A program made the position numbers and the translations under genes. The notes beneath the pieces were generated by a model. The model had not been told where the DNA came from and did not search any database. It saw only the letters and a list, made by a program, of their open reading frames with translations. This document shows, in pieces, positions 1-64,000 of a stretch of 64,000 nt of DNA. The stretch covers positions 1,529,001 through 1,593,000 of the forward strand of contig NZ_JAUTAJ010000004.1 in the NCBI RefSeq assembly GCF_030818485.1, written 5' to 3'. This stretch comes from Pseudoroseomonas cervicalis (GTDB lineage: Bacteria > Pseudomonadota > Alphaproteobacteria > Acetobacterales > Acetobacteraceae). Numbering within the stretch: position 1 is the stretch's first letter; each line of letters starts with the position of its first letter.

Positions 1-696
1 AAGCGGCTGCGGCTGACCCTGGTGGAGACCGCGCCGCGCATCCTGGGCGCGCTGCCGGAGCGGGTGGCCGAGGCCTCGCGCCAGGAGCTGGAGCGCCAGG
101 GCGTCACCGTGCTGACCGGCGCGCAGGTGGTCGAGGTGGTCGAGGACGCGCTGCTGCTGAAGGATGGCCGGCGCATCCCGGCCGTGCTGAAGGTCTGGGC
201 CGCCGGGGTGCGGGCGCCGGCGGTGCTGGACAATCTCGCCGGGCTGGAGAGCGCGCGCAGCGGCCAGCTGGTGGTGCGCCCCAATCTGCAGACCACACGC
301 GACGAGCGCATCTTCGTCATCGGCGACGCCGCCTGGCTGGTGCCGGAGGGGGAGGAGCGGCCGCTCGGCGCCACCGCCCAGGTGGCGCAGCAGCAGGCGC
401 GGCATCTGGCGCAGCATCTGCCGGCGCATCTGGCCGGCCAGGCGCCGGTGCCGCCCTTCCACTACCGGCATGGCGGGGCGCTGGTGGCGCTCGGCCATTA
501 CAACGCCTTCGGCAGCCTGGGCCGGCACGGGCTGCTGGGCGGCGGCACCTTCATCCAGGGCCGCTTCGCGCAGTGGAGCTATGCCTCGCTGTATCGCCGG
601 CACCAGCTGGCGCTGCACGGGCTGCTGCGCTCGCTGCTGTTCTGGATGGCGGACGCGCTGCGCAAGGCCAGCTCGCCGCGGGTGAAGATGGAGTAG
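1..696 (+). CDS. ndh: NAD(P)/FAD-dependent oxidoreductase, type II NADH dehydrogenase-like, 5' end missing
   Basis: This is the C-terminal ~231 codons of a flavoprotein that is already open at base 1, so the start lies outside the window. The GTG at 22 is internal. Visible are a second Rossmann-type half, the FAD-contacting motif IFVIGDAA around residue 100, an ATAQVAQQQ segment and a C-terminal basic, hydrophobic tail (SYASLYRRHQLALHG...). This matches NDH-2, which oxidises NADH and reduces quinone at the inner face of the membrane without pumping protons. Only half the protein is visible, so substrate (NADH versus another donor) is inferred. An intrinsic terminator follows. Confidence 0.8.
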   Translation, partial: KRLRLTLVETAPRILGALPERVAEASRQELERQGVTVLTGAQVVEVVEDALLLKDGRRIPAVLKVWAAGVRAPAVLDNLAGLESARSGQLVVRPNLQTTRDERIFVIGDAAWLVPEGEERPLGATAQVAQQQARHLAQHLPAHLAGQAPVPPFHYRHGGALVALGHYNAFGSLGRHGLLGGGTFIQGRFAQWSYASLYRRHQLALHGLLRSLLFWMADALRKASSPRVKME

Positions 697-743
697 CCTG
701 ACGGAAGGCGGGGTCTGGGGTGGCCCTGCCACCCCAGCGGGGC

Positions 744-768
744 CCGGGGCAGCGCCCCGGAGTTTTTT
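744..768 (+). terminator. Rho-independent terminator of the NADH dehydrogenase gene
   Basis: A 7-bp GC stem (744-750 pairs with 754-760, loop AGC) is followed by AG and six T residues (763-768). A second perfect 9-bp stem (716-724 with 728-736) lies just upstream. The T run ends at the stop codon of the convergent rhodanese gene. Confidence 0.75.
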
Positions 769-1169
769 CAGCTTCTTTCCACTTTCTCCAGCGCGAAGCC
801 TTCATCGACCCAGCCGGTGATGCCGCCCAGCATCAGCTTCACCGGCCGGCCGAGCTGCGCCAGGCGCAGCGCGCCGCGATCGCCGCCATTGCAATGCGGC
901 CCGGCGCAATAGACGACGAACAGCGTGCCCTCCGGCCATTCCGCCATGCGCTCCGCCGTGATGGCCGCGTGCGGCAGGTTCAGCGCGCCGGGCACATGGC
1001 CGCGGGCGAAGGCGTTGGGGCCGCGCACATCCAGCAGCACGAAGCCGGGCTCGGGCAGGGCCAAGCCAGCGGCGACATCGGCGCAATCGGTCTCCAGCGT
1101 CAGGCGGCGGGCGAAATGCGCGGCGGCCTCGGCGGCGGGGGCGGCGGGGGCGGCGGTGACGGGGTTCAT
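768..1169 (-). CDS. Rhodanese-like domain protein
   Basis: 133-residue single-domain rhodanese, a sulfurtransferase or sulfur-carrier fold. The N-terminal 20 residues are Ala/Pro rich. The fold marks are LLDVRGPNAFARGHVPGA (about residues 46-63) and the active-site stretch YCAGPHCNGGDRG (about 87-99), where a loop Cys would carry the persulfide. The ATG at 1169 was chosen because residues downstream of it fill a complete rhodanese domain and the reading frame upstream is a shadow of the divergent regulator. The gene is convergent with the NADH dehydrogenase and divergent from the GlxA-type regulator, with 84 bases between starts. The acceptor is unknown. Confidence 0.8.
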   Translation of the reverse strand: MNPVTAAPAAPAAEAAAHFARRLTLETDCADVAAGLALPEPGFVLLDVRGPNAFARGHVPGALNLPHAAITAERMAEWPEGTLFVVYCAGPHCNGGDRGALRLAQLGRPVKLMLGGITGWVDEGFALEKVERS

Positions 1170-1253
1170 CCTGTGTCTCCTCTGGACATCCCGATCCTGC
1201 CCCGGCGCAAACCGGGCTGGTGAGTGGCAGAAAGGACACCTAGGATCAGGATC

Positions 1254-2264
1254 ATGCCAGACATGCTTCCGGCCCCGCCATCCTGCCTGCCCGCGCCCCG
1301 CGCACCGGCGAACCCGCTGGTCGTGGTGCTGGCCTATGACGGGCTCTGCACCTTCGAATTCGGCTGCGCGCTGGAGGTCTTCGCCCTGCCGCGGCCGGAA
1401 TTCGGCGCGGAATGGTATCGCTGCGCGGTCGCCAGCCTGGAGCCCGGCCCGCTGCGCGCCCAGGGCGGCATCCGCATCCTGGCCGAGGGCGGCGCCGCGC
1501 TGCTGGCCGAGGCCGGCACCATCATCATCCCCGGCTGGCGCGGGGCGGAGGCGCCGGTGCCCGAGGCGCTGTGCGACGCGCTGCGGAGCGCGCATGCGCG
1601 CGGGGCACGGCTGCTCTCGCTCTGCTCCGGCGCCTTCGTGCTGGCCGCAGCCGGGCTGCTGGAGGGCCGCCGCGCCACCACGCATTGGCGCTACTTCCCG
1701 GCGCTCGCCGCGCGGCATCCCGGCCTGACTCTGGTGCCCGATGTGCTCTATGTCGATGAGGGCAGCGTGCTGACGGCGGCCGGAAGCGCCGCCGGGCTGG
1801 ATCTCTGCCTGCATCTGGTGCGGCGCGATTTCGGGGCCGCGCGCGCCAACGCCGTGGCGCGGCGGCTGGTGATCCCGCCGCAGCGCCAGGGCGGCCAGGC
1901 GCAGTTCGTCGAGCGGCCGCTGCCGCCGGCGCGCGGCCATGGCAGCAAGCTGGCGCCGCTGCTGGACGCGGTGCGCGGCGCGCTGGCGGAAGACTGGGAC
2001 ATCGCCCGCATGGCGCGGGCCGCGGCGCTCAGCCCGCGCGGGCTGCACCGGCATTTCCGCCAGTCGCTGGGCATGAGCCCGGGCGCCTGGCTGCTGGCCG
2101 AGCGCGTGGCGCGCGCCCGCGACCTGCTGGAGACCGGCAGCAGCGTCGCGGAGGCGGCGGAGGCCTGCGGCTTCGGCAGCGCGCTGGGCTTCCGCCAGCA
2201 TTTCAAGGCGGCGCTCGGGGTGACGCCCGCCGCCTACCGGGCGCGCTTCGGCCTCAGCCGGTGA
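1254..2264 (+). CDS. GlxA-type transcriptional regulator (DJ-1/PfpI domain plus AraC HTH)
   Basis: 336 residues. The N-terminal part (about 20-190) is a DJ-1/PfpI-like domain with [16 protein letters not shown] holding the nucleophile-elbow Cys, then TTHW. The C-terminal ~100 residues are an AraC HTH pair ([19 protein letters not shown] and [20 protein letters not shown]). This is the GlxA/FtrA architecture of regulators of small-molecule catabolism. The ATG at 1254 is chosen; an upstream GTG at 1224 is possible. Its 3' end overlaps the convergent purU gene by 11 bases. The ligand and target are unknown; the divergent rhodanese gene is the obvious candidate target. Confidence 0.85.
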
Positions 2265-3207
2265 ACACCACCGTCTTGTTGCCGTTCAGGATGATACGGT
2301 CCTCGAGATAGAAGGCGATGGCGCGGGCCAGCACCCGGCGCTCGATGTCGCGGCCCTTGCGCACCAGATCCTCGGCGGTGTCGGCATGGCTGATGCGCTC
2401 GACATCCTGCTCGATGATCGGGCCCTCATCCAGATCGGCGGTGACGAAATGCGCCGTGGCGCCGATCAGCTTGACGCCGCGCGCATGCGCCTGGTGGTAG
2501 GGGCGCGCGCCCTTGAAGCCGGGCAGGAAGGAATGGTGGATGTTGATGCAGCGCCCCGGCAGCTTGGCCGAGAGCCCGTCCGACAGCACCTGCATGTAGC
2601 GCGCCAGCACCATCAGGTCCGAGCGGCTCTCCTGGAACAGGCGCCAGATCTCCGCCTCCTGCTCCATCTTGGTCGCCTTGGTCACCGGCAAATGGTGGAA
2701 GGGCACGCCGGTGAAGTCGAGATGCGCATAATTCTCCAGCGGATGGTTGGAGACGATGCCGGTCAGCTCCATCGGCAGCTCGCCGATGCGCCAGCGATAC
2801 AGCAGATCGGCCAGGCAATGGTCGAATTTGCTGACCAGCAGCATGACGCGCCGCTTCGCCGCGCGGTCGCGCAGCGTCCAGTCCATGCCGAAGCGGGTGG
2901 CAACCGTCAGCAGCGCCGCCTCCAGCGCCGCGCGCTCCACCGCCGCCGGCACGTCGAAGACGACGCGCATGAAGAAGCGGCCGGTGCCGGTGTCGTCGAA
3001 TTGCTGCGCCTCGCGGATATTGCCGCCGGCCTCGAACAGCGCGGAGGCGACGGCGGCGACGATGCCGGGGCGGTTGACGCAGTTCAGCGTCAGCACGAAG
3101 ACCGTGTTGGCGCGCGCCAGGGCCTGGCCCGGACCGCCCGCGCGACCGCCCTCGCCCGGCTGGGCCAGCGGGAGGGAGGCAGGAAGGGCGGGCAGCTTGT
3201 CGGTCAT
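2254..3207 (-). CDS. purU: Formyltetrahydrofolate deformylase
   Basis: 317 residues. PurU hydrolyses 10-formyl-THF to THF and formate, supplying formate for purine synthesis and balancing one-carbon pools. An N-terminal ACT domain follows a ~30-residue leader ([31 protein letters not shown]). The C-terminal formyltransferase domain carries [19 protein letters not shown], with the Asn-His pair, and [14 protein letters not shown] with the catalytic Asp. Length is slightly above the ~285-residue norm because of the Pro/Gly-rich leader, so a later start is possible. It sits alone between a convergent regulator and a divergent flavoprotein gene. Confidence 0.93.
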
Positions 3208-3293
3208 CGTCTCGCTCGGGTCCGGGAAAACGGAAGCCAGGGGTTAGGCGCTGCGGCCCGCCCTGCCAATGGGCAAATGCACAGCATCGGCGC

Positions 3294-4550
3294 ATGGCGG
3301 CGCCGCCGGTTCCGCGCCATAAGGCGCGGGTGACCCAAAGCCCCCTCCCCCTTGATGCGGTGGCCGTGCTCGGCGCCGGCCCGGCCGGGCTGATGGCGGC
3401 CGAGACCCTGGCCCAGGCCGGGCAGCGCGTCGTGGTCTTCGACCGCATGCCCTCGGTCGCCCGCAAATTCCTCATGGCCGGGCGCGGCGGGCTGAATTTG
3501 ACGCATTCCGAGCCGCTGCCCGGCTTCCTCACCCGCTATGGCGCGGCCGCGCCGGCGCTGGAGGCGGCGATCCGCGCCTTCCCGCCCGCGGCGCTGATGC
3601 AATGGGCCGAGGATCTCGGCCAGCCGCTCTTCACCGGCAGCTCCGGCCGCGTCTTCCCGCGCGCCATGAAGGCGTCGCCGCTGCTGAGGGCCTGGCTGGC
3701 GCGGCTGGCCGGGCTCGGGGTCGGGATCCGCACCCGGCATGACTGGCTGGGCTTCGGGCCAGGGAATGCGCTGCGCTTCGCAACCCCCGAGGGCGAGGTG
3801 GCGATCCGCCCGCGCGCCACGCTGCTGGCGCTGGGCGGTGCCTCCTGGCCGCGGCTCGGCGCCGATGGCGGCTGGGTCCAGGCCCTGCCGGGCCTGCCGG
3901 TGGCGCCCTGGCGGCCCTCGAATATGGGCTTCCGCATCGCCTGGTCCGCGCTGCTGCGCGAGCGTTTCGCCGGCACGCCGCTGAAGCGCATCGCCCTGTG
4001 CTTCGAGGGCCGCGTGGTGCGCGGCGAGGCGGTGCTGACACGCGACGGCATCGAGGGCGGCGCGGTCTATGCCCTCTCCGCCGCGCTGCGCCAGGCGCTG
4101 GAGCAGCGCGGCGAGGCCATCCCCACGCTGGATCTGCGGCCGGACCTGGAGGCGGCGGAGGTGGCGCGCCGGCTGGCGGCGCCGCGCCGGGGGCAGTCGC
4201 TTTCCGCCTTCCTGCGCAAATCCCTTGGCCTGCCGCCGGTCTCCATTGCCCTGCTGCAGGAGGCGCTGCATGGCGGCGCCCAGCAATCCGAGCTGCCCCA
4301 TCTGGTCAAGGCGCTGCCGCTGCGGCTCACCGCGCCGCAGGGGCTGGAGCGCGCCATCTCCTCGGCCGGCGGGCTGTCGCTGGCGGCGCTGGATGCGGGG
4401 CTGATGCTGCGCGATCGCCCCGGGCTCTTCGCCGCCGGCGAGATGCTGGACTGGGAGGCGCCGACCGGCGGCTATCTGCTGCAGGCCTGCTTCGCCACCG
4501 GGCGCGCCGCGGCGCTCGGCCTGCTGGGCTGGCTGCAGGAAGGGCGCTGA
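3294..4550 (+). CDS. Flavoprotein of the HI0933/TIGR03862 family, NAD(P)/FAD-dependent oxidoreductase
   Basis: 418 residues. An FAD-binding GAGPAGLMAAETLAQAG motif (about 28-46) is followed by the family signature VARKFLMAGRGGLNLTHSE. The C-terminal flavin contact AAGEMLDWEAPTGGYLLQAC is near the end. These marks fit TIGR03862, a family of soluble flavoproteins of unknown substrate related to HI0933/YhiN. The first ~15 residues look non-conserved, so translation may begin downstream of 3294. It is 34 bases upstream of a GNAT gene, probably in one operon. Confidence 0.85.
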   Translation: MAAPPVPRHKARVTQSPLPLDAVAVLGAGPAGLMAAETLAQAGQRVVVFDRMPSVARKFLMAGRGGLNLTHSEPLPGFLTRYGAAAPALEAAIRAFPPAALMQWAEDLGQPLFTGSSGRVFPRAMKASPLLRAWLARLAGLGVGIRTRHDWLGFGPGNALRFATPEGEVAIRPRATLLALGGASWPRLGADGGWVQALPGLPVAPWRPSNMGFRIAWSALLRERFAGTPLKRIALCFEGRVVRGEAVLTRDGIEGGAVYALSAALRQALEQRGEAIPTLDLRPDLEAAEVARRLAAPRRGQSLSAFLRKSLGLPPVSIALLQEALHGGAQQSELPHLVKALPLRLTAPQGLERAISSAGGLSLAALDAGLMLRDRPGLFAAGEMLDWEAPTGGYLLQACFATGRAAALGLLGWLQEGR

Positions 4551-4584
4551 CGGCGGCGCGCTTCTTGCTACCCTCCCCGGCGCC

Positions 4585-5136
4585 ATGAGCAGCACCGCAC
4601 CCAGCCTGACGCTCCGCCCCGCCGCCGAGGCGGACCTCCCCGCCATCGCCGCCATCTACGCCCATCACGTGGCGCATGGCCGCGCCTCCTTCGAGACGGC
4701 GCCGCCCGATCTCGACGAGATGCGCCGCCGCCACGCGGCCATCCTGCAGGCCGGCATGCCCTATCTGGTGGCCGAGGTGGCGGGCGAGGTGCTGGGCTAT
4801 GCCTATGCCGGCGCCTACCGGCCGCGCGCCGCCTATGGCAACACGGTCGAGAACTCGATCTATGTGCGGGCGGATGCGGTCGGGCGCGGCCTCGGCCGCC
4901 AGCTTCTGGCCGCGCTGATCAGCGCCTGCGAGGCTCTGGGCTTCCGCCAGATGATCGCTGTCATCGGCGACAGCAACAACATGGCTTCCATCCGGCTGCA
5001 TGAGGCGGCAGGCTTCACCCCGGTCGGCACGCTGCGCTCGGTCGGGCGCAAGCATGGCGAATGGCTGGATGTGGTGCTGCTGCAGCGTGCCCTGGGCGAG
5101 GGCGACAGCACGCCCCCGGCCCGCGAACCCGCCTGA
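4585..5136 (+). CDS. GNAT N-acetyltransferase, phosphinothricin acetyltransferase-like
   Basis: 183 residues with full GNAT order. LTLRPAAEADLPAIAAIYAH begins the fold, ENSIYVRADAVGRGLGRQLL holds the acetyl-CoA pyrophosphate loop (R-G-L-G-R), and the NNMASIRLHEAAGF motif C follows. The ASFET and GYAYAGAYRPRAAY segments are typical of the PAT/YncA subgroup, which acetylates small amines such as phosphinothricin or methionine sulfoximine-like compounds. Substrate here is unproven. It ends 25 bases before eutB and may be co-transcribed. Confidence 0.85.
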   Translation: MSSTAPSLTLRPAAEADLPAIAAIYAHHVAHGRASFETAPPDLDEMRRRHAAILQAGMPYLVAEVAGEVLGYAYAGAYRPRAAYGNTVENSIYVRADAVGRGLGRQLLAALISACEALGFRQMIAVIGDSNNMASIRLHEAAGFTPVGTLRSVGRKHGEWLDVVLLQRALGEGDSTPPAREPA

Positions 5137-5161
5137 GGCGGAAGCAGCAAGGGAGGTCCGC

Positions 5162-6532
5162 ATGCATCGCAGCCTGGCCGGTGGCGAGCGCCATGTCTTC
5201 GCCGATCTGGCGACGCTGCTGGCCCGCGCCTCGCCCCGCCGCTCGGGCGACGAGCTGGCCGGGCTGGCGGCGGAGAGCGATGCGCAGCGCATCGCCGCCC
5301 GCATGGCGCTGGCCGAGCTGCCGCTCACCGCCTTCCTCGACGATGCGCTGATCCCCTATGCGCGGGATGAGGTGACGCGGCTGATCCTGGACAGCCATGA
5401 CCAGGCCGCCTTCGCCCCGCTGCGCGGCAAGAATGTGGGCGATTTCCGCGACTGGCTGCTGGACCACGCGACCGATGCCGCGGCGCTCGCCGCGGTGGCG
5501 CCGGGGGTGACGCCGGAAATGGCCGCCGCCGTCTCCAAGCTGATGCGCAACCAGGATCTGGTGGCGGTCTCGGCAAAATGCCGCGTCGTCACCGGCTTCC
5601 GCACCACCATCGGCCTGCCCGGGCGGCTGGCCACCCGCCTGCAGCCCAACCACCCGAGCGACGACCCGCAGGGCATCGCCGCCGCCACTTTCGACGGGCT
5701 GCTGCTGGGCAGCGGCGATGCGGTGATCGGCATCAACCCCGCCACCGACAATCTGCCCAATTGCATCGCGCTGACCGAGATGCTGGAGGCGCTGCGCCTG
5801 CGCCACGCCATCCCGATGCAGAGCTGCGTGCTGACCCATGTCACCAACAGCATCGCCATGATCGAGCGCGGCGCGCCGGTGGACCTGGTGTTCCAGTCCA
5901 TCGCCGGGACCGAGGCCGCCAATGCCGGCTTCGGCGTGACGCTCTCCCTGTTGCGGGAGGCGCAGGCGGCGGCGCAATCGCTGCAGCGCGGCACGGTGGG
6001 CGACAACGTCATGTATTTCGAGACCGGCCAGGGCGCCGCCCTCTCGGCGGACGCCCATCACGGCATCGACCAGCAGACGGTCGAGGCCCGCGCCTATGGC
6101 GTGGCCCGCGCCTTCCGCCCGCTGCTGGTGAACACGGTGGTGGGCTTCATCGGCCCCGAATACCTCTACGACGGCAAGCAGATCCTGCGCGCGGGCCTCG
6201 AGGACCATTTCTGCGGCAAGCTGCTCGGCCTGCCGATGGGGGTGGATGTCTGCTACACCAACCATGCCGAGGCCGACCAGGACGACATGGACACGCTGAT
6301 GACGCTGCTCGGCGTCGCCGGGGTGAATTTCCTGATCGCGGTGCCCGGCGCGGATGACGTGATGCTGAACTACCAGAGCCTGTCCTTCCACGACGTGCTG
6401 GCGCTGCGCGGCATGCTGGGGCTGGGCCTGGCGCCGGAATTCGAGGCCTGGCTGGATGCGATGGAGCTGCGCGATGCGGCGGGGCGCATCCGGCAGGTGG
6501 CGCCGAAAGCGGCGCAGATATTGTTAGGGTAA
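5162..6532 (+). CDS. eutB: Ethanolamine ammonia-lyase large subunit
   Basis: 456 residues, full length for EutB. The adenosylcobalamin-dependent enzyme splits ethanolamine into acetaldehyde and ammonia. Recognisable blocks include FAPLRGKNVGDFRDWLL, GLPGRLATRLQPNHP, DAVIGINPATDN, MYFETGQG, FIGPEYLYDGKQILRAGLED and CYTNHAEADQDD. The ATG at 5162 follows GGGAGG at a good distance; the frame is open further upstream but only as a shadow of the GNAT gene. The small subunit EutC, normally directly downstream, is absent: the next 125 bases are hairpins and then a convergent gene. No other eut gene is in the window, so activity depends on EutC encoded elsewhere. Confidence 0.93.
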   Translation: MHRSLAGGERHVFADLATLLARASPRRSGDELAGLAAESDAQRIAARMALAELPLTAFLDDALIPYARDEVTRLILDSHDQAAFAPLRGKNVGDFRDWLLDHATDAAALAAVAPGVTPEMAAAVSKLMRNQDLVAVSAKCRVVTGFRTTIGLPGRLATRLQPNHPSDDPQGIAAATFDGLLLGSGDAVIGINPATDNLPNCIALTEMLEALRLRHAIPMQSCVLTHVTNSIAMIERGAPVDLVFQSIAGTEAANAGFGVTLSLLREAQAAAQSLQRGTVGDNVMYFETGQGAALSADAHHGIDQQTVEARAYGVARAFRPLLVNTVVGFIGPEYLYDGKQILRAGLEDHFCGKLLGLPMGVDVCYTNHAEADQDDMDTLMTLLGVAGVNFLIAVPGADDVMLNYQSLSFHDVLALRGMLGLGLAPEFEAWLDAMELRDAAGRIRQVAPKAAQILLG

Positions 6533-6534
6533 GA

Positions 6535-6656
6535 GTTCTTTTTTGAAAAAAAAGAACCAAAAAACTTCTGTCAGTTGGCGTCCCGCATAGGGCCTGAGGC
6601 GGGACGCCAAACGGAAAGAAAGTCTTTTTGCTTCTTTTTCTTCAGAAAAAGAAGAT
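6535..6656. repeat. Three-hairpin intergenic element / bidirectional terminator
   Basis: Three successive inverted repeats fill the gap between eutB and the convergent DUF2272 gene. They are 6535-6544 with 6548-6557 (GTTCTTTTTT stem), 6575-6586 with 6599-6610 (perfect 12-bp stem TTGGCGTCCCGC) and 6631-6641 with 6644-6654 (CTTCTTTTTCT stem). T-rich runs on both strands make it a plausible bidirectional terminator. The modular look, AT-rich hairpin, GC hairpin, AT-rich hairpin, resembles a dispersed intergenic repeat, but copies elsewhere cannot be checked here. Confidence 0.65.
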
Positions 6657-6657
6657 C

Positions 6658-7521
6658 CTAGGATCCCGCCGCCACATCCATCCTGTTCTCCAGGATCAGC
6701 ACGAAGGGCGGCTTGTCCGGCGGCGGCGGCAGGGCGCGCCCCTGCGCATCGGCGGGGAAGCGCCGCAGCACCGCGGCGTCGCGCACATTGCCGCCGATCG
6801 CCTGCACCAGCCCGCCTCCGGCCGCGACTACGATGTCGCAATGCATCGGCCGGAACTGGCCGCTTTCCGACAGCCGCTCCTGCCAGTGCAGCATCGGACG
6901 GCTGGCGCGGTCGGCGCAGATCAGATCGCCCGGGCGCGGCGCGTATTCCGCCGGGTCATGCGGCAGGAAGGCGGCGCGGGCCGGGTCGCCCTGCGCCTGC
7001 CACAGCAGCGCGTCGATGTAGAAGGCGTGCGAGGCGGAGGGCGGGAAGACATAGGACGGCACCCCGGCCTGCCCCATGACATAGGAGATGAAGGCCGCCG
7101 ACCAGGCCGGCCAGGCCCAGAGCGAGATCGAGGGCAGCGCCGGCGGCGGCTCCCCCGGCAGGGCGCTCTCGGCCAGCCCGGCCATCAGCGCGTCATGCGT
7201 CTGGGTGTGGCGGCGGATCACCGGCTCGCCCTCGCCGGGCACCGAGGCCCAATAGGTCATGATGCGGTCGAACAGCCGGGGGTCGGGCTCCCGCGGCAGG
7301 GTCTCGGGCCAGCCATCCAGGGTGATCTGCCCCCAGGCGCGCCATTCGGCCATGGCGGCCTCGGCCAGGCGGGCGCGCCAGGCGGGCAGCGGGCGCAGGC
7401 TGTCGGCGGTGGGGGGTGGCGGCGGCGCGCCGGCGCAGCCCGCCACCAGCAGCAATCCCGCCAATGCGCCGGCCAGACCCAGCCGGGCCCGCCCCTTGCC
7501 CTTCCCCCCGCGATGCGCCAT
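6658..7521 (-). CDS. DUF2272 domain lipoprotein
   Basis: 287 residues. The N-terminus has a basic region, a hydrophobic stretch and a lipobox (LLLVAGC, Cys about 29), then a Pro-rich spacer, so the product should be a lipoprotein. The rest fits DUF2272: WSAAFISYVMGQAGV, SASHAFYID, APRPGDLICADR and MHCDIVVA, which look like a papain/NlpC-type fold with Asp and His landmarks. A cell-wall or periplasmic hydrolase role is possible but unproven. It is monocistronic and converges on eutB across the hairpin element. Confidence 0.75.
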   Translation of the reverse strand: MAHRGGKGKGRARLGLAGALAGLLLVAGCAGAPPPPPTADSLRPLPAWRARLAEAAMAEWRAWGQITLDGWPETLPREPDPRLFDRIMTYWASVPGEGEPVIRRHTQTHDALMAGLAESALPGEPPPALPSISLWAWPAWSAAFISYVMGQAGVPSYVFPPSASHAFYIDALLWQAQGDPARAAFLPHDPAEYAPRPGDLICADRASRPMLHWQERLSESGQFRPMHCDIVVAAGGGLVQAIGGNVRDAAVLRRFPADAQGRALPPPPDKPPFVLILENRMDVAAGS

Positions 7522-7616
7522 GCGCCGACCCCTCCGCTGCTGCTGCGGCGGTGCAACGCAGCAGGGCGGCGGGCGTCACCGCGGCCGGCGAAATTTGCCG
7601 GCGGCGGTCGCGGCGG

Positions 7617-8318
7617 TCAGACCGCCAGGCGCTTCAGCGTGGCGCCCTGGGCCGGGCCGGAGGCCGGCGGCGCCTCGGGGCGCGCGGCGGCCGGCGGATC
7701 CTCGGGCAGCTTCGGGTCGCGGAGCAGCGCCACCGGCGGCGTGTTGTCCTCGGCCAGCGCGGGCTGGCTGCGGCGGCGCATCCAGTGGCGGACGATCTTG
7801 TAGAGCAGTACGGAGACGACCAGCACGCCGATGCCGGCCAGCGCGTGCATGGTGTTCTCCTCGCCCAGCCAGGCGACGGCGAACCAGCCGGCGGCGACGA
7901 AGGAGGAGGCCCAGAGCCCGGCCGCGATGAAGTTCAGGAAGGCGAAGCGCGAGCGCTTCATGCCGGCGATGCCGCAGGCGGCCGAGGCCACGTTGCGCAC
8001 GCCATAGACGAAGCGGAAGGTCAGCACGAACAGCGTGCCGTAGCGCTGCAGGAAGCCCATGGCGGTGGCCAGCCGCTTCTCGGCGCCGGGAATGCGGCGC
8101 AGCGCCTTCACCCCGTAGCGCTGCCCCAGCGTGAACCAGAGCTGGTCGCCCAGGAAGGAGCCGATCCAGACCGACACCATCAGCAGCCAGGGATCGATCA
8201 GCCCGGTGGCCTGCCCGGCGGCGGCTGCCAGGATGACAAAGGTCTCGCCTTCAAAGAACGCCCAGGCCGCCGCGGCCAGGTAAGCCAGCATACCCCAATC
8301 CGACCAGAACTCGGCCAC
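7617..8318 (-). CDS. DedA family membrane protein (VTT domain)
   Basis: 233 residues from the GTG at 8318, which follows GGGAGG by seven bases; an ATG at 8342 in the same frame lacks a clear ribosome site. DedA proteins are inner-membrane proteins linked to lipid flipping and membrane homeostasis. Visible are the motif GSFLGDQLWFTLGQRYG (about 65-81), several hydrophobic helices, the FVLTFRFVYGVRNVA block with the conserved Arg and Gly, and AAGLWASSFV. The last ~45 residues are a Pro/Ala-rich hydrophilic tail beyond the usual family length. Confidence 0.85.
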   Translation of the reverse strand: MAEFWSDWGMLAYLAAAAWAFFEGETFVILAAAAGQATGLIDPWLLMVSVWIGSFLGDQLWFTLGQRYGVKALRRIPGAEKRLATAMGFLQRYGTLFVLTFRFVYGVRNVASAACGIAGMKRSRFAFLNFIAAGLWASSFVAAGWFAVAWLGEENTMHALAGIGVLVVSVLLYKIVRHWMRRRSQPALAEDNTPPVALLRDPKLPEDPPAAARPEAPPASGPAQGATLKRLAV

Positions 8319-8595
8319 CCTGTTTCCTCCCGGCTGAGCCATGGGACGATGCGGGAAAACCCGCCCGCCTGGAAATCACGTTTTCACAGCTTCGTGACTA
8401 TTTTCGAGAAAGTTGGGAGACAGGCCGCCAGGACAGCGTTGGCCTTGCCATTGCTTGCCCTGTTCTGCGCCCGGCCCGGCCGGCAAAGCCCAGGCCCGCC
8501 CGGAAACCCGCACGCGGCGGCGTGTGATGGCGGTCATGCCGCGGCTGTAGCCGCCCTGGCCGGGGCGGGTCAAACCGCCCCGGACACCAGGCCGC
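8319..8595. other. Intergenic stretch with a GC hairpin
   Basis: No gene is supported here. A hairpin at 8560-8583 (9-bp arms around GTCAAA) sits just past the stop of the histidine kinase and may end its transcript, although no T run follows on that strand. The DedA promoter should lie in 8345-8420, which is less GC-rich than its surroundings. Confidence 0.4.
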
Positions 8596-11080
8596 TCAGG
8601 CGGCGTCGCGATGCTGCGGGGCGGGCAGCGGCAGCTCCAGCTCGCATTCCAGCCCCTCCGGCCGCCAGTCGCGCCGCACCGCGCCGCCGAGCTGGCGGCC
8701 GATCGTCGCCTCCAGCATGCGGGAGCCGAAGCCGGCCCGGCGCGGCGCGCCGGAGAGCGGCGGGCCGCCGCGCTCGGTCCAGCGCAGCCGCAGCCGGGCG
8801 GGCTCCTCGCTGACCGACCAGGCGACGCGCACCGTGCCGCCCTCGCGCGACAGGGCGCCATGCTTGGTGGCATTGGTCGCCAGCTCGTGCAGCACCATGG
8901 AGACGCCCTGCGCCAGGGCCGGCGGCAGCGTCACCGGCGGCCCCTCCAGCAGCACGCGCGGCGCGCCGGGCTCGGCGCCTTCGGCCGGCGCCAGGAAGGC
9001 CGCCAGCTCGCCCTCCAGCAGGTCGCGCAGCTCGGCGCCGGTCCAGTAGCCCTGGGCCAGCAGGGTGTGGGCGCGGGCCAGCGCCATGACGCGCCCCTCC
9101 ACCGCGGCGGTATAGGCGGCGGCATCCTCCTTCGGGGTCAGCCGCAGCGCCGCCTGCACCAGGGCCAGCACGTTCTTGGCGCGGTGGTCGACCTCGCGCG
9201 CCAGCAACAGGCGCTGCTCCTCGGCATGCTTGCGGGCGGTGATGTCCATATGCGCGGCGTAGGACAGGTCGCGGCCGGACAGCCGCACCCCCTGCACCCG
9301 CACCATCACATCGCGCAGCGCACCGTCGCGCAGCCGGTGGCGCGCCTCGAATTCCTGCACATCCGGCCCGATGCGGTGGCGCCGGCCACGGGCGCGGATG
9401 GCGTCCGCCTGCTCCAGCGCGTCGATATCGCCGATGCGCAAGGACCGGAACTCCTCGGCGCTGTAGCCATAGTCGCGGCAGGCGCGCTCATTGACGTCGA
9501 GGATGGCATGCGTCGCCGGGTCGAACAGGAAGACGGCGAAGGGCGCGGCGTCGAACAGGGCGCGGTAGCGCGCCTCGGCCTCGCGCAGCGCCTCGCCGCT
9601 CTGCTGCCGCTCGGTGATGTCGGTGGCCACGCCGATCAGCCGCGCCGGCCGCCCGCCCTCCCCGGCCACGCGCTGGCCGGTCAGGAACAGCCAGCGCAGC
9701 GCGCCATCGCCGAAGCGGCGCAGCCGCACGCGCAGCACCGGCTGCGGCGGCGGGCGGCGCAGCGCCGCCAGCACCATCATGCGGTCGGCCGGCAGCACGC
9801 GGCGCAGCAGCGCGCGCAGCCCGGGCGGCGGCCCGCCGGGGGGCAGGCCCAGCAGGCGGAATTGCTGGTCCGACCAGATGGTGCGGTCGGCCGGCGGCCG
9901 CGCCGGCCGGCCATGGGCGCCGAGCGCCAGCTCCCAGACGCCGATGCCCGCCGCCTCCTGCGCCAGGCGCAGCCGCTCCTCGCTGGCGGCCAGCGCCGCG
10001 GTGCGCTCGGCGACGCGCCGCTCCAGCCCGGCATTGGCCTCGACCAGCCGGCGCTGGCCGCGCCCGACCAGCAGCGCCAGGCCGAGCAGCGCCAGCATCG
10101 CCGGCCCGCCCAGCAGCAGCAGCCGCCCGACCGAGCCGCGCCAGCGCGCCACCACCTGCTCACGCGGGCGGGCGGCGAAGGCATAGGCGTCCCAGCCCGG
10201 CACCGGCTGCAGCACGGCCAGCCCCTCGGCATCGCGGAACAGGCGCGGCGGCGGCGCGGCCGGGGTGGCGCGGCGCAGCGCCTCGCGCACCGCCTGGGGC
10301 GGCAATTCGGCGGGCAGCGCGCCGCCTTCCACCGCCTCCGCCCCGGTGGCCACCAGCACGCCGCCATCGGCCAGCAGCAGCGCCAGGCTGTCGGCCGGGC
10401 TCTTCAGCAGCCGGCGCAGCCGCCCCGCCGTCTCCTGCGTGCGGGCCGAGATGTTGATGACGCCCTGATAGGCGCCGGGCGCCACGTCATTGCCGCCGCC
10501 CCTCGCGCCGCAGGGTGATGGCGAAATAGTCGGCGGCGTCGATGCGGCCGCGATAGGGGCCGCTGACCGCGGCGGAGGGCGCGTCGGGCGCGCGCAGCAT
10601 CCGGTTGAAGGCGCGGTCGGCGAAGCTCTGCCCGGTCGGCACCGAGGGCACGGTGGCGCTGACCATCGGATAGCCGCGCGCGTCGAAGACGAAGATGTTC
10701 AGCACCGCCTCGCCGCCCGCCTCGGCCACCAGCGTGCTGAGCTGGGCGCTGAGCAGCGCCTGCTCGGCGCGGATGGTGCCGTCCGACAGGCCGCGCAGCA
10801 TGTCGTTGGCGCGCTGGGCGCGCAGCTTGTGCCCTTCCAGCAGGCGCAGCGCGTATTCGGCGGCGGCCTCGGCCGAGCGGCTCACCTCGGTCGCCGCCTC
10901 GCGCCAGCTCTGCTGCCAGGCCTGCCAGGCCAGCAGGCCGAGGATCGAGGCCGGCAGCAGGATGACGCCGGCGACCAGCAGCCGCACCGGCCGCCCCGCC
11001 GGCACCGGGCGCCCCGCGCGCCGCCACGGGGCCTGCCATCGGACCCGCTTCTGCGCCGCCTGGCCTGGCCGCCCCCTCAT
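8596..11080 (-). pseudogene. HWE-family sensor histidine kinase, interrupted by a one-base frameshift
   Basis: Two frames make one kinase. 11080-10487 encodes a transmembrane helix (about residues 33-52) and the first part of an extracytoplasmic CACHE-like sensor ending DAADYFAITLRREG. 10485-8596 continues with GAYQGVINIS, a second membrane helix, two PAS domains, the HWE phosphoacceptor region (REVDHRAKNVLALVQ) and the ATPase (HELATNATKHGA, WTERGG). The CACHE domain is cut in its middle. Removing one G from the GGGG run (plus-strand 10499-10502) restores REGGGNDVAPGAYQ. A GTG at 10485 could start the second half, but half a sensor makes this unlikely. No response regulator is adjacent; the ECF sigma operon is divergent. 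Confidence 0.8.
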
Positions 11081-11264
11081 CGCATGTCACCTCAGGAAGG
11101 CCGGCTGCGGCACCACGGCCGCAAAGGACGGGCCTGCCATCGCATCAGCCGGACGCAACGACCAGAGCCTCACGGAAGTTTCATCCCCTGTCCAGCATCG
11201 GTGCGACGCAAAAAAACCATGTGGGTTTCGCCGCCCCGCTGCGTATCAGGGGGCACGAGACCGG

Positions 11265-11933
11265 ATGATGACCCTGCCCCGCGCCCTCTCCCCCTTCGCC
11301 CTGCTGCGGCCCGGCGCCGCCCTGCGGCCCGAGCGCCCGGCGGGCGCCACGGCGCCGCAGGCCCTGCTGCCGGCCCTGGCGCGTGACCGGGCGGCGGCGA
11401 GCGACGAGGCGCTGATCGCCTGGGCCGCCGCCGGCGACCGGCTGGCCTTCGGCGCGCTGGCGGCGCGGCATCTGCCGCGGCTGCACGGGCTGGCGCAGCG
11501 CATCACCGGCAGCGCCGCCGAGGCCGAGGATGTGGCGCAGGAGGCGCTGCTGCGCGCCTGGCAGAACGCCGCGCGCTTCGACCCGGAGCGGGCACGCTTC
11601 GCCACCTGGCTGCACCGCATCGCCAGCAACCTGGCGATCGACCATTGCCGCCGCCGCGGCGGCGCCGCGCCACTGCCGCTGGCCGAGCACTGGCCCGACC
11701 CCGCCGCCGGCCCCGAGGCCGCGCTGGCCGAGCGGCAGCGCCGCGCCTTGCTGGAACAGGCCCTGTCCGAGCTGCCGCCGCGCCAGCGCGCCGCCCTGGC
11801 GCTCGCCCATGACCAGGGGCTGTCGGGGGCCGAGGCGGCGGCGGTGCTGGAGACCTCGGAGCGCGCGGTGGAGGGGCTGCTGCACCGCGCCCGCCGCTTC
11901 CTGGCCGACCGCCTGCGCGGGGATGGCGCATGA
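11265..11933 (+). CDS. ECF RNA polymerase sigma factor
   Basis: 222 residues from the ATG at 11265, with a second ATG three bases on. A ~45-residue Ala/Pro-rich N-terminal extension precedes region 2 (LAQRITGSAAEAEDVAQEALLRAWQ, then FATWLHRIASNLAIDHCRRR). Region 4 is LSELPPRQRAALALAHDQGLSGAEAAAVLETSERAVEGLLHRARRFL, cited here by its ends at about residues 165-210. The gene starts a seven-gene operon of overlapping frames with an anti-sigma-like membrane protein and a metal-sensor-like protein, so it likely directs transcription of its own efflux operon. No convincing ECF promoter could be assigned upstream. Confidence 0.9.
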   Translation: MMTLPRALSPFALLRPGAALRPERPAGATAPQALLPALARDRAAASDEALIAWAAAGDRLAFGALAARHLPRLHGLAQRITGSAAEAEDVAQEALLRAWQNAARFDPERARFATWLHRIASNLAIDHCRRRGGAAPLPLAEHWPDPAAGPEAALAERQRRALLEQALSELPPRQRAALALAHDQGLSGAEAAAVLETSERAVEGLLHRARRFLADRLRGDGA

Positions 11934-12406
11934 GCGCGCCGCCGATGACCGAGGCCGGATTCGCCGCGCTGCTGGCCCGCCATGGCGCCCTGCCCGCCGC
12001 CTGGCCGGCGCCGCAGCGCGCGGCGGCGCTGGCGCTGCTCGACCGCTCCGAGGCGGCGCGCGCCCTGCTGGCCGGGGCGGTGCTGCGCGACACCCAGCCC
12101 AGCCCGGATGCCGCCGCGCTGGCCCGCATGCAGGCCCGGCTGGAGGCCAGCATCGCCCGGCGGCCCGCCCCGGCCGCCCGCTCCTTCCGGCCGGCCGGGC
12201 TGCGCCGCGCCTGGCCGCGCCCGGCGCTGGCGGCCCGGCTGCGTCCCTGGCTGCCGGCCGGCTGCGGCGCGGCGGCGGCGCTGGTCGCCTGTGCCCTGTG
12301 GCTGCCGCTGGCCCTGCCGCTGCTGCAGCCCGCCCCGGCCGCGACGGCGCAGCCCGAGCTGCTGGCGCCCCGCATGGTCCTGGCCCTCGCCTTCGACGCC
12401 GAATGA
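11930..12406 (+). CDS. Putative anti-sigma factor, single-pass membrane protein
   Basis: 158 residues, beginning in the ATGA overlap with the sigma gene stop. The N-terminal ~75 residues form a helical cytoplasmic segment (EAGFAALLARHG, then ALALLDRSEAARALLAG). One strong hydrophobic segment (about residues 110-132, GAAAALVACALWLPLALPLL) is followed by a short periplasmic tail. Sequence similarity to a named anti-sigma family cannot be claimed. Topology, size, and coupling between the ECF gene and a periplasmic sensor gene give the assignment, by analogy with CnrY. Confidence 0.65.
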   Translation: MSAPPMTEAGFAALLARHGALPAAWPAPQRAAALALLDRSEAARALLAGAVLRDTQPSPDAAALARMQARLEASIARRPAPAARSFRPAGLRRAWPRPALAARLRPWLPAGCGAAAALVACALWLPLALPLLQPAPAATAQPELLAPRMVLALAFDAE

Positions 12407-12876
12407 CCCCTCCCTCCTCCCAGAGCTGGCTGAAGGCCGGGCTCGGCGCCGCGCTGGCGCTCAACCTGGTGCTGGCGGCGCTGCTGCTGGCGCCGGTGCT
12501 CGGCCTGGGCGAGCCACCGCCGCCGCCGCGCCCCGACCTGGCCGGCTTCCAGGCCAGGCTGGCCGCCGCCCTGCCGGAGGCCGAGCGCGCCCCCTTCCTG
12601 GCCCGCCTGGAAGCCAGCCGGGGCCAGGCGCTGGCCGCGCTCGACCGGCACCGGGCCTTGCGCGAACGCACCGAGACGCTGCTGGCGGAAGAGCCCTTCG
12701 ACCCCGCCGCGCTGCGCGCCACCATGCTGGAGGCGCGCGGCCAGTGGCAGGAATTCAGCATCACCCTGGAGGACAGCCTGATCGACGCCGTCACCACCCT
12801 CTCGCCCGAGGGTCGCCATCGCCTGGCCGAGGAGATGCGCCGGCGGCGCGAGGAACGCCGCGGCCGCTCCTCATGA
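12403..12876 (+). CDS. Periplasmic heavy-metal sensor / Spy-CpxP-like protein
   Basis: 157 residues, ATGA-coupled to the anti-sigma-like gene. A membrane anchor (about 10-33) precedes a long, all-helical periplasmic domain. RTETLLAEEPFDPAALRATM and SPEGRHRLAEEMRRRREER are typical of the metal-resistance sensor family (PF13801-type, CnrX and Spy relatives). In CnrYXH the periplasmic sensor binds metal and releases the sigma factor. No Cys or clustered His is seen here, so the ligand may be membrane or envelope stress rather than a metal. Confidence 0.75.
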   Translation: MTPPSSQSWLKAGLGAALALNLVLAALLLAPVLGLGEPPPPPRPDLAGFQARLAAALPEAERAPFLARLEASRGQALAALDRHRALRERTETLLAEEPFDPAALRATMLEARGQWQEFSITLEDSLIDAVTTLSPEGRHRLAEEMRRRREERRGRSS

Positions 12877-14279
12877 TCGGCGCTCCGCCTCGACACGCCT
12901 CCCCCCGGCCCGCCCTGCCGGCCCTGCTGCTGCTGGCGCCGCTGCTGCTGGCCGCCTGCGCCGGCGGCTCCACCCCGCCCGCCGCCGGCATCCCGCTCGC
13001 GGGCAGCTTCCGCCACGCCGCCGCGGCCGAGCCGGTGCGCTGGCCGGAGCCCGATTGGTGGCGCGGCTTCAACGCGCCGGAGCTGGACCGGCTGATGGCG
13101 CTGGCCATGGCGGGCAATCTCGACCTGGCCCAGGCCGAGGCGCGCATCCGCCAGGCCGATGCCTCGCTGCGCATCGCCGGCGCCGCGCTGCTGCCCAGCA
13201 TCGATGCCGATGTCAGCGCCTCCCGCCAGCGCAGCAGCGGCGGCGGCCGCGCCGTCACCCGCAACAGCTATGGCGCCACCCTCTCGGCCAGCTATGAGGT
13301 CGATCTCTGGGGCGGCAACGCCGCCAGCCGGCGCTCGGCCGAGCAGAGCCTGCGCGCCGCGCGCTACAATGCCGGGGCGATCGGCATCAGCACCACCGCC
13401 TCGCTCGCCAACACCTATTTCGCGCTGCTGGCCGACCGCGAGCGGCTGCGGGTGCAGAGCGAGAATGTCGACGCCGCGCGCCGCGTGCTGGCGGTGATCC
13501 GCAGCCAGGTGCAGGCGGGGACGGCGACCGGCCTCGACCTCGCCCAGCAGGAGACGGTGGTGGCGCAGCAGGAGGCGCAGCTGCCCTCGCTGCGCCAGGC
13601 GATCGACCAGGGGGTGAACGCCATCGCCCTGCTGATCGGCCAGCCGCCGGAGCAGGTGCTGGTGGCGGGCAGCGGGCTGGAGGGGCTGCGCGTGCCCCCC
13701 GCCGCCCCCGGCCAGCCGGCCGAGCTGCTGGCCCGCCGCCCGGACGTGCTGCAGGCCGAGGCGAATCTCGCCGCCGCCCAGGCCAATATCGACGTGGCGC
13801 GCGCCGCGCTGCTGCCCAGCCTGACGCTCTCCGCCCAGGGCGGCGTCTCCGGCGCCGTGCTGGGCACGCTGCTGCGGCCGGAGCAGCAGGTCTGGTCGCT
13901 GGCCGCAGGCCTGGCGCAGAGCGTCTTCGATGGCGGCGCCAGGCGCGGCCAGGTGGAACTCTCCCAGGCCCAGGCGGAGGAGCTGCTCGGCGCCTATCGC
14001 TACGCCATCCTGGACGCGCTGCGCGATGTCGAGGATGCGCTGGTGGCGCTGCGCGAGACCACGGCGCAGGAGGAGGCCTATGCCGAGGCGGCCAGCCGCG
14101 CCGCCCGCGCCGCGCAGATCGCCGAGGCGCAGCTGCGGCTCGGCACCATCAACCTGATCACCCTGCTGAACACGCAGCAGACGCTGTTCTCGGCGCGCAA
14201 CGCGCTGGTGGAGGCGCGGCTGTCCCGGCTGCAGGCCGCCACCGGCCTGTTCCGCGCGCTCGGCGGCGGCTGGCGCTGA
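12873..14279 (+). CDS. RND efflux outer membrane factor (NodT/OprM-type lipoprotein)
   Basis: 468 residues, ATGA-coupled to the sensor gene. The signal peptide ends in a lipobox (LLLAAC). The TolC-like duplicated repeat is evident: WWRGFNAPELDRLMALAM and NLDLAQAEARIRQADA in the first half, LLARRPDVLQAEANLAAAQA and NLITLLNTQQTLFSARNAL in the second. It would form the trimeric outer-membrane exit duct for the pumps encoded just downstream. Confidence 0.92.
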   Translation: MIGAPPRHASPRPALPALLLLAPLLLAACAGGSTPPAAGIPLAGSFRHAAAAEPVRWPEPDWWRGFNAPELDRLMALAMAGNLDLAQAEARIRQADASLRIAGAALLPSIDADVSASRQRSSGGGRAVTRNSYGATLSASYEVDLWGGNAASRRSAEQSLRAARYNAGAIGISTTASLANTYFALLADRERLRVQSENVDAARRVLAVIRSQVQAGTATGLDLAQQETVVAQQEAQLPSLRQAIDQGVNAIALLIGQPPEQVLVAGSGLEGLRVPPAAPGQPAELLARRPDVLQAEANLAAAQANIDVARAALLPSLTLSAQGGVSGAVLGTLLRPEQQVWSLAAGLAQSVFDGGARRGQVELSQAQAEELLGAYRYAILDALRDVEDALVALRETTAQEEAYAEAASRAARAAQIAEAQLRLGTINLITLLNTQQTLFSARNALVEARLSRLQAATGLFRALGGGWR

Positions 14280-14300
14280 GACCGGACCACCGATACCCCC

Positions 14301-15707
14301 ATGGCCCGCACCCGCACGCTCCTCCTCCTCCTCGGCATCGCCGCGATCGGCGCCGGGGGCTATTACTACTGGCACAGCCGGCAGGCGGCGCCGGCCGAGC
14401 CGGCCAGCGCGGCGCGCGGCGCCGGCGGGCGCGGCATGGGCGCCGGCATGGCGGTGCCCGTCACCCTGGCCGCCGCCAGCCGCAAGGATCTGGTGCTGAC
14501 GCTGGACGCGCTGGGCACGGTGCAGGCGCTGAACAGCGTCACCCTGCGCTCCAAGGTGTCCGGCCAGCTGCTCGAGGTGCTGTTCCAGGAAGGCCAGGAT
14601 GTCGAGCAGGGCCAGGTGCTGGCCCGCATCGACGACCGCACCTATGCCGCCTCGCTGGCCCAGGCCCAGGCCCAGCGCGCCTACAACCAGGCGCAGCTGG
14701 CCAATGCGCGGCTGGACCTGCAGCGCTATGAGGGGCTGCTGCGCGCCAATGGCGTGACCCGCCAGCAGGTGGACACGCAGCGCGCCCAGGTCGCCATGTA
14801 CGAGGCGCAGCTGGCGCAGGACCAGGCGGCGATCGACAATGCCCGCGCCCAGCTGGACGACACGGTGATCCGCGCCCCCTTCGCCGGGCGCGTCGGGCTG
14901 CGCCAGGTGGATCCGGGCAATCTCGTCTCCAGCAGCGACACCAATGGCATCGTCAGCCTGGCGCAGTTCACCCCCATCGCGGTGAACTTCACCCTGCCGC
15001 AGCAGGAGCTGCCGCGGCTGCTGCGCGCCATGGAGGCCGGCCCGGTGCCGGTCGAGACCCTGCCCTCGGCCCGCGGCGAGAGCGCCGAGCGCGGCACGCT
15101 GCTGACCGTCGGCAACACGGTGGACGCGGCGACCGGCACCATCCAGGTCAAGGCCAGCTTCCCCAATGCCCAGCGCCGGCTGTGGCCGGGCGCCTTCGTC
15201 AGCCTGCGCCTGCCGGTGGAGACGGTGCCGCAGGCGGTCGTCATCCCGCTGGTGGCGGTGCAGCAGGGGCCGGCCGGGCCCTTCGTCTTCGTCGCCAAGG
15301 AGGACCAGACCATCGAGCAGCGCAGCCTGCGCCTCGGCCCCACCACCCGCAACGAGGCGGCGGTGACCGAGGGGCTGCAGCCGGGCGAGCGCGTCGTCAC
15401 CTCCGGCGCGCAGCGGCTGAACAATGGCAGCCGCATCCAGGAAGTGACGCGCCCCGCCGCCGGCGCCGCCAATGCCGGCGCGCCGGGCGGGCCGGAGGCC
15501 GGGGCGGCGCGCAGCCGGGCCGGCGGCGGTGGCGGCAATGCTGCGCCCGGCGGCGCTTCCGGCAGCGGGCCGGATGGCGGCGCGGGCGGCGGCCGTGGCG
15601 CCGGCACCCCGCCGGCCAGCACCGCGCCGGGCAGCGGCGCCGGCGGCGGCCCGGCCCAGGGCGGCGGCGCGCCGGCCAGCGGCGGCAGCGGCGGGGCGCG
15701 GCCGTGA
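14301..15707 (+). CDS. RND efflux periplasmic adaptor (membrane fusion protein), MdtA-like
   Basis: 468 residues. An N-terminal signal anchor is followed by the biotinyl-lipoyl half (LRSKVSGQLLEVLFQEGQDV), an alpha-helical hairpin (about 105-180), the second lipoyl half (DTVIRAPFAGRVGLRQVDPG) and beta-barrel domains (LPQAVVIPLVAVQQG is close to the C-terminal domain). Residues after about 395 form a Gly/Ala/Pro/Ser-rich tail with no adaptor counterpart, so the core is the usual ~390 residues. It bridges the pumps and the outer membrane factor. Its stop overlaps the GTG start of the first pump. Confidence 0.92.
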   Translation: MARTRTLLLLLGIAAIGAGGYYYWHSRQAAPAEPASAARGAGGRGMGAGMAVPVTLAAASRKDLVLTLDALGTVQALNSVTLRSKVSGQLLEVLFQEGQDVEQGQVLARIDDRTYAASLAQAQAQRAYNQAQLANARLDLQRYEGLLRANGVTRQQVDTQRAQVAMYEAQLAQDQAAIDNARAQLDDTVIRAPFAGRVGLRQVDPGNLVSSSDTNGIVSLAQFTPIAVNFTLPQQELPRLLRAMEAGPVPVETLPSARGESAERGTLLTVGNTVDAATGTIQVKASFPNAQRRLWPGAFVSLRLPVETVPQAVVIPLVAVQQGPAGPFVFVAKEDQTIEQRSLRLGPTTRNEAAVTEGLQPGERVVTSGAQRLNNGSRIQEVTRPAAGAANAGAPGGPEAGAARSRAGGGGGNAAPGGASGSGPDGGAGGGRGAGTPPASTAPGSGAGGGPAQGGGAPASGGSGGARP

Positions 15708-18700
15708 ACCTCTCCGCCCCCTTCATCGCCCGCCCCGTCGCCACCACGCTGCTGGCGGTGGCGGTGCTGCTGTGGGGCGCCTTCGGCTATCTGCGGCTGC
15801 CGGTCTCCGCCCTGCCGGAGGTGGATTTCCCGACCATCGAGGTCTCCACCCAGCTGCCCGGTGCCTCGCCGGAGACGGTGGCGCTGCTGGTCACCGCCTC
15901 GCTGGAGCGGCAATTCGCGCAGATCTCGGGCCTGGCCAGCATGAGCTCGGTCAGCGGCCCCGGCACCTCCCGCGTCACGCTGCAGTTCAACCTGGACAAG
16001 AGCCTGGACGCGGCGGCGCAGGATGTGCAGGCGGCGCTCGACGCGGCGCGCGGCACCCTGCCCTCCACCCTGCCCTACCCGCCGGTCTATTCGAAGGTGA
16101 ACCCGGCCGACCCGCCGATCATCACCTTCGCCCTCACCTCCGACAACCTGCCGATCACCCGGCTCAGCGATGTCGCCGACACGCTGCTGGCGCAGCGCCT
16201 GGCGCAGGCGGGCGGCGTCGGCCGCGTCACCGTGCAGGGCAATATGCGCCCGGCGGTGCGGCTGCGCCTCGATGCCGGGCGGCTCGCCGCCTATGGCATC
16301 GGGCTGGAGACGGTGCGCACGGCGATCGCCAACGCCAACCAGAATTCGCCGAAAGGCTCGCTGGACGGGCCGCTGCAGGCCTCCAGCATCGAGGCGAACG
16401 ACCAGATCACCGCCCCCGCCGCCTTCGCCGACATCGTGCTGGCCTGGCGCAATGGCGCGCCGGTCAGGCTGCGCGATGTGGGCGAGGCGGTGGACGGGCT
16501 GGAGAACACCCGCAACGGCGCCTGGTTCAATGGCCGCCCCGCCGTGCTGCTGGATGTGCAGCGTCAGCCCGGCGCCAACATCGTGCAGACGGTGGAGCAG
16601 ATCCGCGGCCTGCTGCCGCAGCTGGAGGGCGCGCTGCCGCCGGGCGCGCGGCTGACCGTGGTCAGCGACCGCACCGAGACGATCCGCGCCAGCGTGCATG
16701 AGGTGCAGTTCACCCTGGTGCTCAGCATCGCGCTGGTGGTCGCGGTGATCTACCTGTTCCTCGGCAGCGGGCGCGCCACGCTGGTGCCGGCGGTGTCGCT
16801 GCCGCTCTCCATCATCGGCACTTTCGGCGTGATGTCGGCGATGGGCTATTCGCTCGACAACCTGTCGCTGATGGCGCTGGTGGTGGCGACCGGCTTCGTC
16901 GTGGACGACGCCATCGTCATGATCGAGAACATCGTCCGGCTGATGGAGCAGGGCAAGAAGCCGCTCGCCGCCGCCTATGAGGGCGCGCAGCAGATCGCCT
17001 TCACCATCGTCTCGCTCAGCCTGTCGCTGATCGCCGTCTTCATCCCGCTGCTGTTCATGGAGGGCGTGGTCGGCCGGCTGTTCCGCGAATTCGCCGAGAC
17101 GCTGACGGCGGCCGTGCTGGTCTCGCTCGTCGTCTCGCTGACGCTGACGCCGATGATGTGCGCCCTGCTGCTGCGCCCGCATGGCGAGCACCGCCCGAAC
17201 GCGCTGATCCGCTGGACCGAGGGTGGCTTCGAGCGGATGCGCCAGGGCTATGGCCGCGCCCTGACCGTGGCGCTGCGGCACGAGACCATCACCCTGCTGG
17301 TCGCCACCGCCTCGGTGGCGCTGACCGCCTGGCTCTACATCGTCATGCCCAAGGGCTTCCTGCCGGTGCAGGATACCGGGCTGATCCGCATCAGCGCCGA
17401 AGGGCCGCAGGACGCCTCCTTCGCCCGGGTCTCGGCGCTGCTGCAGCAGGCGGCGGAGACGATCCGCCAGGATCCGGCGGTGGATTCGGTCAGCACCGTG
17501 GCAGGCGCCGGCACGGTGAACGCGACGCAGAATGCCGGGCGGCTGACCGTGACGCTGAAGCCGCGCGAGACGCGAGAGGATGTGCAGGCGGTCATCGCGC
17601 GCCTGCAGCCGCGGCTCGACGCCATCGCCGGCCTGGCCACCTGGCCGCAGGCGGTGCAGGACATCCAGATCAGCGCGCGCGTCGCCACGACGCAGTACCA
17701 GTACACGCTGTTCGACACCGATGCCGCGACGCTCGCCGGCTTCGCGCCGCGCATGCTGGCCGCGATGCAGCGCATCCCGGGCCTCACCGACATCGCCACC
17801 GACCAGCGCGAGGACGGGCTGCAGCTGCAGGTGCAGGTGGATCGCGACAAGGCGGCGCGGCTCGGCGTCACCATGCAGGCGGTGGACAACGCGCTGTACA
17901 ACGCCTTCGGCCAGCGGCAGATCTCCACCATCTACAGCCAGACCAACCAGTATCGCGTGGTGCTGGAGCTGGACGGGGTCACGGCGCCCGACCCCGCCAT
18001 GCTGGCCAATCTGCGCGTCACGGCCAGCGGCACCACCACCAGCGGCAATGGCACGGCGGGCGACAGCACGACGACCACCACGACCAATGCCGAGATCCCG
18101 CTGGGCGCCATCGCCAGCATCAGCCGCGGCCGCGCGCCGCTGCTGGTGACGCGGGAGAACCAGTTCCCCGCCGTCACCTTCAGCTTCAACCTGGCCCCCG
18201 GCATGGCGCTGGGCGATGCGGTGACCGCCATCCGCAACGCCGAGGCGGAGCTCGGCATGCCGGAGACCACGGCCGGCCGCTTCGCCGGCGACGCGGCGGA
18301 GTTCAACCGCTCGCTGGAAGGCCAGGTCTGGCTGATCCTGGCCGCGGTGGTGGTGATCTACATCGTGCTCGGCGTGCTCTATGAGAGCCTGTTCCACCCG
18401 ATCACCATCCTCTCCACCCTGCCCTCGGCCGGCATCGGCGCGCTGCTGGCGCTGGAGCTGTGGGGGCTGGACCTGTCGGTGGTCGGGCTGATCGGCATCA
18501 TCCTGCTGATGGGCATCGTCAAGAAGAACGCCATCATGATGATCGACTTCGCCCTCGAGGCGCAGCGCGACCGCGGCATGGCGCCCTATGAGGCGATCTT
18601 CGAGGCCTCGATGCTGCGCTTCCGCCCGATCATGATGACCACCGCCGCCGCGCTGCTCGGCGCCCTGCCGCTGGTGCTGCAGCAGGGCACGGGGTCGGAG

Positions 18701-18850
18701 CTGCGCCTGCCGCTCGGCGTCTCCATCGTCGGCGGGCTGCTGCTCAGCCAGCTGGTGACGCTGTTCACCACCCCGGCCATCTACCTGGCGCTGGAGCGGG
18801 TGCGGCTGGCCATCCTGCGCCGCTGGCGGCCGGTGGAGGCGGCGGAGTAG
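15704..18850 (+). CDS. RND multidrug efflux permease 1, MdtB/MdtC-type
   Basis: 1048 residues from the GTG overlapping the adaptor stop (GTGA). The HAE1-class layout is present: NLSAPFIARPVATTLLAVAV first helix, SLPLSIIGTFGVMSAMGYSL, then TM4 with GFVVDDAIVMIENI carrying the paired proton-relay Asp residues. The second half repeats the pattern with LSTLPSAGIGALLALEL and MGIVKKNAIMMIDFAL. It lacks the heavy-metal pump signature in TM4, so drugs, bile salts or lipids are likelier substrates than metal ions. An Asn/Thr-rich insertion (about residues 765-795) is unusual. Confidence 0.93.
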   Translation: MNLSAPFIARPVATTLLAVAVLLWGAFGYLRLPVSALPEVDFPTIEVSTQLPGASPETVALLVTASLERQFAQISGLASMSSVSGPGTSRVTLQFNLDKSLDAAAQDVQAALDAARGTLPSTLPYPPVYSKVNPADPPIITFALTSDNLPITRLSDVADTLLAQRLAQAGGVGRVTVQGNMRPAVRLRLDAGRLAAYGIGLETVRTAIANANQNSPKGSLDGPLQASSIEANDQITAPAAFADIVLAWRNGAPVRLRDVGEAVDGLENTRNGAWFNGRPAVLLDVQRQPGANIVQTVEQIRGLLPQLEGALPPGARLTVVSDRTETIRASVHEVQFTLVLSIALVVAVIYLFLGSGRATLVPAVSLPLSIIGTFGVMSAMGYSLDNLSLMALVVATGFVVDDAIVMIENIVRLMEQGKKPLAAAYEGAQQIAFTIVSLSLSLIAVFIPLLFMEGVVGRLFREFAETLTAAVLVSLVVSLTLTPMMCALLLRPHGEHRPNALIRWTEGGFERMRQGYGRALTVALRHETITLLVATASVALTAWLYIVMPKGFLPVQDTGLIRISAEGPQDASFARVSALLQQAAETIRQDPAVDSVSTVAGAGTVNATQNAGRLTVTLKPRETREDVQAVIARLQPRLDAIAGLATWPQAVQDIQISARVATTQYQYTLFDTDAATLAGFAPRMLAAMQRIPGLTDIATDQREDGLQLQVQVDRDKAARLGVTMQAVDNALYNAFGQRQISTIYSQTNQYRVVLELDGVTAPDPAMLANLRVTASGTTTSGNGTAGDSTTTTTTNAEIPLGAIASISRGRAPLLVTRENQFPAVTFSFNLAPGMALGDAVTAIRNAEAELGMPETTAGRFAGDAAEFNRSLEGQVWLILAAVVVIYIVLGVLYESLFHPITILSTLPSAGIGALLALELWGLDLSVVGLIGIILLMGIVKKNAIMMIDFALEAQRDRGMAPYEAIFEASMLRFRPIMMTTAAALLGALPLVLQQGTGSELRLPLGVSIVGGLLLSQLVTLFTTPAIYLALERVRLAILRRWRPVEAAE

Positions 18851-18854
18851 GCGG

Positions 18855-21800
18855 ATGAACATCTCCGCCCCCTTCGTCCGGCGGCCAATCGCGACGCTGC
18901 TGCTGGCGCTCGGCCTGGCGCTGGCCGGGCTGGTGGCGCTGCGCGACCTGCCGGTCTCGGCCATGCCGCGCGTCGATCTGCCGACCATCTTCGTCAGCGT
19001 CAACCAGCCCGGCGCCAATCCGGAGACGCTGGCGGCGACGGTGATCGCGCCGCTGGAGCGGCAGATCGGCGCCATCGCCGGCATCACCGAGATGACGTCG
19101 AGCGCCGGCACCGGCAGCGGCAACATCATCATCCAGTTCGACCTCTCCCGCACGCAGGAGAGTGCCGCGCGCGACGTGCAGGCGGCGGTGAACGCGGCGC
19201 GGCAGGACCTGCCCTCCGGCCTGCCCAACCCGCCCAGCGTGCGCAAGATCAACCCGGCCGACGCGCCGGTGCTGATCCTGGCGATGACCGCCGACACCCT
19301 GCCGCGCGCCTCGCTCTACGATGTCGCCGACAGCATCGTCGCGCAGCGCCTGGCGCAGATCCAGGGTGTGGCGCAGGTGCAGGTGGCGGGCACGGCGAAG
19401 CCCGCGGTGCGGGTCTCGGTCGACCCGGCGGCGGCGGCTTCGGCCGGGGTCTCCTTCGACGCCATCCGCACCGCCATCACCGCGGCGAATGTCACCCAGC
19501 CGGTCGGGCTGATCGATGGCGAGGAGCAGGCGGCCAGCATCGCGGTGAATGACCGCCTCAGCCGCGCGCCGCATTACGAGACGCTGGTGGTCAAGGCCGA
19601 GGATGGCGCGGTGCTGCGCCTCTCCCGCATCGCCCGCATCAGCGAGGGCGCGGCGAGCAGCCGGCAGATGGCCTGGTTCGACCAGCGCGAGGCCACGTTG
19701 ATGCTGGTCTTCAAGCAGGCCGACGCCAATGTCATCGACGTGGTGAACGGCGTGAAGGAGATGCTGCCGCAGCTGCAGCGCTGGGTGCCCGGCGGCGTGC
19801 GCATCGACGTGATGAGCGACCGCTCCGGCACCATCCGCGCCAGTGTCGAGGAGGTGGAATTCACCCTGCTGCTGACCATCGCGCTGGTGGTCGCGGTGGT
19901 GGCGGTGTTCCTGCGCCGGCTGGCGCCGGTGGTCGCCGCCAGCGTCACCGTGCCGCTCTCGCTGCTCGGTACGCTGTTCGTCATCTGGATGCTGGGCTAT
20001 TCGCTCAACAATTTTTCCCTGATGGCGCTGACCATCTCGGTGGGCTTCGTGGTCGACGACGCCATCGTCATGCTGGAGAACATGGCCCGCATGCGGGCGC
20101 GCGGCATGGCGGTGATGCAGGCGGCGCTGGAGGGGGCGCGGCAGATCGGCTTCACCATCATCTCCATCACCGTCTCGCTGATCGCGGTCTTCGTGCCCCT
20201 GCTGGCGATGGGAGGCATTGTCGGCCGCTTCTTCCGGGAGTTCTCGGCGACGCTCGCCATCGCCGTCACCCTCTCCGCCGTGCTGTCGCTGACGCTGACG
20301 CCGATGCTGGCGGCGCGGCTGGAGCGCGAGGGGGAGGAGCGCCCGCCCGGCCGCCTGGCGCGCGGCTTCGAGCGCGGCCTGGACGCCATCCTCAACGCCT
20401 ATCTGCGCAGCCTGCGCTTCGTGCTGCATTTCCGCCGCACCGCGCTGCTGGCCAGCCTCAGCCTGATCGGCGTCACGGTCTGGCTCTATGTCATCGTGCC
20501 CAAGGGCTTCTTCCCGGAGCAGGATACCGGCCTGCTGGCGGGCGCGGCCCGCGCCGCGCCGGACACCTCCTTCGCGCGGATGAGCGAGATCATGGAGCAG
20601 GCGACGCGCATCATCCTGCGCGACCCGGCGGTGGACAGCGTCGGCGCGCAGATCGGCGGCGGCTTCGGCGGCGCCGGCACCAATAGCGGCCAGTTCTACA
20701 TCACGCTGAAGCCGCGCGAGCAGCGCGGGCTGAGCGCCGCGCAGGTGATCGACCGGCTGCGCGCGCCGCTGTCGCGCATCGCCGGCGCCTCGGTCTTCCT
20801 GCGCGCGCAGCAGGATCTGTTCGTCGGCGGCCGGCCCGGCGATTCGCAATATTCCTACGTGCTGCTCGGCAGCGATCTGGAGGCGCTGCGCGAGGCCAGC
20901 AACCAGATGGTCGAGGCGCTGCGCGTCACGCCCGGCTTCTTCGACGTCTCCAGCGACCAGGAGCGCGGCGGGCTGGTCAACCGCGTGGTGGTGGACCGCG
21001 ACCAGGCGGCGCGGCTCGGCATCTCGATGCAGGCGCTGGGGGCGGCGCTGAACAACGCCTTCGCCCAGCGCCAGGTCTCCACCATCTACGCCACCCGCAA
21101 CCAGTACAATGTGGTGCTGGAGATCGACCCGGCGCTGCAGCAGGATGCGACGCAGCTGGCGCGCATCTTCCTGCCCGGGCGCAACAATGCGCAGGTGCCG
21201 CTCTCCGCCGTGGCGCGGATCGAGCGCGACATGTCGCCGCTCCGCGTCACCCACCGCAACCAGTTCCCGGCGGCGACGATCAGCTTCAACCTGCCCGTCG
21301 GCACCTCGCTCGGCGAGGCGCAGGCGCGGGTGCGCGAGGTGGAGCTGGGGCTCGACCTGCCGGCCGGCATCCGCTCCGAATATGGCGGCAACGCCGCCGC
21401 CTTCCAGGCCTTCTCGCGCGACCAGCCGCTGCTGATCCTGGCGGCGATCCTGTCGATCTACATCGTGCTGGGCGTGCTGTATGAAAGCTACATCCACCCG
21501 CTGACCATCCTCTCGACCCTGCCGACGGCCGGCATCGGCGCGCTGCTGGCGCTGCTGGTCACCGGCCTGCCCTTCAGCGTCATCGCGCTGATCGGCGTCA
21601 TCCTGCTGATGGGCATCGTCAAGAAGAACGCCATCATGATGGTCGATTTCGCGCTGGAGCATGCGCGGGAGGAAGGCGCGGATGCCGAGGCCTCGATCCT
21701 CGCGGCCTGCCGCGACCGGTTCCGCCCGATCCTGATGACCACGCTGGCGGCGCTGTTCGGCGCCGTGCCGCTGGCCTTCGGCACCGGCACGGGGGCGGAG

Positions 21801-21947
21801 ATGCGCCAGCCGCTCGGCATCACCATCATCGGCGGCATGGTCGTGTCGCAGCTGCTGACGCTCTACACCACGCCGGTGATCTACCTGGCGCTGGAACGGC
21901 TGCGCCAGCGCCACGCGAATCGCCGCGCCACCGTGCCCGCGCGGTGA
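18855..21947 (+). CDS. RND multidrug efflux permease 2, MdtB/MdtC-type
   Basis: 1030 residues starting four bases after the first pump stops. It is homologous to but distinct from pump 1: NISAPFVRRPIATLLLALGL, VGFVVDDAIVMLENM in TM4, and MGIVKKNAIMMVDFAL in the second half. Two adjacent HAE1 pumps behind one adaptor are the MdtABC arrangement, where MdtB and MdtC assemble as a heterotrimer with division of labour in proton transport and substrate binding. Both proteins here keep the Asp pair in TM4. Confidence 0.93.
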   Translation: MNISAPFVRRPIATLLLALGLALAGLVALRDLPVSAMPRVDLPTIFVSVNQPGANPETLAATVIAPLERQIGAIAGITEMTSSAGTGSGNIIIQFDLSRTQESAARDVQAAVNAARQDLPSGLPNPPSVRKINPADAPVLILAMTADTLPRASLYDVADSIVAQRLAQIQGVAQVQVAGTAKPAVRVSVDPAAAASAGVSFDAIRTAITAANVTQPVGLIDGEEQAASIAVNDRLSRAPHYETLVVKAEDGAVLRLSRIARISEGAASSRQMAWFDQREATLMLVFKQADANVIDVVNGVKEMLPQLQRWVPGGVRIDVMSDRSGTIRASVEEVEFTLLLTIALVVAVVAVFLRRLAPVVAASVTVPLSLLGTLFVIWMLGYSLNNFSLMALTISVGFVVDDAIVMLENMARMRARGMAVMQAALEGARQIGFTIISITVSLIAVFVPLLAMGGIVGRFFREFSATLAIAVTLSAVLSLTLTPMLAARLEREGEERPPGRLARGFERGLDAILNAYLRSLRFVLHFRRTALLASLSLIGVTVWLYVIVPKGFFPEQDTGLLAGAARAAPDTSFARMSEIMEQATRIILRDPAVDSVGAQIGGGFGGAGTNSGQFYITLKPREQRGLSAAQVIDRLRAPLSRIAGASVFLRAQQDLFVGGRPGDSQYSYVLLGSDLEALREASNQMVEALRVTPGFFDVSSDQERGGLVNRVVVDRDQAARLGISMQALGAALNNAFAQRQVSTIYATRNQYNVVLEIDPALQQDATQLARIFLPGRNNAQVPLSAVARIERDMSPLRVTHRNQFPAATISFNLPVGTSLGEAQARVREVELGLDLPAGIRSEYGGNAAAFQAFSRDQPLLILAAILSIYIVLGVLYESYIHPLTILSTLPTAGIGALLALLVTGLPFSVIALIGVILLMGIVKKNAIMMVDFALEHAREEGADAEASILAACRDRFRPILMTTLAALFGAVPLAFGTGTGAEMRQPLGITIIGGMVVSQLLTLYTTPVIYLALERLRQRHANRRATVPAR

Positions 21948-22043
21948 CAGGCGGCGGAAAAGCCGCCCCGCCCGCGCCCGCCGCAGATTGCGCGCAGGCC
22001 ATCCTTTCGCCAGGATGGCCGCGGGACCAATGGAGACAGGTGG

Positions 22044-22271
22044 ATGAGCGGCAGCACTCCTTCCGGCGAGACGTCGGAAGCGCTGATGAGGGAGATGGTC
22101 CAGATCCTGGCGGATCTGCGTCACCACAATGCGCGTGCCGTCGACATGCTGGAGCGAATCCACCAGGAACTGGTCCAGCAGCGCGGCCGCGCCGCCGCGG
22201 CCCAGCCTGCCACGCAGCAGCCCGCCCCGAACCCGCCCGCCCCGGCCCTGCTGCCCGGCGCCGACGACTGA
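22044..22271 (+). CDS. Small hypothetical protein
   Basis: 75 residues with a purine-rich ribosome site (GGAGACAGG) before the ATG. The first ~50 residues are a predicted helix (SEALMREMVQILADLRHHNA) and the last 25 a Pro/Ala/Gln-rich tail. It has no signal peptide or membrane segment. I do not recognise the family. It lies 96 bases after the efflux operon and may have its own promoter. Confidence 0.55.
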   Translation: MSGSTPSGETSEALMREMVQILADLRHHNARAVDMLERIHQELVQQRGRAAAAQPATQQPAPNPPAPALLPGADD

Positions 22272-22460
22272 GGGCGCGCCGGCCGCGCCCGTCCGGGCGG
22301 CGGCCCTCCATCCGGCCCGGGGCATGCCCCGCCGGCCCCGGGCGGGCCGCGCCGCCGATCGCGCGGCGCGCGATTGCGCCGGGACGCAGCCTGTGCGGAA
22401 ATGGCGGCGAATGACCACCGTGTCATCCGTCAACCTCCGACCGGGAACGGATCTCCCCCA

Positions 22461-24056
22461 ATGGTGTCACGCCGAAGCTTTCTGGGCGGCACTGCCGGCC
22501 TCGCCGCGCTGCCCCTCGCCCGCCCCGCCCTGGCGCAGGGCAGCGCCGCGACCACGCTGCGCTTCATCCCGCAGGCCGATGTCACGACGCTGGACCCGCT
22601 GGCCACCACCTCCTACGCGGTGCGCAACCACGGCCATCTCTGCTGGGACACGCTCTACGGGCTCGATATCGAGTTCCGCCCGCAGCCGCAGCTGGCCGAG
22701 GGCCATGTGGTCGAGGATGACGGCAAGCGCTGGATCTTCACCCTGCGCGACGGCCCGACCTTCCATGATGGCGAGAAGATCCGCGCGGTCGACGCCGTGG
22801 CCTCGATCCAGCGCTGGATGGGCCGCGACACGCATGGCCAGACGCTGGCGGCGCGGCTCGACGAGATCCGCGTGCTGGATGACCGCCGCTTCGAGATCCG
22901 GCTGAAGCGCCCCTTCGGCGCGATGCTGGACGCGCTGGGCAAGTCCTCCTCCTATCCCTGCTTCATCTATCCGGAGCGCTTCGCGAAGATCCCCTTCACC
23001 ACCCCCTTCCGCGAGGTGGTGGGCAGCGGCCCCTACCGCTTCAAGGCGGATGAGTGGCAGTCGGGCTCGCAGGTGGTCTATCAGCGCTACGACCGCTACT
23101 CGCCGACCCCGGTCGGCACGCCGGGCGTCACCGCCGGGCCGAAGCTCGCGCTGTTCGAGCGGCTGGAAAAGAAGATCATCATGGATCCGGCGACCGCCGG
23201 CGCCGCCATCCAGGCCGGCGAGATCGACTGGTGGGAGCGCGTGGCGCCCGATCTGCGCCCGCTGCTGCAGCGCCAGCGCAATGTCGTCGTCGACCGGATC
23301 GAGGGCAATGGCACGGTCGTCATGCTGCGGCCGAACCACCTGACCGAGCCGTTCAACGACCCGGCGGTGCGGCGCGCCGTCTGGCCGGCGCTGAACCAGG
23401 CCGATTTCATGACCTCGATCATGGGCGATGACCGCAGCCGCTGGCAGGATGGCGTCGGCTGCTTCCCCGCCTCCTCCTCCTTCGCCAGCGATGAGGGCAT
23501 GGCGGCGATCACCAGCCCGCGCAGCCTGGACGCCGCCCGGCGCGCGCTGCAGGCCACCGGCAAGGCCGGGGCGCGGACGGTGATGCTGCACCCGGCCGAC
23601 CAGGTGAACAACAGCACGCTGACCAGCGTCGCCACCGACATGATGAAGAAGATCGGCTTCGCGGCGGAGGATGCGGTGTCCGACTGGGGCACCATGCTGC
23701 AGCGCCGCGCCCGCAAGGAGCCGCTGGAGCAGAATGGCTGGAGCGCCGTGGTCGTGCTGTTCGGCGGCGAGGACCTGGCCAATCCGGGCGGCCACCCGCT
23801 GCTGCGCGCCAATGGCCAGGATGCCTGGTTCGGCTGGCCCACCAGCCCGACGCTGGAGACGCTGCGCGACCAGTGGTTCGACGCCCCCTCGCTGGACGAG
23901 CAGAAGGCGATCTGCCGCAGGATCCAGGCGCAGTTCTTCCAGGACGTGCCCTATTGGCCGCTCGGCCAGTATTTCGTCGACAGCGCCTATCGCCGCAACA
24001 TCAAGATCGGCCGCCGCGGCATGTCGCTGGCGCTGAACGCCAGCCGCGAGGGCTGA
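22461..24056 (+). CDS. ABC transporter substrate-binding protein, family 5 (peptide/nickel/opine type), Tat-exported
   Basis: 531 residues from the ATG at 22461. It begins with a Tat signal, SRRSFLGGTAGLAALPLARP, cleaved near ALAQG. The mature protein has the SBP_bac_5 pattern: ADVTTLDPLATTSYAVRNHG, WIFTLRDGPTFHDGEKI with the classic F-HDG, and GSGPYRFKADEW. It would bind a peptide or other small solute in the periplasm. No permease or ATPase genes flank it; the next gene is purC, so the rest of the transporter is elsewhere. Confidence 0.88.
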   Translation: MVSRRSFLGGTAGLAALPLARPALAQGSAATTLRFIPQADVTTLDPLATTSYAVRNHGHLCWDTLYGLDIEFRPQPQLAEGHVVEDDGKRWIFTLRDGPTFHDGEKIRAVDAVASIQRWMGRDTHGQTLAARLDEIRVLDDRRFEIRLKRPFGAMLDALGKSSSYPCFIYPERFAKIPFTTPFREVVGSGPYRFKADEWQSGSQVVYQRYDRYSPTPVGTPGVTAGPKLALFERLEKKIIMDPATAGAAIQAGEIDWWERVAPDLRPLLQRQRNVVVDRIEGNGTVVMLRPNHLTEPFNDPAVRRAVWPALNQADFMTSIMGDDRSRWQDGVGCFPASSSFASDEGMAAITSPRSLDAARRALQATGKAGARTVMLHPADQVNNSTLTSVATDMMKKIGFAAEDAVSDWGTMLQRRARKEPLEQNGWSAVVVLFGGEDLANPGGHPLLRANGQDAWFGWPTSPTLETLRDQWFDAPSLDEQKAICRRIQAQFFQDVPYWPLGQYFVDSAYRRNIKIGRRGMSLALNASREG

Positions 24057-24227
24057 GACCCGGGCGGGGGCCGGCGCGTCCGGCCCCCGCCCGCCCCTGC
24101 CGCGCGGCCGGAGCGGGGCGGTCCCGACGGCGCCGCGGCCTGACAGCGCGGCACGGGGCGGCTAGTCTGCGCCTCCCCCGCGGCCCCCGCGTCGCTTCTC
24201 CAGGCGCCGCCAGCAGTGCAGAGAACC

Positions 24228-25202
24228 ATGGACCCCGCCACCCTCGCCGCCCATGCGCAGCAGATCCTGCGCGACGCCACCATCCCCGAGCTGCCCAACC
24301 ACTATGCCGGCAAGGTGCGGGACAATTACGACCTGCCGGATGGCCGCCGGATCATCATCGCCACCGACCGGCTCTCGGCCTTCGACCGCATCCTCTGCGC
24401 CGTGCCCTTCAAGGGCCAGGTGCTGACCCAGACGGCGCGGCACTGGTTCGAGCAGACGCGCGACATCTGCCCCAACCACGTGCTGGAATATCCGGACCCG
24501 AATGTGGTGATCGGCCAGCGGTTGGACATCCTGCCGGTGGAGATCGTGGTGCGCGGCTATCTGGCCGGCACCACCGGCACCTCGATCCTGACGCTGTACA
24601 AGGCCGGCCAGCGCGAGATGTACGGCACCCGCCTGCCCGATGGCATGCGCGACAATGAGCGCCTGCCCCAGGCGATCATCACGCCGACCAGCAAGGCCTT
24701 CGATGGCGGCCATGACGAGCCGCTGACGCCCGCCGAGATCCTGGAGCGCAAGCTGCTGACCCCGGCGCAGTGGGAGCAGCTCAGCCACTACGCGCTCGCC
24801 CTCTTCGCGCGCGGCCAGGCGATGGCGGCCGAGCGCGGGCTGATCCTGGCCGACACCAAATACGAGTTCGGCACCGATGCCGAGGGCCGGATCGTGCTGG
24901 CCGACGAGATCCACACCCCGGACAGCAGCCGCTACTGGAAGGCGGCGAGCTTCGAGGCGCGCTTCGCCGCCGGCGAGAAGCCGGAGAGCTTCGACAAGGA
25001 TTTCGTGCGCAGCTGGGTGGCGGCGCGCTGCGACCCCTATCACGACCCGATCCCGGAGATCCCCGAGACGCTGATCCTGGCCACGGCGGCGGTCTATATC
25101 GAGGCCTATGAGACCATCACCGGCCAGCGCTTCGCCCTGCCGCCGGCGGCCGGGGATGTGCTGGCGCGCATCCGCGGCAATCTGACGCCGCTCTTCGGCT
25201 GA
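24228..25202 (+). CDS. purC: Phosphoribosylaminoimidazole-succinocarboxamide synthase
   Basis: 324 residues. The enzyme joins CAIR and aspartate with ATP in de novo purine synthesis. Family blocks are [61 protein letters not shown] and [14 protein letters not shown]. This is the longer, eukaryote-like SAICAR synthase form (~310 residues) rather than the short ~240-residue E. coli form. The ATG at 24228 is chosen; a GTG lies four codons upstream. With purU in the same window it marks purine metabolism, but the two genes are not linked. Confidence 0.93.
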
Positions 25203-25221
25203 GCCGGGCCGGCGGGCCGGC

Positions 25222-26355
25222 TCAGCCGGCCAGCCGGTTCCGCCCCTGGCGCTTGGCGCGGTAGAGCTGCGCATCGGCCTCCGCCAGGGCGGAGGCCAGC
25301 GCCGCCTGGCCGGGCGGCGCCACCGCCAGCCCCAGGCTGATCGTGTAGGGCGGCAGGCCCGGCCCGCCCTCCGCCACCGCCTGGCACAGGCGCCGCGCCA
25401 GCGCGCCCGCCGCCGCCGCATCCTGGCCCGGCAGCAGGGCCAGGAATTCATCGCCGCCCAGCCGCGCCAGCACCCCGCCGCTCTCGGCCAGCAGCCCGGC
25501 CAGCCGCGCCGCCATCGAGGCCAGCACGGCATCCCCCGCCGCATGGCCGTGCCGGTCGTTGATCTGCTTGAAATGGTCGATGTCGAGCAGCAGCAGCGCG
25601 CCGCCCTGGCGCAGCCAGCCCTGCTGCTGCGCCTCCAGCCCGGCGCGGTTCCAGGCGCCGGTCAGGTGGTCGCGGAAGGCGGCGTCGCGCAGCGTCGCCT
25701 GCGCCCGCTCCAGCGGAATGGCCAGCAGGCTGAGATAGAGGATCGGCAACAGCAACTGGTCGGAGAGCAGCGGCAGCAGCGCCGCCCAGTTCTGCTCGCC
25801 GAGCGGCAGCAGCCCGCCGGCCAGGGACAGGACATAGCAGGGCACATAGGCCAGCAGGGCGAAGGCGGCGATGCGCCGCCCGCGCCCGCCGGCCGGCCGG
25901 CGCAGCATGGCAAGAGCAGTGGAGAGCACCGAGCCGAGCAGGCCGAGGCTGCCGCCGGCGCGGCGCAGCGTCGCCTCCGCCAGGCCTTGTCCGGCCAGCG
26001 CGCCCAGCCAGGGCAGCAGCATGGGCAGGGCGAAGCTGGCCAGCACCGGCAGCGCCATCCAGGGCCGCAGCGGTGCCCGCCCCTCCGATTGCCGCAGGCC
26101 GGAGAGCAGCAGCGCGTTGCTGGCGGCGATGACGCCGATGCACAGCCCGGCCAGCAGCCCGTCCATGCGGCCGGCATAGGCCTCCAGCACCAGCAGGCTG
26201 CCGGCATAGAGCACCGAGCTCGCCGCCCAGTGCAGCAGATAGGCCTCGGCCCGCCGGCCGCGCCACAGGGCCAGGAAGACGGCGGCGAAGGCGATGCTCA
26301 GCAGCAGGCTGCACAGGCGGACGGTGCTGACATCCGGCGGGGCGAAAGGGGTCAA
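25222..26355 (-). CDS. Membrane-bound diguanylate cyclase (GGDEF)
   Basis: 377 residues. About seven hydrophobic helices occupy residues 10-210 and act as a membrane sensor or anchor. The C-terminal GGDEF domain has FRDHLTGAWNRAGLE, LLDIDHFKQINDRHGHAAGD and an intact ARLGGDEF active site, so it should make cyclic di-GMP from two GTP. The product-inhibition I-site (RxxD five residues ahead of the motif) is replaced by ESGG, which predicts no feedback inhibition. It converges on purC. Confidence 0.9.
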   Translation of the reverse strand: MTPFAPPDVSTVRLCSLLLSIAFAAVFLALWRGRRAEAYLLHWAASSVLYAGSLLVLEAYAGRMDGLLAGLCIGVIAASNALLLSGLRQSEGRAPLRPWMALPVLASFALPMLLPWLGALAGQGLAEATLRRAGGSLGLLGSVLSTALAMLRRPAGGRGRRIAAFALLAYVPCYVLSLAGGLLPLGEQNWAALLPLLSDQLLLPILYLSLLAIPLERAQATLRDAAFRDHLTGAWNRAGLEAQQQGWLRQGGALLLLDIDHFKQINDRHGHAAGDAVLASMAARLAGLLAESGGVLARLGGDEFLALLPGQDAAAAGALARRLCQAVAEGGPGLPPYTISLGLAVAPPGQAALASALAEADAQLYRAKRQGRNRLAG

Positions 26356-26586
26356 TCGGGCGATCCGGGGCGGGGCGTGGCGGGCTCAAGATTTCGTTAG
26401 CACAGTCCGGCGCCGCCTCGCAGCACCGCTGGCCGCCCTGGCGCCGGGCCGCGCGCGGGCCCCTCCGGGCAGGAGCTTGGCAACCCCTCGCGGGATCGCG
26501 GCTTTTCAGCACCGGGCCGGCCCGCATAATGACAGCCTCGCCTGCCCCGATCGCCGTCCCGCCACAGCCCAGCCCGAGAGGAAGAG
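26356..26586. other. Divergent intergenic region between cyclase and protease genes
   Basis: 231 bases with no gene I can support. It must hold promoters for the diguanylate cyclase (leftward) and the protease (rightward); the GAGAGGAAGAG stretch at 26574-26584 is the protease ribosome site. No operator-like dyad stands out. Confidence 0.4.
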
Positions 26587-28125
26587 ATGCGGCCCGCCTG
26601 CGCAGCCCTGCTTGCCCTGCTGCCCCTGCTGCCCGCCGCGCCGGTGCTGCTGCTGGCGCCCCCAGCCCAGGCGCAGAGCGCCGGCTGGGAATCGACCATG
26701 GTCGACCCGCGCGCCATGCCGGTGCGCAGCCGCATCCTGCTGCAGGACGCGCTGGTCTGGTCCGGCCATTACAACGGCCTGCTGGATGGCGGCTGGGGCC
26801 AGGCCAGCGAGGAGGCGATGAATCGCTGGCGCGCCAGCCGCGGCCTGCCGCCCGCCGCCGCCTATCCGGCGCGGGAGCTGCTGGCGCTGTTCGTGCAGGG
26901 CGCCCGGCTGCGCGAGCAATGGGGCTGGCGCGAGGCGCGCGACCCGGCGACCGGCGCCGTCTATGGCTACCCCTCCGCCTTCCTGACGCCGCGCCCGGCC
27001 TCGGACGGGTCGGGACTCGATTTCGACGGCACGCTGTCCGGCTTCGGCATGAGCATCCGGAAATTCGGCGACATGCCGGGCGGCATCGGCGCGGTGTTCG
27101 ACCGCGTGGCGCGCGAATCCGGCGCCGCGCCCAGCTACCGGCTCGACCGCCCGGACCGCCAGGCGATGATCGTCGAGGGGCCGCGCGGCTCGGCCTATTT
27201 CCGCTTCGAGAAGGTAAATGGCGACTGGGTCGGCCTCTCCGTCTCGCTGCGCAACCCGGGCGAGCAGCACCGGCGCATCCAGTCGGTCGTCGCCAGCATC
27301 TTCTCCCCCACCGGCCGGCCGCCGGTGCCGGCGGGCGAGGCCACGGTGATCGATGTGGTGGCCTCGGTCGCCAACCGCATGCGCCGGCCCGGCCCGGCCC
27401 CGGCGGCGCCGCCGGATTCGCCGCCCCAGGCCGCCGACCCGGCGCCGCAGGCACCCCCCGGGCCCAGCCGCCCGCAGGCCGGCGCGCCCCCGCGCCAGCA
27501 GGCGCGCACCAGCTCCGGCACCGGCTTCGTGGTGCGGCGCAACGGCATGCTGGTGACCAATGCGCATGTGGTGAAGGGCTGCACCTCGCTGGCCCTGCCG
27601 ACCGGCGAGCCGGTGGTGGTGCGCGCCGCCGATGAGCGGCGCGACCTGGCGCTGCTGCAGGTGAACAAGAGCTTCCCGGCCGAGCTGCGCTTCCGCCGCG
27701 ACCAGACCATCGACCATGGCGAGCGGGTGCGCGCCTTCGGCTATCCCTTCTACGACCTGGTCTCGCGCTCGCTGAACATCACCGAGGGCATCGTCACCGC
27801 GCTGGCCGGGCTGCGCGACAACCCGATGCAGTTCCAGGTCAACGCCGCCATCCAGCCGGGCAATAGCGGCGGGCCGGTGGTGGATGACAGCGGGCTGGTG
27901 ATCGGCGTCGCCGTCTCCACCCTGACCACCACCGCCTTCAGCCAGGTGACGGGGGCGGTGCCGCAATCGCTGAACTACGCCATCCGCGGCCAGGTGGTGG
28001 AGAGCTTCCTGCTGGAGAATGGCGTCGAGACCGAGCGCGCCCCGCCCGGCCCGGTGACCGATCTGCGGCAGATCGCGCGCGAGGTCTCGCCCTTGGTCAT
28101 GCCGGTGATCTGCACCAAATCATGA
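26587..28125 (+). CDS. Exported trypsin-like serine protease
   Basis: 512 residues. A Sec signal peptide (cleavage near AQAQS) leads to an N-terminal domain of ~220 residues with a peptidoglycan-binding-like helix pattern (LLQDALVWSGHYNGLLDGGW), then a Pro-rich linker (about 275-310). The C-terminal chymotrypsin-fold domain has the HtrA-like triad: VTNAHVV (His), ERRDLALLQV (Asp), PGNSGGPV (Ser). No PDZ domain follows, unlike DegP. It probably cleaves or guards periplasmic proteins. A small membrane protein gene follows. Confidence 0.87.
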   Translation: MRPACAALLALLPLLPAAPVLLLAPPAQAQSAGWESTMVDPRAMPVRSRILLQDALVWSGHYNGLLDGGWGQASEEAMNRWRASRGLPPAAAYPARELLALFVQGARLREQWGWREARDPATGAVYGYPSAFLTPRPASDGSGLDFDGTLSGFGMSIRKFGDMPGGIGAVFDRVARESGAAPSYRLDRPDRQAMIVEGPRGSAYFRFEKVNGDWVGLSVSLRNPGEQHRRIQSVVASIFSPTGRPPVPAGEATVIDVVASVANRMRRPGPAPAAPPDSPPQAADPAPQAPPGPSRPQAGAPPRQQARTSSGTGFVVRRNGMLVTNAHVVKGCTSLALPTGEPVVVRAADERRDLALLQVNKSFPAELRFRRDQTIDHGERVRAFGYPFYDLVSRSLNITEGIVTALAGLRDNPMQFQVNAAIQPGNSGGPVVDDSGLVIGVAVSTLTTTAFSQVTGAVPQSLNYAIRGQVVESFLLENGVETERAPPGPVTDLRQIAREVSPLVMPVICTKS

Positions 28126-28175
28126 GGCCGGCGGGCCGCGACGAGGCGGCCGCCCGGCCGGGTCGAGGAGGGTGG

Positions 28176-28409
28176 ATGTCGGCGCGATTGTGGTCGATCG
28201 GCGTGCTGCTGGTGGCGCTTGGCATCGCCGCCAGCGTGGTGGGGTGGGATGCGCTGCTCTGGCTGCCGCGCCAGGTGCTGGACTCCCTGGCCTGGGCGCC
28301 GCGGGCGCTGTTCGAGGCGCTGCGGGATTCGCCCGCCACCACCGGCATCATCCTGCTGGGCGTCGTGCTGATGGTGGTGGCGCGCATGCTGGGCCGGCGC
28401 GGGTCGTGA
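28176..28409 (+). CDS. Small two-helix membrane protein
   Basis: 77 residues from the ATG at 28176, preceded by GGAGGGTGG. Two hydrophobic segments (about 5-25 and 50-68) flank a short loop rich in Trp and Arg. No conserved motif is recognised. It lies 50 bases downstream of the protease stop and may share its transcript. Confidence 0.6.
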   Translation: MSARLWSIGVLLVALGIAASVVGWDALLWLPRQVLDSLAWAPRALFEALRDSPATTGIILLGVVLMVVARMLGRRGS

Positions 28410-28433
28410 TCCCCCGCGCCGCCCCCGCCCGGC

Positions 28434-28841
28434 TCAGCCCTGCTGCTGCTGCTGCGGCAGGCGGGCGATCACCTTGATCTCGAAGTCGAAGCCGGCCAGC
28501 CAGGTGACGCCGATGGCGGTCCAGCTCGGATAGGGCTTGGCCGGGAAGGCGCGGTCCTTCACCGCCAGCACCGTGTCGAACTGCGCCTTCGGGTCGGTGT
28601 GGAAGGTGGTGACGTCGACGATGTCGTCGAAGCTGGCACCGGCCTCCCGCAGCACGGCGGCGAGGTTGTCGAAGGCGCGCTGCACCTGCGTCTCGAAATC
28701 CGGCTCGGGCGAGCCATCCTCGCGGCTGCCGACCTGGCCGGAGACGAAGAGCAGGTCGCCGGAGCGGATCGCCGCCGAATAGCGGTGCATCTCATAGAGG
28801 GCCTGGCGGCCGGGCGGGAAGATGGCGTCGCGTTGGGCCAT
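28434..28841 (-). CDS. RidA/YjgF-family protein
   Basis: 135 residues. Rid proteins are trimers that hydrolyse reactive enamine/imine intermediates. The fold is clear (LLFVSGQVG, AFDNLAAVLREAG, DIVDVTTFHTD, IGVTWLAGFDFEIKVIA). The position of the catalytic Arg of canonical RidA (the RS-V-V segment) holds Trp/Thr instead (SWTAIGV), so this is probably a Rid subgroup without the standard deaminase chemistry. The C-terminus is a Gln run. A tightly controlled promoter with two operators lies just upstream. Confidence 0.82.
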   Translation of the reverse strand: MAQRDAIFPPGRQALYEMHRYSAAIRSGDLLFVSGQVGSREDGSPEPDFETQVQRAFDNLAAVLREAGASFDDIVDVTTFHTDPKAQFDTVLAVKDRAFPAKPYPSWTAIGVTWLAGFDFEIKVIARLPQQQQQG

Positions 28842-28893
28842 GAGGGCATTCCTTCACAGGGGGGGCGTCGCCAGGACCCGGCATGGGTAAAGA

Positions 28894-28945
28894 CATACGC
28901 CCCGTATGCGAGCGCATATTGGACATACGCGACGTATGTCAATTG
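28894..28945 (-). promoter_or_regulatory. Promoter of the RidA-like gene with two operator dyads
   Basis: On the minus strand, TTGACA is followed after about 18 bases by TATGCG. Two dyads share the half-site CATACG: GACATACG-CGA-CGTATGTC at 28922-28940 (perfect 8-bp arms) and CATACG-CCC-CGTATG at 28894-28908. Their centres are 30 bases apart, about three helical turns on one face. One covers the -35/spacer and the other the likely start site, the layout of a repressed promoter. No matching regulator gene is adjacent. Confidence 0.72.
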
Positions 28946-28985
28946 CGGGCGCGCCGGAAATCCGCACCCGCCGCGCCGGCCCGCG

Positions 28986-29636
28986 TCAGCCGGCGGGCCG
29001 CCGCGCCAGGGCCAGGCCGAGGCCGAGCGCGATCATCGCCGCCCCCGAGGCCTCGCGCAGCCGGCGCACCAGCCCCGGCCGCGCCGCCGCGCCCTGGCGC
29101 AGCCCCGCCGCGGCGAAGGCCACGCCGATATCGGCCAGGGTGTTCAGCGCCACCGAGATGCAGCCCAGCAGCATGAATTGCAGGGCGACCGCGCCCGCCG
29201 CCGGATCGACGAATTGCGGCACGAAGGCCAGGAAGAAGGCCGCTGTCTTGGGGTTCAGCGCCTCCACCAGCACGCCCTCGCGGAAGGCGCGGCGCGGGCC
29301 GATGGGGGGTGCCGCCGCCTGCCCGGCCAGCGCCGCCGCCGCATCCCGCCGCGCCGCCCGCAGCGTGCGCAGCCCGATCCAGACCAGGTAGAGCGCGCCC
29401 AGCAGCTTCAGCGCGGTGAACAGCTCGGCGCTGGCCAGCACCAGTGCGGAGACGCCGAGCGCCCCGGCCAGCACATGCATCAAGCCCCCCAGCCCGGTGC
29501 CGAGGCTGGAGGCCACGCCCTCGGCGCGGCCGCCGGCCAGGCTGCGGGCGGCGACATAGAAGATTCCGGGCCCCGGCGTCACGGCGAGCAGCAGCGCCGC
29601 CGCGACATAGAGGGCCAGCTGGGCCGGATCCGGCAT
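28986..29636 (-). CDS. LysE/RhtB-family amino acid exporter
   Basis: 216 residues with five to six hydrophobic helices. The N-terminal LLLAVTPGPGIFYVAARSLAGG has the TPGP motif of the family, GLGGLMHVLAGALGVSAL follows, and EALNPKTAAFFLAFVPQFVD carries the family NPK-FF pattern. It would export an amino acid or related metabolite across the inner membrane. It lies upstream of the RidA-like gene on the same strand, but that gene has its own promoter between them. Confidence 0.88.
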   Translation of the reverse strand: MPDPAQLALYVAAALLLAVTPGPGIFYVAARSLAGGRAEGVASSLGTGLGGLMHVLAGALGVSALVLASAELFTALKLLGALYLVWIGLRTLRAARRDAAAALAGQAAAPPIGPRRAFREGVLVEALNPKTAAFFLAFVPQFVDPAAGAVALQFMLLGCISVALNTLADIGVAFAAAGLRQGAAARPGLVRRLREASGAAMIALGLGLALARRPAG

Positions 29637-29706
29637 GGGCAGCTCCTTCCGGCGCCGCCCCCGGCGGGGGCGGCGCGACGATGGGGGGTGATGGGATGGC
29701 CGCGCC

Positions 29707-30330
29707 TCAGCGCGGGATCAGCCGGGCCATCTCGCGCGCCGCCTCGGTGGGGCCCTCCGCCAGGCCGGCGGCGACGCCGGCGCGGTCCTCGGCGCTGCGG
29801 TTCTGGCTGAGCTTGCGCTTGCCCTCCAGCCGCGCGATCGGCAGGCGCAGCCCGACAATGCCGCGCATATGCGCGCGGATGAAGGCCTCCGGCGCGTCGG
29901 ACACCGCCCAGGGGCGCGGCTGCGAGGCCTCGTGCTTCTCGGTCAGCCGGGTGACGAGGTCGAGCAGGCGCTCCGGCGCCTCGAAGAACTCGACCGGGCC
30001 ATAGGCATGCACGGCGACATAGTTCCAGGTCGGCACCACCTTGTGGTGCTCCGCCTTGGCGGCATACCAGGAGGGGCTGATGTAAGCGTCCGGCCCCTGG
30101 AACAGCACCATCGCCTCGCCCAGCGCCGGGCGCTGCCATTGCGGGTTGGCGCGCGCCAGATGGCCGTAGAGCGTGCCATGCGGCCCCTCCTCCGGCGCCA
30201 GCAGCAGCGGCAGCGGGGTGGCGGAAAGCCCCTGCTCGGTGGCCGTCACCAGCGTGGCCAGGCCGGCCGCCTGAATCACGGCCTGCAGCAGGGCGGGATC
30301 ATCCTCGCGGAAGGCGGGGGGGACATACAT
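29707..30330 (-). CDS. FMN-binding PaiB-like protein
   Basis: 207 residues from the ATG at 30330. The family marks are MYVPPAFRE at the start, LYGHLARANPQW, FQGPDAYISPSWYAAK, VPTWNYVAVHAYG and GIVGLRLPI. PaiB proteins have a split-barrel flavin fold and are described as negative regulators of sporulation and protease genes in Bacillus; in proteobacteria they often sit beside MocR regulators. It is divergent from exactly such a gene. Confidence 0.88.
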   Translation of the reverse strand: MYVPPAFREDDPALLQAVIQAAGLATLVTATEQGLSATPLPLLLAPEEGPHGTLYGHLARANPQWQRPALGEAMVLFQGPDAYISPSWYAAKAEHHKVVPTWNYVAVHAYGPVEFFEAPERLLDLVTRLTEKHEASQPRPWAVSDAPEAFIRAHMRGIVGLRLPIARLEGKRKLSQNRSAEDRAGVAAGLAEGPTEAAREMARLIPR

Positions 30331-30366
30331 GGGCTTGTTCCTTCTCGACCCGCAGCTTGCCCCGCG

Positions 30367-30415
30367 ACTGGACCAGGGAGAAGATCCAGTTTCCGCTGAA
30401 ACGATAGGACCAGTT
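30367..30415. promoter_or_regulatory. Repeated GGACCAG-type motifs between PaiB-like and MocR genes
   Basis: GGACCAG occurs at 30370-30376 and 30407-30413, with a related GATCCAGTTT at 30383-30392 between them. Repeated boxes of this kind are typical MocR binding sites. Their position between the two divergent starts (30330 and 30421) fits autoregulation plus control of the PaiB-like gene. The assignment is by pattern only. Confidence 0.45.
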
Positions 30416-30420
30416 GCCGC

Positions 30421-31881
30421 ATGGCCGAGCCGCCGCCGCCTTCCGGGGTCATCCAGCGCCTTTGCCAGACGATCCGCGCGCGCATCGCCGCCGGGCAGCT
30501 GGCGCCGGGCGACGCCCTGCCCTCCAGCCGGGCGCTGGCCGCCGAATGGGGCATCGCCCGCGGCACGGTGACCGCCGCCTATGAGCAGCTGGTGGCCGAG
30601 GGCTATCTGGAGGCGCGGCAGGGCGCCCGCACCCGGGTGGCGGCGGGGCTCGGCCGGGCGGCGGCGCCGATGGCGGCCCCCGCCCCCGCCGCGCCGCCGG
30701 AGCGGCTCTCGGCCTATGCGCGGCGGCTGCAGGGCTTCGAACTGCCGCCGCCCGCCAGCGCCGCCAGCGGGCGCCTGGTGGCGGATTTCCGCTATGGCGA
30801 CCTGGCCGCCGCCGACTTCCCCCTGGCCGCCTGGCGCCGCGCGCTGGAGGCGGCTTTGCGCCGCACGCCGCCCAGGCTGCGCTATGACGACCCGATGGGC
30901 AGCCCCGCGCTGCGCGAGGCGCTGCAGGCCTATCTGTGGCGCGCCCGCGGCCTGCGCTGCGACCCGGCGCAGATCCTGGTGGTGAACGGCTCGCAGCAGG
31001 GGCTCGATCTCTGCGCCCGGCTGCTGCTGGATGCCGGCGACGGCGCGGTGATGGAGGAGCCGGGCTACATCCTGGCGCGCGAGGCCTTCCAGGCGGTCGG
31101 CGCCCGGCTGCTGCCGGTGCGGGTGGATGCGGAAGGGCTGGACACCGCCCGGCTGCCGCCGGCGCGGCTGGCCTATACCACGCCCTCGCACCAGTTCCCG
31201 CTGGGCAGCGTGCTGTCGGCGGCGCGGCGGCGGGCGCTGCTGGGCTGGGCGGAGAGCTGCGGCGCCCATGTCATCGAGGATGACTATGACAGCGAATACC
31301 GCTTCGGCGTCGCCCCGGTGCCCACGCTGCAGGCGATGGATGCGGCCGGGCGGGTGATCTATCTCGGCACCCTGTCCAAGACGCTCTCCCCCACGCTGCG
31401 GCTGGGCTATCTGGTGCTGCCGGCGGCGCTGGCGCCGCTCTTCGCCCGCGCCAAGAGGCTCGCCGACCGGCACGCGCCGCTGCTGGAGCAGGAGGCGCTG
31501 GCGGCGCTGATCCAGAGCGGCGCCTATGAGCGGCATGTGCGCCGCATCCGCCGCCGCAATGGCGAGCGCCGGACGGCGCTGCTGGCCGCGCTGGCCGCCG
31601 AGCTCGGCACCGATGCGACCCTGGCCGGGGCCGAGGCCGGGCTGCATCTGCTGGCCTGGCTGCACCGCATCCCGGCGGCGCGGGAGGAGGATTTCATCGC
31701 CGCCGCGCGGGCGGCCGGGCTCGGCCTGCACCCGGTCAGCCGGCTCTACGCCGCGCCCCCCGGCGCCGGCCGGCCGGATGCGGCCGGGCTGGTGCTGGGC
31801 TATGCCGGGCTGGAGCCGGCCGCCATCCAGGCCGGGGTGGCGCTGCTGCGCGGCGTGCAGCGGCGTTTCCTGGCGCCCTGA
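30421..31881 (+). CDS. MocR/PdxR-type regulator (GntR HTH plus aminotransferase domain)
   Basis: 486 residues. The N-terminal wHTH (LAPGDALPSSRALAAEWGIA, RGTVTAAYEQLVAEGYLEA) is joined by a Pro/Ala linker to a fold-type I aminotransferase domain. That domain has VVNGSQQGLDLCARLLLD, VIEDDYDSEYRF and LGTLSKTLSPTLRLGYLV, including the PLP-binding Lys. Such fusions sense PLP or amino compounds and regulate vitamin B6 or amine metabolism. No pdxS/T genes are adjacent; the divergent PaiB-like gene is the likely target. Confidence 0.92.
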   Translation: MAEPPPPSGVIQRLCQTIRARIAAGQLAPGDALPSSRALAAEWGIARGTVTAAYEQLVAEGYLEARQGARTRVAAGLGRAAAPMAAPAPAAPPERLSAYARRLQGFELPPPASAASGRLVADFRYGDLAAADFPLAAWRRALEAALRRTPPRLRYDDPMGSPALREALQAYLWRARGLRCDPAQILVVNGSQQGLDLCARLLLDAGDGAVMEEPGYILAREAFQAVGARLLPVRVDAEGLDTARLPPARLAYTTPSHQFPLGSVLSAARRRALLGWAESCGAHVIEDDYDSEYRFGVAPVPTLQAMDAAGRVIYLGTLSKTLSPTLRLGYLVLPAALAPLFARAKRLADRHAPLLEQEALAALIQSGAYERHVRRIRRRNGERRTALLAALAAELGTDATLAGAEAGLHLLAWLHRIPAAREEDFIAAARAAGLGLHPVSRLYAAPPGAGRPDAAGLVLGYAGLEPAAIQAGVALLRGVQRRFLAP

Positions 31882-31890
31882 ACACCCGGC

Positions 31891-32820
31891 TCAGCCGCGC
31901 TGCGCCGCGCGGACGAATTCCGCCAGCTCCCGCCCGAAGCGCTCGGGCTCCTCCAGGAAGGGGCTGTGACCGCTCTCCGCATAGACCGAGAGACGGCTGT
32001 CGCGATGCAGCGCCTGGATGCGCTCCGACATGGCCAGCCGCACCAGCCGGTCCCGCGCGCCATGGCTCAGCAGCACCGGGCCGGGATAGTCGCGGAAGAC
32101 CGGCTCGAGATCGGTGGTCTCGGTCTGCACGAAGCCCTCATTCGCCGCGCGCGCCGTCATGCCGTTGATCACCAGCATGCGCTGCAGCGCGGCCGGGTCG
32201 GGCTGGCGGTGGAAGCAGGCGGCGAGGAATTCGGCGGTCGCCGCGCTGCGCTCGGCCAGGTCGTGCGAGGTGGCGCGGCGGGTGAAGTCGAGCGCCAGCG
32301 GCGTCAGCAGCTCGGGCGAGAGCTTCGTCACCGCATCCACCAGATTGACGCCCGCGACCCGCGCCGCGCCGAAGCGGCGCAGATAGGCACCCGCCACATA
32401 GCCGCCGAGCGACCAGCCCACCAGCACCGGCCGGCGCAGCGCCGCGGCGTCGAGCATGGCGGCGACATCCTCCGCCCAGCGATCGGCCGGCGCATAGGCC
32501 GCCGGCGCCTCCGGCTTGCCGGAATCGCCATGGCCGCGCAGGTCGAAGCGCACCAGGCGGAAGCCGGCCAGGGCAGGATCGGCGAATTGCCGGTCCCAGC
32601 TCAGCCGGCTCTGGCGCAGCCCGTGGATGAACAGGATCTCCGGCGCCGCCGGGTCGCCCACCGCCTCCCCCACCAGCAGCGTGCCATCGGCGGAGCGGGC
32701 GGTGAGGCTCTGGCGCGGGGCCGCGGCACCGGCCGGGCCGGCGGCCGCGGCGGGGTGCGGCGGCCAGGGGGTGGCGAGACCGGCGAGGCCGGCCAGCAGC
32801 AGGCGGCGGGAGGGGGGCAT
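31891..32820 (-). CDS. Exported alpha/beta hydrolase
   Basis: 309 residues from the ATG at 32820. The N-terminus (PPSRRLLLAGLAGLA) resembles a Tat signal. The core has the oxyanion segment FIHGLRQSRLSWDRQF, RFDLRGHGDSGKPE, the nucleophile elbow VGWSLGGYV and the C-terminal AESGHSPFLEEPE with the His. It is an esterase- or peroxidase-like fold of unknown substrate. It is divergent from a TetR gene across a shared operator region, so its expression is probably repressor controlled. Confidence 0.85.
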   Translation of the reverse strand: MPPSRRLLLAGLAGLATPWPPHPAAAAGPAGAAAPRQSLTARSADGTLLVGEAVGDPAAPEILFIHGLRQSRLSWDRQFADPALAGFRLVRFDLRGHGDSGKPEAPAAYAPADRWAEDVAAMLDAAALRRPVLVGWSLGGYVAGAYLRRFGAARVAGVNLVDAVTKLSPELLTPLALDFTRRATSHDLAERSAATAEFLAACFHRQPDPAALQRMLVINGMTARAANEGFVQTETTDLEPVFRDYPGPVLLSHGARDRLVRLAMSERIQALHRDSRLSVYAESGHSPFLEEPERFGRELAEFVRAAQRG

Positions 32821-32840
32821 CGGGTGATCCCTGCGTTGTT

Positions 32841-32901
32841 TAGCGATCACTATTCAACGCGGTTGACAGGGGCCGTCAAGCGGTTGTTGAGTGGTCGCTA
32901 T
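32841..32901. promoter_or_regulatory. Divergent promoters with two TetR-type operators
   Basis: TAGCGATCACTA at 32841-32852 and GAGTGGTCGCTAT at 32889-32901 are near-palindromes and inverted copies of one another (TAGCGAyCACT core). TTGACA at 32863-32868 faces right and TTGACGG on the other strand at 32873-32879 faces left, so the two promoters overlap back to back with one operator downstream of each. The right-hand operator reaches the regulator's start codon. Confidence 0.6.
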
Positions 32902-33520
32902 GCAACCCAGCCCGAAGCCGCGCGGCGGCCGCCCCTGGAGCTTCGACCGCGAGGCCGCGCTGGAGACCGCGATGCGGCTGTTCTGGCGGCATGGTTATGA
33001 AGGGGTCTCGATCGGCGAGCTGACGCGGGCCATCGGCGTCGCGCCGCCCAGCCTCTACGCCGCCTTCGGCAGCAAGGCCGGGCTCTACCAGGAGGCGCTG
33101 CGCCGCTACGAGGCGGAGCTGGGCGGCTTCGACGGCGAGGCGATCGCCGCCGCGCCCTCGCTGGCCGAGGCGGCGCGGCGCCTGCTGGACGGCGCCGTCA
33201 CCGCCGTGACGCGCTCGGCGGAGCTGCGCGGCTGCATGATCTCGAGCGGCCTGGTCACCTGCCACCCGGACCATGCCGAACTGGCCGCGCATGCGGCCGG
33301 GCGGCGCGAGGCGATGCGGGCGCGCATCGCCGCGGCGCTCGCCCCCTTCGCCGAGGGCGAGGCGCTGCAGCGCCTGTCGCGGCACCTGGCCACGCTGCTG
33401 CAGGGCCTGTCCATCCAGGCGCGCGACGGCGTGGCGGAGGCCGAGCTGCGTGGCATCGTCGAGGAGGCGGTGGCCGGGCTGGCGGCGCGCGCCCTGCCCG
33501 GCCCCCGATCCGGCGGCTGA
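32900..33520 (+). CDS. TetR/AcrR-family regulator
   Basis: 206 residues from the ATG at 32900; an in-frame GTG at 32891 is possible. The N-terminal HTH is FDREAALETAMRLFWRHGYE then IGELTRAIGVAPPSLYAAFG. The ligand domain contains GCMISSGLVTCHPD, as in the AcrR/YxaF-type group. It probably represses itself and the divergent hydrolase through the two dyads between them; the inducer is unknown. Confidence 0.88.
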   Translation: MQPSPKPRGGRPWSFDREAALETAMRLFWRHGYEGVSIGELTRAIGVAPPSLYAAFGSKAGLYQEALRRYEAELGGFDGEAIAAAPSLAEAARRLLDGAVTAVTRSAELRGCMISSGLVTCHPDHAELAAHAAGRREAMRARIAAALAPFAEGEALQRLSRHLATLLQGLSIQARDGVAEAELRGIVEEAVAGLAARALPGPRSGG

Positions 33521-33538
33521 GGCGCCGCCGGCCCTGGC

Positions 33539-34711
33539 TCAGTGCTGCTCGCCGGAGGCGGAGAGCGCCAGCACGTTGAGCGGCGCGCCGCCCAGCGCGA
33601 TCTCGCGCTGCGGCGCCAGGCTGGCGGCGTCCAGCACCAGCAGCCGGCCGCGCGCCGGGTCGGTCACCGCCAGCACCCCGCCGGCGGCGGAGAGGCGCGG
33701 CCGGGCGACCGCCGAGCCGCCCTCCAGCGAATAGCGCGGCAGCAGCTCGGCGCTGGCGGCGATGCGGCCGGCCAGCGTGTCGATGCGGTGCAGACGGCCA
33801 TCCTCGGTCAGCACGAAAAGCGCGTCGGAGCGCTGCGGGTCCAGGGCGAAGGCCAGGCGCCGCGCCGGCAGCGCCACCACGGCGAAGCGCCCGGCATCCG
33901 GGTCCAGGATGGTCATGGCGTCCGGCCCGAAATCCCCGGCGAAGAGATGGTAGTCGGCGCCGCCCGCCAGGGTGCGCACCATGCGCCCGGCCTCGCTGCC
34001 GGCGGGATAGGCCAGCTTGCGGAATTGCTGGGTGCGGGTGTCGAGCAGCAGCACGCCATCGGCGCAGCCCAGCCCGATGATCCGGCCCGACATCGCCTCG
34101 CCATGCAGGCGCGGGCAGTCATCATTGCGGGCGATCTCCCGCCCGGCCTCGTCCAGCAGCACCACGCCGCCCGGGCGCTCGCCGGCGCCGGCGGTGTGGC
34201 TGACCATCAGGCGCGGGCCGGCGGCGCTGCGGAAGGGATAGGCCAGGCCGTGATGCGGCGCATTGGCGCTGAGCCGGCTTGTGCCGCCCTCCGCCGCCAC
34301 CACCACCGAGCCATCGCCATCGAAGAAGCTGGCCAGACGGCCATCGCCGCCCAGCACATGCGAGGGGCGCGGCCCCTCGGCCACGCGCGCGATCAGGCGC
34401 GGGGCGGAGAGGGTGAGGTCGGCATGGTCGCCATGGCTTTCCGCCGCCATGCCGAGATCGACCACATCCACCCGCCCCGCCGCGCCCTGCGCCAGCGAGA
34501 CCTGGCCCGGCGCCGCGCCGGGGCGCAGCCCGCCGGGCGAGCCGGTCTCGAACCGGGCCAGCACATCGCCGGAGAGCAGGTCGACCACGGCGACGCTGGC
34601 GGCGGCGTGGTCGGTCACCGCGGCGCGCACCGCGTGGCGGGGCTGCGCCATGGCGGGGCCGGCCAGCAGCAGGCTGAGGGGAAGGGCGGCGAGGAAGCGG
34701 AAACGGGTCAT
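33539..34711 (-). CDS. aztD: AztD-like periplasmic zinc metallochaperone
   Basis: 390 residues from the ATG at 34711, with a Sec signal ending near AMAQP. The rest is a beta-propeller-like repeat protein. Metal-type motifs match the AztD family: SHGDHADL (about 110-117), APHHGLAYP, CPRLHGE and LGCADGVLLLDTRT. AztD hands zinc to the solute-binding protein AztC of the AztABC importer. No aztABC genes are in the window, which is unusual since in Paracoccus the four genes are together. A Zur-type box covers its promoter, agreeing with induction at low zinc. Confidence 0.72.
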   Translation of the reverse strand: MTRFRFLAALPLSLLLAGPAMAQPRHAVRAAVTDHAAASVAVVDLLSGDVLARFETGSPGGLRPGAAPGQVSLAQGAAGRVDVVDLGMAAESHGDHADLTLSAPRLIARVAEGPRPSHVLGGDGRLASFFDGDGSVVVAAEGGTSRLSANAPHHGLAYPFRSAAGPRLMVSHTAGAGERPGGVVLLDEAGREIARNDDCPRLHGEAMSGRIIGLGCADGVLLLDTRTQQFRKLAYPAGSEAGRMVRTLAGGADYHLFAGDFGPDAMTILDPDAGRFAVVALPARRLAFALDPQRSDALFVLTEDGRLHRIDTLAGRIAASAELLPRYSLEGGSAVARPRLSAAGGVLAVTDPARGRLLVLDAASLAPQREIALGGAPLNVLALSASGEQH

Positions 34712-34725
34712 GGCACCGGCGTCAT

Positions 34726-34743
34726 GAAATGGTATAACATTTC
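34726..34743. promoter_or_regulatory. Candidate Zur box upstream of aztD
   Basis: GAAATG-GTATAA-CATTTC, 6-bp perfect arms, 15 bases upstream of the aztD start. It closely resembles the alphaproteobacterial Zur consensus (ATGTTATA...TATAACAT type). Its AT-rich nature stands out in this GC-rich window. Confidence 0.65.
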
Positions 34744-34796
34744 TTATCGGCCCTGCCCCGGCCGCACAAGGCGGGGGGGCGGGGCTTGCGATGAAC

Positions 34797-34814
34797 GACA
34801 CGTTATATCATACC
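34797..34814. promoter_or_regulatory. Second Zur-like box before the divergent gene
   Basis: GACACGTTATATCATACC matches the first box in reverse orientation at 13 of 18 positions, including the TATAAC core. It lies 9 bases before the ATG of the rightward gene, so both divergent genes may be zinc-repressed. Confidence 0.45.
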
Positions 34815-34822
34815 AGAACCCC

Positions 34823-35218
34823 ATGTCAGCCCGGCCGCTCCTCCCCTCCCGCGACAACACCCCCGTCTCCGGCAATGACATCACCCTGCGCGAGGCGCAT
34901 TGGCAGCGCTGGCCCGGCGATGAATGGGCCTGTTTCGACGCCCTGCCGGCCACGGTGCGCCGCCGCCTGCAGCAGCACGCCTATGACCCCTGGGCGGTGA
35001 ACGCGCTGAAGCTCTGGCAGATCTTCCGCCGCCAGACCGGCAGCAGCGCGCGCGCCGAGCGCCGCATGCTGCGCCATCTCGACCAGTGCGAGGCGCTGGA
35101 GCGCGAGCTCTTCGCCCGCGCCTATGCCGGGCGGCACCGCCAGGCGCTGCCGCATGTCGCCGCCGGCGCCAGCGTGCTGCGCGATACCCCCTCCGCCACC
35201 CCGGCGCGGCGGCGCTAG
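34823..35218 (+). CDS. Hypothetical protein, possibly DUF6525-like
   Basis: 131 residues, soluble, rich in Arg and Trp. The central block EWACFDALPATVRRRLQQHA then DPWAVNALKLW recalls short alphaproteobacterial DUF6525-type proteins, but that match is from memory and weak. It is divergent from aztD with a Zur-like box directly before its start, suggesting a role in zinc limitation. No metal ligand cluster is visible in it. Confidence 0.55.
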   Translation: MSARPLLPSRDNTPVSGNDITLREAHWQRWPGDEWACFDALPATVRRRLQQHAYDPWAVNALKLWQIFRRQTGSSARAERRMLRHLDQCEALERELFARAYAGRHRQALPHVAAGASVLRDTPSATPARRR

Positions 35219-35406
35219 CCGGGCTTTGGCGGCGACGCCTGCCCGGCCCGGGGCAGCGGCGCATCCAGCGCCGGGGGCCTGCGCACCGCCCAGGCCGCCG
35301 CCAGGGCGGCGCTGATCGCCTTGCCCGTCCCTGGCCGCGCCGCGGCGATCCCTGGCGCGGAGCATGGCATCGATGGCGGCACCCTCGCCGCCCGGCAGCG
35401 CCGCCC

Positions 35407-36297
35407 TTACCGGGCCGAGCGGCGCACGAATTCCAGGAAGGCGCGCATCGCCGCGCTGCTGTGCCGCCGGTTCGGGTAGTAGAGATGCCAGCTCGGCAGG
35501 CGCGGGCTCCAATCGGCCAGCAGCTCGACCAGCCTGCCCTCGGCCAGGGCCGGCCGGGCGTAGTCCTCGAAGACATGGGCGATGCCCTGCCCGGCCAGCG
35601 CCGCCTGCAGCTCCTGATGCGCCGAGCTGAGCGTCAGCCGGCCGCTGGGCAGCATCTCCACCGCCTCGCCCGCCTTCTCGAAGCGCCAGCTGGCCAGGGT
35701 GCCGCCCGGATAGCGGCGGCGGATGCAATCATGGCCGATCAGCGCCGCCGGGCTGTCCGGCCGCCCGCGCTTCGCCAGATAGTCCGGCGCGGCGACGATG
35801 ACGTAGCGCAGCGGCGGGCCGAGCGGCACCGCCACCATGTCCTGCTCCAGCTGCTGGCCGAAGCGCACCCCGGCATCGAAGCCCTGCGCGACGATGTCGA
35901 CGATGGCGGCATCGCTGACGATCTCGACATGCACCTGCGGATGCGCCGCCATGAAGGCGAAGGCGAGCGGGCAGAGGATATGGTCCACCGCCGGCCCCGG
36001 CGCGTTGATGCGCAGCGTGCCGGAAGGCTGCTCGCGCAGCTGGTCCAGCTCGGCCAGGGCCAGGCGGATCTCCTCCAGCGCCGGGCGCAGCCGGCCGAGC
36101 AGCCGCTGCCCCGCCTCGGTCACCGCCACGCTACGGGTGGTGCGGTTCAGCAGCCGGATGCCCAGCGCCTGCTCCAGCGCCCCCATGGTCTGGCTCATCA
36201 CCGAGGAGGAGACGCCCCGCTCGGCCGCAGCAGCGCGGAAGCCGCCATGCCGGGCGATCAGCGCGAAGATCTCCAGATGGTCGAGGCGCACCGCCAT
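35407..36297 (-). CDS. LysR-family transcriptional regulator
   Basis: 296 residues from the ATG at 36297. The N-terminal HTH is FALIARHGGFRAAAAERGVS then SSVMSQTMGALEQALGIRLL and TRSVAVTEAGQRLL. The C-terminal effector domain (about 90-296) has GTLRINAPGPAVDHIL and FDAGVRFGQQLEQDMVAVPL, typical of the CrgA/DmlR group. It is divergent from the MBL-fold gene, its likely target together with the following aldo/keto reductase. Confidence 0.9.
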   Translation of the reverse strand: MAVRLDHLEIFALIARHGGFRAAAAERGVSSSVMSQTMGALEQALGIRLLNRTTRSVAVTEAGQRLLGRLRPALEEIRLALAELDQLREQPSGTLRINAPGPAVDHILCPLAFAFMAAHPQVHVEIVSDAAIVDIVAQGFDAGVRFGQQLEQDMVAVPLGPPLRYVIVAAPDYLAKRGRPDSPAALIGHDCIRRRYPGGTLASWRFEKAGEAVEMLPSGRLTLSSAHQELQAALAGQGIAHVFEDYARPALAEGRLVELLADWSPRLPSWHLYYPNRRHSSAAMRAFLEFVRRSAR

Positions 36298-36333
36298 TGC
36301 TCTGGTTTCCCGATCAGCCTGTTCGCGCTTGAT

Positions 36334-36347
36334 GCGCTTATCAGCGC
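36334..36347. promoter_or_regulatory. Small dyad in the LysR/MBL intergenic region
   Basis: GCGCT-TATC-AGCGC lies midway between the divergent starts at 36297 and 36422, where LysR regulators usually bind. A LysR T-N11-A site could overlap it. Confidence 0.35.
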
Positions 36348-36421
36348 AGTGCCGCAAGGCCAGCTTCGCGGGGAGAGGAGCGGCCGCACCGCTCCAGGCG
36401 CTTCCCCCGGCACGAGGCCAG

Positions 36422-37405
36422 ATGATGCTCACCCTTCACCGTCGCAGGATCATGCTCACCGCCCTGGCCGGCAGCGCCGGCGCGCTGCTGGCGGGCCCGG
36501 CACCCGCCAGCGCCCAGCCGGCCGCGCCAGCGCTGTCCGGCAATTCCGGGCATTACCGCTTCCGCATCGGCGACATCACCGCCACGGTACTGAGCGACGG
36601 CAATATCGGCGGCCCGCCGCGCGTCTATGCCGGCGACGCGCCGGAGGCGGAGCTGGAGGCGGTGCTGCGCCGCGCCTTCCTGCCCACCGACCATCTGGTG
36701 CTGAACCTCAACACGCTGCTGCTGGAGATCGGCGGCCAGCGCATCCTGCTGGAGGCCGGGGCCGGCGCCACCATGGGGCCGCGGGGCGGGCGGCTGTTCG
36801 ACAATCTGCGCGCCATCGGCCTCTCGGCCGAGGATATCGACCTGATCATCGTCTCGCACACCCATCCCGACCATGTCGGCAATCTGCGGACCGCCGAGGG
36901 CGGGCCGGCCTTCCGCCGCGCCCGGCTGATGGTGCCGCGCGCCGACTGGGCCTTCTTCGTGCAGGGCGAGCCCGACCTTTCCTACATGCCGGTGCCGGCC
37001 GAGTTCCGCCAGCGCTTCGCCGCCAACATCAAGCGCAGCCTGGAGCCCTATGCGCGCGAGGTCACGCTGTATGAGGGCGGCGCCGAGATCGTGCCGGGGC
37101 TGCGCAGCATCGCCGCCGCCGGCCACACCCCGGGCATGGTCGCCTTCCTGGTGCAGTCCGGCGCCGAGCAGCTGCTGCTGACGGCCGACCTCGCCTACCA
37201 CCCGGTGGTCAATATCGACCAGCCCTGGCGCCCCGGCCCGGACCGCGACGCCGAGGCGGCGGCGGCGGTGCGCCGGCGCATCTTCGACCAGGCGGCGGCC
37301 GAGCGGATGCTGGTGCTGGGCTTCCACTACCCCTTCCCCGGGCTGGGCCGGATCCTGCGCACCGATACGGGCTACGCCTGGGTGCCGGCCGGCTGGCAGT
37401 TCTGA
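36422..37405 (+). CDS. Exported MBL-fold metallohydrolase
   Basis: 327 residues from the ATG at 36422; a second ATG follows at once. The signal has basic residues HRRRIMLTALAGSAGALLAG, ending near ASAQP. The metallo-beta-lactamase core shows SHTHPDHVGN, the HxHxDH zinc motif, then AGHTPGMVAFLV and LTADLAYHP. Such proteins include lactonases and other hydrolases; the substrate is unknown. It is followed after 35 bases by an aldo/keto reductase that also has a Tat-type signal, suggesting a joint periplasmic task. Confidence 0.88.
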   Translation: MMLTLHRRRIMLTALAGSAGALLAGPAPASAQPAAPALSGNSGHYRFRIGDITATVLSDGNIGGPPRVYAGDAPEAELEAVLRRAFLPTDHLVLNLNTLLLEIGGQRILLEAGAGATMGPRGGRLFDNLRAIGLSAEDIDLIIVSHTHPDHVGNLRTAEGGPAFRRARLMVPRADWAFFVQGEPDLSYMPVPAEFRQRFAANIKRSLEPYAREVTLYEGGAEIVPGLRSIAAAGHTPGMVAFLVQSGAEQLLLTADLAYHPVVNIDQPWRPGPDRDAEAAAAVRRRIFDQAAAERMLVLGFHYPFPGLGRILRTDTGYAWVPAGWQF

Positions 37406-37440
37406 CCCCTCCCCCGCCGCCACGCGCGAAGGTTCCCGCC

Positions 37441-38538
37441 ATGACGCATGCCTCCCTGCCCCTCGACCGCCGCGGCCTGCTGGGCGCTGCCGGCGCCGCC
37501 GCGGCCCTCGGCCTGGCCGGCCGCCCCGGCAGCGCCCGGGCCCAGAGCGCCGCCCCCGCCGCCACCGCGACCGCGCCCATGGAGCCGGTCATCACCCGCC
37601 GCATCGGCCGCACCGGCCGCGAGGTGACGGCGCTCGGCCTCGGCACCTTCCTCACCTTCGACCTGCTGCCCGGCCAGCCGCGCGACCGGCTGCGCGCGGT
37701 GATGGCGCGCTATCTCGCCGGCGGCGGCGGGGTGGTCGACACCTCGCCGCTCTACGGCTCGGCCGAGACCAGCGTCGGCGCCTTTCTCTCGGAGATGCCC
37801 GAGGGGCGCGGGGTCTTCCTGGCCAACAAGATCTGGTCCACCGGCGAGTATCTGGGCGACACCAGCCATGCCCAGCGCAGCCTGGAGCAGTCGCGGCTGC
37901 GGGTCTGGCGCGACACCATCGACCTGATGCAGTGCCACAGCCTGACCAATGCGCCGGTCATCGTGCCGCTGCTGCAGGGCTGGAAGCGCGAGGGGCTGAT
38001 CGGCCATGTCGGCGTCACCCACCATGAATCCGGCTTCCAGCCGGAGCTGGCGCGCTTCGTCGAAAGCGGCGCGGTGGATGTGGTGCAGACCAACTACTCG
38101 ATCTACGACCGCGCGGCGGAGGAAAGGCTGCTGCCGGCGGCGGCGGATCGCGGCGTCGGCGTGCTGGTGAACCTGCCGCTGGAGAAGGCGCGGCTGATGC
38201 GCGTCGTCGAAGGCCGGGCGCTGCCCGATTTCGCCCGCGAATTCGGCGCCACCAGCTGGGCGCAGTTCTTCCTGAAATGGGTGATCGCCCATCCGGCGGT
38301 GAGCTGCGTGCTGTGCGGCACCTCCGACCCCGCGCACATGGCGGACAATCTGCAGGCGCTGCGCGGCCCGCTGCCGGATGCGGCGATGCGCCAGCGCATG
38401 CTGCGCCACATGGAGACGATCCCGGGCTTCGGCCGCATCGGCGCCATGCCCTGGTATCCGGGCAAGGAGGCCCAGTACCAGGGCCAGATCCGGCAGGCCC
38501 AGGCGCGGGCCCGGGCGCGGGCGCGCCCGGCGGAGTGA
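37441..38538 (+). CDS. Tat-exported aldo/keto reductase
   Basis: 365 residues. The N-terminus PLDRRGLLGAAGAAAALGLA is a Tat signal, so a cofactor-loaded enzyme would be exported folded. The AKR tetrad is visible: GVVDTSPLYGSAE (Asp and Tyr), LANKIW (Lys), LMQCHSLTN (His). The C-terminus has an Ala/Arg/Gln-rich tail. Substrate is unknown; NADPH supply in the periplasm is a puzzle common to this group. Confidence 0.88.
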   Translation: MTHASLPLDRRGLLGAAGAAAALGLAGRPGSARAQSAAPAATATAPMEPVITRRIGRTGREVTALGLGTFLTFDLLPGQPRDRLRAVMARYLAGGGGVVDTSPLYGSAETSVGAFLSEMPEGRGVFLANKIWSTGEYLGDTSHAQRSLEQSRLRVWRDTIDLMQCHSLTNAPVIVPLLQGWKREGLIGHVGVTHHESGFQPELARFVESGAVDVVQTNYSIYDRAAEERLLPAAADRGVGVLVNLPLEKARLMRVVEGRALPDFAREFGATSWAQFFLKWVIAHPAVSCVLCGTSDPAHMADNLQALRGPLPDAAMRQRMLRHMETIPGFGRIGAMPWYPGKEAQYQGQIRQAQARARARARPAE

Positions 38539-38603
38539 GGGTGGGGCCGCACCGGTCGCGGCGGCCGGTGCGGCACGGCGCCGCAGGCCGGGGCCGCCCC
38601 GCC

Positions 38604-39419
38604 CTATAGCAGCCCCTCCTCCGCCGCCTGGTGGACGGTCCGGACCACCGGGCGGAAGCCAAGGCGGCGCGCCAGCGACACATCCATCTGCAGCCGCCAG
38701 GGATTCTCCAGCGGCGCGGCGGAGGGCGGCATCGCCTGGCCGACCAGCCCCGCCAGCTCGTAGAGCGAGGTCGGCGCCTCATCGGCGATGTTGACGACGC
38801 GCCCATCCATCGCGCCGGACAGGGCCAGCCGCGTGGCGGTCGCGATGTCGCGGTGATGCACCAGGCTCATCCGCAGGGCCGGATGCAGCCCGAAGCGGGT
38901 GGCGAGCCCGGGCAGCGCCTGCAGATGCCCATCCGCCTCACCATAGACGAAGCCGAGGCGCAGCACCGACCAGGCCAGCCCGCTGTCGCGCAGCACCGCC
39001 TCGGCGGCGAGCTTGCTGGCCGGATAGGCCTGCAGCGGCGTCGCCGCATCCGCCTCGCGCGCGGGATGCGGCGTGTCCGCATCGTAGATGTTGGAGGTGC
39101 TGGCCAGGATGAAGCGCGCCCCGGGCGCCCGCGCCCTGGCCGCCGCGACGAGGTTGCGGGTGCCCTCCAGATTGCTGGCCCAGATCAGCCCGGCCTCGGC
39201 GCCGCGGAACACCGCGGCGAGGTGGATGATGGCGGAAACCCCCTGCATGGCCGCGGGCAGCGAGGCGGGGTCCAGCAGATCGGCCTCGACCCGCGTCGTG
39301 CCGGCCGGCGCCGGCCGCCCGGCGCGCAGCAGCAGGCGGCAGGCCAGGCCGGCGCCGGTCAGGCGCGGCACCAGGCGCGCGCCGACCAGGCCGCTGGCGC
39401 CGGTCACCAGGACGGTCAT
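38604..39419 (-). CDS. NAD-dependent epimerase/dehydratase family protein
   Basis: 271 residues. The extended SDR marks are present: VTGASGLVGARLVPRLTGAG (Gly-rich NAD site), IIHLAAVFRGAE, ASTSNIYDA and YPASKLAAE with the Tyr-x3-Lys pair. The substrate could be a nucleotide sugar or an aldehyde/ketone. Its start overlaps the upstream MarR gene by 4 bases (ATGA), so the two are translationally coupled and share one operator-controlled promoter. Confidence 0.88.
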   Translation of the reverse strand: MTVLVTGASGLVGARLVPRLTGAGLACRLLLRAGRPAPAGTTRVEADLLDPASLPAAMQGVSAIIHLAAVFRGAEAGLIWASNLEGTRNLVAAARARAPGARFILASTSNIYDADTPHPAREADAATPLQAYPASKLAAEAVLRDSGLAWSVLRLGFVYGEADGHLQALPGLATRFGLHPALRMSLVHHRDIATATRLALSGAMDGRVVNIADEAPTSLYELAGLVGQAMPPSAAPLENPWRLQMDVSLARRLGFRPVVRTVHQAAEEGLL

Positions 39420-39877
39420 GCGCCGCCGCCCTGGCGCAGCGCCGCTTCCAGCCGTTCGGTCGCGCTGCGCAGCACATGGATGGCGGTGGCGATCTCCGCC
39501 TCCTCCAGCCCGTCGAAGGCGATGCTGCGGATGACGGTGAGATCGGGGAGACGCTGCCACAGCTGCGCCCCGGCCTGGGTGAGGCAGAGGCGCTTCTGCC
39601 GCTGGTCCTCCCGGTCGGGCTCCTGCGCGACCAGGCCCTTGCGCAGCAGGGCGGCGACGATGCCGCTCAGCGTCGCGCGCTCGACCTGCAGCAGGCGCAC
39701 CAGCTCGCGCTGCGGCGTCGGGCCGGCCTGCGCCAGATGGTGCAGCACATACCATTGCGCCGAGCCGAGCTCGTAGGGCCGCAGCGTGGCATCCATCAGC
39801 GCGCGGCCGGCGAAATAGCATTGCTTGGCCCAGGCGCCGAGCTGGTCGCGGCCGGAGCCGCTCGGGGGGTCGCTCAT
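39416..39877 (-). CDS. MarR-family transcriptional regulator
   Basis: 153 residues from the ATG at 39877, preceded by CGAGGCGAT. The winged HTH reads AQWYVLHHLAQAG, TPQRELVRLLQVERATLSGI, and wing DREDQRQKRLCLTQAG. It is first in an operon with an epimerase-like gene, and a perfect dyad lies in its promoter, so autorepression relieved by a small molecule is likely. Confidence 0.9.
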   Translation of the reverse strand: MSDPPSGSGRDQLGAWAKQCYFAGRALMDATLRPYELGSAQWYVLHHLAQAGPTPQRELVRLLQVERATLSGIVAALLRKGLVAQEPDREDQRQKRLCLTQAGAQLWQRLPDLTVIRSIAFDGLEEAEIATAIHVLRSATERLEAALRQGGGA

Positions 39878-39891
39878 CAGATCGCCTCGTT

Positions 39892-39927
39892 TGTTAGGTT
39901 CCTGGCAATTAAGTATGGAACCTAACA
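39892..39927. promoter_or_regulatory. MarR operator
   Basis: TGTTAGGTTCC (39892-39902) pairs perfectly with GGAACCTAACA (39917-39927) around a 14-base spacer. It lies 15 bases upstream of the MarR start codon and is the only strong dyad in the region. Confidence 0.7.
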
Positions 39928-40411
39928 TTCTTCAAGCCCGCCATGCGCATGGCCGGCGAAAGGCCGGAAGCAGTTGCCCGAGGCTGATGGATCTCCGTCG
40001 CGCCGCCTATGCCTAGGGGGCGCGGGGCGCGCCCCTCCCGCAGCGGCGCGAGCGGCAATGATGCGGAGCTGGCCGCCGCGCTGGGGGGCGGTTAGGAGCG
40101 GACGAAGCGGCTCCAGCGTCGGAGGGGGGCTGACCGGGCGAAGCCCAGGCCAGCGGCGCCGTGAGCGCGGGACCCGCCGCGCAAGGCGGCCAGCCGGCGC
40201 TTCGCCGAGGCCGGCTGCAGCACGCCCCGCTGGGCCACCGGAGCCTGTCCGCGGCCGAGCGCCCTGCCCGCGACAAACCAGCAAAAGCTGGCGCGGATCG
40301 CCCCCGCGCGCATGCCGCGGCACCAGAGGGACAGGGCGGATGGCTGGCCGAAACACGGGGTCGCCCATTCAGGCCGCCAGATGCCTGATCAGTCGGGAGA
40401 TTTTGGAAAGA
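39928..40411. other. Gene-free chromosomal stretch left of the prophage
   Basis: About 480 GC-rich bases between the MarR operator and the putative attachment site. Open frames exist on both strands but none has a ribosome site, credible composition or a recognisable motif. A small hairpin, CCAGC-AAAA-GCTGG, lies at 40278-40291. The normal 3' flank of the tRNA-Glu gene should be here if the attachment reading is right. Confidence 0.4.
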
Positions 40412-40427
40412 TGGCGTCCCCAACGGG
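40412..40427 (-). other. Putative prophage attachment site (tRNA-Glu 3' end fragment)
   Basis: The minus strand reads CCCGTTGGGGACGCCA. This is T-stem 3' strand (CCCGT), acceptor 3' strand (TGGGGAC), discriminator G and CCA, as in bacterial tRNA-Glu genes that start GTCCCC. The match stops exactly where the T-loop should begin, so it is a 3' fragment and not a gene. Everything to the left is ordinary chromosome, everything to the right phage-like. The full tRNA-Glu should lie at the far end of the element. Confidence 0.6.
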
Positions 40428-40626
40428 CTCAATATTGCCAGGCGAAATCAGCACGTTACTTGGTCAAACCCTCAAAAACCCCCTGCCATAAATCAAGGAC
40501 TTAGACGGGTTTTGTCAAACTCCCCCGGCTCGTTCGACGCGACGCTCGGGGGCAGGCTGATCATCGCGTTTGTTCTTTTTTTGTTCGCACGCTAGGCGTG
40601 GGGCTGACCGCAGAGGAGCCCCCACC
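40428..40626. other. Left end of the prophage: repeats and promoter region
   Basis: GTCAAAC occurs at 40463-40469 and 40514-40520 in similar contexts and could be integrase arm sites. A GC hairpin (40522-40552, CCCCCG/CGGGGG) lies between these and the SOS box. The stretch is less GC-rich than the chromosome to its left. Confidence 0.35.
40572..40586 (+). promoter_or_regulatory. LexA (SOS) box
   Basis: GTTC, seven T, GTTC: the exact alphaproteobacterial SOS operator GTTC-N7-GTTC. It lies 40 bases before the ATG at 40627, in the promoter position of a three-gene phage operon, so that operon is probably switched on by DNA damage. Confidence 0.65.
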
Positions 40627-40968
40627 ATGCGCGCCAATCGTCGCCCTGCATCCCCTTCCCCTGGCGACGCCGCCCTCCGGCGAATGGCCGATTTGGTCGG
40701 CAGGCAAGCCACACCCCAGCGGCTCCGTGTGGCCGTGGAAGACCTCGTCTCCGAATGGCGTGCCGAGACATCGCTCGCTGATCGCGCGAGCATCCGGGAG
40801 CGCCTCGAGGACATGGCCCAGCAGCTCGCCGAGGGGATCGCGGAGGCGCGGCAGGCATTGGACGAGACGAGCCTCAGCCAAGCCACATTGCGCCGCCACG
40901 GGGAGGCATCCCTGGCGGCCTTGAGCGCCGCCCATGACGCGCTCCATGCAGCGCAGGCCACCCTATGA
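40627..40968 (+). CDS. Hypothetical prophage protein, helical
   Basis: 113 residues from the ATG at 40627, with GAGGAG nine bases upstream. It has an N-terminal basic stretch and then almost continuous charged helix (VSEWRAETSLADRASIRERL, AQQLAEGIAEARQAL), probably a coiled coil. No family is recognised. It is first in an operon under a LexA box and overlaps the next start by ATGA. Confidence 0.7.
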   Translation: MRANRRPASPSPGDAALRRMADLVGRQATPQRLRVAVEDLVSEWRAETSLADRASIRERLEDMAQQLAEGIAEARQALDETSLSQATLRRHGEASLAALSAAHDALHAAQATL

Positions 40969-41303
40969 CGGCCCTCCCAGAAGAGGGCACCTTTGCCTCG
41001 GACGCGGCGTCAGGGATCTACTACGTGGTCCGGTGCCGGTCCTGCCGCAGGCAGTCCCCCGTATCCGCGCTTTCCGTCGTCCGAGCCGGCCACGGAGACA
41101 GGCGGGTTGTCGGGAGCCAGTCCCGCTGGCGCTGCAAGGCCTGCGGGAAGCGGGGCGTAGACCTAACTGTCTCGGGCCAGTGGACCGGGCCGTGGGATGG
41201 CCGACCGGCTGACTGGGCCGAGACCGTGGAGGAGCGCATGCTGGGCCGCGATAGGCCCCTCTCCCTGGCCTCGGAGGTTGGCGATGGCCCACAACCTCAG
41301 TGA
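40965..41303 (+). CDS. Hypothetical zinc-ribbon protein
   Basis: 112 residues, ATGA-coupled to the preceding gene. Two CxxC knuckles (VRCRSCRR about residue 24, WRCKACGKRG about 57) form a likely zinc ribbon, suggesting nucleic-acid or protein binding. No specific family is recognised. Confidence 0.65.
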   Translation: MTALPEEGTFASDAASGIYYVVRCRSCRRQSPVSALSVVRAGHGDRRVVGSQSRWRCKACGKRGVDLTVSGQWTGPWDGRPADWAETVEERMLGRDRPLSLASEVGDGPQPQ

Positions 41304-41628
41304 GATTCGTCGGCGCGCGAGGCTGATGGAGGAGCCGCTGGAGATGTGGCGGCACTGCCTGGTCTACATGCGGTGTGCGGCAAAGCACCCGGCGTGCCGC
41401 ATGTGGGTGTCCGACCTGTTGGACCGGCCGGATCCGCTCCGCAAGGTTGGGGATCTACTGACCCGCCTGACCTGCAAGGAGTGCAATCAGCCGCCCCATG
41501 CGGTCGGCTTTCGCGCCGGCCCTGACAGCCCCCATTGGCAGGAGGTCATCATGCCTGACGATTGGGGACGCGGCTACCACGAGCCGTCGACTGTCCGCGT
41601 GGAGTGGTGGCGAGACATGAAGCTTTAA
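41284..41628 (+). CDS. Hypothetical small Cys-containing protein
   Basis: 114 residues from the ATG at 41284, overlapping the previous gene by 20 bases. Cysteines occur in MRCAAKHPACRMW and LTCKECNQPPHAVG, again a possible zinc site. The C-terminus is Trp-rich (PSTVRVEWWRDMKL). It is the third gene of the SOS-box operon and is convergent with the TIGR02391-like gene 13 bases away. Confidence 0.65.
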   Translation: MAHNLSEIRRRARLMEEPLEMWRHCLVYMRCAAKHPACRMWVSDLLDRPDPLRKVGDLLTRLTCKECNQPPHAVGFRAGPDSPHWQEVIMPDDWGRGYHEPSTVRVEWWRDMKL

Positions 41629-41641
41629 TCGCGCGGCGGGG

Positions 41642-42443
41642 CTAGACCCGCGGCGGCATCCGCGCCTGGTCCAGGCGCCTATGGATCAACGACGCCATGG
41701 AGAGCAGGTCCTCAGCGTCCTCTCGGGTCATCGGCCAGTGGACGCGCGGCGCATGGGCCGTGGGGTTCCGGAACATGCCGACAACGCCGCGGACCAAGTT
41801 CGCGAAACCCCGCTGCTCGCTCCTTTCGTCCTCGGTCTGGAGGCTGTTGATGGCCAGCATGGGCGGGGCACCTCCGAGGGCGCGGTCCACTAGTAAGGAC
41901 CCGTCGTCGGTGAGCCCGGTCCGTGACCGCATCTTGTCGGCGACGGACTTCACCGCCTCCAGGACCGCATGGAAATGGTCGTCGACCAACAGCTCGGCGC
42001 GGGCAGAACGCTAGGACGTCGGGATGGACGCCGCGTCGCACCAGATCCTCACGCAGCTCGCGGGCGCGCCGCTCGGCCTCGGGGATTGTTGTGGCGGCCT
42101 CGGCTGTCCAAAGTTCTCCTTTGGCGTCCACTTCCAACCCTGCGAACGCCAAGGCCCTGTTGACCTTGACGCGAAGCGGCTCAAAGCGGCCCGGCGCCTT
42201 GAGGTAGCGCTCCGGCTTCATGGCTTGCCTTAGGAGCTTCAGGACCGCTCCGCGATCCTGGCGGTTGTTCTGGCTCGCGACGAGACCGTTAAGGATGCGG
42301 TGGCGCTTCGTCATGGAAGGGGTCGGGTCGGGAATCGTCGCCACCCGCAGCAGGTGGCCGATCTCCGTGCCGGTGAGGCCGTCCTCGGTGTCACCGAGCG
42401 CCGCGGCGATAGCCTCAAGCTGGCTCTGGGTAAAGGTTGCCAC
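41642..42443 (-). pseudogene. TIGR02391-type (Ymh-like) HEPN protein, interrupted by one-base frameshift
   Basis: The first frame runs from the GTG at 42443 through AEAATTIPEAERRARELRED to HPDVLAFC and then goes out of frame. The second frame continues at RAELLVDDHFHAVLEAVKSV and ends at 41642. Dropping one C from a CCC run (plus-strand 42001-42003) joins them as LAFCRAELLVDDHFHAV, the expected TIGR02391 layout. The C-terminal domain has DGSLLVDRALGG, MLAINSLQTE and MFRNPTAHAPR, whose RNxxAH matches the HEPN catalytic motif. Such proteins are suspected RNases in abortive infection. It starts 2 bases after an Abi-like gene stops, so the two are one operon. Confidence 0.72.
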
Positions 42444-42445
42444 GG

Positions 42446-43312
42446 CTACAGGAACGGATTGGCCGTGCGGCTCATGCGCTCGTGCTCCGCCATCAGATAC
42501 GTGACGTAGCTGCGGATGAGGTTGCAGTAGAGCTGGGCATCACTTTTTGGCAGTTCGACGACGTGCTTGATGTCGGCGCCGTGACGCACGCCTCCACCGG
42601 TAGGGGATGACAAGAAGCCGTAGAGCTTGCTGATCCAGTCTATGACCTGCTCCAGCATCTGGCCTTTGTGGTGCCGCTTCAGTTCCCTTGCGATGGTGAT
42701 GAAGTACTTCTCCTGCACCGTCTTCCCGGTGCCCGTCTCCATCCCACGGAAGGCCGTGGAGACGGTCTCCAGCAGCCACAGGATCTCCGACACAGCCTGC
42801 CGATGGCGCCCCTCCAGCAGCAAGCGCTCCGACTCCCGGAGCGCATTCTGGATGATTTCTTGGGCTTGCTCGTCGAGGGATGGTTGCCGCACCGGCACGG
42901 CAACGGGAGTCATCGTGCCGGAGAATACTAGGTCGGGCGGCCGGATCTCGTAGCCGGTCGCATTCTCACCGAGCACACGGTTGATCAGGGCGAGGTTCGG
43001 CACGCCCAAGTTGGGGTTTTCCGCCTGCAGGCTCTGGGAGGCGGTCCAGAACGCCACGATGAAAAGGGGTGCGTTCACGGCGGCGCTGCGCATGGCATCG
43101 CTGAGGTCGGATTCCGCCCAGCTTGTATTGGAACTGTACGCATAGGGAATTCCCGCTGCGCCAGCAAAGTGGGACTTGAAGTGCTCCAGGATCTCCTGCC
43201 GGCTGCCCTGGAAGGCGATCCGGGAGATGAACTCGGAGAAGCTGCTGATAACACCCTGGGGAATCGGCTCTCCGGGAGCCTCAAAACGCCAGCTGGATGG
43301 GAAGTTCAGCAT
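42446..43312 (-). CDS. Putative abortive-infection-like protein
   Basis: 288 residues from the ATG at 43312 (LNFPSSWRFEAPG); the frame is open to 43411. The N-terminal ~180 residues show no motif I know. The C-terminal half is helical with EGRHRQAVSEILWLLETVST and WISKLYGFLSSPTGGGVRHG, a pattern like the C-terminal domain of Abi proteins with the conserved Gly-Gly-x-Arg-His. It precedes and is coupled to a HEPN-type gene. A defence or superinfection-exclusion role is inference from this pairing and its place in a prophage arm. Confidence 0.5.
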   Translation of the reverse strand: MLNFPSSWRFEAPGEPIPQGVISSFSEFISRIAFQGSRQEILEHFKSHFAGAAGIPYAYSSNTSWAESDLSDAMRSAAVNAPLFIVAFWTASQSLQAENPNLGVPNLALINRVLGENATGYEIRPPDLVFSGTMTPVAVPVRQPSLDEQAQEIIQNALRESERLLLEGRHRQAVSEILWLLETVSTAFRGMETGTGKTVQEKYFITIARELKRHHKGQMLEQVIDWISKLYGFLSSPTGGGVRHGADIKHVVELPKSDAQLYCNLIRSYVTYLMAEHERMSRTANPFL

Positions 43313-43630
43313 ACCTGCCCCACACGTACGAGGCCGCCATTCGGCCGTCACAGTTTCCCATGATACAGCATCCGCAACGCGGCACCTATCGGGCCGTGCG
43401 GCCTCCGTCACCTGGAATAAAGTAACAGCGTTAGCTCTTCTACTCCTTCGCCAACGTTACCGAGTAACCAAGCGCCACCACGCCTATAGGCACAACAGCC
43501 GCACGAAGGTCAGCTGCGTGCCAGCCGCAGAAACAACGGTGGGCTGCCTCTTTGCCCAAATGCTGGGGTGGCTTTGCCAGTCGCCAACACCGCCCTACCA
43601 TCGCGCGATCTCATCTCACTCGGGGTAAAT
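43313..43630. other. Divergent intergenic region in the prophage left arm
   Basis: 318 bases of lower GC content than the chromosome. GTTAC-CGA-GTAAC at 43456-43468 is a perfect 5-bp dyad, with a related GTAAC-AGC-GTTAG about 30 bases to its left. They could be operators for the leftward Abi-like operon or the rightward nuclease-like gene. No further gene is supported. Confidence 0.4.
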
Positions 43631-44218
43631 ATGGCAGACAGCATCGCAACGGTTGTGAACTGGTACGGGCCTTACACTGGCTCCAGTGAGGCCGAGGTGC
43701 TGGCCACGGCAAAGGGCGCCGCGAAGGAGGGATGGTCGAAAGGGCTTTACGCGGCTATCGGCTCTGGGGAGACCCTTCAGCGCGGCGCAAGGCGCCTGCT
43801 CTATATGGGCGTGGGAAACCCGCTGCACTCGCGGCTCATCCCGCAGCACCACCAGCTGAGCAAACTTTCCCTCCGGCAGATCTGGCTCGGCGAGATCGGC
43901 GTCCCGGGAATTCCGGGCAAGCGGCCGAAAAAGATCGACACCCATCTCGATATGGTCGAGTGGGCATCTGCCTTTTTCCTCGAGCTACCATTCAACAAAA
44001 AGAAGCGCCAGAATCCGCCCGATACCTCTTGCGTGGTCGTCAACCGGTGGTGGGAGACCGATTTCGAGACCTCGTCGGCCAAGCCGCTGAGGTCATGGCC
44101 GGACATCATCGAGTATGACTTCGACAAGGAGCTCGGGAACCTGGTTTGGTTCGCTCCCACGCGCCGCATCAAGCCTATCCCTGTGCACAAGGTCCGGCGC
44201 CCGAGAGCAACCATGTAG
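43631..44218 (+). CDS. Putative GIY-YIG-like nuclease
   Basis: 195 residues from the ATG at 43631. GLYAAIG (about 36-42) and LLYMGVGNPLHSRLIPQHHQ (about 56-75) resemble the GIY...YIG core with the following Arg, then EIGVPGIPGK, DMVEWASAFFLELPFN (candidate metal-binding Glu) and NRWW. The catalytic motif order is right, but the degree of divergence leaves this tentative. It is cargo gene 1 in a series of plus-strand genes, each followed by a convergent copy of a staphylococcal-nuclease-like gene. Confidence 0.5.
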   Translation: MADSIATVVNWYGPYTGSSEAEVLATAKGAAKEGWSKGLYAAIGSGETLQRGARRLLYMGVGNPLHSRLIPQHHQLSKLSLRQIWLGEIGVPGIPGKRPKKIDTHLDMVEWASAFFLELPFNKKKRQNPPDTSCVVVNRWWETDFETSSAKPLRSWPDIIEYDFDKELGNLVWFAPTRRIKPIPVHKVRRPRATM

Positions 44219-44264
44219 GCAGTCGACGACTACTGACCCCGCATCTCTCTTCGCCACACCCAAG

Positions 44265-44580
44265 GCGGCACCCGCTCGGCCTCTGGCAGCCGCCACAGCC
44301 CTCGTCTTCCCTGCCGGGCCTCGGCCTCCAGCACCAGGAGATCAGGGTCGCGGCCGTAGCGCCGATAGACCCAGGCCATGGCCCTGCCGCGCCAGCTCGA
44401 CGATGACATCTAGCGAGCCGATCCAGACCCGTCCCGCCTCCTACCGTAGCGATCGATGTCCGCCACATCGACGCGAGCGTCGCGCCTGAAGACCATGGCC
44501 GCCAGCGCCTGGCGAGCGTGAGAACCCCAGGGCTGGCACGCACGCCTAGGGAGCGTCGATGTCGGCTACGCGGATGCGTT
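44265..44580 (-). pseudogene. Decayed 3' copy of the staphylococcal-nuclease-like gene (copy A)
   Basis: About 315 bases align almost end to end with 45743-46058 of the intact nuclease gene downstream. Shared runs include GGCAGCCGCCACAGCCC, GTCGCGGC and CATCGACGCG, with scattered substitutions and small indels. It corresponds to the C-terminal two-thirds; the signal peptide and DGDT part are missing and the frame is broken. It lies tail to tail with the GIY-YIG-like gene. Confidence 0.75.
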
Positions 44581-44693
44581 CCTAAATCTCTTCAGCCGCC
44601 GAAAAAACAGGAGTAAGCAGGATCATGGCAATCAATTGCCAGGCTTTGAAGTACGCCATCCCGCTTCTCTATCTTTGTCCTACAGGAGATTAT

Positions 44694-45497
44694 ATGCCAG
44701 GAGATCCATTTACCGCCGAAGAAGACATAGCTTTTTACACGCTGTTCAGAAAAGAACTTGATAAAATCAATTACACGAGAAGTGCCGCCGCATATAATTG
44801 GCACGATAATCCTGACAAAACCATCGAATTCACAAATAAATTGATGGTCCGCTTTTTTATGTATATGGAACTAATAGAAACTATGTCTTCCGACATTTCA
44901 AATGTAATCAATGAACTCGCTACCTGCATAAGGCACCTAAAAGCTTGGAATTTAGTCATCCGAAATTTAAACCAAAGAGATCTTCATCATATAGTAGTTG
45001 AATTTATTGATCATGAAGCGAAATACGCTTTAACGCTTCCTTATTCGATAAAAGCAAAATTTATATTCGCCACTTCTTTATTATCTCATCAGGCCAACGC
45101 CGCAAAAATTCCAGGCTGGGTAGATAAACTGGAACCTGACGAGAAGATCGTACAGGAGGTTATGGACCGCGTAGCGAAACCGTGGAAAGGATATAAGAAA
45201 TTCAAATTACGCTTAGAACTTATTGGTAATAATGAATATAGGCAGAAGACAAATGACTTCAGAAATTCTTTAGTTCACAGATTTCAACAAGATATATGCA
45301 TTGGATTCACAACAATATTAGAAAGAGACGAAAAAAGCGATCCTCCCTCTTATTCAATAAAACAACTCCCTCCACTCGAGTTAAGCGATATAGTAATAAT
45401 TCTGGAAGAAGAGCACGAAAAAACCCACAATGCACTAGAACTTTTCAAGATTTTGGTTAACGAACAAATATCAAATTTCAAGTTACACCAAAAATAA
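44694..45497 (+). CDS. AT-rich HEPN-like protein, candidate moron
   Basis: 267 residues from the ATG at 44694, chosen for AGGAG six bases upstream; an ATG at 44625 also has a ribosome-site-like purine run. Base composition is far lower in GC than its neighbours, with AAA/ATA/AAT codons throughout, a sign of recent transfer. The protein is almost all helix with no membrane segment. DFRNSLVHRFQQ (about 188-199) contains RNxxxH, the HEPN ribonuclease motif. HEPN proteins are common in toxin and abortive-infection systems; activity and trigger are unknown. Confidence 0.6.
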   Translation: MPGDPFTAEEDIAFYTLFRKELDKINYTRSAAAYNWHDNPDKTIEFTNKLMVRFFMYMELIETMSSDISNVINELATCIRHLKAWNLVIRNLNQRDLHHIVVEFIDHEAKYALTLPYSIKAKFIFATSLLSHQANAAKIPGWVDKLEPDEKIVQEVMDRVAKPWKGYKKFKLRLELIGNNEYRQKTNDFRNSLVHRFQQDICIGFTTILERDEKSDPPSYSIKQLPPLELSDIVIILEEEHEKTHNALELFKILVNEQISNFKLHQK

Positions 45498-45718
45498 TTC
45501 ACTATTAACCCAATTTATAAAATCTCTGGGGTTTTTTAGCATGCTGCGCGGCCGGCGTTGACCTGCAGAACTTCCAGATGGCCAACTACCGCTAGCAGCC
45601 TCTGCCCAAGATTAATACCCGGGTAACTTCTCGAAATCGCATTGGCGGGGAATAGGCCCTTTGGGTCAGCTTCTTAGGATGCCTAAACCCGCATAAGAGG
45701 TGTCGGGCCCGACGGACC

Positions 45719-46201
45719 TTAGCGGTTCTGCCTCCGCCATTCCCATGGCGGCACTCGCTCAATCTCCGGCAGCCGCCACAGCCCCCGCCTTCCCTTCCGC
45801 GCCTCGACCTCCAGCGCTAGGAGGGCAGGGTCGCGGCTGTAGCGCCGGTAGACCCAGGCGTGGCCCTGCCGCACCAGCTCGGCGCTGACATCCAGCGGGC
45901 CAATCCACACTCGCCCCACCGTCCGGCCGTAGCGATCTAGATCCACCACATCGACGCGGGCGTCGCGCCTGAAGGCCATAGCAGCCAGCGCCTGCCGGGC
46001 GCGGGTGCCCCAGGGCTGTCGTGCCTCAGGCGCGTCGATCTCGGCTAGGCGGATGCGCACCCGCTCTTGGGCCGGCGTCAGCAGCGTGAGGGTGTCGCCA
46101 TCATGGACGCCGACCACTTGGCCACGCAGCTCGGCAGCAGAACCAACGCCAATGACCATGGCAAAAGAAAGAAGATATGTAAGACTTACAGCCAAGGCCA
46201 T
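45719..46201 (-). CDS. Secreted staphylococcal-nuclease-like (thermonuclease) protein, intact copy B
   Basis: 160 residues from the ATG at 46201. The N-terminal signal (ALAVSLTYLLSFAMVIGVG) ends near SAAEL. The SNase core keeps all key residues: VHDGDTLTLL (calcium Asp pair), RIRLAEIDAPE (Arg, Asp, Glu) and DRYGRTVGRVW (Arg). It should cut DNA or RNA in the periplasm or outside. Two decayed copies of its 3' part lie at 44265-44580 and 47082-47196, in the same orientation. A periplasmic nuclease in a prophage could act on incoming phage DNA. Confidence 0.85.
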   Translation of the reverse strand: MALAVSLTYLLSFAMVIGVGSAAELRGQVVGVHDGDTLTLLTPAQERVRIRLAEIDAPEARQPWGTRARQALAAMAFRRDARVDVVDLDRYGRTVGRVWIGPLDVSAELVRQGHAWVYRRYSRDPALLALEVEARKGRRGLWRLPEIERVPPWEWRRQNR

Positions 46202-46313
46202 ACAGCCAATAGACCGCCCAAATCTAAGAAAAAATTTATGGCCGCAAACATTTCTTGCGCTGCTTCCCCACAGTTGCCTAGATGGATCTCGTTTCAAGAC
46301 AGGGAGAAGTTTT

Positions 46314-47015
46314 GTGGCCAAGCGATCCAAGGCAAAGTCCCCCTTAAATGATCTTTCTTTTGAAATTTTAGAATTGCTGAGGAAGGAATTTACATCAAGC
46401 GACAGAAATACCTCCGATTTACTCAACGGATATGTTGGCCCAAAATTAGACAACTTGGCTGAAGAATTTATAAAAAATAGATCATTTTCTCGAGTTGACT
46501 ATGATCTTGCCATAAAAAGTCTAGAAGATCATGACTTTGTAGACACAGGACCCAAAGTTTTCTATGAAAACGATCCGGATTCAAGCGCATTTATATTGGC
46601 TATGTATAGTAAAAGAGAGTATATTTATTTAAAGGAAGACGGCTATAGGGTATCCTCTGAGAGGAAGGCGAACGCGTTGCATCAAGAGTCCCATCAAAGT
46701 GTTACTATAAATAATAGTAGTTTCTATCAATCGCCTGTAGGGGTTGGTAGAGAAGTAAAACAGCAACTTCATTTCGATATAAAAAATAAATCTGACATTA
46801 TTAATTATTTGTCTGAAATACTTATTCAAGAAAATATTGTAATTACTGAAGAAGTTCAAAATGACCTGAATGCGATGGTAGAGAAGGCAAAAGCTGGCGA
46901 CATGGCTGGCGCTAAGCCGCTATATCGGAAGTTATTTGAGAAAATTAGCGGCCCCGGCAAAGAACTCGCCATGGGAGTTCTTACTGAAATAGTTAAGAGC
47001 TCGCTAGGCTTTTGA
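46314..47015 (+). CDS. AT-rich winged-helix-like protein, candidate moron
   Basis: 233 residues from the GTG at 46314, preceded by AGGGAGAAG. Composition is strongly AT-rich. Residues ~10-110 look like a winged helix (DLSFEILELLRKEF, DYDLAIKSLEDHDFV, REYIYLKEDGYRVS). A short Asn-rich beta segment follows (VTINNSSFYQSPVGVG), then a helical C-terminus ending GVLTEIVKSSLGF, which could be amphipathic. The sensor-linker-effector look recalls defence proteins, but no named family is recognised. It is divergent from nuclease copy B and convergent with remnant C. Confidence 0.55.
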   Translation: MAKRSKAKSPLNDLSFEILELLRKEFTSSDRNTSDLLNGYVGPKLDNLAEEFIKNRSFSRVDYDLAIKSLEDHDFVDTGPKVFYENDPDSSAFILAMYSKREYIYLKEDGYRVSSERKANALHQESHQSVTINNSSFYQSPVGVGREVKQQLHFDIKNKSDIINYLSEILIQENIVITEEVQNDLNAMVEKAKAGDMAGAKPLYRKLFEKISGPGKELAMGVLTEIVKSSLGF

Positions 47016-47081
47016 TCGCTGCCAGTGTCCCAGCAAAGCAGACGGCCCAGTCGGCCATAGCCCTCTAACTGCGGGGCGGGG

Positions 47082-47196
47082 CTTAGCGGCCTCGCCGTTC
47101 TATTTGCCATATCCCAGCCGGCACCTACAGAGCCCCCGGTAGCCGTCACGGTCTTCCCGTTCCTTGCCAAGCCTCGACCTCCAGCTTCACGCCGCA
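47082..47196 (-). pseudogene. Short decayed remnant of the nuclease gene (copy C)
   Basis: About 115 bases align with the 3' end of the intact nuclease gene and its flank (45717-45815), sharing CTTAGCGG, CCGGCAC, AGCCGTCAC-like and GCCTCGACCTCCAGC runs. Nothing of the upstream part of the gene remains. It follows the second AT-rich cargo gene in the same relation as copies A and B follow theirs. Confidence 0.6.
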
Positions 47197-47229
47197 CCAA
47201 GCTGGCCTACTGAAGCCGGCGCCAAAGGC

Positions 47230-47742
47230 TTAAGCGAGCGGATACTCCCGCACCGCCGCTGCCCAGGAGGTGCCCCAGCGCTCCCGGTGCGGCTTGCCCG
47301 GGCGCCACAGCCGGTCGGCATAGCAGGCCCGGGCTCCCGCCTCCGTCTCGGGGATGGCCTGGGGATCGGACAGCAGCAGCAGCCGCGCCAGGCCATAGGC
47401 CAGCAGGTCGTGGCCCTCGATCGCGCGCCAGATGGCGGCCGCCTCCGGCCGCACGCTGGCCGCCTGGCAGAGCGCCACGCCGCGGCTGCGGATGCCCTGG
47501 GAGACGGCCGAGGCGGTCACCACCCGGATCATCCCGCCCGTCTGCTCACCCTGCCACCAGCTCCGCGCCGGTCCGGGCGCGCCGCTGGCCAGCACCTGAT
47601 AGCGGTGCACCAGGTCGCTCTCCTGGATGGCGATGGCCAGCAGCATGCGGCGCGCCGCGATGCTGCTGCTCAGGCCGGCCACCTGCTCCGCCCAGGCCGC
47701 GCCAGGGGTGATGACGCGCTGGACGAATTCCTGGGGGGTCAT
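47230..47742 (-). CDS. Putative phage endolysin, lysozyme-like
   Basis: 170 residues from the ATG at 47742, in an ATGA overlap with the preceding small gene. The pattern LLAIAIQESDLVHRYQVL, GPARSWWQGEQTGGMIRVV and WRPGKPHRERWGTSW is shared by a group of uncharacterised phage proteins found in lysis cassettes. The Glu in IQES is a candidate catalytic acid as in lysozyme and transglycosylase folds. It is last in the late operon, behind a holin-like gene. Confidence 0.6.
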   Translation of the reverse strand: MTPQEFVQRVITPGAAWAEQVAGLSSSIAARRMLLAIAIQESDLVHRYQVLASGAPGPARSWWQGEQTGGMIRVVTASAVSQGIRSRGVALCQAASVRPEAAAIWRAIEGHDLLAYGLARLLLLSDPQAIPETEAGARACYADRLWRPGKPHRERWGTSWAAAVREYPLA

Positions 47743-47918
47743 CCGAGATACTCCGCGAGGGGGGATGGCGCGGCCGGGGTGTCCCCAACCGCGTGCACAG
47801 GGATGCCGGGCGGAATCGGGCCCGGCCGCGCGGCCTGCGCCGGCGGCGGTGCGAGCGGCTCCGCGAGGGCCTCCCGCCGCCCGGCCAGCAGGGCCAGGAG
47901 ATGGACTAGCCAAGTCAT
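47739..47918 (-). CDS. Small lysis-cassette protein, possible spanin-like
   Basis: 59 residues. Its ATG overlaps the stop of the holin-like gene (ATGA) and its stop overlaps the start of the endolysin-like gene (ATGA), strong evidence of translation. A short N-terminal hydrophobic segment (TWLVHLLALLAG) is followed by a Pro/Ala-rich tail (PPPAQAARPGPIPPGIP). A Pro-rich tail behind a short anchor is seen in some o-spanins, but there is no lipobox Cys, so function is open. Confidence 0.6.
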   Translation of the reverse strand: MTWLVHLLALLAGRREALAEPLAPPPAQAARPGPIPPGIPVHAVGDTPAAPSPLAEYLG

Positions 47919-48283
47919 CGTTTGGCGCCCTCCCCCGGCCGCAGCGCCTGGGTGACGGCCGCCTTGGCCATGGCCTGCAGCGTCTCCGGCGACGGCTGGA
48001 GCTTGGCGAGGGTGTCCGGCAGGTTGGCGCGGGCGTACTCGGCCGCCCGCCGCGCCGCCTCGGCCGCGGTGATGCGGCTACCAGCGAGGTCGGGCAACGA
48101 GGCCAGCGCGGAGCGCATCAGCGCGCCCAGCAGCAGCTCCATGTCCCGGGCATGCGTGGCGCTCGCCAGCCACTGGCGCAGCGGCCCGGGCAGCAGGGTG
48201 ACGAGGTATGCGCCGAACGCGAGCAGCGCCGGCAGTACCAAGTGCTCGAGGAGCACCGGCAACAGCGGGGTGATCCAGTCCAC
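47915..48283 (-). CDS. Putative phage holin
   Basis: 122 residues. One long N-terminal hydrophobic segment (PLLPVLLEHLVLPALLAFGA, about 6-32) is followed by a helical cytoplasmic part (TAAEAARRAAEYARANLPDT) similar in layout to LL-H-type holins. It is first of three overlapping lysis-type genes. Assignment rests on topology and context. Confidence 0.55.
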   Translation of the reverse strand: MDWITPLLPVLLEHLVLPALLAFGAYLVTLLPGPLRQWLASATHARDMELLLGALMRSALASLPDLAGSRITAAEAARRAAEYARANLPDTLAKLQPSPETLQAMAKAAVTQALRPGEGAKR

Positions 48284-48337
48284 GACTGGCCTCCGATTCG
48301 ATTGTGGGATGTGCCCGGCAGCCGGCCGGGCGCGGGC

Positions 48338-48847
48338 TTAATCCAGCGGCAGCCGCAGGACGGGGCGCCAGATCAGGCCGGTGTCGCTGCCAGGCAGCGG
48401 CAGCGTGTCGGCGATCGGCGGCGAATCGGATTGGCCGCGCGGCTGGAGGGCCATGCGGGCAATCAGGTCGCGCAGCTGCTGGATGCTCTGGCGCGTCGCC
48501 TCGAAGCGCCTATCCGTGTCTTCGCGCTGGCGGTCGCTGTCGCGCTGCAGAACAGCCGTCTGGGTGCGTAGCTCGACGATCAGGCCCCTCATCTCCGCCG
48601 CCTGCCCCACAAACTGCTGCGTCATCTGCCGCTGATCCGCCAGCTGGGCGCTGAGCTGGAGCAGCGTCTGAGATTGGCGCTCCTGCAGCTGCACAGCCTG
48701 CGCGTTGGCGGCGGCGTTGGCGGAGTAGATCTGCCAGCCGAAGATGATCGTGGGCAGCGCCAGGCTGATGGTCGCGAGGAGCTGGGCCACCGTCATGGCG
48801 GGCCGCTGCGCAAACTCCTTCAGGCCGCCACCTTGGGTGTCAGGCAT
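48338..48847 (-). CDS. Single-pass membrane coiled-coil protein
   Basis: 169 residues. A hydrophobic helix (about 20-44, VAQLLATISLALPTIIFGWQ) leads into a long Gln/Arg/Glu-rich coiled coil (about 50-130, VQLQERQSQTLLQLSAQLAD) and a short Pro-rich end. No family is recognised. Membrane anchor plus periplasmic coiled coil next to holin and endolysin genes would suit an i-spanin-like role. Confidence 0.55.
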   Translation of the reverse strand: MPDTQGGGLKEFAQRPAMTVAQLLATISLALPTIIFGWQIYSANAAANAQAVQLQERQSQTLLQLSAQLADQRQMTQQFVGQAAEMRGLIVELRTQTAVLQRDSDRQREDTDRRFEATRQSIQQLRDLIARMALQPRGQSDSPPIADTLPLPGSDTGLIWRPVLRLPLD

Positions 48848-48889
48848 GAGACCTCCCGGACAGAGTCATGAAAAATTGCCGACGGGCGG

Positions 48890-51365
48890 TCACGGAACGA
48901 TCACGCCGACCTGCCGTCCCACCCACCGCATGGCGTTGTGCAGGTCGCCGTCCCAGGCGGGGCTGGCGGGGCCGGCGATGGCCAGAACAGCGCCCAGGGG
49001 GCCGACATTGTTAGATGCCGGCGCCCCGGTGGTGCTGCCAACTGCGGCGCCGAGGAGAAAATCATTCGGCGCGAAAGGCGAGGTGCTGGCGATGGTACCC
49101 GTGGCCAGGGGGGCGGTCAGGTCGTCCTGGTAAATCTCCAGCATGGCGCCGACTTTGCGGATGGCGATGACGTGCCACTGCCCATCCTCTGTGCCGCCCG
49201 ACACGATGGTATTGGACCCGCCCTGCCCCTGCGTGACCACCTGATTAGACTGGCCAGCGCCGGCGTTGTGGCGGAGAAGGATGCGCGGCGGCGTTCCGGA
49301 GACCGTTTGCCACCAGCCCGCGATGTTGCGCGGCCCGCCATTGGAGGCGTTGACCGCGACCACCAGGGCGAGGCTGGTGGCGTTGATGGCGCCGGTCGCG
49401 GTGGCCAGAAGCTCCGGCGCGTTGGCCCCCGCCCGGAGGTACGCGGGCTCCCCGAACTGGAGCGCGGGGTCAACGCCGTCCAAGCCACTCGTCTGGAGCG
49501 GGAGAGGTCCCTCGGCCGAGGTCTGCGCCACCAGCTTACGGCCGGCGGTGTAATAGTCGCGCCACTCAATCACCCGCCCGGTGGCGCCATCGGTCACCAG
49601 CGCCCCGGGCTGTCGGGCCGACAGCGTCAGCACGCGGGCCGCGCCCAAATCGGTTGGACGCCACAGCAGGGGCGCAACGCTCGGCCGCTGCAGCACGGTG
49701 CCGGGGGCGGCGTTGGCCATTACGCTGCCGGGGGCGTGGCGGCTGGCCAATTCCTCCCGTCTCCAGCGGGTGCCGGTGCTCGTGCTGTCCACACTGACAA
49801 GCATCGAGGAAGCCGGATCGCCTTGTTGGAGAACAGGCCCGTCGAGAACCGTGTCGGTGGAGGCCGAAATGAGGACCAGTGGCTTGTTGCCACCAGCGTG
49901 CCGCAGCGTCATGCCCGGGCCGACATATGTGCGGGTGCTGCCCCGGGTGATGCGCAACGCTGAGCGGTCCGGCGTAGCCGCCGTGTAGCCCATGCTGATG
50001 GTGCCAGTGCGAAGCCGGATGTCGGAGCAGCCATCCCGCAGCAGTACGCCATTGACGTAATTGTCCCCGGGCCGGCCGGCGAGGGCCAAGCCGAAGAGAT
50101 CCATATCGTGGCAGTCCGAGAGGATCAGGCCGCCCTGGTTGGTCGGGTGAGTGTTGGGCTCCCCCGCCGGAGTCAGGCCCTGGCGTAGGTCATAGGCTGT
50201 CGCGCCATTCAGGGTGCAACCACGCATGTAGGCCAGCGACAGCAAACAGACACTCGACCTGGCCTGCATGTTGCGGATGGCGCATCCCAGCATGCCGGTG
50301 AATTTGTACACCGACGAGTACAAGTTGCCTTCGCTCAGGAAGTCTTGGAAGAGGCAGTTCTCGGTGAGGGTATCGAAAAAGCCGGTCGGGCCCTCATTGG
50401 TAGGGTCGTCACCCTCCTCCGGCGTCATGCCCTTCGGAAATTTGCCGGCAAAATAGACGTCGTGATTGGGGGCGTTCGACGTCTCGAAGGTCGAGGCGCC
50501 GAAGCCCCACCCGACGAAGCGGCCGGCCCGCTGGTTGCCTCCGATCATGCCGAAGTCACAGCGCTCGCCGTAGGGATATATGACCTCGTTGCGCAGCACC
50601 TGCTGAGAGGCCCTGTCGAACGAACGGACCCGCATCCCGGTGGGGAGGTCGAAGAAGCCCAAATTCAGGAGGTGGTTGTACCCGGACATGCAGAACACGG
50701 CGGCGGCTGAGGTATACGCCTGGTCGCCGAACAGCATGGGGTAGGCCGGATTGCCCTGAATGAAAGGCTTCCGGCCGTTGACCGTCGTCCCCTGGAAGAT
50801 GATCCCTGACAGCGTATTGCCGCCCGCCACAAGGCGATAGGCTCGCTGCGCATAGGTGCCCAGAAGCAACGTCGACTTGCCTATCACACCAAAAATCTGG
50901 GCGGGGCGGTCGTCCAGGATGGCCTCGTCGTAGATCCGCATGGTGGCCGCGACGGGCGGCCAGTTCACCACTTTGCCGCTTCGCGCAGCATCGACATGGG
51001 CGGGCCGTGTCATCGCTGGTGCCATCCAATTTGGCCCCGAAGTCCGTTTCCAGGTCGAGATGCTGGCGCATCTTGCGCAGCATCGGCGTCGAGAGGGACG
51101 ACCCCTCGGATGGCGTGTAGGTCGTGGCGGCGACAGCCTCATTGCGTCCCGCCACAGTGCCAGCCTGCGTACCCGCCGCTGCGCCGGCAGTGGCGCCTGC
51201 GCTTGCGCCCGCCCAAGCGCCTGCGTCCCGCCCCACATCGGCGCCCACCTGTCCGCTCACTTCGCGGGCCACTATTGCCGCCTCTTCGCGTGCGACAGGC
51301 CGCGCAGCAGCCGCGCCGGCGGCCGCCCCGGCTTGCGCCGGACCGTCCCAGTTGGTTCCGCTCAT
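48890..51365 (-). pseudogene. Tail spike/fibre protein, interrupted by one-base frameshift
   Basis: Frame 1 starts at the ATG at 51365 with an Ala/Gly-rich stem and reaches LETDFGAKLDGTSDDTA, the conserved entry to pectate-lyase-like tail spikes. It then loses frame. Frame 2 carries AARSGKVVNWPPVAATMRIYDE, a long beta-helix region and a C-terminal lectin-like domain (WHVIAIRKVGAMLEIYQDD), ending at 48890. Removing one C from a CCC run (plus-strand 50998-51004) gives DDTAAHVDAARSG. As written the receptor-binding product would be truncated. It is 29 bases downstream of the oxidoreductase gene. Confidence 0.75.
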
Positions 51366-51394
51366 GGATGTCTCCGGTGGAGCTTGCCGGCGCC

Positions 51395-53101
51395 CTAGAT
51401 GTCGTCGAGCGCGGCGCCTTCTGCGCGCAGCTGGGCACGCAGTTCGGCAACATTGATGTCGTGCACAGCGTGCTGTCGGATGCCGTCGAGTGCGAGCACC
51501 GCCGCCAATCCGGCGGCGTGGCCCAGCGCCATATGCGTCGGCTCCATGCGCGTCAGGCCGGTCGCGACATGCGTCGCGGAGACCGCCCAGGTGGCCAACA
51601 TGTTGGTGCAGGCCCTGCGCGGCGGCAGCATGACGTCATAGGGAATGGGGACCATCCGGTTTTCGCCGCCCACAGCGAAAAAGAAGTCGCCCTCATTCAT
51701 CGCGCGATGGCCGGAAGGCGTGCCTGGCGCAGGCATGGCGTAGCGCCGCACATGATGGCTATCGGCCTCATAGGAGGCGAGGCCGATCACCCGATCCGCA
51801 TAGGTCGTCTCCTGCCACTCGGGCCGGGTGATGTCCTGCTCCGTCAAGACGAAATCACCGACCATGCGGCGAGCCTCGCGCACGTAGAGCTGCGAGGGCC
51901 AGCCGACGGGATCGCCAAATCCCGGCTGGAGGAACTGGTCGTTGGCGAGCCAGTAGGTTCGCCATTCCTCCCGCAGATCCGGCCACACCCGGCTGTCGCC
52001 GCTGCTCTGGGCGAACCAGAACAGGCCTTCGACGTGCTGCCGGTGCTGCTGCCAAATGGATTCCCGCAGATCAAAGTCGATGGCGCCGGTGGCCCGGAAA
52101 CCTGCATCCGGATAAGCCCAGCTCAGGCCGAAAGGATCGGTCGAGAATGGCCCTCGCGCATTGCCGTCCAGCTTGCCGCCGGGCAGGCTCTCCAGCAGCA
52201 GGAAATGGGTCGGCACGCTCACGCGCGGGTAGTAGGCGATCCCGAGGCGCGCCATCTCCGCCAGATAGCGACCGAGCAGCTCATAGCGCGCCGGGTCGTA
52301 GCCCTCCGGCGGCGAGGTCATCAGCGGCCGCCGGCGGTCGGGATTGGTGCTCAGGCAGAGGCGGAAATTGTAGGCCTGCACTGCTTCATCCGCACTGCCG
52401 ATCGGCCCTGGTGCAGGACTCATGCCCGGCAGCAGGCCGCTGGCGGCGTTTCCCGCGACACGGAAGGGCGAGAGGTTCATCACCCCTTCCGGGCCCCAGA
52501 ACTGGTGCCGGCCATTGAAGTTCCGCCGCACTCCGGCAGTCGGTTCGCCATACTCGCCGACGCCCTCGCGGCCGATGCGGTAGGGGATGCCGGCCACGGC
52601 AACCTCATCCCCCTCATAGCCCGACGCCAGCAGGATCCGGCAGGCGAAGGTCCGGCCCTCGCGGGTCTTGATCCGGCGGATCGCAGTCCCTTCGCGCACG
52701 CAGCTGACGATGCCGCGCGTCCACACCACGGGGATATCGTGCTCGGCCAGCTTCGCCTCGAAAGCGGCTTGCGCCACGCTGGGCTCGAAGCGGTAGGTGT
52801 AGGGCCCGCCGCCGGGGAAGTAGTGCGCATTGATCGCGTCGAAGATCTCGCGCCCGATTCCCCCAATCGCCGCCTCATTGCGCAGATCGGTCGCGCCGAG
52901 GCCGCCCGACATCATCCCGCCGACGCGATCCTCTCGCCAGCCGCCGACGATGATGACGCTCCGCCCATGCCGCGCCACCTCGATTGCCGCCGCGCAGGCG
53001 CCCGGACTGGCGCTATAAACGATGACGTCCGCATAGGCGTCCGCCAGCTGGCCGCCGCCCAGCGTCTGGGAGGCGGCCAGCCCGTGCAGGGCTGGCCACA
53101 T
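51395..53101 (-). CDS. FAD-dependent oxidoreductase encoded in the phage tail operon
   Basis: 568 residues. The PF12831-type pattern runs from YADVIVYSASPGACAAAIEVA and VGGMMSGGLGATDL to the C-terminal RRACTNMLATWAVSATHVAT and MEPTHMALGHAAGLAAVLAL. Family members bind FAD and oxidise or reduce unknown, often sugar-like, substrates. The usual Gly-rich turn (YGGTPAG) reads YSASPGA, which may alter FAD binding. Its ATG overlaps the stop of the adhesin-like tail gene (ATGA), and the tail spike gene follows 29 bases on, so it is a full member of the tail operon. There is no signal peptide. Confidence 0.82.
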   Translation of the reverse strand: MWPALHGLAASQTLGGGQLADAYADVIVYSASPGACAAAIEVARHGRSVIIVGGWREDRVGGMMSGGLGATDLRNEAAIGGIGREIFDAINAHYFPGGGPYTYRFEPSVAQAAFEAKLAEHDIPVVWTRGIVSCVREGTAIRRIKTREGRTFACRILLASGYEGDEVAVAGIPYRIGREGVGEYGEPTAGVRRNFNGRHQFWGPEGVMNLSPFRVAGNAASGLLPGMSPAPGPIGSADEAVQAYNFRLCLSTNPDRRRPLMTSPPEGYDPARYELLGRYLAEMARLGIAYYPRVSVPTHFLLLESLPGGKLDGNARGPFSTDPFGLSWAYPDAGFRATGAIDFDLRESIWQQHRQHVEGLFWFAQSSGDSRVWPDLREEWRTYWLANDQFLQPGFGDPVGWPSQLYVREARRMVGDFVLTEQDITRPEWQETTYADRVIGLASYEADSHHVRRYAMPAPGTPSGHRAMNEGDFFFAVGGENRMVPIPYDVMLPPRRACTNMLATWAVSATHVATGLTRMEPTHMALGHAAGLAAVLALDGIRQHAVHDINVAELRAQLRAEGAALDDI

Positions 53102-55263
53102 CAGGGGATTCCGTAATGGCTGGCGAGCGCCAGGCGGTTCTCGGCCAGGAGTTCAGGGCTCGGCCGGGAGCGCCAGGGCACGCAGTCGGCAAGCATGACG
53201 CCCGCCGCGTTGGAGGATGAGCCGAGGGTGCCCCATTTGCTGGGCAGATCCTCGGTCCGGCCGGGCCCGCTGGCCCAGAGCTGCGCCTGGACCTCGGACA
53301 CGGTGTTGACCTGCAGCGTGGTCTCGCCGGCCTGCCAGTCCACGCCGACGTAGACGTAGATCGGCGTGGCCGGGAAGATGCGCACGGACGAGTCGTGCCG
53401 CACGCCCGCGTCGGTATCGAGCCGCCGGGTGACCAGGCGCAGCGCCGGCCGGCCCGTCTGGGTGCTCAGCGCCAGGTTGAACCGGGCCTGACGGTCCTGG
53501 CTGCGGCTTAGGTTGATGATGTCGCTGGCGCCGCCGACGGACGGGAAGAGCAGCACCATCTCGAGGCCCAGATATTCGGCATCCTGGGTCAGGGAGAGCA
53601 CGCCGGCATTGCCGTTCAGCCGTGCTTGTTCCGCGAAGAGGATGGCGTCGCGGCTCCCGATGCCGGCGGCACCCTGCAGCAGCGCCGGCCGCGGGTAGAT
53701 GTCCTGATCGATGTCGGCCGACCAGGCCAGGCCGCGCGGTCCGACGTCGCGCAGCTGCTGCACGCCGCCATCCTGCAGGGTCAGGGTAGAGGCCACCGCC
53801 GGCCTCCACCAGGCCTGCGCACCGTCGCTGATCGGGGCGTAGGTCAGCGGCGCTTTGACCACCATCACCTTCACCGGGACGGGGGGCGAGGTGCCCTCAT
53901 GGTCGGTCGTGGTGATCTCGATCACCCGCTGTGGCGCGGCCTGGTAGTCCGGCGGCACCTCGACCGAGAGGAGGCCAGAGGAATCGATCCCGAAAAGCTC
54001 GGCGCCGGCGCCTGGCGCGATCCGGAAGGCGTCGACCGCCTGGCCATCCGTCACCTGCACCACCCCAATCGGGGTGCGGCTCGGCGCGCCATCCAGCACA
54101 CCGAAGACCTGGCCCGGGCGCGGCGCGACGGGGGGCACATCGATGACAGTGATGAGCGCCGTGGCATAGGCGGTCCCGTTGCCGTTGGTCGCCCCGATGC
54201 TCAACGCGTAGGAGGGCAGCACCTCGAAATCGATGGGGCCGGCGGTGACCAGGTCGGCAATGCCCTCCTCCACGGTGACCAGCGCGAAGGCGCCGCCGAC
54301 ATTGCCGCTGGCCAGCTTCAGCTCGATCGGCCCCGCGCCGCGCGCCTCCACCCGGCCCACCACGGTGCCGGTCGGCACGTTCTCTGTGACCGGAAAGGCA
54401 TAGCTGCTGAGAGCCGGCGGCAGGGTCCACAGCGGCTCGAAGGCGGCGGTGACATCGGCCGAGGCGCCGAACAGGATGTAGCTGTCCGGGCCGGCGGCGA
54501 GCAGCGTGGCACCGGCGGAGCGGGTGGCGATGCCGTTGTGGCCGGATTCGGTCGGGATGTAGACGCCGGCCATGGGATTGATGCGGACCGGCGCCACGCC
54601 GCCCATCACCAGCATGACCTGGAACCCCACTGGCAGGCCGAGCGGGACATCCACCCAGGTCGGGGCCGAGCTGGTGAAGACAAGGGTTGCCCCCGAATCC
54701 TCCACTGCGAGGAGGTAGCGGCGAGCGGTGATCACCTTGGCAGGGCGCTGGCTCACCAATTCCATCACCTTTGCCGCCCCCGCGGCCGCGCCAGCCTCGG
54801 CGGCGAGCGTGGCAGCCATCGCACGCGTCTCCTGGCGCGCAGCGCTGGCGCCAGCCGCTGCCGCTGCGGCCTGGAGGCCGCTCCACTGCGTGGCCGTCCA
54901 GCCATCGGCACCGTCGGCGATGACATCGAAGCGGCCATCCACCGTCTCGGCACTCGGCCCGCCGATCCCCAGCCACACCGCGTAGGTGCCGAACAGCTCG
55001 CCGGGTACATCGAACGCCAGTGTGCCGGGCGAGACCTCGGAGACCTCGGCAGGCTGCCCCGGCGAGGTGATATCCAGATCCGTGGGCAGCCAGTAGATGG
55101 CTGCGGCGCCGGTGGCTCCCGGGATTTTGGCCTGGGTCACCCGGTCGAGCACATCGACATAGACCCGGATGGTCGAGCCCACCTTGATCTGCTGCCGGCG
55201 ATGGGTGGCATAGGGGCCAAGCCGCATGCGCAGCTCGACATCAGGCGGGATCGATCCCGACAT
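53101..55263 (-). CDS. Phage tail adhesin-like protein with cadherin-like repeats
   Basis: 720 residues. The N-terminal ~110 residues form a beta domain (MSGSIPPDVELRMRLGPYAT). A helical Ala-rich stretch comes next (about 128-170). Cadherin-like repeats follow (FPVTENVPTGTVVGRVEARG, PIGVVQVTDGQAVDAFRIAP). The C-terminal ~230 residues look like a concanavalin/LamG domain (WWRPAVASTLTLQDGG). Such modular proteins at this place in tail operons are usually receptor-binding or accessory fibre proteins. No exact homologue is claimed. Confidence 0.6.
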   Translation of the reverse strand: MSGSIPPDVELRMRLGPYATHRRQQIKVGSTIRVYVDVLDRVTQAKIPGATGAAAIYWLPTDLDITSPGQPAEVSEVSPGTLAFDVPGELFGTYAVWLGIGGPSAETVDGRFDVIADGADGWTATQWSGLQAAAAAAGASAARQETRAMAATLAAEAGAAAGAAKVMELVSQRPAKVITARRYLLAVEDSGATLVFTSSAPTWVDVPLGLPVGFQVMLVMGGVAPVRINPMAGVYIPTESGHNGIATRSAGATLLAAGPDSYILFGASADVTAAFEPLWTLPPALSSYAFPVTENVPTGTVVGRVEARGAGPIELKLASGNVGGAFALVTVEEGIADLVTAGPIDFEVLPSYALSIGATNGNGTAYATALITVIDVPPVAPRPGQVFGVLDGAPSRTPIGVVQVTDGQAVDAFRIAPGAGAELFGIDSSGLLSVEVPPDYQAAPQRVIEITTTDHEGTSPPVPVKVMVVKAPLTYAPISDGAQAWWRPAVASTLTLQDGGVQQLRDVGPRGLAWSADIDQDIYPRPALLQGAAGIGSRDAILFAEQARLNGNAGVLSLTQDAEYLGLEMVLLFPSVGGASDIINLSRSQDRQARFNLALSTQTGRPALRLVTRRLDTDAGVRHDSSVRIFPATPIYVYVGVDWQAGETTLQVNTVSEVQAQLWASGPGRTEDLPSKWGTLGSSSNAAGVMLADCVPWRSRPSPELLAENRLALASHYGIP

Positions 55264-55290
55264 GCCGTGGTCTCCGAGTTGTGCTGAGGG

Positions 55291-57744
55291 TCAGCGCTTG
55301 GCGGTCTGGAGGGTCACGAAGACGCGCTCGACGAAAGCGCCATCCTGTTCCGCGACCGTGATCGTGAGCGAATGCGAGCCTGGCGCGACGGCCGAGTTAC
55401 CCCAAGGGACCACCACGGAGCCACTGGCTGGGATGGTCGCCTCTTCGACGACCAAGCCATCCAGCTCGATCGTGACCTGGACCTTGGGCACCGTGATCGT
55501 GGGGTTCTCCCCGCCATCGCTGGTGGGATCGCCAATGGCGGTGACCCGCACGATGGCCACCGCCGTGAGCGGATAGGTCGAATCCCCGAAGGGGATGGTG
55601 CGCGTCCCGACTCCCTCCCAATCGCCAAGCAGCAGCCCGGTGACGGCTCCAAGGGCGAGGTCCCCTGTCTCGGTCGCCCGAGAGGTGCCAGCCCCCGCGA
55701 ACACCAGCGCAGAAGCATTTCCGCTTCGATCGACCGCCCGCAGCCAGTACCAGCGCGACGCGCCCGCGGCGACGCTGCGAACGAAGAAGTCGCTGACGCT
55801 CTCGCCCTGCTTGTAGGCATCCGCGAAGCTGGCGGTGGTCGATTCGAAGATCTCGATCTTCGCCAGGTCGCTGTCTGTCGGATTGGTCCAGCGGATGACG
55901 AGCTGCTGGATGGCGCTGACCACCGACGGGGCCACCGGTGCGCCCGGGGGCGTCATGTCGCGCTCGCCCAGGCCAGTGACAATCCCCGTCCAGGCACTGC
56001 GCACAAGGCCCGCGATCGAGCGCACCCTGACGTCCAGGGCTTGGCCCACGATGACCGGCTGGATGACGTAGCGGCTGGTCGGTGTGGGGACTTGGGCGGC
56101 GCTCCAAGGCCCCGCCGGCGCAACCCGCCATTGGACCTCGTAGGCGGTCACGAAGGCATGCAGGGCCGGCGCCCATTCGGCCTGCAGCGCCGGCACCGCG
56201 GCGCCGTCGCCATTGAGGGCCGTAGTCGGGGTGAGCGACAGCGCGCTGGGCGCGGGGATGTCGAGCGGGCTCACCAGATCCGTGTCCGGCGAGAACGGCT
56301 GATCTGCCGCTTCGTCATAGAGCCAGGCGTAGGAACCCGGGCTGTCCTCTCGCATCGACAGGGTCACCACCCCGGTGACCGGGTCCATCGACCAGGCCCG
56401 CACCACGAAGGCTTTGCCGTTCCAGCCCATGTCCGGCATGTGCACCGCCAGGCGCTGCATCACGCTGTAGCGAATGCCGGCATAGCGGACCGGAACGTTG
56501 ATCGTCAGGCTGTCGCGCTCGGTGCGGAGGAGCTGCTTCGCCAGGCGCTGGCAGCGGGCCGGGTCGATGGTGAAAGGGAATTCCACCTCGCGCCAGATCT
56601 GCTCTCCATCCTCGGCGATCAGCTCATTGGAATAGTAGGCGGGGAATTCGGTCGGCTGCCAGTTCGAGCCGGGGTCGATGAAGGTCCCCTTCACGCTGTT
56701 GAAGATGTCCTTCCGAGACGGCTTGGTGATGATCTCCATGTCACCAGCCAGGTCGCTCGCCGTCAGAGTGTCCGACGGGGGAACATAGGCGCCGGCATGC
56801 AGGACATAGCGGCCCTGCTGGTAGATTAGGCCCGGCGCGCCGCCGGCCGACAGCATCTTGTCGAGGATGTCGATCGGCTGCTCATCCAGCTTGAACGACC
56901 CATCGCAGGTATAGCGCGCCTGCCACTGCGTCGCGTCCGCGTCGAGCTGGACCTGCTCATCCGAGATGCTGGCGGCTACGGCAAAGGACGATTCGTCGAG
57001 CTCATCCGGCGCACAGGCGAGGCCGAAATCACTGCGCAGATAGTCGAGCACGCAGAGACCCCAGTTGTTGCTGTAGGCGGTCACGCCCGTCCGCGGATCA
57101 TAGACCTTTCGCCCCAGCACCTCGGCCGAGATGTCGCTGACCCCATTTGGGAACGCATCCTGGCTGTATTCGAAGCGCAGGTAGATGTAGGCCGTGCCGC
57201 GCAGGATGTGGCTGGTGGACCAGCCATCCGTGCTTTCCGCCACCAGGAACGGGTCGGCCGCGAGCTGTTCCCCGTTGTACTTTCGCACCCGGCATTTGCC
57301 GGCGAACTGGTGCCCGCCAGCCACGACATTGCCGTCACCGTCGAGGTCGCCGTCATTGATGGCTACATCGCCGACCCAGACCGTGCCGATGCGCTCGACG
57401 GCATGACCGGCCAAGGGGATCACCAGGTGCAGGTAGCGCTGATCGGCGCCGGAGCTGGAGGCGTAGACCATCGGCCCCGACACGCGCGCCCGGCCATACA
57501 CCACTTGGCGCGGCTCCACGCTCGACCGGATCAGCTGCTTGCGGTCCGTGGAGGTGACGGTGCGCTTGGCGGCGCTGTTCAGGCCCAGGATGGAGGTGAG
57601 GCCATAAGAGACGGCGGTGCCGATGACGGCGGCGGCAATGGCAAATCCGATGCTCTGTGCGGCAATGACACCAGCAGAGACAAGGGCGCCCGCGCCCGCA
57701 TAGCCCGCAACTGCCGCAACGACGGCAACCGCAGCAGCCGGCAT
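55291..57744 (-). CDS. Phage tail hub / host-specificity protein, J-like
   Basis: 817 residues from the ATG at 57744. A hydrophobic Ala-rich N-terminus (about 1-60) comes first. A central hub region has RSSVEPRQVVYGRARVSGPM, GGHQFAGKCRVRKYNGEQ and RGTAYIYLRFEYSQDAFPNG, typical of phage tail tip attachment proteins. Fibronectin type III-like domains follow (about 510-700) and then a beta domain. It builds the tail tip and contacts the host. Position after the peptidase-like gene matches lambda K-I-J and GTA gp14-gp15 order. Confidence 0.8.
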   Translation of the reverse strand: MPAAAVAVVAAVAGYAGAGALVSAGVIAAQSIGFAIAAAVIGTAVSYGLTSILGLNSAAKRTVTSTDRKQLIRSSVEPRQVVYGRARVSGPMVYASSSGADQRYLHLVIPLAGHAVERIGTVWVGDVAINDGDLDGDGNVVAGGHQFAGKCRVRKYNGEQLAADPFLVAESTDGWSTSHILRGTAYIYLRFEYSQDAFPNGVSDISAEVLGRKVYDPRTGVTAYSNNWGLCVLDYLRSDFGLACAPDELDESSFAVAASISDEQVQLDADATQWQARYTCDGSFKLDEQPIDILDKMLSAGGAPGLIYQQGRYVLHAGAYVPPSDTLTASDLAGDMEIITKPSRKDIFNSVKGTFIDPGSNWQPTEFPAYYSNELIAEDGEQIWREVEFPFTIDPARCQRLAKQLLRTERDSLTINVPVRYAGIRYSVMQRLAVHMPDMGWNGKAFVVRAWSMDPVTGVVTLSMREDSPGSYAWLYDEAADQPFSPDTDLVSPLDIPAPSALSLTPTTALNGDGAAVPALQAEWAPALHAFVTAYEVQWRVAPAGPWSAAQVPTPTSRYVIQPVIVGQALDVRVRSIAGLVRSAWTGIVTGLGERDMTPPGAPVAPSVVSAIQQLVIRWTNPTDSDLAKIEIFESTTASFADAYKQGESVSDFFVRSVAAGASRWYWLRAVDRSGNASALVFAGAGTSRATETGDLALGAVTGLLLGDWEGVGTRTIPFGDSTYPLTAVAIVRVTAIGDPTSDGGENPTITVPKVQVTIELDGLVVEEATIPASGSVVVPWGNSAVAPGSHSLTITVAEQDGAFVERVFVTLQTAKR

Positions 57745-57745
57745 G

Positions 57746-58180
57746 TCAGTACCTCCAGCAGCGCAGCGCCAGTCGCGCGGGAACAAAGACGAGTCGGGCC
57801 TCGCCTGGCAGGACCAGCTGCGGCCCGATGCAGACGCCGCACATCAGATGATTGCCGGGGCGCGCAGTGACGATGTCGCCGCGCCCAGCCATCAGCGCGG
57901 GTATCTCGGTCGCTCCCCACTCCTCAAGCCGCGCGCCCACATAGTCGTCGAGTGCCTGCCCGCAGAGGACCGCCTCGGCGCCGGCTTCATCCGCGTAGCT
58001 GCCGCGCAGCTGTGCCATCGGGTCGCTGCCGGTCAGCAGCAGCGCGACATCCGAGATGAAGGTGCAGCAGTCATTCCGCCCCCATTCGAAGGTAGCAGCG
58101 CGCCGATCCTCGACGAAAGCGGCCAGCCGCTCGGGCCAATCCGGAAAGCGCGTCAGCCGCGGAAGCTCTTGGCCGGCCAT
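57746..58180 (-). CDS. Tail-tip peptidase-like protein (DUF6950/NlpC-P60-like)
   Basis: 144 residues. FEWGRNDCCTFISDVALLLTG (cited from about 31) holds a Cys at the start of a helix as in NlpC/P60 peptidases, and RGDIVTARPGNHLMCGVCIG has a candidate His. It sits between a distal tail gene and the J-like hub, the place of lambda K and GTA gp14, which cut peptidoglycan or act in tail assembly. Its start overlaps the upstream gene by 28 bases. Confidence 0.65.
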   Translation of the reverse strand: MAGQELPRLTRFPDWPERLAAFVEDRRAATFEWGRNDCCTFISDVALLLTGSDPMAQLRGSYADEAGAEAVLCGQALDDYVGARLEEWGATEIPALMAGRGDIVTARPGNHLMCGVCIGPQLVLPGEARLVFVPARLALRCWRY

Positions 58181-58722
58181 GTGACCTCCTTCTCCGTGGT
58201 GGTGCTGACGTAGGCAAATCCGAGATCGTCGGGGAAGGTCCGCCGCTGATCCTCGGTCGTGTATCGGCTCAGCCGGGGCCGCTCCCAGTCGCGCAGGCGG
58301 TTCTCCAGCGAGAGGCTCACCACGGCTTCGCGGCCAAAGGTGCCGTTCATCTGGTCCATGCGGCCGCGGAAGGTCACGATCGGATCGGCGATGGCCTGCA
58401 TGGTGCTGGGATTGAGCAGCACCTCCCAGACCGTCGCGCGACGCCCCTGATAGGCCTCGGACAGCGCCGACAGCATGGCGTCGCGCGGAATGCCCGACAG
58501 GCGGAGCTGGATGCCGTAGCTCTTCAGCTCCACGCTTTCCTCCACCGCGGTGATGCTCCCCAGCTGCCCCACACCAAGAAATTCCTCGCCCCCGACGAAG
58601 ATCGAGGTGGAGGAACCACTGAGCCGCACATGCGCGCTGGGGAAATCGAGATCGACCGCAAGAACTCTTGCCACGACCTCAGATGTCGCCGCAGAAATCG
58701 CATCGGTCGTCATGCCACGCAC
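58153..58722 (-). CDS. Distal tail/baseplate protein (DUF2163-like)
   Basis: 189 residues from the GTG at 58722, which has GGAG seven bases upstream; an ATG at 58713 is an alternative. IQLRLSGIPRDAMLSALSEA, YQGRRATVWEVLLN, FRGRMDQMNG and LSRYTTEDQRRTFPDDLGFA follow the pattern of tail hub proteins found before NlpC/P60 genes. It probably forms part of the tail tip. Confidence 0.65.
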   Translation of the reverse strand: MRGMTTDAISAATSEVVARVLAVDLDFPSAHVRLSGSSTSIFVGGEEFLGVGQLGSITAVEESVELKSYGIQLRLSGIPRDAMLSALSEAYQGRRATVWEVLLNPSTMQAIADPIVTFRGRMDQMNGTFGREAVVSLSLENRLRDWERPRLSRYTTEDQRRTFPDDLGFAYVSTTTEKEVTWPAKSFRG

Positions 58723-58740
58723 AGGAAAACTCCGACATTG

Positions 58741-58768
58741 TTGATGTTCCGTGCCGTATGGCTACAAT
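58741..58768 (+). promoter_or_regulatory. Sigma-70-like promoter of the lipoprotein gene
   Basis: TTGATG (58741-58746), 16 bases, TACAAT (58763-58768), ending 26 bases before the ATG at 58795. It lies in the only gap between minus-strand tail genes and faces the opposite way, as expected for a gene expressed from the silent prophage. Confidence 0.55.
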
Positions 58769-58794
58769 CTCGCCGAAAACCGGGAGAACGCATC

Positions 58795-59142
58795 ATGCGG
58801 CGCACGCCATTACTTGCACTGATACTTCTCAGTGCCTGCGGACCCACAGGCGGTATGGTCGGAATGCAGGAATTTTCATTCGGTCGGGCCCGGTTTTTTC
58901 CGTCCCAAACAGATCCGAACGTGATGAATGCTCATATTTCAGGCGTTGCCGATCTGCACTACGACCTGAATGACCGCGCCCAGCGGCACGCCTTCGTCCT
59001 GAATTCGCTCTCTACTCAATGCGGAGCGCCGTCTATTATTTCGGATCGTTTTGCCCATACAGTCGCCGCTGGGGGCCGTACACTGAGAACCTACTTCCTA
59101 GAGGTCGCCTGCCCGAACGGGGCGAGCCAGCCCTCTCCCTAG
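58795..59142 (+). CDS. Small lipoprotein, probable lysogenic conversion gene
   Basis: 115 residues from the ATG at 58795 with GGGAGA upstream. The N-terminus RRTPLLALILLSACGPTGG is a lipoprotein signal with lipobox LSAC. The mature part has two further Cys (TQCGAPS and EVACPNG) that could form a disulfide. It is the only plus-strand gene inside the tail operon and overlaps the convergent distal tail gene by 4 bases. A surface or periplasmic lipoprotein made by the lysogen suggests superinfection exclusion, as with phage-encoded Cor or Llp proteins; this is inference. Confidence 0.65.
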   Translation: MRRTPLLALILLSACGPTGGMVGMQEFSFGRARFFPSQTDPNVMNAHISGVADLHYDLNDRAQRHAFVLNSLSTQCGAPSIISDRFAHTVAAGGRTLRTYFLEVACPNGASQPSP

Positions 59143-59756
59143 AAGAGAGCTTCCTCGAACTCGACCGCGATGGAGCTGTGCCAAGCGGCATCGGTCGCCA
59201 GATCGCCCTGATCGTCGTCCGCCAGGCGGAACACCCCGACCGGGTTATTGGCCTCGATCAGGGCGTTGTCGGCCGGCGGCGACCGCAGCGGCGGCGCAAT
59301 GCGGATGGGCGCATAACCCGTGCCATCGCTCACCGCGCTGGCCACCGCCATGTGGATCTGCGGCCTTCCGGCCGGGTTCGGGAAGGAGAGGAAGTCGCCG
59401 GTCACGATGACCGTCTTCCCCGCCTCCCACCCATCCGTCTGCAGCAGGTCGCCGGTCTGGCCTGCCCCCATGACACGCGGCGTGCCACCGGCGGTCGCGG
59501 TGCGTGGCGCCTGGAGCGGCTGGAGCAGGAACCGCCCTGCCCGGCCGTTCATCCTGGCCACAAAGGCCGAGATCACCCTGGCCATGTCGCGGTCCATCTT
59601 CGGCCAGGTCATGCTGGCCACCCAGCGCGATCCCGGCATCAGGAGGGTCTGCGTGGTGCCATCCAGCGGGGATTCATGCACCTGGTTGTTCGCACGCAGC
59701 CGCCAGGTCATGGAGGCCGGCGGCACCTGATCGAAGGGGAAAGTCAGGAAACTCAT
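59139..59756 (-). CDS. Phage distal tail protein
   Basis: 205 residues. MSFLTFPFDQVPPASMTWRL begins the protein, then SRWVASMTWPKMDRDMARVI and MNGRAGRFLLQPLQ, a pattern of minor tail proteins that follow the tape measure gene. It probably forms the ring between tail tube and tip. Its ATG overlaps the tape measure stop (ATGA). Confidence 0.65.
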   Translation of the reverse strand: MSFLTFPFDQVPPASMTWRLRANNQVHESPLDGTTQTLLMPGSRWVASMTWPKMDRDMARVISAFVARMNGRAGRFLLQPLQAPRTATAGGTPRVMGAGQTGDLLQTDGWEAGKTVIVTGDFLSFPNPAGRPQIHMAVASAVSDGTGYAPIRIAPPLRSPPADNALIEANNPVGVFRLADDDQGDLATDAAWHSSIAVEFEEALF

Positions 59757-61747
59757 CGCCGCCGCCCCATCGTCCTGGAAACCCCGCCGCCTCGGCCTGT
59801 CTCATCAAAAATCTCTGCCTTGGCGACATTCGCCGCGGCCCGGACGATTCCGGGCAGCCGCGCCGATAGGCCGGCATCCGCGCCCCTGGCGTCCACACTG
59901 ATGGAGATGGTGCCCGCACTCACCGCGCTGCCGCCAACCTGCCGCACCGGGATGGACCGGCCATCCGGGAGCGGCACATAGGCCTCCGGCATCCGCCCCT
60001 CGCCGAAGAGCGTCAGCTGCGGCCGGTTCGCGACACCGCCGGAGGCATAGTTCTCCAGCGGCAGCCGGCCGCGGCTGGTCATGATCCCGCCGTCCGCGAA
60101 GCTGCTGACGGCGTCGATCCCGATCCCCGCATAATCCGGGCCGCTGTTGCCGAAGAAGCTGAAGCCGAAGGCCTTGCCGATGGAGCTCCAGTCGACGCCG
60201 TCGTACCAGCTCTTGAAGGCCCTCTCCAAGGGCTGCATCAGCGTCATCCGGACAACGAGGCGAGCCAGATCCTTGTCCAATGACTGGAGCACCTCGGAGA
60301 GGTCCTTGCCACTGCTCACGGCGTCCTCGAATGCCGAGGTGGCGCGGCCAAAGGCCGACTGGAAATCCTTCCCCACGGAGTCACCGTTGCGGTTGATGCG
60401 CTCCAGATCATCCTTGTACCGCTTCGCGGCGCGGGCGCTGAGATCGGCCGCATCCGCCTGCGCAAGGCCGTACTCGCCGGCGGTCATGGCATAGAGTTTC
60501 TGCGCTTCCTCGATCTGGTCCAGCGCGGCCTTGTAGCGCTCCAGCGCGCCGATGGATGGATCGAGCTGGCCGCGCAGCCCCTCCAGCGCCTTGACCTGGT
60601 CCTCGAGGTAGAGCTGCGGCCCGCGGCCCATGTCCTCGACGATCCTCGAGATGGCTTCGAGCTCGCCATTGCGCGGCGTCGGGCCGGCCGCCCTGCGCAG
60701 GGCGTCGTTCAGCTCCTTCTGCGCCAGGGCCTCCATCCCGGTGACATCGGCGCCCTGTGCGCGCAGCGCGTTGATCTCGCGCATCCGCTCCGCGAAGCGC
60801 TGTTGCGCCGCCGCCCCCCGATCCAGCTCCCCACGCAGGCGCTCGGCGCCGAAGGGATCGCGAGTGGTCGGGCCGAACTCTTCGGTCCCGAGGCGGCCGC
60901 CATTACGCGGGTCCCGCTCGGTTGGGCCGAACTGCTCCACCCCGACCCGGCCGGCATTCCGCAGCCGCGTCAGCTGCTGGTTGAGCTCGCCGATGCGGTC
61001 GCTGGTGCGCGACATGTCCTGTTCCAGGCCCTGGACACGCGCCCGCGCCTGCCACACCGCGCCCCGATCGGTGAAGGCCTCGCCCTCCGGGGACATCTGG
61101 CCACTGCGACGCAGGCGCTCCCGCAGGGCCTCCTGGCGCCCGGCATAATCTTCCAGGCGGCGCAAATCCTCGCGCGCCTGGTTGAGCTCCATCTGGTTGC
61201 CCTCGTTCCGCTGCACCGAGAGGCTCAGCAGCGATTCCGTGCGGGATTTCAGATCCTCGCGCTGGGCGTTGGCGGCCTGGGCGGCGCGCTCCGCCGCGGT
61301 CAGGAAGAGCTCGTTGATTTCCTTCTGGACCTCGGCGAACTGCTTGCCGGCCTCGGTCATGCCCTTGAAGGCATCCTGGGTGGACTGCTGCGCTTCCTTG
61401 GCATTGGCGCTGGTGGTCAGGAGCTGCGCAGCCAGGAGCCCGATCGTCAGCACAGCGCCGGCGGCAGCGCCGGTTGGCCCGAAGGCGCCAAGGAACTGGG
61501 AACCTTGCTGCGAGAGCGCCACCATCCAGTTGACGCCGCCCTGAACCTGAACGGTGAAGTCCTGGACCTGGTACCCGCCCTGCTGCAGAGCGGAGTTGAA
61601 CCCCCCCATGGATCGCGTCGCACTCTGCGCACCGGTGCCCACGGCCTGGAAGGAGCGCTGTCCGGTGTCGGCAATACGGCGCAGCTCCGCCTCGACGGCG
61701 GACGCCCCGGTGAGCTTGACCGGGACGTCCATGGTCGTGCCGCTCAT
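59753..61747 (-). CDS. Tail tape measure protein
   Basis: 664 residues. Hydrophobic segments (TGAAAGAVLTIGLLAAQLLT, about 90-110) and long helices rich in Gln/Arg/Glu form the rod. The C-terminus has SFADGGIMTSRGRLPLENYA then GEGRMPEAYVPLPDGRSIPV, classic for short lambda-like tape measure proteins. Length implies a short-to-medium long tail (roughly 100 nm by the usual 1.5 angstrom per residue rule, an estimate). Chaperone genes lie directly upstream, as expected. Confidence 0.88.
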   Translation of the reverse strand: MSGTTMDVPVKLTGASAVEAELRRIADTGQRSFQAVGTGAQSATRSMGGFNSALQQGGYQVQDFTVQVQGGVNWMVALSQQGSQFLGAFGPTGAAAGAVLTIGLLAAQLLTTSANAKEAQQSTQDAFKGMTEAGKQFAEVQKEINELFLTAAERAAQAANAQREDLKSRTESLLSLSVQRNEGNQMELNQAREDLRRLEDYAGRQEALRERLRRSGQMSPEGEAFTDRGAVWQARARVQGLEQDMSRTSDRIGELNQQLTRLRNAGRVGVEQFGPTERDPRNGGRLGTEEFGPTTRDPFGAERLRGELDRGAAAQQRFAERMREINALRAQGADVTGMEALAQKELNDALRRAAGPTPRNGELEAISRIVEDMGRGPQLYLEDQVKALEGLRGQLDPSIGALERYKAALDQIEEAQKLYAMTAGEYGLAQADAADLSARAAKRYKDDLERINRNGDSVGKDFQSAFGRATSAFEDAVSSGKDLSEVLQSLDKDLARLVVRMTLMQPLERAFKSWYDGVDWSSIGKAFGFSFFGNSGPDYAGIGIDAVSSFADGGIMTSRGRLPLENYASGGVANRPQLTLFGEGRMPEAYVPLPDGRSIPVRQVGGSAVSAGTISISVDARGADAGLSARLPGIVRAAANVAKAEIFDETGRGGGVSRTMGRRR

Positions 61748-61750
61748 CCG

Positions 61751-62397
61751 TCAGCTCCTTTTGGCCATCATCCCGACCACGAATTCACGCAGCAGCGGCA
61801 CCGCCCGGCGCGGATCGACCCCCAGGTCTTTTGCGATGCCGACTGCGGCCGTCATGTCGAGCTCCAGCCCGTTGAACCCGCTCCGCAGGCTGCCCATGCC
61901 GGCCTCCCAGCACCGCCAGCCATCCAGCGTCTCAGGGCTTCGCTCCGGCAGATCGTATTCGCAGGGCCAGCAGGTCACTCCGGACTGGCGACATCCGTCG
62001 CAGTATTTTCGCCCGCCTCCGAAGTGCCATTCGGCGCGGGCGCGGATGCGTTTCCCTCGGATTTGACCGCGTCCAGATCGGCCATCACCTGCCTGATGAA
62101 GAGTTCGAACATGCCCGGCATGCTCATCAGGATCTCGGCGCCGGCGGGGGAGAACTCGTCTTCCACGCCCTCCCAGCCCGAGATGGCGAGGCGCGCGGCG
62201 CCTTTGGCGATCAGCCGGTCCAGCAGCGCGCCGCGCTCCACCTCGCTCATCTCCCCGGTCTTGGCCTCGATTTCGGCCAGGTGCCGGCGCGCCATTATCA
62301 CGGCCGCGGCCCATTCGGCCTCGCCCGGCGGGGCATAGAGGACCCGAACGCCACGCGCGAGCTCGAGCCAGCGGGGCGAGAAGTCGGCGAGACGCAT
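61751..62397 (-). CDS. Tail assembly chaperone, -1 frameshift product (GT-like fusion)
   Basis: Predicted fusion: residues 1-116 read from the ATG at 62397, then a -1 shift at the slippery site and 99 further residues from the overlapping frame (RIRARAEWHFGGGRKYCDGC to REFVVGMMAKRS), total about 215. The extension has Cys pairs (YCDGCRQSGVTCWPCE) like phage proteins annotated DUF7697. In lambda the gpG/gpGT ratio set by such a shift is needed for tape measure chaperoning. No independent ribosome site for the extension frame is seen. Confidence 0.75.
61975..62397 (-). CDS. Tail assembly chaperone, unshifted product (G-like)
   Basis: 140 residues from the ATG at 62397, overlapping the tail tube stop by one base (TGATG). 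It is helical and acidic: LAEIEAKTGEMSEVERGALL, then PGMFELFIRQVMADLDAV. The last 24 residues after the slippery site are Ala/Ser/Pro-rich and disposable-looking. It lies between tail tube and tape measure genes, the invariant place of this chaperone. Confidence 0.78.
   Translation of the reverse strand: MRLADFSPRWLELARGVRVLYAPPGEAEWAAAVIMARRHLAEIEAKTGEMSEVERGALLDRLIAKGAARLAISGWEGVEDEFSPAGAEILMSMPGMFELFIRQVMADLDAVKSEGNASAPAPNGTSEAGENTATDVASPE
62050..62056 (-). other. Programmed -1 ribosomal frameshift site
   Basis: Minus strand GGGAAAC lies exactly in phase as G GGA AAC (codons 115-116 of the chaperone frame), a canonical X XXY YYZ heptamer close to lambda's GGGAAAG. The -1 frame is open from here to 61751. 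Confidence 0.82.
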
Positions 62398-63341
62398 CAC
62401 ACATACCCCGCGCGCTGGTTCTTCATGGTGACCTGGACCTTCGCACCGGACGGGCCCTTTTCGGTGACGAAGGCGAAGGTGGCCGAAACACCGTTGCGAC
62501 CCTCCAGGGGCGGCTCCGTCAGCTCGAGCTTCGCGCGCTCCAGCCGCCATTCCACCGACCGCGTCGCGCTCTCGCGGTAGCCGAGGCGCAGATCGAGCGG
62601 AGCACCGGAGCGCGACAGATCGAGGATGGTCCGATCGGACGCCCGCACGGTGATCGAGCCCAGGGCATCCGTCAGCGCCGGCGCGGAGGCGTACAGGCCC
62701 GGCCCGCCGCTGTTCATCGCCCTGATGCCCTCGAGGTTGTTGCGCAGGGTCAGCGTCGCCTCGGTGATATTGGCGAGCTCGTCCGCGCCATTCAGCGCCC
62801 TGCCCTGCCAGCCCACGGACGGGGGCGGCTCCTCCACGGTCGGCGTGGCGTCGATGGATTCATCGTCGCTGATGACCGCCGACCCCATCAGCCCGACCGA
62901 GACCGACTGCACGACCTCGCCCGGCCGGAACCGCAGCTCCATCGAGTTGGCGCGCAGGTTCAGGAAGGTGGCGTAATCGGCGATCGGCAACAGACCGCGC
63001 TCCAGCGCGGCCAGGGGCAGGTTGCTCTTGCCGGAGGCCCAGACGTGCGTGCGGTCGGTCGTGCCGGTCGTGGTGGGCGCGCCGTACATCAGCGTGGTCC
63101 AGTGCCCGAGCGCGTCGCAATCGGCCGGCACGGTGAGCGTCGGCTCGGCCGACAACAGCCCCCGGATCATACGCCCGCCATCGCGCCCCTGGCCGAGCAA
63201 CTCGACCGCAGAGAAGGGCTGGGTGACGCCGGGCGTGAAGGACAGCACGGGCAGCTGCATATAGCCATCGACCGGCTGCGCGCCCCACGCCGTCTGGTAG
63301 GCGAGCAGCAGCCCGGCATCGAAGCCAAAGGCGTAGGCCAT
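62397..63341 (-). CDS. Phage tail tube (major tail) protein
   Basis: 314 residues. MAYAFGFDAGLLLAYQTAWG and LLGQGRDGGRMIRGLLSAEP open the protein and fit Phage_tube-type proteins of long-tailed phages; the rest is mostly beta (VTVPADCDALGHW, LTLRNNLEGIRAM, KVQVTMKNQRAG). It would stack as hexamers to form the tail tube. It lies between terminator and chaperone genes. Confidence 0.75.
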   Translation of the reverse strand: MAYAFGFDAGLLLAYQTAWGAQPVDGYMQLPVLSFTPGVTQPFSAVELLGQGRDGGRMIRGLLSAEPTLTVPADCDALGHWTTLMYGAPTTTGTTDRTHVWASGKSNLPLAALERGLLPIADYATFLNLRANSMELRFRPGEVVQSVSVGLMGSAVISDDESIDATPTVEEPPPSVGWQGRALNGADELANITEATLTLRNNLEGIRAMNSGGPGLYASAPALTDALGSITVRASDRTILDLSRSGAPLDLRLGYRESATRSVEWRLERAKLELTEPPLEGRNGVSATFAFVTEKGPSGAKVQVTMKNQRAGYV

Positions 63342-63345
63342 GACA

Positions 63346-63816
63346 TCAGCTCCTGTCGCGGATGAAAAAGACGCTGATCACCAGCGCTTCCGCACGCGCC
63401 GAGGTGATGTCTTCATCGATAAGGGCGCGGCCCGGTTCGCCACGCGCCGTTTCCAGGCTGATGGCAAGGCCGCCCAGAGTCCGGTCCGACAGGACCGCAT
63501 CACGGCACTGCTGGACCAGCACCATGGCCGATAGAAGGGATTCGGCAGGCCGCTTGACGGCATCCTCCTCGGCCTCGCCGACATCAGCGATGCACTCGGC
63601 CGTGTAGCGGGCCCGCACCATCTGCCGGCCGCCGATGAAATCGGCCTCGACCTCCTCGTTCGCCCAGTAGAGCTGGACGGATGGGACCTCGCTCGCCGTG
63701 ACCGCGTCGGAACGCTCCAGTTCCACCGGTATCTCGCTGGCCGCAAGCTCGTGCGACAGGCGATCATGAAGAGCCCGGGCGATGCGCACATCGATAGGCG
63801 CCAGCGTGTCGCTCAT
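63346..63816 (-). CDS. Tail terminator-like protein
   Basis: 156 residues from the ATG at 63816, overlapping the upstream gene by 4 bases. IDVRIARALHDRLSHELAAS, VQLYWANEEVEADFIGGRQM and EALVISVFFIRDRS suit gpU/tail-terminator proteins that cap the tail tube. Assignment is by size and by position directly before the tail tube gene. Confidence 0.6.
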   Translation of the reverse strand: MSDTLAPIDVRIARALHDRLSHELAASEIPVELERSDAVTASEVPSVQLYWANEEVEADFIGGRQMVRARYTAECIADVGEAEEDAVKRPAESLLSAMVLVQQCRDAVLSDRTLGGLAISLETARGEPGRALIDEDITSARAEALVISVFFIRDRS

Positions 63817-64000
63817 GGCTTCGATGCCCTCTGCAGCAGCCGGGCCGCCCGGCTGGGCTCCGGCACTGCCATGCATTGCAGGACCCAGGTCACCCGGCCC
63901 TCATCCAGTTCGGCCCGGTGCACCGAGTAGACGATCTCGCCGACGGCAAACTGGTCGCCGGCCTGGACGGGTTCCGGCAACTGCGAGCGCACCACATGCA
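63813..64000 (-). CDS. Head-tail joining protein, 5' end outside window
   Basis: At least 61 residues; the frame is open to the right edge. FAVGEIVYSVHRAELDEGRV then TWVLQCMAVPEPSRAAR is a small beta-barrel-like pattern of head-tail connectors (gpFII-like). It is ATGA-coupled to the terminator-like gene. Function is inferred from place. Confidence 0.5.
   Translation of the reverse strand, partial: HVVRSQLPEPVQAGDQFAVGEIVYSVHRAELDEGRVTWVLQCMAVPEPSRAARLLQRASKP

Follow-up and report, generated by a model that had tools for sequence, protein, structure and literature searches.

The accessory slot of a prophage in Pseudoroseomonas cervicalis holds an array in which unrelated cargo genes alternate with copies of one SNase gene, and breaks in base composition coincide with the junction between signal peptide and mature part of that nuclease. 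The 42.3 kb prophage, whose attL end lies in the 64,000-nucleotide stretch of DNA analysed here (the window), is integrated at a tRNA-Glu gene and carries the array between its late genes and attL, in a slot whose content shows high turnover among the nine prophage loci compared. We propose that the slot grew stepwise, as cargo and SNase 5' ends were joined to an SNase already resident there, a tentative reading that we hold to be plausible and just short of probable. The features are as follows.

40409..40427: attL, 19 bp, overlapping the tRNA-Glu 3' end beside the integrase
40428..47229: accessory slot, from attL to the last late gene
40657..40968, plus strand: small end gene near attL
41284..41628, plus strand: small gene, convergent with SNase at G000:C2, G107:C65 and G293:C69
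41642..42443, minus strand: PD-Lambda-3_B-like defence gene, split into frames 41990-42443 and 41645-41989
42446..43411, minus strand: unassigned gene preceding the PD-Lambda-3_B-like one on the same strand
43631..44218, plus strand: cargo1
44230..44659, minus strand: SNase copy A, decayed (signal segment 44591-44659)
44694..45497, plus strand: cargo2, with a HEPN-like R-x4-H motif
45719..46201, minus strand: SNase copy B, intact (signal segment 46130-46201)
46314..47015, plus strand: cargo3, phrog_28570
47099..47185, minus strand: SNase copy C, a remnant of about 87 nt of the 3' end of the gene
47230..47742, minus strand: last late gene, phrog_3108

The 19-bp repeat was assigned as attL because of its location at the tRNA end. 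It is the longest repeat detected (the runner-up, of 18 bp, is located elsewhere), and its partner lies at about 1611724 of G000:C4; no match to the tRNA-Glu core of the att site was found in the G348 and G000:C2 stretches. The slot is bordered on one side by the conserved late-end gene, which from its position may act in lysis and has relatives at four distant loci in viral contigs. On the other side lie attL and the weakly conserved small gene at 40657..40968, whose weak relatives stand past the late end in G348 (35% amino acid identity, E 2e-4) and G202 (30%, E 3e-5). The two frames of the PD-Lambda-3_B-like gene, searched separately and unjoined, matched that family at E 8.8e-29 and 1.1e-37, and also matched PF09509; family searches with the gene upstream of it gave no match. 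Tests on a subset of the early genes revealed no recognisable phage recombinase. Gene calls were made with a purpose-written simple scorer, not a standard caller.

A preliminary description of this DNA had proposed plus-strand cargo genes alternating with minus-strand nuclease copies, and both strands and order are confirmed, as is the intact copy B at 45719-46201 (PF00565, E 3.3e-24). Copy A is indeed decayed, but it is longer than the 44265-44580 first given, since, read from the sequence, it has a separate start near 44659, then a signal-peptide-like segment down to 44591 followed by an internal loss, as well as in-frame stops and an end near 44230. Its alignment with B has a local score of 356 over 44249-44578, where 300 dinucleotide shuffles reach at most 30, and the four longer aligned pieces are 83-86% identical. 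Copy C is likewise a real remnant with corrected borders, 47099-47185 in place of 47082-47196; its scores of 45 against B and 49 against A exceed the shuffle maximum of 32, which rules out a chance match. A and B are sisters and each other's nearest relatives at 81-83% nucleotide identity, B's next best match being 75% among 62 other rows; support for the join is an SH-aLRT of 93, under the 95 mark, and a FastTree value of 0.69. R51, E59 and R93 are invariant across 19 SNase sequences and presumably correspond to catalytic residues of the Staphylococcus nuclease. With a signal-peptide-like start recognised by eye, B is a predicted exported nuclease.

The cargo genes differ in composition, as had been proposed: GC is 0.61, 0.36 and 0.38 in cargo1, cargo2 and cargo3, against 0.70, 0.67 and 0.64 in A, B and C. 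Family searches with cargo1 gave no match. Cargo2 has no Pfam or NCBIfam match and only weak matches to phrog_20879 (E 0.0077) and a PADLOC CARF model (E 0.0032); its relatives are rare, and R-x4-H is invariant in the three aligned members. Cargo3 matched no INPHARED phage and, across 249 family genomes, only its own genome, and alignment searches of viral contigs with cargo2 and cargo3 found nothing. A relative of cargo3 occurs in a chromosomal setting of G399, with no SNase in the 16 kb fetched. Structure models of cargo2 (pLDDT 44, unusable) and cargo3 (pLDDT 68) were left uninterpreted. A and cargo2 form a head-to-head pair with starts about 35 nt apart, as do B and cargo3 at 112 nt. Promoters and terminators are not in excess between 43400 and 47300 (4 promoter-like sites against 3.6 expected, 3 terminator-like against 5.0).

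An indication of how these pieces came together is found inside the nuclease gene. In both A and B the composition breaks near the signal-peptide/mature junction, with change points at 44559-44623 (A, signal segment ending at 44591) and 46128-46165 (B, ending at 46130), and in both the AT-rich tract runs unbroken into the cargo gene. Because the breaks fall inside the nuclease gene, each AT-rich tract comprises a cargo gene together with a nuclease 5' end. The signal segments have a GC of 0.48 (A) and 0.47 (B). Of 30 other SNases, 27 were measurable and span 0.58-0.79; the remaining three gave no motif. The mature part of B has a GC of 0.71, and its drop of 0.22 from mature to signal part is followed by 0.17 as the next highest in 157 loci rows, a set that includes B itself four times and other redundant rows. 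The identity between the two signal segments is 0.389, close to the shuffle mean of 0.34, despite 83% identity in the mature parts; in 12 other pairs whose mature identities are 0.80-0.85, the signal identities are 0.467-0.693. Both signal peptides end in SAAE. No donor or parent was found for either segment, the best scores lying inside the shuffled range. Composition and unrelated signal segments together indicate junctions within the nuclease gene.

The claim that this is a cargo-exchange site was borne out in part: the slot is variable and the in-gene junctions are indicated, but sibling prophages and viral loci do not bracket cargo in the same way. The late end is common to seven places, five of which are followed by an SNase or a remnant, and no cargo gene common to the seven was found. 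Across the nine prophage loci, the slot genes held in common, by in-house gene calls, are the SNase and the two small end genes only. A second SNase piece was found in none of six sibling slots (two of them cut by contig ends), each of which contains a single copy, a single remnant or no SNase at all, and none of 80 SNase-bearing viral loci has more than one piece. Related prophages thus did not show the expected variety of cargo flanked by SNase copies, and the viral loci rule out such an array as a usual phage feature. The slot of G348 differs from that of the window, and no SNase was found there; by-eye labels of its genes as 'response regulator' and 'glycosyltransferase' were rejected for want of Pfam support.

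Possible parallels come from other genomes of the genus, at loci that may not be related to the window prophage: unrelated genes lie between nearby same-strand SNase pieces in G398:C4 (about 7.9 kb) and in G293:C338 (a GNAT gene). G374 and G398 carry two cargoes, an RTX-repeat protein and secretion-type genes, and among the genus genomes only these two match at length in the right flank of the locus. Both cargoes could stem from a single older island, in which case the locus may reflect loss and not exchange. Same-strand SNase pieces within 13 kb of each other, a cut picked after the data were seen, occur in 4 of 17 genomes (one genome per species) against 0.10 expected; the expectation rises to 0.91 if the fraction open to SNase is a tenth of each genome, and the clustering weakens to P 0.07 if 5% is open.

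The slot might instead have filled by plain accretion through illegitimate or phage-phage recombination, with the SNase a frequent passenger gained repeatedly and playing no mechanistic role, which we consider possible if somewhat doubtful. Relatives of the gene are common passengers: at the DNA level the 3.7-kb region matches 14 of the 17 genus genomes, counting its own, and 27 of the 29 match rows other than its own full match sit within the SNase. Relatives occur in 1121 plasmid records (E<=1e-30), of which 1025 are predicted conjugative, with Roseomonas plasmids as the nearest named ones (62-69%). An alignment search found 126 relatives on viral contigs; a single-sequence search of viral contigs found none. 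The cargo3 relative lacking an SNase and the differing G348 slot also agree with accretion, which does not account for A and B being mutual nearest relatives, or for both AT-rich tracts stopping at the signal-peptide junction of an SNase. As the SNase also travels widely on plasmids and at other loci, the 'anchor' role first ascribed to it is conjectural.

Duplication of one SNase within the prophage, with AT-rich genes later inserted upstream of each copy, would account for sister copies on the same strand, start-to-start about 1.48 kb apart. We regard it as improbable: no A-B homology was found outside the gene, the signal segments match like shuffles beside mature parts at 83%, and upstream insertion alone would not give two signal peptides ending in SAAE. 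It is very improbable that the break marks no junction and reflects only signal segments of this lineage drifting to AT beside AT-rich genes. Such segments do evolve fast, their identity dropping quickly with divergence, yet none of the other SNases measured falls below 0.58, and in both copies the AT tract runs on into the cargo and the change points sit on the junction.

Under the stepwise growth that we tentatively favour, an SNase common on plasmids and mobile loci of the genus would have become resident in the tRNA-Glu prophage slot. At least two AT-rich cargo genes would then have arrived with an SNase 5' end encoding the signal peptide and joined, close to where the signal peptide meets the mature part, the GC-rich SNase already in place. 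This would have left direct SNase copies with cargo between them, the older copies then decaying. Crossing over between SNase genes may have made the joins, for instance in a single event involving an incoming SNase-bearing element, with deletion afterwards. Judging from their families, the cargo may protect the lysogen against other phages, and SNase B may act outside the cytoplasm, cutting DNA that comes in or is released. A wider form of this idea, which we think rather unlikely, is that SNase genes act across the plasmids, islands and prophages of the genus as portable homology arms: SNase-bearing DNA that comes in would cross over within the gene, often near the signal-peptide end, park cargo between copies on any replicon, and leave decayed copies as exchange scars. 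Should a shared nuclease gene provide the homology by which prophage hotspots swap defence genes, decayed copies of it would mark past exchanges and could lead to cargo on all three kinds of element; otherwise this accessory slot is ordinary, if well filled.

No description of SNase copies bracketing cargo was found in a search of titles and abstract openings in the open-licence PMC literature. The closest likeness is to the anti-phage hotspots of P2-like prophages and P4-like satellites (Rousset et al., 2022; PMC9122126), small high-turnover slots that adjoin a conserved phage gene; there, the exchange mechanism is only speculated, from cohesive ends and homologous recombination. The window slot similarly carries a predicted defence gene (PD-Lambda-3_B-like) along with unknowns, but it lies between the late end and attL instead of at a cos-adjacent site, and its nuclease gene recurs between cargoes. 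The same article mentions morons of temperate phages; like these, the slot has genes of foreign composition on the strand opposite to the late genes, although the promoter and terminator excess is absent here. The R-x4-H of cargo2 is as in HEPN RNases such as Tha and other prophage HEPN defence genes (PMC11087260); unlike these, cargo2 is without a convincing family match and its model is unusable. Exported SNases of conjugative plasmids (PF00565, annotated as thermonuclease family) share family and size with the window SNase, whose copies are instead prophage-borne, decaying and placed between cargo. The array appears to be of a known kind, the prophage accessory hotspot, in an unusual variant whose repeated nuclease gene may mark the seams of gene joining.

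The window (G000:C4:1529001-1593000, 70.5% GC) comes from a 4.89-Mb genome, and the region considered here lies at one end of a prophage that is complete. A 19-bp repeat at 40409-40427 (attL) reappears at 82724 of the extended sequence, over the 3' end of a tRNA-Glu gene that adjoins a tyrosine integrase gene. Because 19 bp, the longest repeat found, is barely longer than the runner-up elsewhere (18 bp), the att assignment relies on the repeat lying where the tRNA ends. This gives the prophage a length of about 42.3 kb. Its accessory stretch, or slot, runs from attL to the last late gene (40.43-47.23 kb) and contains the following features.

40657-40968, plus strand, end gene
41284-41628, plus strand, small gene
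41642-42443, minus strand, PD-Lambda-3_B-like gene
43631-44218, plus strand, cargo1
about 44230-44659, SNase copy A, decayed
44694-45497, plus strand, cargo2
45719-46201, minus strand, SNase copy B, intact
46314-47015, plus strand, cargo3
47099-47185, SNase copy C, remnant

The last late gene belongs to phrog_3108, a phrog of unknown function. In two other prophages the gene at this position has, in one, a hit to phage lysozyme (E 2.2e-30) and, in the other, a weak one to Glyco_hydro_19 (E 2.1e-4) that misses the family cut-off; we infer a lysis role for the last late gene from its position only.

As the preliminary description had proposed, B is intact, A is decayed and C is a remnant. A matches B far beyond chance, and C is a short piece of the 3' end; the borders given for A (44265-44580) had to be redrawn. 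A nucleotide tree of 64 rows pairs A with B (SH-aLRT 93); their branches, 0.20 and 0.073, fit a loss of constraint in A. A FastTree of 65 rows, in which B stands twice, recovers the pair (support 0.69). Among named SNase relatives, the nearest found come from Pseudoroseomonas and Roseomonas.

In both A and B, sliding GC reveals AT-rich tracts that extend from the cargo into the signal segment of the nuclease gene and end there. A simple two-rate model places the change points at 44579 (44559-44623) on the A side, where the signal segment ends at 44591, and at 46151 (46128-46165) on the B side, where it ends at 46130. GC in these segments is 0.47 for B and 0.48 for A, versus 0.58-0.79 in the 27 measurable of 30 other SNases. 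The drop from mature to signal GC is 0.22 for B, the next largest being 0.17 among 157 loci rows (a redundant set in which four rows are B itself and A is absent), and is also 0.22 for A, measured separately. The mature parts of A and B are 83% identical and their signal segments 0.389, a shuffle-like value (mean 0.34; 10% of shuffles reach 0.389). Among non-independent SNase pairs, all 19 others at mature identity 0.77-0.87 exceed this signal identity (lowest 0.403), and the 12 at 0.80-0.85 range from 0.467 to 0.693. Both segments are signal-peptide-like and end in SAAE, which makes SNase genes a likelier source for them than a chance insertion; a donor for either was sought and none was found.

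Cargo1 had no match in anything tried. In the protein database cargo2 has two relatives besides itself, and six plasmid records match it; it occurs in 2 of 387 family genomes, its own included (the other at 29%), and an R-x4-H motif is invariant across its three aligned members. Cargo3 belongs to phrog_28570 (E 3e-40), with 12 relatives besides itself; of 249 family genomes drawn only its own has it, and of 17 genus genomes two do. The second, G399, carries a relative (G399:C108, L189 8357-9435; 51% aa, GC 0.41) between genes reading by eye as pur; it and a small companion gene make up an AT-rich island roughly 1 kb long, and SNase was not found in the 16 kb fetched. The gene at 41642-42443 matches PADLOC PD-Lambda-3_B in two frames, which part near 41990; either the gene is broken or the sequence contains an error. 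PD-lambda-3 serves as an abortive-infection control in PMC13190303.

The last late gene is present at 17 places in 13 of 397 family genomes searched. Identity is at least 55% at seven of them (the window, G000:C2 in the same genome, G348, G374 and three in G107), and SNase or a remnant follows at five.

SNase in slots after the last late gene
Window: three SNase pieces
G000:C2: one intact SNase copy
G107:C52: SNase piece, residue 99 onward
G107:C121: SNase piece, residue 60 onward, near contig end
G107:C7: SNase first 23 residues only

SNase was not found after this gene in G348, in the 2.1 kb between it and the contig end in G374, or in the fetched DNA, partly cut by contig ends, of ten more distant places. 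Across nine prophage loci (the seven plus G107:C65 and G202:C75, with gene calls made in the present analysis), the slot genes that recur are SNase and the 41284-41628 gene, together with the end gene, whose resemblance is weak. The window prophage is 89% identical in DNA to G348 in the late end, up to 47237, at most 8 bases from the end of the last late gene; judging from such comparisons these phages are mosaic, as just some other parts match between the two.

In G107:C7 (L095 4340-4408) SNase is reduced to a signal-peptide segment, whose match to the intact G107:C65 gene stops at the signal/mature junction and after which comes an ExoD gene. A second prophage-like region of the source genome (G000:C2 431697-434542) shares the last late gene type (70%), followed by a methyltransferase-family gene, SNase and a 41284-type gene convergent with SNase.

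Loci with multiple SNase pieces are rare. A second piece was seen in 2 of 64 loci (some fetched twice), on the opposite strand in both, and in none of the best 80 of 126 viral loci. Two same-strand pieces occur in 3 of 23 genus loci. In G293:C338 (L182 7243-8495) SNase 5' and 3' remnants flank an opposite-strand GNAT gene, arranged as A, cargo2 and B are; nearby genes resemble an McrBC pair on inspection by eye. In G398:C4 (L178) the pieces lie about 7.9 kb apart, with ABC, HlyD and OmpA-family (secretion-type) genes between them, whereas G374:C1 (L175), with the same flanks (89% and 83%), has a single SNase plus an RTX-repeat gene. The two are a syntenic locus in two species, and their contents could stem from a single older island. 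In G386:C7, on a 60-kb contig, 12.4 kb separates the pieces. Four genomes have same-strand pieces no more than 13 kb apart, a cut picked after the data were seen, versus 0.10 expected in a rough simulation, or 0.91 (P 0.008) and 1.71 (P 0.07) when SNase can enter only 10% and 5% of the genome; the simulation's hand-entered piece counts per genome include C and the G107:C7 piece and exclude the 34-42% relative.

SNase is itself widespread. The 3.7-kb region has DNA matches in 14 of 17 genus genomes, its own included, and besides its own full match 27 of 29 rows fall in SNase, the other two in cargo3. Protein searches detected SNase in 16 of 17 genus genomes at E<=1e-4, a count that takes in a distinct relative at about 34-42%, and in 22 of 249 family genomes at E<=1e-15. 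Its contexts include plasmids, chromosomal-looking loci and prophages; 1025 of 1121 plasmid records (E<=1e-30) are predicted conjugative. A thermonuclease gene beside traG has been reported (PMC13055273). Of 34 viral loci inspected (L195-L218), 15 have two genes on the minus strand and one on the plus strand ahead of SNase, a setting that looks like an early region, not the late end.

The array had been read as cargo exchange anchored by SNase. The copies, their internal composition breaks and the turnover of the slot speak in part for this reading; the relatives, most of which are without the array, speak against it, and neither a parental sequence nor a crossover product is in hand. As a type, this is a prophage hotspot like others. 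What is unusual is that sister copies of a nuclease gene recur in it and break at one shared internal point, which makes a specific mechanism testable.
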